Assembly (NCBI GenBank): GCA_035295165.1
Contig: DATGJN010000031.1
Span: 1 to 40,708 of the forward strand
DNA: 40,708 bases
Direction of reading: 5' to 3'
Origin: a bacterium
GTDB taxonomy: Bacteria; Sysuimicrobiota; Sysuimicrobiia; Sysuimicrobiales; Segetimicrobiaceae
Below the pieces are notes generated by a model. The model saw only the letters and a program-made list of their open reading frames with translations. It made no database searches and was not told where the DNA came from. Position 1 is the stretch's first letter, and each line of letters starts with the position of its first letter. This document shows, piece after piece, positions 1 to 40,708 of this stretch. The translations under genes were made by a program, and so were the position numbers.

Positions 1-798
1 CGCTGGCTCTCCGCGCTCGCGGCAGAGATTCCCGACACGCACCGGCTCGATGTCTTGAGCGTCACGCGGTTCTTCTCGCGCCTGCGGGAACGGCGGCTCG
101 CACCGAACAGCCTCCATCAATGCTATCGGACCGTGAAGACCTTTACGCGGTGGTGCCTTGCCCTCGGGGTGCTGAGACGGAATCCGCTGGACGGGTTCGT
201 GTTGAAAACGCCGCGCACGTTGCCCTCGGTGCCGAGTCCCGAGGACGTCGCGGCGCTCCTGAAGCGGTGCCCGGCGACCGGGTTCATCGGTCTGCGGGCG
301 CGGGCCATTGTCTTATTCCTCGCCGATAGTGGGGTACGGCAGAGCGAACTCCGACACCTCATGATCGAGCACGTGGACGTGTCGGCACGGACGGCGCTGG
401 TCCGAGGCGGCAAGGGTGCGAAGGACCGGCCCGTGGTCTTCGGGCCGATCACCGCTCGGGCGCTGCGGCAGTGGCTCGCGGTGCATCCGTATCCGCACCC
501 CGAGAGCCCGCTGTTCTGCGCCAAGAACGGCAACCCGATTCAGAAGCGGAATCTGGTGCACACCCTGCACCGGCTCTCGATCAGCGCCAAACTGGCGAGG
601 AAGGTCGGGCCGCATGCGCTGCGACATTTTGCGGCGACGTCCTGGCTGCGGCACGGCGTCGGGCTCGATCAAGTACGGCGGTTGCTTGGGCACTCCTCGT
701 TGCAGACGACGCTCCGATACAGCAGTCTGGTCGCGACGGACCTGAAGGCCGCGCACAAGGAAGCGTCGGCGGTGGAGAAGATGCGATTAGTGGATTGA
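1..798 (+). CDS. Tyrosine recombinase/integrase (5' end missing)
   Basis: The frame is open from base 1, so the N-terminus lies outside the window and 265 codons remain. An N-terminal SAM-like core-binding region (about residues 1-65 of the visible part) is followed by the catalytic domain. The full catalytic set is visible: Arg113 (GVRQSE), Lys138 (RGGKG), His205 and Arg208 (HALRH), His231 (LLGHSS) and the nucleophile Tyr240 (TTLRYS). It probably catalyses integration and excision at the tRNA-Ala site. An intrinsic terminator follows 20 bases after the stop. An internal TTG at 55 could be called as a start, but it would remove much of the N-terminal DNA-binding domain. Confidence 0.95.
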   Translation, partial: RWLSALAAEIPDTHRLDVLSVTRFFSRLRERRLAPNSLHQCYRTVKTFTRWCLALGVLRRNPLDGFVLKTPRTLPSVPSPEDVAALLKRCPATGFIGLRARAIVLFLADSGVRQSELRHLMIEHVDVSARTALVRGGKGAKDRPVVFGPITARALRQWLAVHPYPHPESPLFCAKNGNPIQKRNLVHTLHRLSISAKLARKVGPHALRHFAATSWLRHGVGLDQVRRLLGHSSLQTTLRYSSLVATDLKAAHKEASAVEKMRLVD

Positions 799-818
799 GG
801 TCACGAGAGGACAGAGGG

Positions 819-856
819 GGGCCGCGTCGATTCAGGGCGCGGCCCTTTCTTTTTTG
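819..856 (+). terminator. Rho-independent terminator after integrase
   Basis: A perfect 8-bp GC stem (GGGCCGCG at 819-826 with CGCGGCCC at 838-845) has an 11-nt loop and is followed by TTTCTTTTTT. It lies just downstream of the integrase stop. A related hairpin occurs at 1633-1657. Confidence 0.85.
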
Positions 857-869
857 CTCGCCGTGGTAC

Positions 870-1085
870 TCAAAGACGTTCGAGCACTTCAGGGTACTGC
901 CGCACATACCAGCACATTTCTTCAACGCCACGCCGCTGTTTATCGGGTTGCAAGTATGTCCACCGGATCATATGCCAACAATGGATGAGCCCTTCACGAT
1001 GACGACGATACAGCGACGTGAGTGCAACCTGGCTGAGCCACGCGACTAACGCAATGGCTACGGCCTCGGCCATTTCCAGTAGCAT
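870..1085 (-). CDS. Small membrane-anchored protein
   Basis: 71 aa. The N-terminal segment, about residues 5-24, is one hydrophobic helix (MAEAVAIALVAWLSQVALTS), followed by a basic Arg/His-rich stretch and a tail with Trp and Tyr. This fits a single-pass protein with a cytoplasmic tail. The ATG at 1085 is preceded by GGGAGGGAG at good spacing, which supports a real gene although it is short. I recognise no family. It stands alone, convergent with the integrase and divergent from the secreted-protein gene at 1284. Confidence 0.6.
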   Translation of the reverse strand: MLLEMAEAVAIALVAWLSQVALTSLYRRHREGLIHCWHMIRWTYLQPDKQRRGVEEMCWYVRQYPEVLERL

Positions 1086-1223
1086 GTTCGCTCAACTCCC
1101 TCCCGTGGACGCAATGTTTTTGGCCCCGCGACATTTGGCTCTTAACGTAGCGCGCCGCGTGCCTCGTGTCCAGACGTACATGTGTTTACTCGGATTCGTT
1201 TGGCGGTTCCCATGATGACCAAT

Positions 1224-1245
1224 CGAATCAGGGATTCGCTAGAAT
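1224..1245 (+). promoter_or_regulatory. Palindromic operator and -10 box
   Basis: A perfect 6-3-6 inverted repeat (CGAATC agg GATTCG, 1224-1238) directly precedes a -10-like TAGAAT (1240-1245). It lies about 40-60 bases upstream of the gene at 1284, in the -35/-10 spacer position where a repressor would block transcription. The -35 region is weak (TGACCA-like at 1216). Confidence 0.4.
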
Positions 1246-1283
1246 GGGGATGGCACAGACGCGGCAACAGGGGGGCGAGGAAA

Positions 1284-1574
1284 ATGAAACGAGTGGTCTA
1301 TCCAGTGTGTTGGATAGTCGCGGTGATACTCTTGATGATGATCGCTTGGACAGTACGGCCCAATGCATCACAGGGGCAATCAGTCTCCCGCCCTTCAACA
1401 GCGTATGCGTTGATGCTGAACCCCAGTCTTCGCCCAGCCGATTGGCACCCACAAGGCTTGGTATTCCTTTCATCCGCCGTGTGCGAACACTTTGCGGAGA
1501 CCTGGAACGACCGGACGACGGGGCAAGGACTTGGTGGGAATAATATTGCTCTGTACGATTGCGCGAAGTTCTGA
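1284..1574 (+). CDS. Small secreted or membrane-anchored protein
   Basis: 96 aa. The start at 1284 is chosen because GGGGGGCGAGG lies just upstream and the protein then begins with a signal sequence or anchor: basic MKR, a hydrophobic core (about residues 6-22) and a polar region. An upstream in-frame ATG at 1182 would add 34 residues ahead of the signal and is less likely. The mature part has two Cys (CEHF and DCAK), possibly a disulfide in an exported protein. No known family. A palindromic site sits in its promoter region. Confidence 0.6.
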   Translation: MKRVVYPVCWIVAVILLMMIAWTVRPNASQGQSVSRPSTAYALMLNPSLRPADWHPQGLVFLSSAVCEHFAETWNDRTTGQGLGGNNIALYDCAKF

Positions 1575-1624
1575 GGGAGTTAGCGTCGCGTCCGCGACTT
1601 CATCCACATGCCGTTCGAGTTTGC

Positions 1625-1657
1625 AAAAGGGGGGCTGCGTCGATGATCGGCGCGGCC
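1625..1657 (-). terminator. Terminator of the leftward replication operon
   Basis: On the minus strand GGCCGCG (1657-1651) pairs with CGCAGCC (1639-1633) apart from one mismatch, followed by CCCCTTTT. It sits 23 bases past the last leftward gene (stop at 1680). Its stem and loop resemble the integrase terminator at 819-845. Confidence 0.6.
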
Positions 1658-1679
1658 TCTTCTGTGCCTATCTAAGACG

Positions 1680-2249
1680 CTAGAACAACGGACGACACTC
1701 TCCGGCTGGTCTCACCCCGATGTTAACCACCGTCGGCTCGCCGGTGCGAGATGCAAGCAGGTCGAACGTGATCCCGCGATCCAGATAGTTGAGCCGGGTG
1801 ACCGTGGATGCGTAGTTCGGTTGGCCTCGGCTGCGGTCGGCGTGAATGAGCACATCCAGGCAGTCTCTCACGGACCCTAGCCTAGTGTTGTCAGCCGTAT
1901 CGCCGTAGGTCCGCAGGACGAGGCTAAGGGGAGTGCCGATCTTGACGCCTTCTCGCGTCACCGCGCTTCGATCCCCAATGTCAATGCTCCAGAGTTGGAA
2001 CACGTCGGTCGGGTTTGTTGACACGCGCCGATTGAACACCAAGGTTGCGTTCGCGTAGTACCAATCACTCGCAATCTGTCCCTCGTCCTGACGTTGGGGA
2101 GCGCCGAGGACTGTACGGACCTGCTCCTGCGTTTCCCCGAGGACAATCGGTCCCCAGGACTTCCCGGGGATGATGAGCCATTGAGTTTGCGCGCCCGCAG
2201 GCACCGCGCAGCAAGTCACCAGCACAAGCAGGCTGACCAATCGCCGCAT
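1680..2249 (-). CDS. Secreted protein with BLIP/BamE-like repeats
   Basis: 189 aa. The start at 2249 gives a typical signal peptide (MRRLVSLLVLVTCCAVPAGA, cleavage after AGA) with GAGGGGG just upstream. A longer in-frame start at 2312 would bury the signal. Residues about 33-75 (GPIVLGETQEQV, LGAP, WYY, LVFNR) match the pattern of small periplasmic BLIP/SmpA-type folds. A similar, more divergent block follows at about 102-150 (IGTPLSLVLRTYG, ITFDLL). The function is unknown; such folds usually bind other envelope proteins. It is the last gene of the leftward operon. Confidence 0.65.
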   Translation of the reverse strand: MRRLVSLLVLVTCCAVPAGAQTQWLIIPGKSWGPIVLGETQEQVRTVLGAPQRQDEGQIASDWYYANATLVFNRRVSTNPTDVFQLWSIDIGDRSAVTREGVKIGTPLSLVLRTYGDTADNTRLGSVRDCLDVLIHADRSRGQPNYASTVTRLNYLDRGITFDLLASRTGEPTVVNIGVRPAGECRPLF

Positions 2250-2419
2250 GCAGATGCCCCCCTCGTGGCGCTTGATTCGTCGATGCGCCCTAGTGCGCCT
2301 GCCCTGAGCCACGCGACGTTGCCCGTAGACCTGGGGATCGGGGCGGGGCGCTGTCTACCTGCGGGGTTCGATCTTGCGTGCGCCTACGGGCAGGTTTTCG
2401 GTAACGAATGGACGGAAGG

Positions 2420-2995
2420 CTACAGCGCGTCGTCCATGTGCTCTAAGAGCGCCTCAGCGACGTCGCGACCGACCAGTTTCGAAAACGACGCGGGTGTTCT
2501 GCGCGGTTTGTACCTCTTCCGACGCCTCCATACCTCGCTCGCGTCGGGAGCCGTCCGCGCCTCGATGACGTCGTGAATCTCTGCCAGCAGAAGGGTTGCG
2601 AGTGATCCGACCGTACGCGGTTTCCTGATCCATTCCGATATGTAGTTCATCGTGTTGGGCGCGTTCCCGGTCAACCGGAGATGGCACGAGGTGAGCCGCA
2701 AGCACAAATCCGCAGCCCGAGATACCGCTGGTACGTCTTCCCACACCGCCGACAGCGCGTCGGGAATCGCGACAAGTTTCGAGAGTTCGGCGAGGCTTCC
2801 TAATCCCGTCCACCAGCACGTATCATCGACCGCGCACAGCAGCGCAATGTCGAGTATCTGGATCAAGACGTCGGCGGACACGTCGTTCGAAAGCGGCTCA
2901 CTTGGAATGGGAGGAAGCGTCCGCAAATCAGCGGGGATGGGATGTTCGTCCGGTTCCGCATAAGCGCGATGTAGGTCAAGCCTATCGAGTGGCAC
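2420..2995 (-). CDS. Hypothetical protein
   Basis: 191 aa, probably cytoplasmic and mostly helical, with no signal peptide and no recognised motif. The C-terminal 35 residues are basic (EVWRRRKRYKPRRTPASF), which could contact nucleic acid. The GTG start at 2995 is well supported by AAAGGAG seven bases upstream. A potential hairpin with two competing 3' arms lies just before that site (3011-3051). It is in the leftward operon after the small genes at 3177-3840, separated by about 180 bases. Confidence 0.6.
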   Translation of the reverse strand: MPLDRLDLHRAYAEPDEHPIPADLRTLPPIPSEPLSNDVSADVLIQILDIALLCAVDDTCWWTGLGSLAELSKLVAIPDALSAVWEDVPAVSRAADLCLRLTSCHLRLTGNAPNTMNYISEWIRKPRTVGSLATLLLAEIHDVIEARTAPDASEVWRRRKRYKPRRTPASFSKLVGRDVAEALLEHMDDAL

Positions 2996-3010
2996 GAATC
3001 GCTCCTTTCA

Positions 3011-3051
3011 GACACCCGAACACCCGCTGGGCAGGAGTTCCAACGGGTGTC
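3011..3051 (-). promoter_or_regulatory. Hairpin upstream of the ribosome site at 3000
   Basis: GACACCCG (3011-3018) pairs with CGGGTGTC (3044-3051). A second CACCCG (3021-3026) can compete for the same partner. On the minus strand the hairpin ends just before the AAAGGAG of the 2420-2995 gene. It has no T-run, so it may affect translation or mRNA stability instead of ending transcription. Confidence 0.35.
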
Positions 3052-3176
3052 GGGTCCCCGCACCGCACGGGCAGGAACGCGCGGTCTCGGGTCTTCCCGG
3101 CGGCGGTGCCGGACGAACCTATGGGAGACTCGGGCCGTGTTGAGCCGCCGCCGCCGGGAATCGGCTTGCCGCTGCG

Positions 3177-3419
3177 CTACGGGTTGTGCCCTTCGTGCTC
3201 GAACGCCGTATCGCCCAGTTGCTTCACCAGCCACGCGGTGCATCGCTGACCCACGGCATGTTCGTCAGCATCGGCGACACTTGGGAAGAGGCCGAACAAG
3301 CGACCATGCGCCACGAGGACATACGAGGCCGGTGGAAACTGCGTCAACAGGCGCATCCGGTTCGACAGGTAGATGGATCGCTCCACGGTGAAGTCGGTCG
3401 CGATAGCCTCGGTGCTCAT
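3177..3419 (-). CDS. Small protein, DUF5678-like
   Basis: 80 aa. The middle (YVLVAHGRLFGLFPSVADADEHA) resembles the short DUF5678-type pattern of a beta hairpin with an acidic Ala-rich helix, seen in many small bacterial and archaeal proteins of unknown role. The start ATG overlaps the stop of the preceding gene by 4 bases (ATGA), so translation is probably coupled. GGAGG lies about 12 bases upstream. Confidence 0.6.
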   Translation of the reverse strand: MSTEAIATDFTVERSIYLSNRMRLLTQFPPASYVLVAHGRLFGLFPSVADADEHAVGQRCTAWLVKQLGDTAFEHEGHNP

Positions 3420-3625
3420 TTGGGTTCAACGCCTCCATCGACCGCGCTCCGTGTGCCTGCGGGACCTTTCGCGGCCATCTTGCCGCCGTTGCCGCTCGCA
3501 TCTGTCATGGCTTGTGCGGCTCGCCTGTCGGCACGTTCCATTCCCTGCTCATTACTCGCGCGCCGATCCCAAAGTGGTGTGGTCGCTTCGTTCGGAAGTC
3601 GGGTCTTGCCGCGTCTCGTCGCCAT
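3416..3625 (-). CDS. Small basic protein
   Basis: 69 aa, rich in Arg, Ala and Gly, low complexity and probably poorly structured. It overlaps the preceding gene by one base (TGATG) and the next by four (ATGA), and GGAG lies upstream of the ATG. The linked overlaps are the main evidence that it is real. A GTG one codon upstream (3628) is also possible. No family recognised. Confidence 0.5.
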   Translation of the reverse strand: MATRRGKTRLPNEATTPLWDRRASNEQGMERADRRAAQAMTDASGNGGKMAAKGPAGTRSAVDGGVEPK

Positions 3626-3840
3626 CACTTCGTCTCCGACGGCCCGCCGCAGAAATCCATCTCGTCCGCGTGAACGGCGGCGCTCCTCTCTTGACGGGAG
3701 CCGTGTTGTGCCGCCGTGCGGTTCACGACGACGTTGCCGCTCCCAACCCCGTCCATCTTGGGCTTCGCGGTGCTCGTGTTGAGCCGCTTGCCTGGCTCCT
3801 GACGAGCCGCGCTCCTGTCGCTCCTGCGATCTGTTGCCAT
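3625..3840 (-). CDS. Small hydrophilic protein
   Basis: 71 aa, highly charged (MATDRRSDRSAARQEPGKR at the N-terminus), with an acidic C-terminus (HADEMDFCGGPSETK). The ATG at 3840 is chosen because GGGAGGGA precedes it. A longer in-frame ATG at 3948 overlaps the Prim-Pol gene end and lacks such a site. It is the first of three chained small genes behind Prim-Pol. Its function is unknown. Confidence 0.5.
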   Translation of the reverse strand: MATDRRSDRSAARQEPGKRLNTSTAKPKMDGVGSGNVVVNRTAAQHGSRQERSAAVHADEMDFCGGPSETK

Positions 3841-3892
3841 GTGAGTATCCCTCCCAGAGTTGTGAAAAAGTCCCTCATAGGAGATATCCGCC

Positions 3893-5179
3893 TTAGTGCC
3901 CGTCCTGCGCGTGAATGTAGACCGGGTTGCCTTCGGGATCGACGTCAATCTGCACCAGGTACTTGTGCTCGGTCAGATATTCCCACGCCGTCCGCGCCCG
4001 CCATTCGCTCAATCCGGTCCACCACTGAATGAACCGGCGCGTGTAGGTTGACCCCGACGGCGGATAGATCGCCCACTTGCACGCCTGAAGAAAACGGAAC
4101 CCTTCGAGCGCGGTCCCGATGTACGGTGGGACGTCGGTCGGCAGACACCGCGCCAGCGGGATGTCGGCGGGTTCGAGTACCCCGAGGTCCACGAGCACTC
4201 GGATGTTCAGCACGGCTTGCGACACGCGAGGGAGGTGGACAGCGATGCCGGTGCGCCGGTACACGTCATATTCGCCGACGGTGATGCCGCGCCGTCTCCC
4301 GCGTTCGTGCCAGTCATTCATCCACACGAGACCACCTTCTGCGTAGGAGAACGAGACAGAGGGATGCCACTCCTCGTGGATGGGACACCGCATACATTGG
4401 CCGTAGGTGATCCCAACGCTCTCGGCGTAGCGTTCCCGCACCTCTTCATGTGACCAGATATACCGAACTCTCTCGTCAGCAGGTATCTCTCTGAGGTCAT
4501 CAGGAGAAAACCTCCCTAGTTGAGAGAGGGGGTGCCCGATCTCCCCTTTCAGGGGAAACCTCCTAAGTTGAGAGATCGCCGCTCTCTGAGCGTGTTCATT
4601 TTTCTTTGATGGATTACGAAGCAACGCATTCCACTCATCGGGTGCGGCATAGACCAGACGCGGAGTCAGCAGCGTCTTTCCCGACAACGCGAGAAGTTGC
4701 CCCTGGCCTTTGATCTCGATGAGGTGATGACGCTTGCCCTCCGCATCGACGAAGGAGCCGATGTTCTGTCCGCGATAGGGTCCGTCCATTTGAATGACGC
4801 GGTGATTGCCTCGACGCCCTTGCAGCGTTTCGGTGAGGGGACGAAGGTGCTGCTCGTGCATGATCTTGTCGAGGTGCTCTTCGCCCTTCCGACAGTCGGT
4901 CTCCACGCTCGCGAGGAACGCCGATCCCTCGCCACATGCGGTCGAGAACGTCATGCGCGGGAAGCGGCGACGCATCTCGTTGAACTGGTCAACGGTCTGC
5001 GGCTTCGTCTGCCAGCCGTACTCCTTTTCCCACTTCACGACCGGATGCTTCGTGCCGGGGATCGTCGGGATGATCGCGATGCCGTAATGGTTGTGTAGCA
5101 CCGCGCCGTGCTGTTCGACCGTGGTCAAAGTTGTTCCAGGTGTGATAGGAAGAATCCGCGTCGATGAGGTACTATACAC
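3893..5179 (-). CDS. Primase-polymerase (AEP Prim-Pol) replication protein
   Basis: 428 aa from the GTG at 5179, which has AGGAGGG eight bases upstream; a longer frame to 5314 lacks support. Residues about 25-185 fit the bifunctional primase/polymerase fold: GIAIIPTIPGTKHPVVKW near the start, an acidic pair Glu93-x-Asp95 (SVETD), a glycine/His motif (GRRGNHR, His126) and IEIKG (Glu155) at the third catalytic position. A half zinc site (Cys262, Cys265, His268, then HPS) resembles the start of a CHC2 primase zinc finger, but the second Cys pair is missing. The C-terminus may be winged-helix. It probably primes element replication together with the ATPase at 15901-17424. Assignment is by motif pattern. 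Confidence 0.8.
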   Translation of the reverse strand: MYSTSSTRILPITPGTTLTTVEQHGAVLHNHYGIAIIPTIPGTKHPVVKWEKEYGWQTKPQTVDQFNEMRRRFPRMTFSTACGEGSAFLASVETDCRKGEEHLDKIMHEQHLRPLTETLQGRRGNHRVIQMDGPYRGQNIGSFVDAEGKRHHLIEIKGQGQLLALSGKTLLTPRLVYAAPDEWNALLRNPSKKNEHAQRAAISQLRRFPLKGEIGHPLSQLGRFSPDDLREIPADERVRYIWSHEEVRERYAESVGITYGQCMRCPIHEEWHPSVSFSYAEGGLVWMNDWHERGRRRGITVGEYDVYRRTGIAVHLPRVSQAVLNIRVLVDLGVLEPADIPLARCLPTDVPPYIGTALEGFRFLQACKWAIYPPSGSTYTRRFIQWWTGLSEWRARTAWEYLTEHKYLVQIDVDPEGNPVYIHAQDGH

Positions 5180-5246
5180 TTGTAATCCCTCCTGTCGCCT
5201 CGGCCCCCAAGGTTCCCCGCCTCGGGCCGACGGCTGTCTAAAGTGG

Positions 5247-5480
5247 CTAGTTCTGCGTTCCTCCGTCGCTGAGGTCGCCGCGCAGCCACCGCAGCAGCGC
5301 CGTGCGTCGGGCAAAGTGCCGCTTGCCCATCCTCACCCGCACCGTCGGCGGCAACTGCTGAAATCGCTTGTATTTGCCGCTCAGACTTGGGTCTGGAAAC
5401 AAGTGCTTGATCTCGGGAAAGGACAACAGCGCCTTGTTTGGAATCAGCCGCTCGTCGGCGGTGCGCGCCTTGCCGGTCAT
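5247..5480 (-). CDS. Excisionase-like DNA-binding protein
   Basis: 77 aa from the ATG at 5480, which is preceded by GGAGGAGG. The core (LLSFPEIKHLFPDPSLSGKY followed by VRVRMGKRHFARRTALLRWL) looks like an AlpA/excisionase-type winged helix: a helix-turn-helix, then a basic wing and a short helix. It is the first gene of the leftward operon, 67 bases before Prim-Pol, and follows a leader RNA with an intrinsic terminator. It may control excision, the operon, or initiation at an origin. Confidence 0.65.
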   Translation of the reverse strand: MTGKARTADERLIPNKALLSFPEIKHLFPDPSLSGKYKRFQQLPPTVRVRMGKRHFARRTALLRWLRGDLSDGGTQN

Positions 5481-5499
5481 GTCCGTCCACCTCCTCCTC

Positions 5500-5545
5500 G
5501 AAAAAAAGCAAAGGACCATCGAGACGTTGTTGCGTCCCGATGGCC
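5500..5545 (-). terminator. Intrinsic terminator or attenuator in the leader
   Basis: On the minus strand a 13-bp near-perfect stem (5545-5533 with 5526-5513, 6-nt loop) is followed by CCTTTGCTTTTTTT. It lies between the promoter at 5625-5654 and the first gene at 5480, so it can stop transcription before the operon. A second upstream arm (GACCATCG, complement of 5548-5555) can pair with the same 3' arm, giving an alternative fold. Confidence 0.75.
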
Positions 5546-5559
5546 CCCGATGGTCTTGA

Positions 5560-5618
5560 GGGTCTAACTCGGTTGCTCTTGCGAGCGGGGTGCGATCCCC
5601 TGCGGACGAAGCCGCCTT
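5560..5618 (-). ncRNA. Structured leader RNA with three tandem hairpins
   Basis: Immediately after the predicted transcription start, three short perfect stems follow one another on the minus strand: GCGG/CCGC (5615-5602), GGGG/CCCC (5600-5587) and GAGC/GCTC (5586-5575), with 6-, 6- and 4-nt loops. The intrinsic terminator comes next. No open frame with a ribosome site was seen in this 138-nt leader. It may be a cis-acting attenuator or a small RNA. I found no match to T-box signature sequence. Confidence 0.5.
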
Positions 5619-5624
5619 GCCGCA

Positions 5625-5654
5625 ATCGTATCCTTGAGAAACATTTTTCGTCAA
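5625..5654 (-). promoter_or_regulatory. Sigma-70-type promoter for the replication operon
   Basis: On the minus strand TTGACG (5654-5649) is 18 bases from TACGAT (5630-5625). The predicted start is near 5618, at the first leader hairpin. It reads left into the excisionase-like and Prim-Pol genes. Confidence 0.65.
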
Positions 5655-5770
5655 GGCCCGAGATTGCCGAGTGTTGCCGTGACGGTCTCGTCTACAAGGG
5701 AGGCGCTGAATGCTTTTCGGTCGGGGCATAGAACGTAAACGCAGGATGGTGCCAAGAGGGGAGGGGCAAG

Positions 5771-6133
5771 ATGAGACGCCTTCAGAACGTGGCGCTCGCC
5801 GTATGTCTTATTCTAGCGACCGCGCTCCCAGCGGTCGCTCAATCGGGCTTTCCTCCGGTCAAGATCATTTCGGTTCGGTCGCCGGTGGCACACGGAAGCA
5901 TCGGCATGGTCACCGTTCAGACAAGCCCGCAAACCTCTTGTTCCATCGCCGTGATCTACAAGAGCGGACCCAGTAAGGCGGCGGGACTAGTGCCGACGGT
6001 CGCAGATGCGCACGGAATGGTGACCTGGACGTGGATGGTCGGCACACGTACGACTCCTGGTGAGTGGCCTATTGTGATCGAGTGCGGAAGCAATAACATT
6101 ACGCGGGTGCGAACATCGTTTGTCGTTAACTAG
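5771..6133 (+). CDS. Secreted Ig-like-fold protein
   Basis: 120 aa. It begins with a clear signal peptide (MRRLQNVALAVCLILATALPAVAQ). The mature part is one beta-rich domain with regular features (VTVQTSPQTSCSIAV, KSG, GLVPTVADAHGMVTWTW, VGTRTTPGEWPIVIECG). This resembles single Ig-like domains of exported bacterial proteins, with Cys in CSI and ECG probably forming a disulfide. GGGGAGGGG precedes the ATG. It opens the rightward block. No enzymatic motif; a binding or surface role is inferred. Confidence 0.7.
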   Translation: MRRLQNVALAVCLILATALPAVAQSGFPPVKIISVRSPVAHGSIGMVTVQTSPQTSCSIAVIYKSGPSKAAGLVPTVADAHGMVTWTWMVGTRTTPGEWPIVIECGSNNITRVRTSFVVN

Positions 6134-6159
6134 AATGCCGCTGTAGTCGGGGGCCGATC

Positions 6160-6669
6160 ATGAGATTGGCACGGTCGCTACGCATCCTAGGGTTTGCTGT
6201 CTTATCGCTATTCTTGACGGTCCCGGCACAGGCAAGCCTTCCGGCCTACCTGCGGGGGCTTAGAAGTGTAGATATACTGATTGAGGCATTGGACAAGGAT
6301 GCTCAAGATTTGGGGATCACGCACGAGATGTTGATGAATCAGACTTTCGTCGCTCTCAAGAGCAAAGCACCAGTCCTGAAATACGACAACACCGCTGAAC
6401 CGTATCTGTATGTCCACCTAACTATGCTGTCTCAAGGCTACTCATTTGCAGCGATCCTATCATTGGAACTGTATCGACCCGTGGATCTTAGAATCGGAGA
6501 GGATCACATAGGCCAAGCGCCCTCAACGCATGCATTCGCTTTGGCATCGGTGTGGGAGAATGGCGCCCTGCTCACTGGACCGCGCGATGAAGCGTCAACT
6601 CAGGTTCGGGAAGAACTCGATACACTGTTAGAGTCCTTTTTCGCAGACTACTATCGGGCAAACCCGTGA
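6160..6669 (+). CDS. Secreted protein of unknown function
   Basis: 169 aa with an N-terminal signal peptide (MRLARSLRILGFAVLSLFLTVPAQA). The mature part begins SLPAYLRGLRSVDILIEALD and continues with alternating strands and helices (PYLYVHLTML, FAAILSLELYRPV), ending in a helical stretch (VREELDTLLESFFADYY). It lies 26 bases after the preceding secreted-protein gene and is probably co-transcribed. GGGGG before the ATG is a modest ribosome site. No recognised family. Confidence 0.6.
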   Translation: MRLARSLRILGFAVLSLFLTVPAQASLPAYLRGLRSVDILIEALDKDAQDLGITHEMLMNQTFVALKSKAPVLKYDNTAEPYLYVHLTMLSQGYSFAAILSLELYRPVDLRIGEDHIGQAPSTHAFALASVWENGALLTGPRDEASTQVREELDTLLESFFADYYRANP

Positions 6670-6908
6670 GGGGCTGCGAAACCCGTTCACCCCGCAAGCG
6701 CATGGAGTCCTACTGCTCTACAGCCTGCCGGATGCGCGCGTATCGCGAGCGGCACGTCGCCTAACTGGATAAGGTTTTGGCGCAGGTTGAATCGGTAACC
6801 TAGACTCAAATCTCCGTTTTGACTTTCCCTCCAACGTTGCCTTTCACGATTGGCCGTGGTGCCCGACCGTATATTTAGAGTAAGGGCACTCTTGCAGGGG
6901 AGGCGACG

Positions 6909-7151
6909 ATGGAAGTCATGGAGTTGTTGACGCTCACGGCAGCGGCCAAGTCCCTTGGGTGTTCAATCGACACGCTCAAGACCCTCGTAGACCAAGGACA
7001 CGTCCCCTGCATCATCGCGAGGCCGAGAGGGGATCGGCTCTTCACGCCCGAGGCGTTGGAGGTGTTCCGGCGACAACACCGTCGGCTACCCGTGAAGCCG
7101 GGGAGAAGGCGGTTCGCGCCTTTGAACGAGTCCGTCATTGGAGCGAGGTGA
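6909..7151 (+). CDS. Excisionase/MerR-type HTH protein
   Basis: 80 aa. LLTLTAAAKSLGCSIDTLKTLVDQGHVPCI is the typical helix-turn-helix of excisionase and MerR-like proteins, followed by a basic strand (ARPRGDRLFTPEALEVFRRQ). CAGGGGAGGCG precedes the ATG. It starts a chain of close genes (7156, 7568, 8007, 8627) and follows a 240-base gap with AT-richer sequence and a TATATTT box near 6870. It may be the element's excisionase or the regulator of this block. Confidence 0.75.
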   Translation: MEVMELLTLTAAAKSLGCSIDTLKTLVDQGHVPCIIARPRGDRLFTPEALEVFRRQHRRLPVKPGRRRFAPLNESVIGAR

Positions 7152-7155
7152 CGAG

Positions 7156-7491
7156 ATGATCCAAGCCCAGTTCACGATTTCGGGTGCAACGGTCACAGCG
7201 GGCCACATTCTTGAAGTCACGGTGACGCACCCGACTATTAGCAAGCGCGTGGTCTCGTACGTCTGCCTCGGGAGTGAAGCCAACTCGGCGGCTGTTGCGA
7301 CAGCGGTGGCGTCGGCACTCTCCAACGATACGGGACTCGGCGCGAAGGGGATCACGGCCTCTGCGTCGGGCGGGACGGTCACGCTCAAGTTTCCCTACTT
7401 GGTCAACGGTGACGTGCACCCGACGATCACGACGGTGAGCGTCGCAGGACCAACTCTATCTGTAAGCGGCGCAATCACGGCGGCAACGTAA
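7156..7491 (+). CDS. Beta-rich, phage-structural-like domain protein
   Basis: 111 aa from the ATG at 7156, four bases after the previous stop and preceded by GAGGTG. Its pattern is an opening strand pair (AQFTISGATVTAGHILEVTV), then SEANSAAVATAVASALSND and ITASASGGTVTLKFP. This is typical of repeated beta domains in phage tail or surface proteins (a flexible Ala-rich helix between strand pairs). It is a single domain without signal peptide. The role is unknown; no other virion gene was recognised. Confidence 0.6.
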   Translation: MIQAQFTISGATVTAGHILEVTVTHPTISKRVVSYVCLGSEANSAAVATAVASALSNDTGLGAKGITASASGGTVTLKFPYLVNGDVHPTITTVSVAGPTLSVSGAITAAT

Positions 7492-7508
7492 GGCGCAAAA
7501 CACACGAC

Positions 7509-7545
7509 CACCGAGGACCACTGCTTGGCGGCGGGTGCCTCGGTG
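7509..7545 (+). promoter_or_regulatory. Intergenic stem-loop
   Basis: A perfect 8-bp inverted repeat (CACCGAGG at 7509-7516, CCTCGGTG at 7538-7545) with a 21-nt loop fills the gap after the 7156-7491 gene. It has no T-run. It could protect the upstream mRNA or affect translation of the next gene, which lacks a clear ribosome site. Confidence 0.35.
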
Positions 7546-7567
7546 ATCGGGACGGACGGTGTTGCAG

Positions 7568-7969
7568 ATGAGCGTTTCGGGAGGTCGGCTTCGTGTTCCT
7601 GTCGCGCGGGGGTTCCCGACAACACTTTACACCATCGAAGGGCGTGTTGCCGGGATCGTCAAGATGAACAAGCACCGCGAGGTCTACTTGGAGCGGCTCG
7701 GCGACATGCGGCATGTGTTCGGGCCACCGCTCGTGATGGAGGCGGGCTTTGCGTTCGATGTTGAGACGATCAGTGACGCACGCGATCTCGGCGCGGAATG
7801 GGTCATTGTCGTGACGCGCAACGGACGCAAGCGGTGGATCGCTCGGCTCGATGCGTTCGCGGAGCACGGGCAACCGTTTCGAGTCGAGGGGTACAATGCT
7901 CAACTTTGTCTTGCGCTCCGGCACTGGAAGGTGCGCGAACTCACTCGGCATTTGGTCGGTGCGTCATGA
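7568..7969 (+). CDS. Hypothetical protein
   Basis: 133 aa from the ATG at 7568, in frame with a GTG at 7559; the true start is uncertain because neither has a good ribosome site. The sequence mixes strands and helices: VYLERLGDMRHVFGPPLVM, a central acidic piece (DVETISDARDLGAEWVIVVT), then GRKRWIARLDAFAEHG and a C-terminal LCLALRHWKV. This layout recurs in small mobile-element proteins of unknown function. It belongs to the rightward block. Confidence 0.55.
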   Translation: MSVSGGRLRVPVARGFPTTLYTIEGRVAGIVKMNKHREVYLERLGDMRHVFGPPLVMEAGFAFDVETISDARDLGAEWVIVVTRNGRKRWIARLDAFAEHGQPFRVEGYNAQLCLALRHWKVRELTRHLVGAS

Positions 7970-8006
7970 TCGCGGTCGCGGCGGAACATTGAGACAAAGA
8001 GGTGAT

Positions 8007-8627
8007 ATGGCGATGGAGACCCTGTACGTTGCCCTCGACAACTTTAGTTACGTGTTCGGCGACCACGGACGAGTCCGTTCGTTCAAGGCGGGCGAAGTGC
8101 TGTCCGATAGCCTTGTCGCTCTCTTCGGGACCGCCACTGTGCCCGTCGTGAAACAGAGCGAGCAAGACTGCTACTGGTGGTGTTCGGCGTGCCGCAGTCT
8201 GCACGATCTTGATCCGGAGACGTGCACTGTGGATCATCGCACCCCGATTTGGCGTGTTCCAGCGCCCATCCGTTGCGCAATACCGACCGGTGGCGTCAGA
8301 TCGTACGAAATGGGTCAGCACATTTTCGATCCGCTCGACGTGCAGGCGCTCAGGGGCACCAACGTCCCGGTCGAGGCGGTCGAAGACGCCGCATTGTGCG
8401 CGCTGGTCTGTAACAACTGCGGCGCTCGATACCGTAGGGTAATCGCTGCGGGATATCCGGTCGAAGAGGCAAGACGCTTGCGAGCACGCGACCAGCGAGA
8501 CGCTCAACTGCTGGAAGACGCGGCGATCATCGAGCGAGAGCATGCCCGACGTGCCGCTGCTAAGAAGGAGCGGTCGTATGCGCGCATTGCGGCGCTCAAG
8601 GCCAAGATGGCACAGGAGGAGCGCTGA
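8007..8627 (+). CDS. Zinc-ribbon and coiled-coil protein
   Basis: 206 aa from the ATG at 8007, preceded by AAAGAGGTG. Two CxxC pairs (Cys59-Cys62 and Cys135-Cys138), with further Cys at 55, 73, 90 and 131, suggest one or two structural zinc sites. Residues about 145-206 are strongly helical and charged (EEARRLRARDQRDAQLLEDA, HARRAAAKKERS), probably a coiled coil. The stop overlaps the next start by one base (TGATG). Function unknown. Confidence 0.6.
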   Translation: MAMETLYVALDNFSYVFGDHGRVRSFKAGEVLSDSLVALFGTATVPVVKQSEQDCYWWCSACRSLHDLDPETCTVDHRTPIWRVPAPIRCAIPTGGVRSYEMGQHIFDPLDVQALRGTNVPVEAVEDAALCALVCNNCGARYRRVIAAGYPVEEARRLRARDQRDAQLLEDAAIIEREHARRAAAKKERSYARIAALKAKMAQEER

Positions 8628-8935
8628 TGGACATCAAGGACGTGAAGGCAATGAGTCCCAACGAGTATCGAGCGTACAAAGCGCAGTTTTTGGCCGACTC
8701 GGAGCGAGAGAACCGGCGGGCGAGTGTGATGCTCTCGAAGCCGGGCGGCATCGTGAAGTCTCGTCATCAACGGAAGCAGGGGGACGCGACACGGGTTGAA
8801 GCCGAGAAGACAGCGGCGCTCCTCGCCGCAGGCACGCCGCCCGAACACTTTTCGTTGAACGACATGGATCGTGCCGCGAGAGCGGTGCTCAAGGGGGCAC
8901 TTCTCGCGGAACTTAGAAAGACTGGCCGGTACTAA
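8627..8935 (+). CDS. Hypothetical small helical protein
   Basis: 102 aa, charged and predicted helical (MDIKDVKAMSPNEYRAYKAQ at the N-terminus; LNDMDRAARAVLKGALLAEL at the C-terminus), with no signal peptide or known motif. It starts one base into the upstream stop, with AGGAGGAG just before, so it is translated with the zinc-ribbon protein and may act with it. Confidence 0.6.
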   Translation: MDIKDVKAMSPNEYRAYKAQFLADSERENRRASVMLSKPGGIVKSRHQRKQGDATRVEAEKTAALLAAGTPPEHFSLNDMDRAARAVLKGALLAELRKTGRY

Positions 8936-8980
8936 CAGCGTGACCTTCGCAAACCCTGGGAAAATAAGAGGTTGCTCACG

Positions 8981-9106
8981 ATGTCTCGAGTAGATTGGTT
9001 GAAACGGCACTTTTCGGGGCGGTTTCGTCACCTCCCCACGGGGACCCCGGCCTCTACGGGACACGCAGACGCCTCAGAAGCGATTCTGACGGGTGGTGCT
9101 AGGTGA
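8981..9106 (+). CDS. Possible 41-aa small protein
   Basis: ATG at 8981 with AAGAGG about ten bases upstream and a TGA at 9104-9106. It would encode a short basic peptide beginning MSRVDWLKRHFSGRF. It follows the rightward block by 45 bases. The evidence is only the start signal and position. The remaining bases to 9323 show no convincing gene. Confidence 0.3.
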   Translation: MSRVDWLKRHFSGRFRHLPTGTPASTGHADASEAILTGGAR

Positions 9107-9323
9107 GTTTTCGGAGGTCGCATCGGCGTTCTCGCGGGCCCCCGCGGTTCATCATGGCCAAAACCGTGCGGACGCACTCGGCAACTTGACACTCTCGGGG
9201 CACCTCAGTCCACTGATGACTCTTGTCCGCAGTTGCTTGCGGTAGATTTCCGTGTCCGTCGTCGCGCCGCCAGCGTCCCGTCACAATCGACGCTACGCAA
9301 TCCTACTCTCGGAAGATTCGTAG

Positions 9324-10409
9324 TCACCTAAAAGTCGCAAGGATGCTCCCGTGATCGCCATCGCAAGGAGTACCGGCTCCTGTCATATTGTAGGATCCCA
9401 CCATCGTGGCCTGCGAGAAAATGGAGAACTTGAATGTGGCGACGACACTGCCCCCATTCCCTTGTGCAATACCGCTCACGATGTCATGTGGTTGACCGTA
9501 ACCTATGCCTGTCGAGTCCGTACCCGATATTGAAAGATTCCCAAAGCATCCGCCCATTCCCATACTTCCTGTAACTGTTCGCCCACCATATACCTCTTCA
9601 TTCGTCACGATGAAATTCGCAACAAAGACTCCGCTCCTGCCGGTTACCGCACTCTTCCATGTTCCAGACCAGGCGGGCGATCCCGTGGGAACGGTGGGTT
9701 GCGGCAAGTTCGGTGAAGGCGGAATCGGCGGAGGCGGGATTGGTGAAGACGCAGCAGGAAGGGGCGCAAGAGCAGTGCCCCCAAGGAGTAAGCGAGCGGA
9801 GTTTATTGCAGCGGCGAAGTTAATGCCCTGTTGTTCACCGCGCAGTGTGCCGCGCACAATACCGATCACATCTCCCTGAAGATTGAATACCGGCCCGCCG
9901 CTGTTCCCAGGACTCACCGGAGCCTGAATCTGCAGGAGGTTCGCTCGGATCGCGCTAACAATGCCCACCGTAACCGTCGCAGTTGCCGTGCCCAAATCTT
10001 CGATACGCGGAAATCCAATAACAACAACCGTTTCGCCCTCGTGCGTTCTGTTAATGTCACCGAGCGACAGAGGACGTACCGGTAGGTTAGGTATGCTCAA
10101 AACCGCGACATCATTCGCTTGACTGCTTCGCACAAGTCGCGCCTGTACTGCTGGATACTCGGGAAATTTCAGAGCGATTTGTGTCGCTCCTTGCACCACG
10201 TGATTAGCCGTTAGCACTAGTCCATTGCCAATGAAAAATCCGGTGCCTGAAAACACGCCCTTAGGCCCTTTTGCAAGGATCACGGCCACGCTAGATTTGG
10301 CATTCGCGACGACTACTTCTACATCTTGCGCCTTCGCAGTCGGAATCGACAGCAGACATCCCGAGGCAAGAAACAGTACGGCAATACATCCGGAGACCGT
10401 ACGGCGCAT
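9324..10409 (-). CDS. Secreted trypsin-like serine protease (HtrA-type catalytic domain)
   Basis: 361 aa. A signal peptide (cleavage near AKA-Q, residue 27) precedes a chymotrypsin-fold protease domain, residues about 30-210, with the full triad: His70 (TANHVV), Asp100 (ANDVAVL) and Ser170 (GNSGGP). There is no PDZ domain. A proline-rich linker (about 216-245) leads to a C-terminal beta-rich domain of about 110 residues with two Cys, possibly a binding domain. AGGGGGAG precedes the ATG at 10409. It is a single leftward gene. It probably acts outside the membrane; the substrate is unknown. Confidence 0.85.
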   Translation of the reverse strand: MRRTVSGCIAVLFLASGCLLSIPTAKAQDVEVVVANAKSSVAVILAKGPKGVFSGTGFFIGNGLVLTANHVVQGATQIALKFPEYPAVQARLVRSSQANDVAVLSIPNLPVRPLSLGDINRTHEGETVVVIGFPRIEDLGTATATVTVGIVSAIRANLLQIQAPVSPGNSGGPVFNLQGDVIGIVRGTLRGEQQGINFAAAINSARLLLGGTALAPLPAASSPIPPPPIPPSPNLPQPTVPTGSPAWSGTWKSAVTGRSGVFVANFIVTNEEVYGGRTVTGSMGMGGCFGNLSISGTDSTGIGYGQPHDIVSGIAQGNGGSVVATFKFSIFSQATMVGSYNMTGAGTPCDGDHGSILATFR

Positions 10410-10644
10410 AGTCTCCCCCTCTTCAGCGCACTTCTCACATTGCTTCCCTATACCCGCAGGGACTCCTGGCTAGACTATCGGACGGGCCTCAAATGAGATC
10501 TCGTGCGGCAAGTTATGCGCTCAACCCGCGCGCACACTTAACTGGGCGTTTGTTCGGCAGGACCCCAACACCGAACAATGGGAAGACGTTGGGGGAAGAC
10601 GTTGGCGCTGGCGATTCTGCGATCTCCCGAAAGGTGTGACTGTC

Positions 10645-10983
10645 GTGTCCGAACAGGAACACGCCCCCCGCGATTTCCCCGGCTTCCTGCGCTCGGCGGA
10701 AGGTGGCTATTTGAAAATCGAAGACTTCTTGACCTTCGTTTCGGGCGCATCAAGCGCGAAGGGCGACACGAAAGCACGGGCGATGGCCTGGCTCAAGCGA
10801 CAGGGGATCACCGGCCCGGTTGAGGCGCTGTCGCCGGTTGAGGTGAGCCGGTTAACTGAGGCCGCGAGACAGGTGATTCTCGCGCGGAAGGGACGAGAGA
10901 AGCGCGAACTCACGCGCCCTGAAGAGGTGGTCCCCCCGAGCGGTAGCGCAGCGGATGCCGACCCGCCGGACAAACCGGAGTGA
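10645..10983 (+). CDS. Hypothetical protein
   Basis: 112 aa. The GTG at 10645 is preferred because AAAGGTG lies eight bases before it; a GTG at 10636 is too close to that site. The N-terminal half (FLRSAEGGYLKIEDFLTFVSG, then KARAMAWLKRQGITGPVE) is helical and could hold a small DNA-binding fold. The C-terminus is acidic and Pro-rich. A direct repeat GGGAAGACGTT lies about 50 bases upstream. No family recognised. Confidence 0.5.
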   Translation: MSEQEHAPRDFPGFLRSAEGGYLKIEDFLTFVSGASSAKGDTKARAMAWLKRQGITGPVEALSPVEVSRLTEAARQVILARKGREKRELTRPEEVVPPSGSAADADPPDKPE

Positions 10984-11030
10984 CCACATCGTCCAACAGC
11001 GCGCCGTCGGGGTCGAACGCCGCGAAACGT

Positions 11031-11348
11031 CTACGAGCCAGGATCGCGCCGGATCACCTTCCTGGCCAACTTGCCTGCGAACGATAGACCACTCTCTAGT
11101 TCCTTCTGCGCCTTCACGAACAACCGCCCCAGTAGCGGAAGACGGGCAGCAAAAACCTTCTCCCATCGCGCTCGGAGAATCCCGGGAATCGCCAATACGC
11201 GTTTGATCGCAGGGTGATGGTCGACGTGCGGCAGTTCGCGGTGTCGGTGCCCGAAGAATCCGGACACCTGAACGAGTAGGGTAAGTGCAAGCGCGCACGC
11301 CCCGGTGATTAGAATGCCTGGCCGCCTGCGCTCGGTGGATTTACTCAA
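11031..11348 (-). CDS. Single-pass membrane protein, partner of GIY-YIG gene
   Basis: 105 aa from a TTG start at 11348. A basic N-terminus (MSKSTERRRPG) leads into one membrane helix (about residues 12-32, ILITGACALALTLLVQVSGF), then a long basic soluble part (IPGILRARWEKVFAARLPLL, KLARKVIRR). It starts 28 bases after the GIY-YIG stop and is probably co-transcribed. The ribosome site is weak (GGTGATCC). Unknown function. Confidence 0.5.
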   Translation of the reverse strand: MSKSTERRRPGILITGACALALTLLVQVSGFFGHRHRELPHVDHHPAIKRVLAIPGILRARWEKVFAARLPLLGRLFVKAQKELESGLSFAGKLARKVIRRDPGS

Positions 11349-11376
11349 GGATCACCGTCTGGGGTCAGTCCAGCGA

Positions 11377-11694
11377 TCACTGACGGTTACACACAGGGTC
11401 CCACTTTTCGATCAGATCGTTTTCTTCAGCGCGTCTCGTGTTCTCGTCGCCGGATGTGTGGGCGTGGATGTGCGTTGCACCGTTGCGTTTCGCACAAGCC
11501 TCCCGTTCGTGATCCGCGAGCCGATCTTGCAGGCTAGACGTTTGACCAATGTAGATTGCTGCCCACCAGCCCGGCCTCGTCTGCTTCGCGTAGATGTAGT
11601 TACCTGGTTGGTCCTTGAAGTCACTCCCGATCAGATAGATCCAATAGCCGTACTTCTTCCCAGACGCGCCTTCCCAATCAATCCTATCGGCCAT
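11377..11694 (-). CDS. GIY-YIG nuclease-family protein
   Basis: 105 aa from the ATG at 11694, preceded by GAGGGAGGG. The domain covers nearly the whole protein. NYIYAK and AAIYIGQTSSLQDRLADHE give the paired Tyr-Ile/Tyr-Ile-Gly motif and the Arg-containing helix, followed by HIHAHTSGDENTRRAEENDL with the metal-binding Glu and DPVCNRQ at the end. An N-terminal strand (GYWIYLIG) is an insertion before the motif. The family cuts DNA in repair, restriction, homing and defence. A stand-alone domain of this size next to a membrane protein suggests a dedicated role, not UvrC. Confidence 0.75.
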   Translation of the reverse strand: MADRIDWEGASGKKYGYWIYLIGSDFKDQPGNYIYAKQTRPGWWAAIYIGQTSSLQDRLADHEREACAKRNGATHIHAHTSGDENTRRAEENDLIEKWDPVCNRQ

Positions 11695-11878
11695 CACTAC
11701 CCTCCCTCGCTGGCGGCTTAGAGACTCGGACGCGCAGGCGCTCAAGAACTCAACACCGGCCTATTATGTGAGCACGGCAAAACTCTATCTATCGCTCAGG
11801 GATTATCCAATACCCCACACCGTCGAGTGACATTCCACATTCCCGTCGATTGCTCCTTCAACCGGCTCGTTCAGGCGC

Positions 11879-11905
11879 TGGACATGGTACTAGTGTTCTT
11901 ATAAA
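11879..11905 (+). promoter_or_regulatory. Candidate promoter of the membrane/HEPN cassette
   Basis: TGGACA (11879-11884), a 15-base spacer and TATAAA (11900-11905). The next start codon, GTG at 11908 or 11917, is so close that the mRNA would be nearly or fully leaderless. A similar spacing (TGGACG-15-TAAATA) occurs at 17831-17857 before another GTG start. The short spacer lowers confidence. Confidence 0.35.
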
Positions 11906-11907
11906 CT

Positions 11908-12345
11908 GTGGATAAAGTGGACAAATCGATAGCGGAACGGGTCACGGGGTTGCGTCGGGCGTTCGTTGTCGGCACCGTCGTGATTGCGGGTGCCACGGTG
12001 ACTCTCCCGACCGTGTTTGAGCCGACCAGCGGCGAGGATGTCGGGTGCGCGGTGACGGGCGACTGTCGGTCCGACAATCCCGCGATCACGTCCTCGAAGT
12101 CACACACGGCCGATCCGAGCACCGTCTTCGTCAACGTTAACCAGGACGTAGCCGCGCAGATCGTGACGCCATCCTACTCCATCACCACGCCTTCCGTACA
12201 GGTCGCGATGCAGAGTGCGTCGCACTCGTTCTCGATCACGATGACCCCACGGATGGTGGTCGTCCTCGTGATCGCTGGCGTCGGGGTCTTGCTGCTGACG
12301 ACGAACGCGGCGCACACTCTGGGCGGGAAGTTGATTCGCCCGTGA
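11908..12345 (+). CDS. Two-helix membrane protein of a putative defence cassette
   Basis: 145 aa. One hydrophobic helix lies near each end (about residues 18-37 and 116-134), separated by a Ser/Thr-rich loop of about 78 residues with Cys47 and Cys53, probably outside the membrane. GTG at 11908 or 11917 is the start; no ribosome site is seen and a promoter lies immediately upstream, which suggests leaderless translation. The stop overlaps the next start by four bases (GTGA), so the two proteins are probably made together. No known family. Confidence 0.6.
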   Translation: MDKVDKSIAERVTGLRRAFVVGTVVIAGATVTLPTVFEPTSGEDVGCAVTGDCRSDNPAITSSKSHTADPSTVFVNVNQDVAAQIVTPSYSITTPSVQVAMQSASHSFSITMTPRMVVVLVIAGVGVLLLTTNAAHTLGGKLIRP

Positions 12346-13028
12346 GCGCACCATCCGGATCATCAACACCTCAACGTGTTCTGGAGTGGAAGGCATACCA
12401 TCGTGAGATGCGTGATCGCGAACTCCTCAATCTCTTCGTGACCGGCACGGTGCTTCGGCGCATGATTCAGTTGGTTGGGAAGAAGCGCGCGAAAACGCAC
12501 CTGTTAACCCGGTATGGCGAGGTTGTGCACAGCACGCTCCGGCATGTACATGCGACGTGGGGAGCAATCGCGGTCCGGCGCATGGTAGATACGACGCGCG
12601 GCACGCGGTCGCTGATGCGCTTGCTGATCGCGATACAAGATCGTTCGTCGGAAATCACGCGCGTCTGGTTCGTCTCTGAGTGGAATCCAGACCTGCGCGA
12701 TGTCGCCGAAAAAACCTTTGACCGGATTGCGGGGCGGAAAAACCCGCACCTGACCAAGCAGACTGTTCTCGATGACCAGCGATACCTTCGAGACAGGACG
12801 CAGAAGATTGTGAATTGGGCAAATGCGTACGTGGCCCATCACGGCACGCCTCCGCCGACCTCCCCGACCTTCCGCGACCTGCGGTTAGCCATCAACGCGG
12901 TGGTCCGCGTCAACAACAAATACGCCGAACTCTTGCTCGAACGCAAAGCAATGATGCCAACGATTCTGGAGCCCTGGGAATCTGTGTTCGAGGTGCCCTG
13001 GGTGGCGAAACGGCGGAAGCGACACTAG
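12342..13028 (+). CDS. AbiU2/HEPN-like protein
   Basis: 228 aa, helical and basic. The C-terminal half resembles AbiU2-type HEPN proteins: WANAYVAHHG (His156) at the place of the usual RNKxxAH motif, then PTFRDLRLAINAVVRVNNKY and a closing PWESVFEVPW (211-220). The Arg expected six residues before His156 is Ala150, so RNase activity of the usual kind is doubtful; Arg142 could compensate. HEPN proteins commonly serve in abortive infection and toxin-antitoxin systems. It overlaps the membrane-protein gene by four bases. The assignment is by pattern only. Confidence 0.5.
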   Translation: MSAPSGSSTPQRVLEWKAYHREMRDRELLNLFVTGTVLRRMIQLVGKKRAKTHLLTRYGEVVHSTLRHVHATWGAIAVRRMVDTTRGTRSLMRLLIAIQDRSSEITRVWFVSEWNPDLRDVAEKTFDRIAGRKNPHLTKQTVLDDQRYLRDRTQKIVNWANAYVAHHGTPPPTSPTFRDLRLAINAVVRVNNKYAELLLERKAMMPTILEPWESVFEVPWVAKRRKRH

Positions 13029-13051
13029 GCTTGACGAGGGAGGATCGGGAT

Positions 13052-13354
13052 ATGACGACAATGATGCCACCGCGCGCGCCCGTGATGCTGTATCGTGATG
13101 AAAACCAAATGCCTCTTGAGGAGGGTGTGCAGGAGTGGTTTCTGAGCAACCAAATACCAACACCACACGGACGCATCCAGGTTCCAGGTCGTCGCGGCGA
13201 AGTGTACCATGTCGGAAGACTTGTCAGCGAACTAACGACCGAGTGGCCGCCCGTCGTTCGCAACTGGCTGAGACAGTTCGGTTCGAGCAACCCGGAAGCG
13301 CTCGTGATCGAGTGGAGATCCGAAAAGCCGCAAGGCGTGTCGCGGGCGGGCTGA
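13052..13354 (+). CDS. Small protein, third gene of the cassette
   Basis: 100 aa from the ATG at 13052, preceded by GGGAGG and 23 bases after the HEPN-like gene. It reads as a compact mixed fold (QEWFLSNQIPTPHGRIQVPG, EVYHVGRLVSELTTEWPPVV, NWLRQFGSSNPEALVIEWRS). No signal peptide or known family. The position suggests a partner, for example an antitoxin or adaptor, but nothing in the sequence shows this. Confidence 0.55.
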   Translation: MTTMMPPRAPVMLYRDENQMPLEEGVQEWFLSNQIPTPHGRIQVPGRRGEVYHVGRLVSELTTEWPPVVRNWLRQFGSSNPEALVIEWRSEKPQGVSRAG

Positions 13355-13648
13355 TTCCCGCTCTTCTTGGTGAGACGAGAACGATACACACACAACAAAT
13401 GGTTTTACGATTTTGCTCGTAAGTTGAATGGACTATGGGAGCAGCCAGCCCCCTCGCCGCATCCTGAAAAGTCAGACACCCCCCCGGCACCCTCCGTCTC
13501 ATCGTCTCTACTCGACGTGGTCTCTCACCAAGGAACTGAGATCACCGCCCGCGATCACTTCATCGCTGTGGTGTGCGACAGTGCTTCCGACTCGCGTACA
13601 GCAGCCCCAGGATGGGGCCTAGGATGCCCTAGGAGCGATCCTGAGAGG

Positions 13649-13680
13649 CGGGACGAGGAAGAAGGTATCCTCCCGTTTTG
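13649..13680 (+). terminator. Terminator-like hairpin after the cassette
   Basis: CGGG plus GAGGA (13649-13659, with a 2-base bulge) pairs with TCCTCCCG (13668-13675) and is followed by TTTT. It lies about 300 bases after the 13354 stop and before the recombinase promoter. The bases between (13355-13648) hold a second palindrome (CCTAGG atgc CCTAGG near 13619) but no convincing gene. Confidence 0.5.
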
Positions 13681-13743
13681 AGGCAGCGCAGCGTTCGTTT
13701 TCGTGCCTACTGGTAGGCAAGATGGACGACAACCGTTCGCTTC

Positions 13744-13771
13744 TTGACCATCTCAGCAGATGGCGTAGTGT
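13744..13771 (+). promoter_or_regulatory. Candidate promoter of serine recombinase
   Basis: TTGACC (13744-13749), a 16-base spacer and TAGTGT (13766-13771), 37 bases upstream of the recombinase start. The -35 is good and the -10 moderate. Confidence 0.45.
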
Positions 13772-13808
13772 GTGAAGTAGCAGCAGAACGGACAAGGGGG
13801 AGCGAGGC

Positions 13809-14498
13809 ATGAGAGCGATAGGCTATGTAAGAGTCTCTACTGCCGATCAAACCAACGACGGGATCAGTCTCGATGTCCAAACGGCGCGCATCGAAGCCTA
13901 TGCCGCGATGATGAACCTCGAACTGGTTGTGATCATCCGCGAAGAGGGCGTCTCGGCATCGATTCCGCTCAAGGATCGTCCTGGCGGGAAGCAAGTGCTC
14001 GCGGCGCTTTGGGAACAGGACGTCCGACACGTTGTCGCACTCAAGTTGGATCGGCTGTTCAGAGACGCCGCCGACTGTCTCACCCAGACGAAGGAGTGGG
14101 ATACTGCCGGAATCGCGCTACACCTGGTCGATATGGGCGGGATGACGCTCAATACGGCGTCGGCGATGGGCCGGATGTTCCTCACGATCAGTGCCGCGTT
14201 TGCGGAGTTGGAGCGGAACCTCATCAGCGAGCGGACCAGTCAAGCCTTGCAGCACAAGAAATCACGCGGCGAACCTGTCGGGAGACCGCCGTTCGGGTTC
14301 AAGATGGTCGATCACCGGCTGGTACCGATCCCTGAAGAACTCGCAATCATCGCCGAGGTCAAACGGCAGCGGGCGGAAGGTCGCACCCTCTGGCAGATCG
14401 CGAACTATCTCAGGGAACAGAACGTGCCGACGCGACAGAACGGAGCATGGCGGCATAACTCGGTGCGGCAACTCTTGAGCGTAACGGAGACAGCGTAA
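13809..14498 (+). CDS. Small serine recombinase (resolvase/invertase family)
   Basis: 229 aa. The resolvase domain (about residues 1-145) has the nucleophile Ser10 (YVRVSTADQ), the conserved LDRLFRD region and the long helix with ELERNLISERT. A recombinase-type DNA-binding part follows (RGEPVGRPPFGF, then WQIANYLREQNVPTRQNGAWRHNSVRQLL). Length is that of small resolvases rather than large integrases. GGGGGAGCGAGG precedes the ATG. It is a second recombinase beside the integrase and may resolve dimers or invert a segment. No crossover site was identified with certainty. Confidence 0.9.
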   Translation: MRAIGYVRVSTADQTNDGISLDVQTARIEAYAAMMNLELVVIIREEGVSASIPLKDRPGGKQVLAALWEQDVRHVVALKLDRLFRDAADCLTQTKEWDTAGIALHLVDMGGMTLNTASAMGRMFLTISAAFAELERNLISERTSQALQHKKSRGEPVGRPPFGFKMVDHRLVPIPEELAIIAEVKRQRAEGRTLWQIANYLREQNVPTRQNGAWRHNSVRQLLSVTETA

Positions 14499-15020
14499 GC
14501 GTTCGGAGATTCGCGGTTCAAACCCTCTCCAAAATCGCAAGAGTCGCCATAGTCGAAGCCTCTCGGAGCGATCTGAGGGGCTCTTCGATTTGAGTCCATC
14601 CATTAAAAGGTTTCCCCGAGGGGTGTGGATTGCATGTCGAGAGCGTGGGCGCTGGAATCCCGACAGGAACCCGTGCGGAATCGACCGGAGCGCTCTTGCT
14701 GTTCCACGAGAGTGTGTGTTCTCTGTAGCATCGCGGTGATCGTTCTCTAAGTTGTCTGTACCAAGGGAACGGGAATCTGCCGCCCGCGAAGCAGACGCCG
14801 TGGTGCGAATCGTACAAGCGCATGCAAGCCGCGCCGTGACGCTCCCCGGCGCTTGGTGAATATACAAGCATAACTTGTGGTGAAAACCGCTCGATTCCGT
14901 CAATATTCAAGCGGAGTCTGCATCAGATTTGGAGGCTCCGCGACGAGCATAGCGGTGAGCGCAGCGGCTGACGTGCGCGGCGAGAAACGAGTCATCTCGG
15001 TGATCGTCTACACCCACCGC
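14499..15020. other. Gene-free stretch with palindromes
   Basis: No convincing gene. A long imperfect hairpin (arms 14555-14562 and 14575-14586) follows the recombinase. A perfect 5-5-5 palindrome (ACAAG cataa CTTGT, 14864-14878) overlaps a possible leftward -10 (TATATT, complement of 14858-14863) with a weak -35 (TTTTCA) 16 bases upstream. These could be a recombination site or an antisense/non-coding transcript; neither is shown. Confidence 0.35.
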
Positions 15021-15659
15021 TTAGGAGGGCTTGTGCTTCTCGGACACTCTCTTATCCTCGTCATAGAAATCTTGGGCGGGGCGATAGTACTCCGTATTCT
15101 GGTACTCGGCTCGGCACCAATCAACATACGCGGTGATCTCGCCATTTCGGAACGCAATGAGCGCGTAATGACCGAACACGTCCGAGATCACGTCGAAGTC
15201 CAGCATTCCCTCCTGCCAGTACGTGCCGAGCGCGTCAAGATACCCAAGGTAACTATCGACATGGTAGGCGTCGAACTTGCCGTCGCCTTCCGCGTGTTCC
15301 TTTCGGCGAAAGGCGGTGACAGCATCCCAAAACGCGCGGTCGTGCGGAGAGGTGTGCCCGATGGCGTCTTGGGCGAAGATCGCGTCAGGCGGCGTCTTGT
15401 CTAACGCCTCGATCAGTTGTTGGTTTTGCTTCTTGTCCTTGTCCGAGAAGTAGAACGCCTCGTTGAAGCGGAACACGAAATCCCCCGTTGCCGTGTTTTG
15501 CAGCCCCCGAAGTTGCGTATAGGCGATCACGGCGAGAACAAGCGTAGCGGCCGCAATGATCCACCCCGTATCCCAGTTCCTGAGTGCCGTTAAAATGAAA
15601 CCCACGAATAGGATCACGGATGAGATCTGGAATGAACGATTGTTGACATTCGCGCCCAT
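15021..15659 (-). CDS. Two-helix membrane protein, DUF4760-like
   Basis: 212 aa from the ATG at 15659, preceded by GGGGAGG; a longer frame to 15791 is unlikely. Two membrane helices (about residues 12-27 and 32-48) are followed by a cytoplasmic domain of about 160 residues (FVFRFNEAFYFSDKDKKQNQ, VDSYLGYLDALGTYWQEGML, ISDVFGHYALIAFRNGEI). Its layout resembles DUF4760-type membrane proteins of unknown function. It lies downstream of the ATPase gene, with inverted 9-bp repeats between. Confidence 0.6.
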   Translation of the reverse strand: MGANVNNRSFQISSVILFVGFILTALRNWDTGWIIAAATLVLAVIAYTQLRGLQNTATGDFVFRFNEAFYFSDKDKKQNQQLIEALDKTPPDAIFAQDAIGHTSPHDRAFWDAVTAFRRKEHAEGDGKFDAYHVDSYLGYLDALGTYWQEGMLDFDVISDVFGHYALIAFRNGEITAYVDWCRAEYQNTEYYRPAQDFYDEDKRVSEKHKPS

Positions 15660-15796
15660 GTTATCCTCCCCGAGCGGTGTGCGGGCGTGATTGTACCACA
15701 CCGCTAGGCTTTGTTTTGAAACTGCTGATGCCCCCTGCGCCGGTCCGCTGATCGAGCGGTCGTCAGACTGCCACGTGGCACTTCCGCCCATGACGG

Positions 15797-15906
15797 TTGT
15801 GACACTTGTGACACTGCTGTGCGCGGGACCTTAACGGGCCGATAGTCTTTCGCGGCACAACTTCTCGTGGCGAACCCATGTGTCACAAGCGTCACAAGCG
15901 TCACGC
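15797..15906. repeat. Inverted clusters of 9-bp iteron-like repeats
   Basis: Two copies of TTGTGACAC in direct orientation (15797-15805, 15806-15814) face three inverted copies (GTGTCACAA at 15880, GCGTCACAA at 15889, GCGTCACGC at 15898) across a 65-base spacer. They overlap the 3' end of the ATPase gene. Tandem repeats beside a replication gene could bind an initiator or regulator. Because 9 is a multiple of 3, the right cluster also reads as a Val-Thr-Leu repeat in an overlapping frame (GTG start at 15904). Confidence 0.65.
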
Positions 15907-17424
15907 TGATCGCCCGCGCCGGATGCGATACCCGCGCTCCTTCGACGTGCGATTGCGCTCGACGATGACACCAATCTTGCGGAGGTTGCCTTGGATCCGC
16001 ACGATCTCGTCGTGCATTGCGCGGAGCGACTTCAGGACCTTATGACTGCGGTCGGCCTCGTCGACCATCTTGCGAAGCGTATCGCGCAGCAGGGTGGCAG
16101 GGCAGAAGAGAACGCCCTGATTGTCCGTGCGCAATCCACGGGTCTGCCCCTTATACGCGCCGCGCTCGGCTTGTTCGAGGAGCGTGACGAGGGGTGATGT
16201 AAGGATCGACGCTTCCAGGGCCATCGCATTAATCTCCGCGCGGTTTTTTGTCTCGGCGTCCGTAACTGCCTCACGGGTCCACCCCATGCTCCGCGCGGCG
16301 GCGATCACCCAGCGGAAGTAGTCGGCCATGCGAGGCAGTTCGTCGAGTCGAATGTCGGGGAGATCGCGCAGCGCACCCGCGATCACCGTCAACATCGCGC
16401 CTAGCAGCGCGGGGCGGAGTGTCCGATATTGGTCCAGTAACTCGGACTCGCTGCGGCGCTGCTCTTTCGGAATCGTCGCGAGGTGCAGCATGATCGCCCG
16501 GTCGAGCAAGTCGCCGCGTGTCGCCACGTCCGTAATCGAGGTGAGCAGCACTGGCCGGCGGTAGGTAAATACGGTTTCATCGGTATCTGTGTATAGCCGC
16601 CGCTTCGCAAAACCGGCGCCGGTCGCAAGCCGGCAGATCGTGTCGGAGAGTTTCACGGAGATCTCGCTGAGGTTGTCCCAGCCGACGATCCAGGCGTTGT
16701 GCGCCCGAATCATCACATCCCGCGTTGTTGTCGGCGGCGCCGCTAGTTGAGCGGTGTTGGGATCGACGAGGTTTCGAAGCATGAGGCCTGCCGTTGTCTT
16801 GCCGCTACCTGGTTCGCCGTGGAGACAGAGCACGGGGAACGACGCGTGGTTCTGTACGGTGGCGAACTCCCAGGACATGGCGAGGGTCCATTCGTGTGGC
16901 TGTGTGAAGTTGAGGAGCCGCCGTAGGTCGGTTAAATCACCGCCCCGCCTCGGTACGGGCAGCGGCAACATACCCTGCGCACGGCGGAAGTGCACCCTCG
17001 GCAAAGTGACGACACGCCATCCAGTTGCTTCGATTTTGACCGCCCGCCACCGCTTATCGCAGAGGTCGAGATAGATTGCGCGCGGTGTTTCCGCGATCCG
17101 CAGGTGCACCTGTTTGCGCGGGCCTTGGTGAAGTGCGAGGGCGTCGCAGAGGCGCACGACTCTGCGTACCTCGGCTTCACTCGGCACGACTTTGTAGAGG
17201 TCCAGGTACCGCGATACGAGCCAGCGTTCGAACGCCGTAGACGTGATCGCGTAGTTTGCCGAGGTGCGTTCGCCGAGTGGACATACCGCATAGCCGAGAT
17301 CGTCGGGGTCATGGAACAGCACCGTTGCTTTTCGGGTCTCCTCCGCAAACTGTGCGGCCCGCGTGATCTCCTGTGGGGTTGCCTCCTGTTCAGCGGTGCC
17401 TTGCGCGGAGTCGTCGTGATTCAT
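15901..17424 (-). CDS. Primase-associated AAA+/SF3-like ATPase (replicative helicase)
   Basis: 507 aa from the ATG at 17424, preceded by AAAGGAGGG. An N-terminal region (about 1-195; DLCDKRWRAVKIEATGWRVV then GMLPLPVPRRGG) is typical of the linker ahead of primase-helicase ATPases. The ATPase core has Walker A GEPGSGKT (203-210), a Walker B-like IVGWDN (246-251), a sensor strand (RRPVLLTSITDV) and a candidate arginine finger in RGDLLDRA. The C-terminus (MHDEIVRIQGNLRKIGV, ERGYRIRRG) is winged-helix-like. It probably unwinds the element's DNA and works with the Prim-Pol. It lies in a separate leftward unit beside attR with its own long leader. Confidence 0.75.
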   Translation of the reverse strand: MNHDDSAQGTAEQEATPQEITRAAQFAEETRKATVLFHDPDDLGYAVCPLGERTSANYAITSTAFERWLVSRYLDLYKVVPSEAEVRRVVRLCDALALHQGPRKQVHLRIAETPRAIYLDLCDKRWRAVKIEATGWRVVTLPRVHFRRAQGMLPLPVPRRGGDLTDLRRLLNFTQPHEWTLAMSWEFATVQNHASFPVLCLHGEPGSGKTTAGLMLRNLVDPNTAQLAAPPTTTRDVMIRAHNAWIVGWDNLSEISVKLSDTICRLATGAGFAKRRLYTDTDETVFTYRRPVLLTSITDVATRGDLLDRAIMLHLATIPKEQRRSESELLDQYRTLRPALLGAMLTVIAGALRDLPDIRLDELPRMADYFRWVIAAARSMGWTREAVTDAETKNRAEINAMALEASILTSPLVTLLEQAERGAYKGQTRGLRTDNQGVLFCPATLLRDTLRKMVDEADRSHKVLKSLRAMHDEIVRIQGNLRKIGVIVERNRTSKERGYRIRRGRSA

Positions 17425-17462
17425 CGGCTCACCCTCCTTTTGCGCTTGTGCAGAACCCCAAG

Positions 17463-17502
17463 AAAGCAAAAAGGCCCCTTGACGGGGTGGCGCCCCATCA
17501 AG
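17463..17502 (-). terminator. Intrinsic terminator in the ATPase leader
   Basis: On the minus strand CTTGATGGGG (17502-17493) pairs with CCCCGTCAAG (17487-17478) around a 5-nt loop, with one G-T pair, followed by GGGGCCTTTTTGCTTTC. It lies 39 bases before the ATPase start. It has the same place and the same tail (TTTGCTTT) as the leader terminator at 5500-5545, so the two replication units may share a control mechanism. Confidence 0.7.
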
Positions 17503-17519
17503 AGACCCTCAGTCCGCGC

Positions 17520-17830
17520 TGGCTACCGCACGGAGCCGCCTCCGGTGACACCGGGCCAACTCCGTTGACCCCTCCGGTGAAGCCTGCTCCTAAATGCGTC
17601 CCGTTGAACGGTCCCGACTATCAGCCTTTTCGTCGGGTCCAGCCGTACTCGCGCGGGCCTTCTCTCCCGATCCGCGTTGAGCGACCTCCGGTGAACGCCC
17701 TGGCTGCGGCAACACCGTCGAGGCTGTTTTGTCCCGACCTTACTACCACCTGGGCGGAAAATCTCCTGCTGACCTTTCGAGGCCGAACCTCGGGGGACGT
17801 CCCATCCATTTGAAGGGAACTCTCACCAAC
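17520..17830 (-). ncRNA. Hairpin-rich leader or origin region
   Basis: No gene with a ribosome site is seen. Many short perfect stems follow in a row: CAAC gga GTTG inside GGG/CCC (near 17555-17573), CCGT tca ACGG (near 17600), GTCGGG/CCCGAC (near 17610-17640), GCGTT/AACGC (near 17675-17700) and CGAGG/CCTCG (near 17780-17795). The decamer CCTCCGGTGA occurs three times (17539, 17571, 17685). It may be a structured leader RNA of the ATPase gene or an origin of replication. A clear promoter was not found. Confidence 0.45.
17539..17694 (+). repeat. Three CCTCCGGTGA direct repeats
   Basis: Exact copies at 17539-17548, 17571-17580 and 17685-17694. The last two are preceded by CGTTGA, making longer repeat units. 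They lie between the ATPase gene and attR and could be initiator-binding sites. Confidence 0.5.
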
Positions 17831-17878
17831 TGGACGAAACCGCGCCTGTCTTAAATAGATGGAGAGAGGAGGTGGATT

Positions 17879-17945
17879 GTGCGAAGCAAGGGGTCGCGCG
17901 TCGGCAGGCCGCGTCAGATACGGTCCGGAGAAGAGGGGGATGCGG
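17879..17945 (+). pseudogene. 5' start of a gene cut at the attachment site
   Basis: A very strong ribosome site (GAGAGAGGAGGTG) is followed by GTG at 17879 and a short frame (VRSKGSRVGRPRQIRSGEEG) that runs into the tRNA 3' half. The GRPRQIRSGEE start resembles the AT-hook-like N-terminus of small DNA-binding proteins. In the circular form of the element this frame would continue through attP into the left end, towards the integrase. Alternatively the GTG at 17872 in another frame could be used. Confidence 0.4.
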
Positions 17946-17995
17946 CTTGCTTTGCAAGCAGGGGGTCACGGGTTCGAATCCCGTCGTCTCCACCA
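17946..17995 (+). other. 3' half of tRNA-Ala(TGC): right attachment site (attR)
   Basis: Anticodon stem CTTGC, loop TTTGCAA with anticodon TGC, GCAGG, variable GGGTC, T arm ACGGG-TTCGAAT-CCCGT, acceptor strand CGTCTCC and ACCA (17992-17995) are intact. The bases before show no D arm; GGAGAAG at 17925 or so only loosely matches the acceptor 5' strand. This is the displaced 3' end left when an element integrates into a tRNA gene. The functional tRNA-Ala should lie left of the window. The crossover core is within this segment. Confidence 0.8.
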
Positions 17996-18196
17996 ATGTT
18001 TTCAAGGGTTTGCGCGCGATCGCCGGTTCGCCTGAACCGCCGTGTACAGCCTAACCGCAGCCTATCAGCCCCGCTGGACGGGTGAACGTGGCCCGCCGGG
18101 TTCACGGATCGCTGCTACGATACCCGCCTTGCCCCGTCTGCTCGCCGTGGCGGGCGAGGATTTCCGCGTCGAACCTTTGACCCGGTATCTGGATAC

Positions 18197-18421
18197 CTAC
18201 CGCACCATCCTCGCCCGTCCGCTTCGGCGCCGTCCGACTTCGCGCTCCCCAACCGACGCAAGTCTCTGCCAAGTCGATGACTGGTCACGAGAGATGTCCT
18301 TGGGCAGAGTCGTGTGGCCCGACTCTGCTTTCTTGTTGTGTCCGCCATGCTTCACGGTCTCCGTCAGGATTTCTCCGAGCCGCAGCTCCACCCATACCTT
18401 GATCTCAGCAGCATCATTCAC
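18197..18421 (-). pseudogene. Remnant of a prophage/plasmid-type protein
   Basis: The reading frame holds VNDAAEIKVWVELRLGEILT and KDISRDQSSTWQRLASVGER, a pattern common in mobile-element proteins (AEIRxRAERRLGE ... ISKDQSSxWQKLA). The part before 18421 is unrelated Arg/Ala-rich sequence with no start, and the family's C-terminus is missing. The rest of 17996-18737 shows no other gene. It is probably left from an older insertion at the same tRNA. Confidence 0.6.
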
Positions 18422-18737
18422 GGCGGCAGCACCGGTCCCGCGCGGTACGCGATCGCGGACGGTGGGCTCGAATCGCCGCGCTCGGTCCGGTCGCCGGCGT
18501 GCCGCTCCCGCAGCCGCGGCCCTCCACGGATGAACCCGATCCCCCACCCCGGGTAGCTCATCCAAGGCGGATTCCCTCCTCGCAAACTGGTGGGCCCCAA
18601 AAATCCACCACTCCTTCCACCAGGGGCTCCAGGAGAGAAAATCAGGCCCATTATCTTGAGAGCTAAGGCAGGTCTGAGACCACAGGCTGCGCTTGGGGAC
18701 GTTTTTCACCCCCAGGGCATGGGACGAGTTCTTGCGT

Positions 18738-19724
18738 CTACGGCGCGACGTTCGAAAAGATCGTTCGAACGCTGTTCTCGTCACTCGTTTGCGCGAGTGC
18801 CGCCATCAGCAGCAGTCGTGCCTTGTGGGCGGGCAGATCGCCTCCGGAAATCACGCCGATATCACCCAATTCGACCATTCTCGCCGACGTGGTGAATGCG
18901 ACTCGTCCTCGCGGGGAACGCGTGCACAAGACTACGACCACGCCTTGCGCGCGTGCTTCCCGGATTGCCGGTATCAGCCACGCAGGAACGGTGCCACGTC
19001 CTCCGAGACCTTCGATTACCAAGCCACGGATCCCGAGTGCGAGGGCGGCGCGTAGCAGACGGTCTTCGGATCCCTGCACGATTTTCACGACTTCTACGCG
19101 GAGGTCGATTGATTCGGATGGGAAGGCATACCGTCGTGTCGGCGACCGGTAGTAGACGACCTGTCCATCGTCCACACAACCGATTGGGCCGCTGCCCGGA
19201 GACTCGAAAGCGCTGGGGCTGGAAGCGTGCATTTTCACTGCGTCTCGCGCCGCGTGTAGCTCGCCGTTCATGCACAGCAAGACGCCCTTTCCACGAGAGG
19301 CGGGTGCTACGGCGGCCAGGAGTGAATCGAGTAAGTTGCGTCCGCCATCCCAGTTGGAGGCGGAGGCGCTGAACATCGCCCCCGTACCAATGAACGGCTT
19401 GTCACCCCGGATGAAAAGATCCGCGAGGAAACAGGTGTCTTCCAGGGTGCCGGTCCCATGCGTAACAACCGCTGCGGCCACCTCTGCGCGGCGCATCGCG
19501 ATGTTCACTTGCCCGCACAACTCCAGGGCCATCGTGGGCGTCAAATCCTCGCTTGCCACACGGCTAAAATCGATGATCTCTAGACGGGTGATCTGCGAAT
19601 GTTCGGGGATGCGATTCAGCAGTTCATCGGCCCTGAGTGCGGGGCGGTATCCGCGCCCCCCGTCGGCGGTTGTGGACGCGATGGTGCCGCCCGTTGCGAA
19701 CAGACAGACGACCGGCAGCGTCAC
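18738..19724 (-). CDS. Asparaginase-family protein with altered active site
   Basis: 328 aa from the GTG at 19724 with GAGGTGATC upstream. It has the two-domain asparaginase/glutaminase fold pattern: TGGTI with nucleophile Thr14, Tyr26, Ser58 (VASED), THGTGTLED with Thr91, and Lys164 (DAVKMHASS). The invariant Asp after Thr91 (HGTDT in the family) is Gly92; that Asp binds the substrate's amino group, so the substrate may lack it or bind differently. There is no signal peptide, so it is cytoplasmic. It lies 30 bases behind the M24 gene, probably in one operon. Confidence 0.85.
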   Translation of the reverse strand: MTLPVVCLFATGGTIASTTADGGRGYRPALRADELLNRIPEHSQITRLEIIDFSRVASEDLTPTMALELCGQVNIAMRRAEVAAAVVTHGTGTLEDTCFLADLFIRGDKPFIGTGAMFSASASNWDGGRNLLDSLLAAVAPASRGKGVLLCMNGELHAARDAVKMHASSPSAFESPGSGPIGCVDDGQVVYYRSPTRRYAFPSESIDLRVEVVKIVQGSEDRLLRAALALGIRGLVIEGLGGRGTVPAWLIPAIREARAQGVVVVLCTRSPRGRVAFTTSARMVELGDIGVISGGDLPAHKARLLLMAALAQTSDENSVRTIFSNVAP

Positions 19725-19754
19725 GGGATCACCTCGTGGCGTGAATCTCGATGG

Positions 19755-20954
19755 TCATGGGGCGATTGCTACGGTCACGGCTTCCAGGTCTCGGGGGAAG
19801 GTGGTCGTGACCTCTGCCGCGGTCTTTCCCACTATGATGGTGTCGTCATGTCGGAAGCCACCGAGACCGTACAGGTAGACTGCCGGTTCGCAACTGAAGA
19901 CCTGATGCTCCGCCAAGGGGCGGTGGTTAAAGGCGATGTCATCGGGGTACTCGTGGCCAGCGAGGCCTATGCCGTGCCCGGTACGGTGGAAGATCGCGTG
20001 GCCGAACCCGCGTTGTTCCAGGACCCGGGTCGCGGCAGCGTCTGCCTCGCTTGTCGGGTATCCGGCCACAAATGCGAGAGTCGCGGCCGCTTGTGCGTCG
20101 ACCATCGCCTCGAACGCCCTGGCCTGTGCGCGGTTCGGCCTGCCAACAAAAAACGTGCGCTCGTTTTCGCAGACGTATCCGTTGAGCTGCGGAAGGATGA
20201 TATTGATGAGTCCATCGCCGGCCTCAATAACCTGGCCATAGTCTCCGGCGATGCCATGCGGACAGGCGGAACGGGCCCCGGTTCGGCCGAACACTCGAAT
20301 CTCCACCTTATACTCGGGGTAACGTCGAATCGCCTCCTTCGCCATCTCATGCGCAACGAGCGTGTCGATTTCTGCAAGTGCGCGCCCCGGCGCCAGGTGC
20401 TCGCGGTACCGCGTCTGTCCCCAGTCGCTCAGCTCCGCGGCCTGCCGTATCAGGACGAGTTCCTCCTCGCACTTGACGAGCCTCATCTCGTTCAGGATTC
20501 CAGCAGCCGGTACCAAGTGAATCGCCGGTAGCAGTTCTGGTACGCTGCTGATCGGTCCGCCGAGACGATCTACGCCGACGCGTCCGCGCTGGATGCCCTT
20601 CTTCCGCAAGAGATCCGCCACCATTTGTGGCCACTGCGGCGTCACGTACGTGCGTTGCTCCATCCGGTGGTGTTCCACGTAGAACTGGACGTCGGGAATC
20701 CACATCGACGCGTGATCCTTCGCGTGGCGGACACCGTTGGTGGATAGCTCGTGCATGATCAAGAACGGATCGGTGTCTCGCGGCAGGATCGCGGCGACCG
20801 GACGTTCCCACGGTTGTACATCGAGAAAGTATCCGGAGACGTACAGGAAGTTTTCCGGCGTAACGACGACGAGAGCCGCGAGATCGGCATCGTCGAGCGC
20901 TGCCCGAATGCGTGTGAGTCGGTCCTGAAACACACCCCGGCTAAGGTAGCTCAT
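19755..20954 (-). CDS. M24 pita-bread-fold hydrolase, creatinase-like
   Basis: 399 aa. An N-terminal creatinase/prolidase domain (1-155) and a C-terminal pita-bread domain are clear (HRTGHGIGLAGHE, VFSCEPAVY, GGFRHDD). The dimetal ligands of true aminopeptidases are not kept: the first Asp is Ile252, the second is Glu263 and the last Glu is Asp370; His327 and Glu356 remain. The NIILPQLNGY-ENERT stretch resembles creatinase (N..P..GY..ERT), which needs no metal. It may therefore hydrolyse a guanidino or amide compound instead of Xaa-Pro peptides. GAAGGTG precedes the ATG. It is divergent from the transporter operon. Confidence 0.8.
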   Translation of the reverse strand: MSYLSRGVFQDRLTRIRAALDDADLAALVVVTPENFLYVSGYFLDVQPWERPVAAILPRDTDPFLIMHELSTNGVRHAKDHASMWIPDVQFYVEHHRMEQRTYVTPQWPQMVADLLRKKGIQRGRVGVDRLGGPISSVPELLPAIHLVPAAGILNEMRLVKCEEELVLIRQAAELSDWGQTRYREHLAPGRALAEIDTLVAHEMAKEAIRRYPEYKVEIRVFGRTGARSACPHGIAGDYGQVIEAGDGLINIILPQLNGYVCENERTFFVGRPNRAQARAFEAMVDAQAAATLAFVAGYPTSEADAAATRVLEQRGFGHAIFHRTGHGIGLAGHEYPDDIAFNHRPLAEHQVFSCEPAVYLYGLGGFRHDDTIIVGKTAAEVTTTFPRDLEAVTVAIAP

Positions 20955-21106
20955 GGGTCACCTTCAGGGTGATGTAGGAGAAGCGCAAAACGTTCTTGGT
21001 GTGCTTTCCCCATCCAATGGTCGTGCACCGGGGCCGAGGATGCGCACGGAGATCGAATCGGCCCCATCGGGCTCGGCGTGGCGCGACGCCGCGCGGGGCA
21101 AAATCA

Positions 21107-21154
21107 TTGACACGTCTAGTGAGACTTGTTACGATGTCGATCATCACAGATGAT
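21107..21154 (+). promoter_or_regulatory. Promoter and operator of the transport/catabolic operon
   Basis: TTGACA (21107-21112), a 17-base spacer and TACGAT (21130-21135) form a strong sigma-70-type promoter. A perfect palindrome ATCATC aca GATGAT (21140-21154) sits on the predicted transcription start near 21142, a typical repressor site. The FCD-domain regulator encoded at 32895 is the obvious candidate to bind here. The rest of the 353-base divergent gap (20955-21307) shows no gene. Confidence 0.7.
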
Positions 21155-21307
21155 TGATTATCGATCGGAGGCGCCCGTTCCTCTACAGGAGATCGGCTTC
21201 GTGATCGACATTAAAGCGGCAACATGGGAGTCGTGTCTCATACGTCATCTTGGTCGGGCCGTGGTGTACCGTGATCTCATTACGCCAACCGTCGGGAGGG
21301 TTGCCTT

Positions 21308-22420
21308 GTGGCTAGGAGGCTGACGAATTCCGTAACGCGGCGAGAGGTGCTTCGGTCCGCCGCCGGACTTGGCGTGTTTGCCCTGGCACAGATTGCGGGG
21401 GCTACGATCGGCCTGCGCCAGACGTCGGCGGCGCCCCACCAGCAACTCACGATGTTTGTCTGGTCGGGCGGCACCTTGCCCGCCGTCGCGCACGAAGTCG
21501 CCCGCTCCTACAACGAAAGCCATCCCGATGTCACGATCGAGGTGCTCGAGGGGCAGAACTACGAGATCTACCCGAAGATGCTCAGCGCGTACAAGCTGAC
21601 CCCCAATCAACCGCTGGTGCATTTTGGTTATCAGAACGTCCAGTGGACAACCCAGGGCGACCGCGACGGTTTGTGGGAAAGCCTCGACCCCGCCAACGTC
21701 CCGAACTTGAAGAACATCCTACCGGCGTACCGGCGGCCGGGTGATCGCGGCGTGGCGTTTTGTCTCTCGCCGGTGGGGCTGGCGTACAGCACGCGGTTCG
21801 TCAAGGAGCCGCCGACGTCGTGGGCGGACCTGTGGAACCCGCGCTTCAAAGGCAAGGTTACCACGATCAAATATCTCTGGTACTACAACGGATTGGTGAT
21901 GGCGGCACGCATGAACGGCGGAAGCGAAAAGAACATCGACCCGGGGTTCAAACTCTGGTCGGAACACGCCGATCAGTTTGCCGCCTTCTACAACGGAAAC
22001 GACGACTTGCGGAACATGTTGGTCAACGGAGATGCTTGGCTTGCCGCGCAGGACGGCGCCAACGTGGAGGTCTGGAAGCAACAGGGAGCGCCGATCGAAT
22101 TTGTCATCCCTAAAGAGGGCGGGATCGCGATTCCCTTGTACTTCGTCATCGTCAAGGGCGTTACCCCGGCGCAGAAACGCATCGCCGAGGACGTGATCAA
22201 CGTGATGCTGTCGGACAGATGGTTGTCGCGATGGGCCGCGGAGACCTACCACGCGCCAACCACAATCAAGAACATCGCGCCTCCGAGCCTGCGTGGCCTC
22301 AGCATCTTCGATCCGAAGGAAGCCGCCCGGGCGATTCAGCTCGACTGGGTTACCGTCGCGGCGAGCGACACCATGTGGCGAGAGCGATGGGACAAGGAAG
22401 TCGTCGCCAAGATGCATTGA
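21308..22420 (+). CDS. ABC transporter substrate-binding protein (polyamine type)
   Basis: 370 aa from the GTG at 21308, with GGGAGGG upstream. A Tat-type signal (TRREVLRSAAGLGVFALAQI) exports it folded. The mature protein has the type II periplasmic binding fold of the polyamine/iron class: LTMFVWSGGTLPAVAHEVAR, VTIEVLEGQNYE, PTSWADLWNPRFKGKVT and IPLYFVIVKG. It is first in an operon with an ATPase and two permeases. The substrate is not certain: the family carries polyamines, but the downstream hydantoinase and peptidase genes point to a small amide or cyclic ureide. Confidence 0.85.
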   Translation: MARRLTNSVTRREVLRSAAGLGVFALAQIAGATIGLRQTSAAPHQQLTMFVWSGGTLPAVAHEVARSYNESHPDVTIEVLEGQNYEIYPKMLSAYKLTPNQPLVHFGYQNVQWTTQGDRDGLWESLDPANVPNLKNILPAYRRPGDRGVAFCLSPVGLAYSTRFVKEPPTSWADLWNPRFKGKVTTIKYLWYYNGLVMAARMNGGSEKNIDPGFKLWSEHADQFAAFYNGNDDLRNMLVNGDAWLAAQDGANVEVWKQQGAPIEFVIPKEGGIAIPLYFVIVKGVTPAQKRIAEDVINVMLSDRWLSRWAAETYHAPTTIKNIAPPSLRGLSIFDPKEAARAIQLDWVTVAASDTMWRERWDKEVVAKMH

Positions 22421-22490
22421 GCACGGCCCGACGGGACCTGGTTTGACCGAGCCATCCTCTCGCGGGGGTGTGTCGCCCGCCCGTCCGAGC

Positions 22491-23573
22491 ATGCCGGCGG
22501 AGATAGACGTTGAGGTGCGCGACCTGACAAAGCGGTTTGGCGCCGTGCTCGCGGTAGATCACGTATCCTTGCAAATCCGTAGAGGAGAGTTTTTTTCCAT
22601 CCTCGGCCCGTCGGGCTGCGGAAAGACGACGACGCTTCGCATCATCGGTGGATTTGAGTTCCCTTCGGAGGGTGATGTCTTTCTTCGCGGGTGCATGGCC
22701 ACCGGTGTTCCTCCGTACCGCCGGTCGACGAACATGGTGTTTCAACAACTGGCGCTGTTCCCTCATCTCAGCGTGTTCGAAAACATCGCGTTCGGGTTGC
22801 GTGTCCGGCGTACCCCCGCGCGGGATGTCCACCGCAAGGTGGCGGCGGTCCTGGGACTCGTCGATCTCGTAGGTTTGGGAGACCGGAGTATCCGACATCT
22901 GTCGGGAGGACAGAAACAGCGGGTTGCCATCGCGCGCGCCCTTATCAACGAACCTGCGGTTCTGTTGTTGGATGAACCGCTCGGCGCTCTTGATCTCAAG
23001 CTACGCCTTCAGATGCAGAGCGAGTTGAAGGCGCTACAACACCGGCTCGGTACGACTTTCATATATGTCACGCATGATCAAGGCGAGGCTTTAGTAATGT
23101 CCGATCGGATCGCGGTGATGCGCGGCGGCCGAGTGGAACAGATCGGTACCAGCTACGAGATCTATGCCCGACCACGGACCCGCTTCGTCGCAACGTTTAT
23201 CGGTGAAGCGAACGTGCTCGAAGCGCGTGTCATCGGTGCGGAGGCCGACGGAATGCTCCGGGTAGACTGTCACTCTCTTCGCGTGCTCGTGGGTGCTGCC
23301 GATGCACCGGCCAGTTCTGGCACGGCACTTGCGCTGTCCATCCGCCCGGAACACGTCAAGATCGGGCGCGCAGCTGACTACTATCCTAATCGCTGGGAGG
23401 GGACGGTGCAGGAAGTCATCTTCATGGGGGCGATCATCCGGTGTCGGGTGCGGATCGCCGCGTCGTGCGTCGTGACGGCGGAGGTTCACAGCGACCAGGC
23501 GGACGGGTTGAGCCCTGGGGCGAAATTGCAGATCGGTTGGGCGCGCGAGAGCGCCGTGCTGCTTCGCGAGTAG
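22491..23573 (+). CDS. ABC transporter ATP-binding protein (PotA type)
   Basis: 360 aa. The ATG at 22491 gives the usual family start ([20 protein letters not shown]) and length; an in-frame TTG at 22443 is possible and neither has a strong ribosome site. Walker A is GPSGCGKTT, then the Q-loop ([13 protein letters not shown]), signature [15 protein letters not shown], Walker [13 protein letters not shown] and the H-loop THD. The C-terminal TOBE region (about 240-360) is present. It energises import with the two permeases that follow. Confidence 0.92.
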
Positions 23574-23588
23574 GGCAAGGGCACCGCG

Positions 23589-24479
23589 GTGACGACGGCT
23601 GGAGGATCCCGCCACCTGCGACATCTCCGACAGCGGTTCGTACAGGTGCCGCTGCTGATGCCGGCCATGACCCTGACTCTCGGGATTTTCTGGGTCGCCA
23701 TGGCGGTCTTGCTGGTGCTCAGCGTGTATCCGTTCCTGAGCGAGACGCCGCGGTTCACGCTCGCCGGATGGCAGAAGTTCGTGACGGATGAGTTCTACTG
23801 GCACGTCGTCCGGACAACGCTCACGCTGGCCTTGCTGGTCACCGGGCTGACGCTCATCGTAGGGTACCCGGTCGCGCAGGCAATCACACGCATCCGCCGC
23901 CCGGGCATTCTCGTGATGATTTATGTCGTACTGGTGTCTCCTATCCTGGTGAGTGTGGTTGTGCGCACTTACGGGTGGCTGTTACTTCTGTCCAAACAGG
24001 GGCTGCTCAATTTTGCGCTGCTGCGACTAGGGATCGTGCGCGATCCTGTTTCGCTTATTTTCAACATGACCGGCATTCTGATTGCGATGGTCCACATTCT
24101 GCTGCCGTTCATGGTCTTTCCCATTCTTAGCGTGATGACTCAGCTGGACCCGGACTTGAAGCAGGCTGCGGGCGATCTGGGCGCGAGTCGTTGGGTCACG
24201 TTCCGACGGGTCACGCTTCCGCTCACACTCCCAGGCATCATCAGCGGCTGTCAGATCGTTTTCACTCTCACCATCAGCGCGTTCGTGACGCCGTTTTTTA
24301 TGGGAGGCGGCAGGGTGCAAGTGTTAAGTGGTCTGATTTTCCGAGACGTCGAGGGCGTTAATCTGTCATTTGCGTCGGTCGTGGTTTTCATCACGCTCGG
24401 GCTGATCGTGTCCATCCTGATCCTCACCAATCGGTTGACGCGACAGATCTACGAGCGTGCGGATGTGTCCCGGACATGA
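23589..24479 (+). CDS. ABC transporter permease (PotB type)
   Basis: 296 aa with about six membrane helices (first LTLGIFWVAMAVLLVLSVYP; last FITLGLIVSILILTN). The EAA loop that contacts the ATPase is present (KQAAGDLGASRWVTFRRVTL). It starts with GTG 15 bases after the ATPase gene; the ribosome site is weak, suggesting coupling. The stop overlaps the next permease by four bases (ATGA). Confidence 0.9.
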   Translation: MTTAGGSRHLRHLRQRFVQVPLLMPAMTLTLGIFWVAMAVLLVLSVYPFLSETPRFTLAGWQKFVTDEFYWHVVRTTLTLALLVTGLTLIVGYPVAQAITRIRRPGILVMIYVVLVSPILVSVVVRTYGWLLLLSKQGLLNFALLRLGIVRDPVSLIFNMTGILIAMVHILLPFMVFPILSVMTQLDPDLKQAAGDLGASRWVTFRRVTLPLTLPGIISGCQIVFTLTISAFVTPFFMGGGRVQVLSGLIFRDVEGVNLSFASVVVFITLGLIVSILILTNRLTRQIYERADVSRT

Positions 24480-25321
24480 GACCAAGGGCGGTGGACTATG
24501 TCGCGACGGCGCAGTTCCTCTGGTTGGCACTCGTGCTTCTCTTCGTGCTGGCACCGATCGCGTTGATTGTTGTGTACGCGTTCAGCAGCGCGCCGTACGG
24601 TGTCTTTCCCCCGCCGGGGCTTTCCACGAAGTGGTTTGTAAAGTTATTTCACCAAGACGATCTGACTCATGCGGCTCTGAACTCGCTGATCGTCGCCCTA
24701 GCGACCATGGCCGTCAGTCTGATGGTGGGCACCCTTGCCGCGTTGGCGCTCGTGCGGTATCGGTTCTTCGGGCGGGAGCTGGTTCGGGCGATGTTTCTTG
24801 CGCCGTTGATCGTGCCGCGGATTGCCCTCGGGGTCGGGATACTTATCTACGTCGTGCTCCTGCATCGTTTCGGGGGCCTGGACAGCGTGGTTATGGCACA
24901 CGTCATGGTCGCACTGCCGTTCGTGATCTCCGTGCTTTCCGCGAGCCTGATCGGCGCCGACCGCGTGTTGGAGGAGGCGGCGATGGACCTGGGCGCGACG
25001 CCCGTGGAAACATTCTTTCGTGTCGTGCTCCCCCAAATCCGGACCGGACTCATTGTCAGCGCATTCTTTGCGTTCATCACCTCCTGGGACGAAGTCGAGA
25101 CCTCCATTTTCCTTGTGAAGACCCACAACATCGTGCTCCCCGTGGCGATGTTCTATTACCTCGAGCACTATCAGGACCCGGTCATCGCTGCGCTGTCCGT
25201 CTTCCTGATTGTGATTGCGCTTGCGGTTGCGGTGATGCTCGTCGTGCTGCTGAAACCCCGCGAATTGCCGCAGGTGCTGGGGAACAGAGAGCCGGAGCCG
25301 GACTCGGGCGCGACCGCTTGA
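24476..25321 (+). CDS. ABC transporter permease (PotC type)
   Basis: 281 aa, about six membrane helices. The EAA loop is EEAAMDLGATPVETFFRVVL. A Pro-rich extracytoplasmic segment follows helix 1 (FSSAPYGVFPPPGLSTKWF), as usual in PotC-type permeases. ATGA overlap with the upstream permease gene indicates translational coupling. It forms the heteromeric channel with the preceding permease. Confidence 0.9.
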   Translation: MRPRAVDYVATAQFLWLALVLLFVLAPIALIVVYAFSSAPYGVFPPPGLSTKWFVKLFHQDDLTHAALNSLIVALATMAVSLMVGTLAALALVRYRFFGRELVRAMFLAPLIVPRIALGVGILIYVVLLHRFGGLDSVVMAHVMVALPFVISVLSASLIGADRVLEEAAMDLGATPVETFFRVVLPQIRTGLIVSAFFAFITSWDEVETSIFLVKTHNIVLPVAMFYYLEHYQDPVIAALSVFLIVIALAVAVMLVVLLKPRELPQVLGNREPEPDSGATA

Positions 25322-25380
25322 GGCGCAGTGCGCAGTGCCCATACGCCACTTCGTGGAGACCGACGGATCGGAGGTGAACG

Positions 25381-26742
25381 GTGACCGCAAGAGCGACACT
25401 CGAAGCACACGTGGATCGTGATCTGCCTACCACGCTCGAAGATCTTCGGCGGCTGGTTGCTATCCCGTCCGTGGCGGCGCAGCGGAGAGGGATCCGTGAG
25501 GCCGCCGAAGCCGTGGCGGCTCTCTTGCGTGCAGCCGGGGGAGCCGTGACCGTGTTAGAGCATGGCGGCGCGAACCCCGTCGTCGCCGCTGAATTTGCCG
25601 GACGGTCAGCCAAGACACTGCTCTTCTACGACCACTACGACGTGCAACCGGCCGACCCGGTTGACGAGTGGACGGTTCCACCCTTCGACCTGACCCAGCG
25701 TGATGGGTTGCTGCTGGGGCGGGGCGTCGCCGACAACAAGGGGGATCTGCTCACTCGCATCGCTGCGATCCGGGCCATCACGGCAGTTGATGGGGGACTC
25801 CCCTGCCGGATCAAGTTTGTCATCGAGGGTGAGGAAGAGATCGGAAGTGTCAATTTCGGTGCCGTGGTGCGCGCCCACGCGAAGCTCTTGGCGGCCGATG
25901 CGTGCGTGTGGGAGTACGCGGAGCGGGACTCGACCGAGCGGTTGCACATGGTGTGCGGATGCAAGGGCATCTGCTACCTTGAACTCGAGGCTTGCGTCGG
26001 CCACGTCGATCTTCACTCCATGTTTGGGGCGTTGGTGGAAGGGGCTCCCTTTCGCTTGGTCCACGCGTTGCATACGTTCAAAGACGAGCGCGGCACGGTG
26101 CTCATCCCGGGGCACTACGATCGTGTTCGGCGCCCCACCGCTGAGGAGACGGAGGCGGTCCAGCGGATTCCGCTGGATGTTGTGGAGGATGTCCGCCGCC
26201 AGTTCGAACCGGCACGACTGCTCGGGGAAGTCGATGGACCGAACGCGGTTCGGCAACTGTTTTTCGCGCCCACGTGCACGATCTGCGGAATCTGGGGCGG
26301 GTACACTCAGGAAGGGCAAAAAACCGTTCTTCCGCGCGCGGCGCATGCGAAAGTCGACTTTCGCCTCGTCCCGGATCAGGATCCACACGAGGTGGCGCGC
26401 AGCGTGCGAAAACACCTGGACGTCCTCGGATACACGGACATCTCGCTGACCGTGCTCGCCGCCGAGTTCCCTTGGCGCACCGATCTCTCGGACCCGTTCG
26501 TGCGATTGTCTCAAGAGGTCGTCGAGGAATCGACCGGACGGACGGTGATCGTGTCTCCCACGTCCGCCGGCACGGGCCCACGTCATGATCTGGCGCCGCT
26601 GCTCAAGGTGCCGGTCGTGAGCATTGGGGCCGGGTACTGGAAGTCTCGTTCGCACGCTCCCGACGAGAGCCTGCGGCTGAGCGACTTTCGGGAGACGGTT
26701 CTGATGCTGGCGCACCTCATGTACCGCTTCGGGGCTCAATGA
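25381..26742 (+). CDS. M20 family metallopeptidase/amidohydrolase
   Basis: 453 aa from the GTG at 25381, preceded by GGAGGTG. The di-zinc site is intact: His85 and Asp87 (YDHYDVQPA), Asp118 (GRGVADNKG), the Glu pair in IEGEEEIGS (about 149-153), an acidic residue near VWEYAE, and His in SRSHAPDES. The lid domain is of the dipeptidase/carnosinase type. M20 enzymes cleave dipeptides, N-acyl or N-carbamoyl amino acids; next to a hydantoinase cluster a carbamoyl- or acyl-amino-acid substrate is plausible. It is in the operon between the transporter and HyuA. Confidence 0.88.
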   Translation: MTARATLEAHVDRDLPTTLEDLRRLVAIPSVAAQRRGIREAAEAVAALLRAAGGAVTVLEHGGANPVVAAEFAGRSAKTLLFYDHYDVQPADPVDEWTVPPFDLTQRDGLLLGRGVADNKGDLLTRIAAIRAITAVDGGLPCRIKFVIEGEEEIGSVNFGAVVRAHAKLLAADACVWEYAERDSTERLHMVCGCKGICYLELEACVGHVDLHSMFGALVEGAPFRLVHALHTFKDERGTVLIPGHYDRVRRPTAEETEAVQRIPLDVVEDVRRQFEPARLLGEVDGPNAVRQLFFAPTCTICGIWGGYTQEGQKTVLPRAAHAKVDFRLVPDQDPHEVARSVRKHLDVLGYTDISLTVLAAEFPWRTDLSDPFVRLSQEVVEESTGRTVIVSPTSAGTGPRHDLAPLLKVPVVSIGAGYWKSRSHAPDESLRLSDFRETVLMLAHLMYRFGAQ

Positions 26743-26793
26743 ATGCACGCGCGGCGGGGCGGCGCACGTCCGGCAGCACGAGGAGGCGAGAGG

Positions 26794-28845
26794 GTGGATA
26801 AGAGTTATCGGTTAGGCGTCGATGTGGGAGGGACGTTTACAGACTTGACCCTGGTGGACGAGCACGACGGTCGCGTACACACGCTCAAGCTGCCGACCAC
26901 GCCGGCCGAGCCGGCCACTGCCATCCTCCAAGGCATCGACGCGATTTGCCGTCGTGGAGGCGTCCCGGTGTCCTCGGTCCGTCAGTTCGTTCACGGGACG
27001 ACGCTCGCAACGAACACGATCATCGAGCGATCGGGCGTTCCCACGGGTCTCCTCGTGACGAAAGGATTCCGGGATGTGCTGGAGATCGGCCGCTTGCGCC
27101 TACCGAGCACAACCAACTTCTACGGCGACAAGGCGATCCCGCTGGTCCCTCGGAAATGGGTCGCCGAGATCGGTGAGCGACTGCTCGGCGACGGAAGAGT
27201 CTATGCGAAGCTCGATCCGGCCGAGGTTCGGGCCGCGGTGCAACGCCTCGTGGGCCAGGGAATCCAAGCCATCGCGGTGTGCTTCTTGCATTCCTACAAG
27301 AACGCAGAGCACGAGCGGCAAGCGGTGGCGCTCATCCGGGAGGAGTTCCCGCAACTGTTTGCGTCGGCGTCCCACGAAGTGCTGTCGCAGCAACGGGAAT
27401 ATGAGCGGGCGCTCGTGACGGTGTTCACCGCGTACATCGGCCGCAGGATGGAAGGGTATTTGGCCCGATTGCAGCAGGGCTTGCGCGATAAGGGGTTAAC
27501 GACCAAGTTCTTCGTCACGCGGTCAAACGGCGGCATGATGACCGCCGACACCGCCGCCCTTTCGGCGGCGTCGACCCTCCTCTCCGGCCCCGCGGCCGGG
27601 GTCATTGGCGCCGCTTATATCGGGAAGCTTGCTGGGTTCGAACGCCTGATCACCCTTGATATGGGTGGCACCAGCGCCGACGTGGCGGTGATCAACCGCG
27701 AGGTTGAATTCTCGACCGAAAATCAGGTGGGAGACTTTCCGGTCATCATGACGGCGGTCGACATCTCGTCGATCGGCGCCGGCGGCGGATCGATTGCGTG
27801 GGTAGACTCGGCACAGGTGTTGAAAGTCGGCCCGCAGAGCGCTGGCTCCGAACCCGGACCAGCGTGCTACGGGCGGGGCGGGCAGCACCCTACCGTCACG
27901 GACGCGTACGTGACGCTCGGCTTGATCGATCCGTCGAGATTCCTTGGCGGGGAGATGCCGCTGCAGCCGGATCTCGCCCATCGTGCGCTGACCCGGTTGG
28001 GAGTCCAGTTGGAGCTCAGCCCGGTCAGTACGGCGGAGAGCATCCTCGAGGTGACGACGGCCAAGATGTACGCGCAGTTCTCCCCCCTGATGGCGCGAAA
28101 AGGGTTCGATCCGCGAGATTTCACCCTGTTGGCCCATGGCGGCGCGGGACCGACGCACATCTTCATGCTGGCGCGGGAACTCGGCGTGCGTCAGGTGATC
28201 ATTCCGCCCAGCCCCGGGACGTTGTGTGCACTCGGCGGTGTGGTCGCCGACATCCGGAGCGATTTCGTGAAGACGGTCTATCGCAACACACATGAGACCA
28301 CGGCCGACCAGTTGGAAGGGGAGTTTCTCGAACTCGAGAAACGCGCCAAGAGTTGGTTCCTCTCAGAGGTGCGCGGCGGCGAGCTGACAGCTCAACACTA
28401 TCTCCTGCGCACGGCGGACATGCGTTATCTTGGCCAGGCGTTCGAGATCAACGTCGCGCTGCCCTCGAAAATCGGCGACCTGCGCGAGGTCCTCGAGGCG
28501 TTTCATGCCCGGTATCTCGCGATCTACGGGTATTCGGACGCCGATGCGACCGTTGAGCTGGTCAACATTCGTAGCACGGTGGTGGGCGTGGTACCCAAGC
28601 CTCGTCTGTCTTGGGACCGTCAATCGTATCGACCAGGGGGGCGCAAGGGATCGACCGCGTCGCGGGAGATCCAGTTCGATCACAAACCATGGGTGGCGCG
28701 GGTCTTCGATCGCAGCGACCTCGCACCGGACGCTTCGTTCGAAGGGCCGGCGATCGTCGAGCAGTACGATACGACCACGTTTGTGCCCCCGGGGTTCGTG
28801 GTCACCGCCGACCGCCACGGCAACTTGATCGGAACGAGCGTCTGA
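26794..28845 (+). CDS. hyuA: Hydantoinase/oxoprolinase family protein, HyuA subunit
   Basis: 683 aa from the GTG at 26794, which has AGGAGGCGAG upstream; a longer frame to 26743 is only low-complexity sequence. It has the hydantoinase A layout: an N-terminal domain opening YRLGVDVGGTFTDLTLV (phosphate-binding loop), a second phosphate motif LITLDMGGTSADVAVI and an adenosine-side LLAHGGAGPTH, then the C-terminal beta domain. The family opens cyclic amides such as hydantoins or 5-oxoproline with ATP, or carboxylates ketones. The stop adjoins the HyuB start directly. Confidence 0.9.
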   Translation: MDKSYRLGVDVGGTFTDLTLVDEHDGRVHTLKLPTTPAEPATAILQGIDAICRRGGVPVSSVRQFVHGTTLATNTIIERSGVPTGLLVTKGFRDVLEIGRLRLPSTTNFYGDKAIPLVPRKWVAEIGERLLGDGRVYAKLDPAEVRAAVQRLVGQGIQAIAVCFLHSYKNAEHERQAVALIREEFPQLFASASHEVLSQQREYERALVTVFTAYIGRRMEGYLARLQQGLRDKGLTTKFFVTRSNGGMMTADTAALSAASTLLSGPAAGVIGAAYIGKLAGFERLITLDMGGTSADVAVINREVEFSTENQVGDFPVIMTAVDISSIGAGGGSIAWVDSAQVLKVGPQSAGSEPGPACYGRGGQHPTVTDAYVTLGLIDPSRFLGGEMPLQPDLAHRALTRLGVQLELSPVSTAESILEVTTAKMYAQFSPLMARKGFDPRDFTLLAHGGAGPTHIFMLARELGVRQVIIPPSPGTLCALGGVVADIRSDFVKTVYRNTHETTADQLEGEFLELEKRAKSWFLSEVRGGELTAQHYLLRTADMRYLGQAFEINVALPSKIGDLREVLEAFHARYLAIYGYSDADATVELVNIRSTVVGVVPKPRLSWDRQSYRPGGRKGSTASREIQFDHKPWVARVFDRSDLAPDASFEGPAIVEQYDTTTFVPPGFVVTADRHGNLIGTSV

Positions 28846-30828
28846 ATGGGTACCGATCGGGTCTTCCTCGAGGTGCTCAAGCACCGCGTCCAATCCATCG
28901 CCGAAGAGATGGCGTCGGTCGTGGCCCGGACGGGCTATACGGTCTTTGTGAAGGAGACCCAGGACTTTGCGACGGCCCTCGCGAGTTGCGCCGGCGAGGT
29001 ATTCGCGGCTCCGGTCAACATCGGCACCACGCTCGGCATCGGTCGCCCGGTGCACCGTGCCGTGTCCGCCGTCGATGATCTCGAACCGGGCGACATCATC
29101 ATCACCAACGATCCGTATTCGACGAACGGCATGTCCACACACCTAACGGACATCTTTCTGATCAGGCCGATTTTCGTGGACGGGCGGTGTCTGTGCCACG
29201 CACTTGCGTTCATCCACTCATCCGATGTGGGCGGTAAGGTTCCCGGGAGCATCTCCCCCACGAGCTATGACATTTTTCAAGAGGGCCTGCGGATTCCGCC
29301 CCTCAAGCTGTTTCGGGCAGGCGCATTGAACAAGGACATCGTGTCGCTGCTGCTCCGTAACTGCCGGATCCCGGATCAAAACTGGGGAGACCTCAGGGCC
29401 CTGCTGGCGGCGTTGCAGATCGCGCAGGAACGCGTCGCAGAACTGGTGGGACGATACGGGTCAGCGGCCCTGGAGAACGGGATTTCAGACCTACTCGATT
29501 ACGCCGAAGCGCAGGCACGCGAGCTCATCCGCGCCATTCCGGACGGAGTCTACGAGTCGTGGGACTACCTTGAGGCGGATACCGGGCGCCAAGAGATGAT
29601 TCGCATTCGCGCCCGCATGGAGGTCAAGGAGGATCGGATCGAGGTCGACTTCAGCGGGACCGCTCATCAGGTACGGGCGGCGTTCAACCTCCCCACCTGC
29701 GGGGAGAAGCGCCATTACCAGCTGGTGAACTCGTTCGTGCGGTTCTTTCGCACGCTGCGTCCGGACATTCCCTTCAATAGCGGCTTGGTACGTCCGATAT
29801 GCTGCCACGCGCCGGTCGGCAGCCTGCTGAATCCCGTGGAGCCCGCGGCAACCGGCGTCCGCGCTGCGACGATGTGCAGGGTCTTGGATGTCACGATGGC
29901 CACGTTGGCGCAGGCCGCGCCGGACATGATCCCATCGGCGGGCGCCGGTCAGGGCTGTATCGTGCTCCTCATGACGCCGGATGCCGCCGCCGGAAAGATC
30001 AAGGTTGGCGTCGTTCAGCCGCTCGTGGGTGGTTCGGGGGCGCGGCCGACGAAAGACGGCATTGACGGAATCGACTTTCACAACGGGTTCACTGTGAACA
30101 TCCCCACCGAGGTCCTCGAGACCGATATGCCTGTGCTGGTCGAGCGCTACGGCCTTCGGCCGGGGTCCGGCGGCGCGGGGCGGTATCGCGGTGGCTGCGG
30201 ATCCGAACTGTTCGTCCGCATCTTCACCCCGGACACGGTGATGACGGCGCGGGGAATGGAGCGACAGCTGTTCCGGCCCTGGGGGCGTCTTGGCGGAAGA
30301 CCGGGCACACTGTTCGAAGTCGCGCTCCGGCGAGCGGGCGGCGAGCCAGTCCAACTAGGAAAGATTGACGAGCTCCTCCTGCAACCCGGCGACGTGGTCG
30401 AGTTTATGACGCCGGGCGGCGGCGGATACGGCGACCCACTCGAGCGCGATCCCGCGCGGGTGCTGTTTGACGTGGAGGCCGAACTCGTGTCCGAGCGGGC
30501 GGCACTTGCAGACTATGGCGTGGTGATGCACGACGGGCGTGTCGATGGTCACGCGACGCAGCTCGAGCGGGCCGCGCGGGTGCGGCACGTCGACGAGTTC
30601 GACATTGGCGAGGAACGCGAGACATACGAGCGGCGGTGGCCGGACAAGCTCCAGACGCTCATCATCCAATCGCTCGCACAGTATCCGGTTCCCATGCGTG
30701 GGTTTCTGCGTGCCCAGCTTGTCGAGCGCCTGCACAGTCGCGAAGGTGGGGGCGTCGACAGCCGCGCTCAAGTGGACGAGGTGCTGCACGACTTGGTGCG
30801 TTCGACCGAGCTCAGGTTCTCTCCGTGA
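28846..30828 (+). CDS. hyuB: Hydantoinase B subunit, first copy
   Basis: 660 aa. The whole length fits the hydantoinase B family: VFLEVLKHRVQSIAEEMASV, GYTVFVKETQDFATALA, DIIITNDPYSTNGMSTHLTD, FIHSSDVGGKVPGSISP, the central NSGLVRPICC region and the Gly-rich C-terminus (RYRGGCGSELF, MTPGGGGYGDPLERDP). It starts at the base after the HyuA stop, so the two are made together and probably form a complex. Another HyuB follows. Confidence 0.9.
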   Translation: MGTDRVFLEVLKHRVQSIAEEMASVVARTGYTVFVKETQDFATALASCAGEVFAAPVNIGTTLGIGRPVHRAVSAVDDLEPGDIIITNDPYSTNGMSTHLTDIFLIRPIFVDGRCLCHALAFIHSSDVGGKVPGSISPTSYDIFQEGLRIPPLKLFRAGALNKDIVSLLLRNCRIPDQNWGDLRALLAALQIAQERVAELVGRYGSAALENGISDLLDYAEAQARELIRAIPDGVYESWDYLEADTGRQEMIRIRARMEVKEDRIEVDFSGTAHQVRAAFNLPTCGEKRHYQLVNSFVRFFRTLRPDIPFNSGLVRPICCHAPVGSLLNPVEPAATGVRAATMCRVLDVTMATLAQAAPDMIPSAGAGQGCIVLLMTPDAAAGKIKVGVVQPLVGGSGARPTKDGIDGIDFHNGFTVNIPTEVLETDMPVLVERYGLRPGSGGAGRYRGGCGSELFVRIFTPDTVMTARGMERQLFRPWGRLGGRPGTLFEVALRRAGGEPVQLGKIDELLLQPGDVVEFMTPGGGGYGDPLERDPARVLFDVEAELVSERAALADYGVVMHDGRVDGHATQLERAARVRHVDEFDIGEERETYERRWPDKLQTLIIQSLAQYPVPMRGFLRAQLVERLHSREGGGVDSRAQVDEVLHDLVRSTELRFSP

Positions 30829-30900
30829 TTGCGCGCACGACTGCGCGGGCGGCGGGGCACCTCGAATCGATCTGCGGATTGCGAAGGAGGTAATGGACGC

Positions 30901-32898
30901 ATGGCCCGTGACGGGGTATTTCTCGAGGTGTTTCGCAATCGGGTGCAGGCCATCATCGACGAGACGGCGTCGGTGATTTTTCGGACAGGGTACACCGTCT
31001 TCGTCAAGGAAACCCAGGACTTCGGCGCCGTGCTCTTCACGCCTGAGGGTGAGGTCTTCGCCATGCCCTTGAAGGTCGCGGTCGCCTTGGGTGTCGGCAT
31101 GCCGTGTCGGGCCGTGGTCGAGGCGATTGAGAATTGGCAAGAAGGCGATGTGGTGGTCACCAACGACCCATATTCGACTAAAGGCATGGTGACGCACCTG
31201 GCGGACATCTACTTGGTGAAACCCATTTTTGCCGGAGGACAACTCCTATGTTTCGTGTCGACCTTCATTCACTTTAGTGACGTGGGCGGCAAGGTGCCTG
31301 GGAGTGTGACGCCGGCGTGTTATGACGTCTACCAAGAAGGCCTGCGGCTTCGCCCGATCAAGTTGGTCGAGCGCGGCCAGCTGAACCAACAGCTGCTCGA
31401 TCTGATTCTGGACAACTGCCGGATCCCGGACCAGAACTGGGGCGATTTCCGGGCGATGTTTGCCGGGCTGAACACGGCAGAGCGGCGTGTGCACGAGCTC
31501 GTCGACCGGTACGGACTAGACGCCGTGTCCAAAGGGATCGGGCAGGTCTTGGACTATGCGGAGCGGAGGAGTCGCGAGCTGATCCGTGAGATCCCCGACG
31601 GCACGTACGAAGCCTGGGACTACATGGAGAGCGACGGTTTTTCTGACCGGCCGATCCGCATTCGACTGCGGATGACCGTGCAGGGGGACGAGCTGCATCT
31701 TGATTTCACGGGGACCGATCACCAAGTGCGCGGTGCGATCAACATGCCGAGCTTCAACGCTCCGGGTCACTTTATGCTGAGCCCGACCATTACACGATTC
31801 TTCCACACCCTGGACCCCGGATTGCCGTACAATAGCGGGTTGGTCCGACCGATGCGTCAACAGATTCCGACGGGTAACCTGTTGAATCCCGAGGCAGGGG
31901 CAGCGTGCGGTGTGCGCGCGGCGACGATGAACCGCGTGCTCGATGTCACGCTCGCGACGTTGAGCCAGGCGTCCCCGGACAAGCTACCCGTCGCGGGCGC
32001 TGGGCAGGTTTGTATCGTGCTGCTTTCAACGCTTGACGTGAAAACCGGCGTCCGCAAGGTCGGTGTCGTACAGCCAATTACCGGTGGATCGGGGGCGCGC
32101 CCCTGGAAGGACGGCATCGACGGCAACGACTTTGGCGGGGGATTTCTTCGCAACATTCCCTCAGAGACGATCGAGACGGAGATGCCGATTCTTGTCGAGC
32201 GCTACGGGTTGCGACCAGATTCCGGGGGCGTGGGGCAGTACCGGGGCGGCTGCGGGAACGAGCTACGAATTCGCGTCTTTGCTCCCGAGACCATCCTGAC
32301 CGCGCGCGGCCAGGAGCGAAGTCGGTTCCGACCGTGGGGGCGGCTGGGAGGGTTCCCGGGCTCGTTGGGCATCGCGATCGTAAACCAGGATACCCCGGGC
32401 GAGCGGCGGATTCACATGATTGACGAGCTGTTGTTAAATTCTCAGGATACGGTCACCTTCCGCTCGCAAGGCGGAGGAGGGTTCGGGAGCCCGCTTGAAC
32501 GGCGCTCTGACGCCGTGCTGTCGGATGTGTCAGCTGGCCTCGTGTCCGCAGAGGTAGCCCGAGACAACTACGGCGTCATCGTGGTCGACGGCCGGGTCGA
32601 CGAGGACGCGACCGAGCGGTTGCGGGCCTCGCTCCGGGACGAGGCGCGGTTTAGCGTGCAAGCCTTCAACTATGGGGACGAACGGGCGGCGTTCGAAGAA
32701 ACGTGGGGCGATGCGGCCTACTCCGCGTTGATCGAAGCGATCGCGGCGTACCCGGTGGCGTTGCGGTGGATTCTCAAGCAGGCGGTCATGAAGGCCGTGG
32801 AGGAGAAGGGCGGCGAACGGCCACGGGCTGTGGCGAGCGACGTTCGCGAGCTCACCCGAGCGTTGGTGCAAACGTTCGCGGGTGCCGGCGAATCATGA
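30901..32898 (+). CDS. hyuB: Hydantoinase B subunit, second copy
   Basis: 665 aa. The ATG at 30901 is preferred because AAGGAGG lies upstream and it aligns with the first copy (VFLEVFRNRVQAIIDETASV). The two HyuB proteins are alike throughout, including GYTVFVKETQDFG, VTNDPYSTKGMVTHLADIYL, NSGLVRPMRQ and YRGGCGNELRIR, but they are clearly diverged. This is an old duplication, not a recent one. Both keep the family motifs, so both may pair with the single HyuA, giving two enzymes or one mixed complex. The stop overlaps the regulator start (ATGA). Confidence 0.9.
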   Translation: MARDGVFLEVFRNRVQAIIDETASVIFRTGYTVFVKETQDFGAVLFTPEGEVFAMPLKVAVALGVGMPCRAVVEAIENWQEGDVVVTNDPYSTKGMVTHLADIYLVKPIFAGGQLLCFVSTFIHFSDVGGKVPGSVTPACYDVYQEGLRLRPIKLVERGQLNQQLLDLILDNCRIPDQNWGDFRAMFAGLNTAERRVHELVDRYGLDAVSKGIGQVLDYAERRSRELIREIPDGTYEAWDYMESDGFSDRPIRIRLRMTVQGDELHLDFTGTDHQVRGAINMPSFNAPGHFMLSPTITRFFHTLDPGLPYNSGLVRPMRQQIPTGNLLNPEAGAACGVRAATMNRVLDVTLATLSQASPDKLPVAGAGQVCIVLLSTLDVKTGVRKVGVVQPITGGSGARPWKDGIDGNDFGGGFLRNIPSETIETEMPILVERYGLRPDSGGVGQYRGGCGNELRIRVFAPETILTARGQERSRFRPWGRLGGFPGSLGIAIVNQDTPGERRIHMIDELLLNSQDTVTFRSQGGGGFGSPLERRSDAVLSDVSAGLVSAEVARDNYGVIVVDGRVDEDATERLRASLRDEARFSVQAFNYGDERAAFEETWGDAAYSALIEAIAAYPVALRWILKQAVMKAVEEKGGERPRAVASDVRELTRALVQTFAGAGES

Positions 32899-33764
32899 GC
32901 CTCGCACGGAGTTCACCGATGCTGGACCGCCGCTCGGCGAAACTCAATCAGGCGATTCTCCAGGTCATCGCCGCCAGCCCCCGGCCGATTGGCCAAGGTG
33001 CCATCAACTTTGCGCTGCGGAGGCGCGGTCTCTCCGTCAGCATCCCTACGGTCGGGCGAAGGTTACAAGAACTTCAATTCGAGGGGCTGGTGGAACGGCA
33101 TGGTGTTGAAGGACGCGTGCTCACCAGTCGCGGGCTCGCCTTGTTGGGGCAGCTCAACGCCGACGCGCGCTTGCAGAGTTCAGGCGATGCGTTGCTCAAC
33201 CTACTGCGACGCGGCGACCGGGCGCACTTGCTAGAGTTTCTGTCGGCGCGCCGTGTGATCGAGGGAGAGATCGCGGCGCTCGCCGCGGTGCACGCGTCGG
33301 CCTCTGCTATCCGCAAGATGGACGAACTGTTGGCGAAGCACGCCGCCAGCATCAATCGTGGGGAGTTGGGTCTCGCGGAGGACGTTTCCTTTCACCACGA
33401 AATCGCCAGGGCATCGCAGAATCGGGTGCTGTTTTCGCTGGTGCGCCTACTGCGGGATCACCAGCGCTACAATCTGCTCACGGCCGCGATGCGCACGGCC
33501 GTCGGAAGTCGGCGCATCGTGGATCACCAGGCCATTCTGACGGCGATCCGCGCGCACGATCCGTGGGCCGCCCGCCAGGCCATGGTCGACCATTTGCAGA
33601 GAGTTGCGGACGACATGAACCGCTACTGGGATCGGTGGGTGAGCAACCGGCCGGGTCTCACGCGCGAGGCACGGCGCGCTGCGCAAAAGGCCGATCGGCC
33701 TGCCGCCGTCCGGCCCAGCGTAACACCTCGCGGACGGGCGTCGGGCGCAGTGCGAGGGCTCTGA
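32895..33764 (+). CDS. FCD-domain regulator with NrpR-like winged helix
   Basis: 289 aa from the ATG at 32895, overlapping the HyuB stop by four bases. Residues about 12-80 (LNQAILQVIAASPRPIGQGA, SIPTVGRRLQELQFEGLVER, GRVLTSRGLALL) form a winged helix of the NrpR N-terminal type instead of the usual GntR type. Residues about 105-250 are an FCD ligand-binding domain (EFLSARRVIEGEIAALAAVH, AEDVSFHHEIARASQNRVLF, HQAILTAIRAHDPWAARQAM) with the His/Asp metal or ligand site. The basic tail is disordered. It probably senses the operon's substrate and controls the promoter at 21107. Confidence 0.8.
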   Translation: MSLARSSPMLDRRSAKLNQAILQVIAASPRPIGQGAINFALRRRGLSVSIPTVGRRLQELQFEGLVERHGVEGRVLTSRGLALLGQLNADARLQSSGDALLNLLRRGDRAHLLEFLSARRVIEGEIAALAAVHASASAIRKMDELLAKHAASINRGELGLAEDVSFHHEIARASQNRVLFSLVRLLRDHQRYNLLTAAMRTAVGSRRIVDHQAILTAIRAHDPWAARQAMVDHLQRVADDMNRYWDRWVSNRPGLTREARRAAQKADRPAAVRPSVTPRGRASGAVRGL

Positions 33765-34918
33765 TGTCGCGCAGCGGTCGCCGGGTGGTGGTCGTCGGCG
33801 CTGGGATCGTCGGTGCGGCATGTGCATATTACCTGGCACGCGCCGGACATAGGGTCACGGTGTTCGACACCGGAGAGATCGGTGGGGAAACCACGGCCGC
33901 GTCCGGCTCGGCGGTGCTCGATCAGACCAAGGGCTCGCCGTTTCTGTTGGAGCTGAATCTGCGAAGCAAAGCGCTGTTCGGGGAACTGAAACGCGATCTC
34001 GAGATCCCTTACCGGGTCGACGGCAGCTATGTCCTCTTTCGAGATGCGGAGGAGGAACGGTTCCTACTCGATCGGGTGGCGTGGCTTCAGGCGCAGGACG
34101 TTCATATCGATCTCCTCACCAAAGCCGAAGTCGCATCGCGGATTGCCGGTGTAGCCGACGATGTCCAGGGGGCGACGTATGCGCCCCAGGACGCGGAAGC
34201 TCCACCTCGCGAGACCTGTCAGGCCATCGCAGCGGGAGCGACGCGGCTCGGTGCGGTTTTCCACACTGGGACGTCCGTCGTTGGCTTCGACGTCGCCGCG
34301 GACGGCATCAGGGCGGTGCGCACTCCGTTCGGCGACACACCCTGCGATGAGGCGGTGATAGCCGCCGGCCCGTGGACCCGACAGCTTGTCGCCAAGCTTG
34401 GGGTAAGCGTGCCGATGCGACCGCAGAAGGGAGAACTCCTGTTTACCGATCCCGTTGGCCCCTGTCTTCGCGGGCGCGTGCTGTCCGGCCGGTATCTGAT
34501 GAACAAAGTCGACTCCGGGACCAGCGCAGACGGGTTTTCCGCGGGGTTGGTCGTCGGGCAAGAACCCGACGGACGCATCAAGATCGGCTCCACAAGAGAG
34601 TGGGCGGAGTTTGACTGTACACCGACCGTGCGTGCCCGTGAGCGGCTACTGGACGAGGTGGCCCGATACATGCCGGGGGTAGCGACCCTGCCTATAAATG
34701 CGCAGACGGTCGGGTTGCGCCCGTACAGCCTCCTGAAACGGCCCATCGTTGCACGCGTGCGCAAGCCGGCGGGCCTCGTATTGGCGTGTGGGCACGGGGG
34801 CGACGGGCTCGCTTTTGCGCCGGTGACAGGGTGGCTCGTTGCACAGATCGTGTCCGGTATTGCCACCGAACTCGAAAGCCACTTAACGCTGACCGCGCAT
34901 GAGGAGAGTGTCGGGTAA
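33764..34918 (+). CDS. FAD-dependent oxidoreductase (DAO/sarcosine oxidase type)
   Basis: 384 aa. An N-terminal Rossmann motif binds FAD (VVVGAGIVGAACAYYLARAG, acidic end at VFD). The rest follows the DAO family: GSAVLDQTKGS, DGSYVLFRDAEEERFL, VIAAGPWTRQL in the second FAD-contact region, PQKGELLFTD and the C-terminal GLRPYSLLKRPIV with HGGDGLAFAPVTG. The family oxidises sarcosine, glycine and D-amino acids. In this operon it could oxidise the amino acid released after ring opening. The start overlaps the regulator stop by one base. Confidence 0.88.
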   Translation: MSRSGRRVVVVGAGIVGAACAYYLARAGHRVTVFDTGEIGGETTAASGSAVLDQTKGSPFLLELNLRSKALFGELKRDLEIPYRVDGSYVLFRDAEEERFLLDRVAWLQAQDVHIDLLTKAEVASRIAGVADDVQGATYAPQDAEAPPRETCQAIAAGATRLGAVFHTGTSVVGFDVAADGIRAVRTPFGDTPCDEAVIAAGPWTRQLVAKLGVSVPMRPQKGELLFTDPVGPCLRGRVLSGRYLMNKVDSGTSADGFSAGLVVGQEPDGRIKIGSTREWAEFDCTPTVRARERLLDEVARYMPGVATLPINAQTVGLRPYSLLKRPIVARVRKPAGLVLACGHGGDGLAFAPVTGWLVAQIVSGIATELESHLTLTAHEESVG

Positions 34919-36033
34919 TGCGCATTGTGGACGTGGAAGTCATCCCTTACCAGATCCCCAATCGTGAGCTCCACCACATCGCGACGCTGACCCTCTCGGC
35001 GTTGGACAACGTAATAGTGCGGATCCGTACCGACGAGGGCATCGATGGCGTCGGCGAGGCGGTCAGTGAACCCAAGTGGAACTCGACCGTACGCGAAGCG
35101 CACGCAGACGTGCTCCGACACTATCTCGCGCCAGTATTGATCGGCATGAACCCGTTCGACATTGCGGTGATCTGGCAGAAGATGAACCAGATTGTGAACG
35201 GTCACTATTCTGCGAAGGCCGGCATCGACCTCGCTCTCTATGATGTCGTCGGAAAGGCCCTTCGGCTCCCGCTATGGCGATTGCTTGGCGGAGCCCTACG
35301 TACGCGCATCGATGTCGAAGGGCCCGGATTCGGGATCGGTTTCATGGAGCCGCGGGCGGCGGCCGAGTTTGCTCTGCAGGCTGTCAGGAAGGGCTGCCGG
35401 CAGATAGAAGTCAAATGCGGACATCCGTCTGGTTGGCGCCGAGACGTCACGGCCGTGCGTGCGGTCAGGGAGGCCTGTGGCCCAGGGATCAGCCTGAAGC
35501 TTGATCTGACCGAAGCCTACACGTTCAAGTCCGCGATGGAGGCCCTTCCGCAATTCAAGGAGCTCGGGGTCGACTGGGTGGAACAGCCTCTGCCTCGCCA
35601 TCAGCTCGCGGATCTTGCGCGGCTGCGAAACAGCGCGCCCGTGGGGATCATGCTAGAGGAGAGCGTCGGTCACGCTGCGGACGTGCTCCGCATCGCTGAG
35701 CTCGGCGCCGCCGATGCCGTCCACGTAAAGGTGCCAATGCTCGGGGGCATCACGATGAGCCGGCAGATCATGGTTGTGTGCGAAGCCGCGGGCCTGGGCG
35801 TTCAATCCGGAAGTTCCACTCCGTCAGGGATTGGGCTGTCCGCGGTGCACCAGCTTGCCGCTGTCGTGCCCAACCTGGTAAGAGGATGCCATGGCTCTCC
35901 GCTAGCTCGGGCGGTAGACGATGTTGTGATCGAACCGGTCGACGCCTACGCCGCAACGATCGAACTGACTGAGACCCCCGGTCTTGGAATCGAAGTGGAT
36001 TGGGCCAAGGTGGAAAAGTACAGGGTTCACTGA
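34918..36033 (+). CDS. Enolase-superfamily enzyme (mandelate racemase/muconate lactonizing type)
   Basis: 371 aa. An N-terminal capping domain (about 1-125) precedes the barrel. Metal ligands are Asp196 (LKLDLTEA), Glu222 (VEQPLP) and Glu247/248 (LEESV). The second catalytic Lys is Lys271 (VHVKVPMLGG). The KxK motif reads Glu164-Val-Lys166, so the first Lys is lost while the usual base, Lys166, remains. Members racemise or epimerise acids, including N-acyl amino acids and dipeptides. The ATG overlaps the upstream stop by one base (TAATG). Confidence 0.85.
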   Translation: MRIVDVEVIPYQIPNRELHHIATLTLSALDNVIVRIRTDEGIDGVGEAVSEPKWNSTVREAHADVLRHYLAPVLIGMNPFDIAVIWQKMNQIVNGHYSAKAGIDLALYDVVGKALRLPLWRLLGGALRTRIDVEGPGFGIGFMEPRAAAEFALQAVRKGCRQIEVKCGHPSGWRRDVTAVRAVREACGPGISLKLDLTEAYTFKSAMEALPQFKELGVDWVEQPLPRHQLADLARLRNSAPVGIMLEESVGHAADVLRIAELGAADAVHVKVPMLGGITMSRQIMVVCEAAGLGVQSGSSTPSGIGLSAVHQLAAVVPNLVRGCHGSPLARAVDDVVIEPVDAYAATIELTETPGLGIEVDWAKVEKYRVH

Positions 36034-36118
36034 GGCTGCGTGGTGCGGTGTCGCCGGCGGCCGGGCGATCATACGGGGCGTGGATCCTACGAGGGCGCGA
36101 CATTAGGAGGGAGCAAGC

Positions 36119-36910
36119 GTGGTCGTGAGCCTGCGCGATAGGAAGGTAATCGTCACTGGCGCCAGCAAGGGGCTGGGACGCGCGATTGCCGAGACCCTTG
36201 CGTCGCTAGGGGCGCAGCTAGCGATCTGCGCCCGTTCCACAGACTTGCTTGGAGAGGTCGCCGACGCGATCGAGGCGCGAGGTGGCGTGCGCCCGTTCTG
36301 TCAGACGGTGGACCTGTGTCGCGGCGCGGTGATTGAGTCCTTTGTCTCCGAGTCGGTGGAAGCATTGGGCGGGCTAAACACCTTGGTGAACCTATCGGGC
36401 GGGCCTCGACACGGTAGATTCGCGGACCTCTCTGACGCGGACTATCAACACTATTTTGAGCTGGGATTTCTCAGCAACGTGCGCGTCACACGTGCCGCGC
36501 TGCCGTACCTGAAGGCGGCTGGAGCGGGCGCGATCGTCAACATCCTGAGCATTAGTGTCAAACAGCCGCTCGAAGGGGTGCTCTTGGCAAATTCAGTGCG
36601 CATGGGGCTGTTGGGACTAGCCAAGACGCTTGCCGATGAGCTTGCACCGCTTGGCATCCGAGTTAACAACGTGTGCCCCGGCTCCATTCTCACGGAAACC
36701 AGCAATGAGCTTACGCGACAAGGTGCGGCGCGCCAGGGCATCAGTTTTGAGGAGGCGATGGCCAGGCGCATTAGTAGAGTTCCGCTTGGCAGGATGGGAC
36801 AGCCAACGGACGTCGCAAACCTGGTCGCGTTTCTCGTGTCCGATGCGGCGGAGTTTATAACGGGGACGACGACTCAAGTCGACGGCGGGATCGTACGCGG
36901 AATGTTCTAG
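36119..36910 (+). CDS. SDR-family protein lacking the YxxxK motif
   Basis: 263 aa from the GTG at 36119, preceded by AGGAGGG. It has the nucleotide-binding TGASKGLG (13-20), the NLSGG motif, serine at ILSIS, and the C-terminal NNVCPGSILTET and GTTTQVDGG. At the catalytic position the family's Tyr-x-x-x-Lys is Ala157-x-x-x-Arg161 (LLANSVRMGLLGLAKTL). A group of FabG-like proteins shares this loss. Dehydrogenase activity is therefore uncertain. It is the last gene of the operon, 85 bases after the enolase-type gene. Confidence 0.85.
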   Translation: MVVSLRDRKVIVTGASKGLGRAIAETLASLGAQLAICARSTDLLGEVADAIEARGGVRPFCQTVDLCRGAVIESFVSESVEALGGLNTLVNLSGGPRHGRFADLSDADYQHYFELGFLSNVRVTRAALPYLKAAGAGAIVNILSISVKQPLEGVLLANSVRMGLLGLAKTLADELAPLGIRVNNVCPGSILTETSNELTRQGAARQGISFEEAMARRISRVPLGRMGQPTDVANLVAFLVSDAAEFITGTTTQVDGGIVRGMF

Positions 36911-36979
36911 TGCTACCGTGAACACCCGACGCCTACCCCTCCGTGGTCGAACCCGACGATTCTACCCGGGTGGTTAGCC

Positions 36980-37354
36980 CTAATCGAGATGCTCGGAGCG
37001 GGGGCCGAGTTTCTCGTAGACAATCCGGGCCGTGCCGTCGTCGTCCTCGTCGAGGTCGACGAGGTAACAGTCGATCCCTAACTTGGCAAGGGTGTAGAGG
37101 ATCCGCTTTTGCTCACGTCTGAGCCGGTGCGAGCGTTTGGCGCGGACGACGAAGCAGGCGAACCGGCCGCCCTTGACGCTCCACCAGCCGCAGAAGTCCG
37201 ACCAGCCTCGGAAAGCGAGCCGCCAGCCCTGTGTTTCGAGCAGCTCGACCACCTTCCGTTCGATCCGGTTCTTGCGCTCCCGGCGCGGCTCGCGGTGCAC
37301 GCGCGTGCACTCCTCGATGGCTGTGTCCCCTAACGAATGGGTGGGCACGCTCAT
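36980..37354 (-). CDS. VRR-NUC/PD-(D/E)XK-like protein
   Basis: 124 aa from the ATG at 37354, with GGAGGTG upstream; a longer frame to 37555 covers intergenic sequence. ERKVVELLETQGWRLAFRGW, SDFCGWWSVKGGRFACFVVR, AKRSHRLRREQKRILYTLAK and GIDCYLVDLD follow the order of VRR-NUC-type nuclease domains (Glu helix, Asp strand, E-x-K strand, Gln-helix). The E-x-K is R-A-K here, so catalysis is doubtful. It is convergent with the catabolic operon. A TATCAT -10 box lies near 37390 on this strand, without a good -35. Confidence 0.55.
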   Translation of the reverse strand: MSVPTHSLGDTAIEECTRVHREPRRERKNRIERKVVELLETQGWRLAFRGWSDFCGWWSVKGGRFACFVVRAKRSHRLRREQKRILYTLAKLGIDCYLVDLDEDDDGTARIVYEKLGPRSEHLD

Positions 37355-37674
37355 GCGACACCTCCGGTGCAAATTGATCGCGGTCATGATAACATTGCGG
37401 GGGAACCTTAGGAGGGGGTGTGGGGTTGTCTGGCTCGTGTTGAGATTTTGACAGGTTTGTGTGTGTACACGTCCGGACCCGCTCTCGTTGATCTCGTCAT
37501 GGCATGAGATGCGCGGGCGGGGAAGGTGAGGGCGTGGGAGAGGGAACCTTGACACGGTGTGCGCACGCAGGCGTCCTTGACCCGATTTTTCGTCCCGATC
37601 TGCCCATCCCGCGGCGGGGGCCGAGCGCGCGAGCCTGAGCGCAGTGGGCGTGCGTTCTGTCGAGCGGGTGGACG
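37355..37674. other. Gene-free stretch
   Basis: No gene with a ribosome site on either strand. It contains a GT-rich tract (GTTTGTGTGTGTACACG near 37454) and a -10-like box for the leftward gene at 37354. No terminator was recognised. Confidence 0.4.
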
Positions 37675-38205
37675 CTAGGATTTACCGCCCCGAGCACGGA
37701 CGATTGCGCGGACCTGGCTGGAGATCACGCGGCGCTGCTGGACTAAGGCCGTCGCAACCGCCTCGACCGCCGACCAGAAGGCGCGCAGTTGGTCGCGGCA
37801 CGAAGCGATGGCGACGTCACAGCGGCAATGCTGGGCCGCCTCGTCGCGCGGATGCAGGGCATCGAGCATCCGCACAATGTTCTGGCGATCGCCCTCCATC
37901 CCCGCGAGCCACGAAGGGGGAGGTGTCCTCGGTCCCGCTGCCTGCTGCTCCGCGGCGAGATCCTCGGCGATCTTCCCGGCCAGATAGACTCGGAGATGCG
38001 CGTCGAGCCCATCCACGAACGCGGAGTCCCCTCGGCTGCCCCGGAATCTCCGTGAGCCTTCCGGTCCATAGACGATCGCTCCACCACCGGACGACCCGTC
38101 AGGTTCCACGATGATCTCGACCGCCTCGAAGGGAATGTTGAGCAGGACAGCCATGATTTGGCGCCTGAGTAGTCCATGTCGACTGTATCGGGCGAAGGCG
38201 CGCAT
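37675..38205 (-). CDS. M41-peptidase-related protein without HEXXH
   Basis: 176 aa. MAVLLNIPFEAVEIIVEPDG, VYLAGKIAEDLAAEQQAAG, EGDRQNIVRMLDAL and AVEAVATALVQQRRVISSQ match the order of FtsH-type peptidase-like proteins of about this size. They normally begin with HEAGHA just before the AVLLNIPF segment. Here that place reads HGLLRRQI, and no other frame restores the motif, so it is probably not a working protease. The start is uncertain (ATG at 38205, weak ribosome site). It could be a decaying gene. Confidence 0.5.
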   Translation of the reverse strand: MRAFARYSRHGLLRRQIMAVLLNIPFEAVEIIVEPDGSSGGGAIVYGPEGSRRFRGSRGDSAFVDGLDAHLRVYLAGKIAEDLAAEQQAAGPRTPPPSWLAGMEGDRQNIVRMLDALHPRDEAAQHCRCDVAIASCRDQLRAFWSAVEAVATALVQQRRVISSQVRAIVRARGGKS

Positions 38206-38471
38206 GAGTGTATGCTACTTCGACTCTTAGATCCCGGCCTGCCAGTCGCTGGCGAAACAGAACGGGCTCGCCTGGGCGCGTCTCCGACAAGAACCAGGTA
38301 CAAGGCGGTAAGCAACGCAAGCGGCAGACGACGCATCATCTCTCCCCATGTTGACGACCACCGTTTCTCGGCGCGTGTCTCACGGATGAGGTGCGCGCCG
38401 ACACGCGGACTGGTGCCGAGACGTTTGCCGCAATCGCCTCCCTTGCCCGCTGCCATTGTACTCTGGGAGCA

Positions 38472-40382
38472 TCAGTCATCGTGCCACAATGCAATCGGTA
38501 CGTTTGGCAGATCCGTGAGGAATGGTGTAAGATGTCGCGTTGTCTTGCCTGACGTCGGCCCGGTGTAGGCTTGCGGGCCTCGTCGATCATTGCAGAATGT
38601 CATGTACAGGAATCGTCGGGCGCGGGTCATTGAAACATAGAGCAGTCGTCGCGCGTCATCTGCTTCCGCCTTCGTCTCCGCGTGTCCAGGTACCGATTCG
38701 TTCTCGGCGGCGACGATGAATACAGCTTCCGCCGTGAGTCCCTTCGCTTGGTGCATAGTCATGAGGGACACTGCATCGGAAACTGGGGCGTCACGTTCAG
38801 TGTCCTCGCCTAGCGACGTGCCAAGGACTTTGAGTAGGGTGTCCAATGAGTCAGGTTCTGTTTCACTGACAAGCGTCCGAAAGATCGTGAGGACTTCCTC
38901 CCGCATGTTTGCGTCATCGATTGTTGATGCCGCGATCTCCGTCAAGGCGGCGCCAAGATCATCACTCTCTCCCGAGAGGTGGGGAAGGCCCATCACCAAC
39001 GTTCTGATTGTAGCCACTTCCGTCGCGACGGCTCCCGCCTTCGATCTCACAACTGGACCAATTTCATCGAGTACCTGTCCAAAGCGTCGTCCCTGTGTGC
39101 GGGCGTATTGGTACATTCGCATCAGCGTCTCGTCTCCGATGCCGTTCGGCCGTTCTTTCAACAACGTCCGCCAGCCGAGGCTATCTGTGGGATCGCTAAT
39201 CAGACGCAACGTGGCAACGAACTGGCGACCGGGATGTTTTGGGCTGTTAAGGGCAGCGAGAGGATCCGTTTTCGTGAGCACGGGGATGCCGCGGGCTGCC
39301 AGAGCTTCACGGATCGGCTCCGAAAACACGCCATTACGGTCCGACCGAAACAAAATCAGAATGTCGCGGGGTCTGACGCCGTTTGCGATCAGCCTCTCGC
39401 ATAACGTAACGGTGGCTCGCGTCTCCTGACTATTATCTGAAAAACGGTACAAGCGCACGTCGCCTTCCTCCGCACCTTCTCGGGGCACGAGCTCTTTTTC
39501 AAGGCGGTCGGGGTCTTGTCGCGCGACGTGAAGCGCCGCGCGAAGGATGTTGCGCGCACATCGGTGACAGACGCGCAGTGTCAAGGGAGCGGCTCCCTCG
39601 AAGTCCTCCGTGAATCTTCGTATTCCCGTAGGATCTGCGAACCGAAATCCATAGATGCTTTGGTCATCGTCGCCTGCCGAATATACGTGTGCGCCCATCG
39701 CCGCCAGTCGGCGGACGATAGCTTGATCGCAAGCATTAAGATCTTGATACTCATCTACCAGCAACTCCGTTGGCCGATCGATCCGGATATCACGCTGTTC
39801 GAGCGCGTTCTTGAGCTGATAGACGAGCTCACCGCGTAGCGTGTAACCGAACACTGCGCGATGCTCCCGCCACGCGCCCAGGAACCGGGGATGGTCTCGC
39901 TCAAACGCGGCACCCCACTCCGGGACATCGGCCCTCAGTGACTCCCAGTCGTTCGAGAGCAGATGGAAGAGGTGCTGGACATCGCGGATCTTGAGTTCAA
40001 GAATTTGCGCGAGATCTTCTTCGATCACCCACCTCTGTTCGTAGTCGTCGGCGATACGAATCGGCTGCGGGACCGCGGCGTGCTCGGAGTTCCTGAGTAG
40101 CTGCCGGAGCGCAAAGCCATGCAGCGTTGAGACTCGAGGCAGGGGTACGTCGGCCCCAAGATTGTTACGCAGCCGTGAGCGCAACTCAGCTGCAGCGGCG
40201 CGCGTGAAAGTCAGGATTAGGATTTCTTCGGGGTTGATTCCTGCGTCTCGCACGAGGATTTGTGCGCGATGCGTCATTACCTGAGTCTTGCCAGTGCCTG
40301 GCCCTGCCAGCAACCGAGCATGTCCACCTCGATACTCAGCGCCCGCACGCTGTTCGTCGGTGAACGTGTCGTCCGACGGCAT
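38472..40382 (-). CDS. UvrD/Rep-family superfamily 1 DNA helicase
   Basis: 636 aa, slightly shorter than typical UvrD/PcrA. The helicase motifs are all present: Q-motif (FTDEQRAGA), Walker A GPGTGKT (27-33), Ia (ILTFTRAAAAELR), II (LLVDEYQD), III (AGDDDQSIYGFR), IV (ILILFRSDRN), V (SLMTMHQAKGLTAEAVFIV) and VI (RRLLYVSMTRAR). It unwinds DNA 3' to 5' with ATP, in repair or recombination. GGGGGGTGGG precedes the ATG. It stands alone; no OLD-family nuclease gene is adjacent. Confidence 0.93.
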   Translation of the reverse strand: MPSDDTFTDEQRAGAEYRGGHARLLAGPGTGKTQVMTHRAQILVRDAGINPEEILILTFTRAAAAELRSRLRNNLGADVPLPRVSTLHGFALRQLLRNSEHAAVPQPIRIADDYEQRWVIEEDLAQILELKIRDVQHLFHLLSNDWESLRADVPEWGAAFERDHPRFLGAWREHRAVFGYTLRGELVYQLKNALEQRDIRIDRPTELLVDEYQDLNACDQAIVRRLAAMGAHVYSAGDDDQSIYGFRFADPTGIRRFTEDFEGAAPLTLRVCHRCARNILRAALHVARQDPDRLEKELVPREGAEEGDVRLYRFSDNSQETRATVTLCERLIANGVRPRDILILFRSDRNGVFSEPIREALAARGIPVLTKTDPLAALNSPKHPGRQFVATLRLISDPTDSLGWRTLLKERPNGIGDETLMRMYQYARTQGRRFGQVLDEIGPVVRSKAGAVATEVATIRTLVMGLPHLSGESDDLGAALTEIAASTIDDANMREEVLTIFRTLVSETEPDSLDTLLKVLGTSLGEDTERDAPVSDAVSLMTMHQAKGLTAEAVFIVAAENESVPGHAETKAEADDARRLLYVSMTRARRFLYMTFCNDRRGPQAYTGPTSGKTTRHLTPFLTDLPNVPIALWHDD

Positions 40383-40496
40383 GTCCCACCCCCCGATCAG
40401 AACCGCCCGATCTGAACATGATCCTCCAGACTACTAAAGAACTGCCCGTGGAGACTGTGCTATAGACGCCATCGATTTAGCGGATGGAAACCTCTG

Positions 40497-40708
40497 TCAC
40501 AGAGGGAGATTGATCAGTCCGGGCAGGACGTAGTGTCCGGAGGCGTCGAGCCACTGCTCGTCTGGCGACCGCGTGTACCCGTCGCGGCGTCCCACATAGA
40601 TGATCCGGCCGCCCTGCCAGACGACCAGGCCGTCGTCGTGAATGCGATCCTGTTCGTCGCATGTGACCACCGTGCCGCCCGAGATCGCCCGCCGCACGTC
40701 ACGGCTGT
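40497..40708 (-). pseudogene. Truncated amidohydrolase, N-terminal part
   Basis: The frame is open to the window edge and encodes the N-terminal beta domain of amidohydrolase-superfamily enzymes (AISGGTVVTCDEQDRIHDDG, then VWQGGRIIYVG, WLDASGHYVLPGLIN). The family continues GLINxHxH, the metal-binding pair, but here it stops after GLINLPL. Only 114 bases separate it from the helicase gene, so the catalytic barrel is gone. It looks like a decayed gene; the true start may lie beyond 40708. Confidence 0.65.

Follow-up and report, generated by a model that had tools for sequence, protein, structure and literature searches.

An AbiU2-type HEPN gene on a probable mobile element of a Segetimicrobiaceae bacterium belongs to a small branch without the motif arginine

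The window analysed here, 40,708 nucleotides long, makes up all of contig C31, one of 121 contigs in a genome of 4.79 Mb. It carries an AbiU2-branch HEPN gene without the motif Arg on mobile DNA, a real and rare natural variant of the HEPN motif. The encoded 228-aa protein is homologous to HEPN_AbiU2, the motif Arg is lost and the motif His retained in all five branch members found, and most of them have mobile or defence surroundings. The preferred reading, given about even confidence, is that the gene stands alone, belongs to a small Arg-less AbiU2-type branch and travels as cargo of an integrated mobile element. Few RNase effectors in bacterial immunity are as common as the HEPN proteins, and predictions of their activity usually rely on an Arg/His pair. 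A branch consistently devoid of the Arg and retaining the His along with other arginines would offer a clean test of RNA cutting versus a role as binder or regulator. The claim that the gene belongs to a three-gene cassette adds little to this.

Assignment to the AbiU2-like HEPN proteins, made in the original prediction, is weak for the 228-aa protein alone and solid through its relatives. Against Pfam HEPN_AbiU2 (PF18734) the protein gives E=0.033 and 14.1 bits, the gathering cut-off being 26.8, and a chance-level Cas3_HD match ranks above it. Matches to Cas3_HD, DUF3022 and VP35 were rejected as chance. Relatives from the same bacterial family (G024:C75 and G023:C11), 29-34% identical to the window protein, exceed the AbiU2 cut-off with E=6.9e-8 and 1.9e-6, so the family guess was right; in bits, relative P0006 reaches 32.6 and relative P0007 27.9. 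At the level of sequence, membership of the 228-aa protein in PF18734 is thus by transitive homology. The myxobacterial relative matches AbiU2 at E=7e-5, below the cut-off, and the relative from a Streptomyces plasmid was matched by hhalign at 99.4%.

The five branch members found come from three of the phylum's 43 genomes, a myxobacterial genome and a plasmid of Streptomyces. When the three members from the phylum were aligned and used to scan 84,980 genomes of bacteria and archaea, by a method that uses short conserved peptides and so misses distant members, one further HEPN member came up, the myxobacterial one. Profile searching of the myxobacterial phylum (379 genomes) added no other, and PF18734 itself gave one weak partial match and no full-length members in 189 genomes of that phylum. 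The Streptomyces copy was found by tblastn of plasmids using the relatives as queries; the 228-aa protein itself as query gave no matches in plasmids, phages or viral contigs. Structure prediction from two-sequence alignments gave an all-helical model (pLDDT 44, pTM 0.40; 46.7 for a relative), and a PDB fold search with these low-confidence structures gave no significant match. The HEPN fold therefore rests on profile homology. Sequence search of solved structures matched only designed coiled-coil-type (apCC) proteins, which were rejected.

The motif region of the window protein reads W159-Ala160-N161-A162-Y163-V164-A165-His166. The motif Arg had been predicted to be replaced by Ala150; it is indeed missing, but residue 150 is an Arg and the altered residue is Ala160, six residues before His166. 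In the five members the motif Arg position is occupied by A, V, V, V and T. Invariant in their alignment (window numbering) are R79, R80, D83, R107 and H166. The residue preference of the PF18734 column was gauged by scoring singly substituted copies of P0006 against the Pfam profile. With its natural Val at the motif position P0006 scores 32.6 bits, compared with 38.0 for Arg, 33.7 for Lys, 30.2 for Thr and 29.8 for Ala; Arg is thus the best residue tested (+5.4 bits over Val, against -2.8 for Ala). Placing Arg one position earlier brings no gain (32.7 bits). Replacement of the His lowers the score to 21.8, a cost of 10.8 bits, and replacement of the Arg equivalent to R80 costs 3.3 bits. Since the profile column favours Arg and all five members have the His without it, they form a small Arg-less branch of AbiU2.

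The branch is homologous to HEPN_AbiU2 by profile across most of the domain and has in common with it the conserved His, the Arg conserved in the RRxxD helix, and surroundings of mobile or defence type; it differs in the A, V or T that replaces the motif Arg in every member. AbiU2 was listed as motif-conserved in the 2013 HEPN survey (PMC3710099). The same survey describes Parep1/8, which likewise lacks the Arg of Rx4-6H and has the His, and for which other conserved basic residues were proposed as substitutes. Parep1/8 is an archaeal HEPN-T family, however, and serves as precedent only. By analogy, R80 and R107 are candidate substitutes for the motif Arg.

Gene content indicates that positions 1-17.5 kb of the window are probably one integrated mobile element (Table 1), the left border of which may lie off the contig. 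Asparaginase, peptidase and ABC transport genes lie right of 18.7 kb. No convincing att repeats were found around the element, and the closest matches to its flanking genes in related genomes are only 36-39% identical and probably paralogues.

Table 1. Features in the left part of the window (positions in nucleotides)
Feature	Position	Strand	Length	Remarks
Phage-type tyrosine integrase	55-798			Contig end
Prim-Pol	3893-5314
Trypsin-like serine protease	9324-10409	-	361 aa	Resembles protease part of PADLOC RT-Protease_XI, 72.6 bits
GIY-YIG-like nuclease domain protein	11377-11694	-	105 aa	Weak, below Pfam cut-off; PADLOC PDC-S14 weak, E=0.0008
Membrane protein	11908-12345	+	145 aa	GTG start; second in-frame GTG at 11917
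AbiU2-clade HEPN protein	12342-13028	+	228 aa
100-aa protein	13052-13354	+	100 aa	GGAGG-like ribosome-binding sequence upstream
Serine recombinase	13809-14498	+	229 aa	C-terminally short: Resolvase and half of Recombinase domain
DUF4760-like membrane protein	15021-15791			E=0.00024, below cut-off
P-loop ATPase	15901-17469			Helicase-like by eye

Four of the five HEPN genes adjoin recombinases, transposases or a DUF499 defence locus. The G023 copy adjoins a serine resolvase and a tyrosine integrase, and the Streptomyces plasmid copy lies between IS1380/IS3 elements. The myxobacterial copy lies divergently next to DUF499 and DUF7680 genes (locus L018, region 443-5588), a neighbourhood of BREX-related defence type; BREX-related defence systems are built around DUF499 ATPases (PMC12839542). 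The G024 copy lies beside a nickel transporter gene, in no obvious defence or mobile context. Beside the window copy there was neither an AbiU1 partner nor a Sel1-repeat partner nor an R-M operon. PADLOC gave no AbiU match among the other neighbours scanned, and its models for all systems gave no match to the membrane, HEPN or 100-aa protein at E<=1. Overall the surroundings fit a mobile conflict gene, which falls short of proof of defence; defence by the HEPN gene alone is possible.

The three genes from the membrane-protein gene to the 100-aa gene were confirmed as predicted, consecutive on the plus strand, with a 4-base overlap (GTGA) between the first two and a 23-base gap before the third; upstream of them, on the opposite strand, is the GIY-YIG-like gene. 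For each of the three the codon-usage score is the highest of the six frames. GC3 is 0.82 for the membrane gene and 0.70 for the HEPN gene, GC of the 100-aa gene is 0.64 at positions 1 and 3, and protein relatives exist for the HEPN and 100-aa proteins. The unit had also been credited with its own promoter and a terminator-like hairpin. Sigma-70-like sites number 2 in the region versus 0.9 +/- 1.0 in shuffles, and terminator-like hairpins 2 versus 2.2 +/- 1.5, neither beyond chance; the predicted hairpin moreover overlaps the last codons of the 100-aa gene. As such sites are equally frequent in shuffled sequence, this claim carries no weight.

As originally described, the 145-aa protein is hydrophobic in two places, at residues about 18-37 and 112-133, both predicted to be transmembrane helices, with a Ser/Thr/Val-rich segment containing two Cys between them. 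It has no relative in viral contigs at E<=0.001 or in plasmids at E<=1, and its one marginal match among the 43 genomes of the phylum (28% identity, E=0.0097) is not convincing; by these searches it is an ORFan. The small transmembrane ORFs of contig C8 of the same genome were considered and found unrelated to it. The 100-aa family is restricted, within the phylum, to its own genus, with one relative in each of two sister species and one or two more in the same genome. In the sister species the gene is flanked by NIPSNAP on one side and a PHP-domain or acyl-CoA synthetase gene on the other, and no HEPN gene lies nearby. Relatives confined to the genus and unaccompanied by the HEPN branch mark a separate family, and the 100-aa gene is probably an unrelated neighbour that forms no system with the HEPN gene.

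A new defence system made of the three genes is not supported. Co-occurrence elsewhere, the lack of which the original prediction had named as a refutation, was sought and none was found: relatives of the membrane or 100-aa protein stand beside none of the other four HEPN genes. The absence of these neighbours, the want of a convincing relative for the membrane protein and the HEPN-free settings of the 100-aa family together count against the cassette. The three genes might instead be a toxin-antitoxin-like set with the 100-aa protein as antitoxin or immunity protein. In favour of this are the adjacency of the HEPN and 100-aa genes across 23 bases and a distant 100-aa copy on contig C8, which has two proteins with HEPN motifs and small membrane ORFs in its vicinity. 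The motifs of those proteins were recognised by eye only, however, and do not align to the Arg-less branch; with the sister-species copies among metabolic genes and the 100-aa gene missing beside every HEPN relative found, such a set is hardly credible. The narrower proposal of a two-gene abortive-infection module, in which the membrane protein would be sensor or effector and would hold the HEPN protein at the membrane until infection, draws on the shared strand and the GTGA overlap, through which the membrane gene may be translationally coupled to the HEPN gene. HEPN is also tied to a membrane segment in the DUF4145, Abi2/Swt1 and Zn-ribbon groups (PMC3710099), although those groups carry it within a single polypeptide and here it would be supplied by a separate ORFan gene. 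Under the preferred reading, too, the membrane protein may tether or control the HEPN protein, but the pairing is seen only in this genome: none of the other four HEPN loci has a membrane gene at a comparable upstream, overlapping position. The G024 locus has a short ORF with one helix some 400 bases upstream and the nickel transporter gene downstream. The single-genome pairing, along with the lack of a convincing relative of the membrane protein in phylum, viral contigs and plasmids, makes the module distinctly unlikely. The more specific form of the idea, a new conflict module of the two-helix protein with an Arg-less AbiU2 HEPN whose active site is a different one, formed by His166 and either R80 or R107, or which does not cut RNA, is very unlikely.

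Loss of the Arg, and a score that for the protein alone falls below the Pfam cut-off, could mark a decaying or catalytically dead remnant with no present function. The reading frame is intact, however, its codon usage is good, and the five divergent members all lack the Arg yet keep His166, R79, R80, D83 and R107 invariant. Such a pattern suggests that an alternative design has been maintained, not that the gene is decaying, and a remnant is considered unlikely. As a member of a maintained Arg-less branch, the HEPN protein would bind RNA or act on it when in conflict with phages or rival elements. It may be a weak or conditional RNase in which His166 works with R80 or R107, both conserved and basic, or it may leave RNA uncut and serve as a binder or regulator. 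When Abi genes including lactococcal AbiU2 were cloned in E. coli, growth inhibition was reported only for AbiEii (PMC3985639); that AbiU2 was not reported as toxic counts against this reading.

On contig C8 (locus L012, G000:C8), the two proteins with HEPN-like motifs (7598-8116 and 10370-11056; RQFRNYVHP and LRSGLVHEF) have no Pfam HEPN matches and do not align to the Arg-less branch. Their genes flank the distant 100-aa relative, two small membrane ORFs and a partial resolvase.
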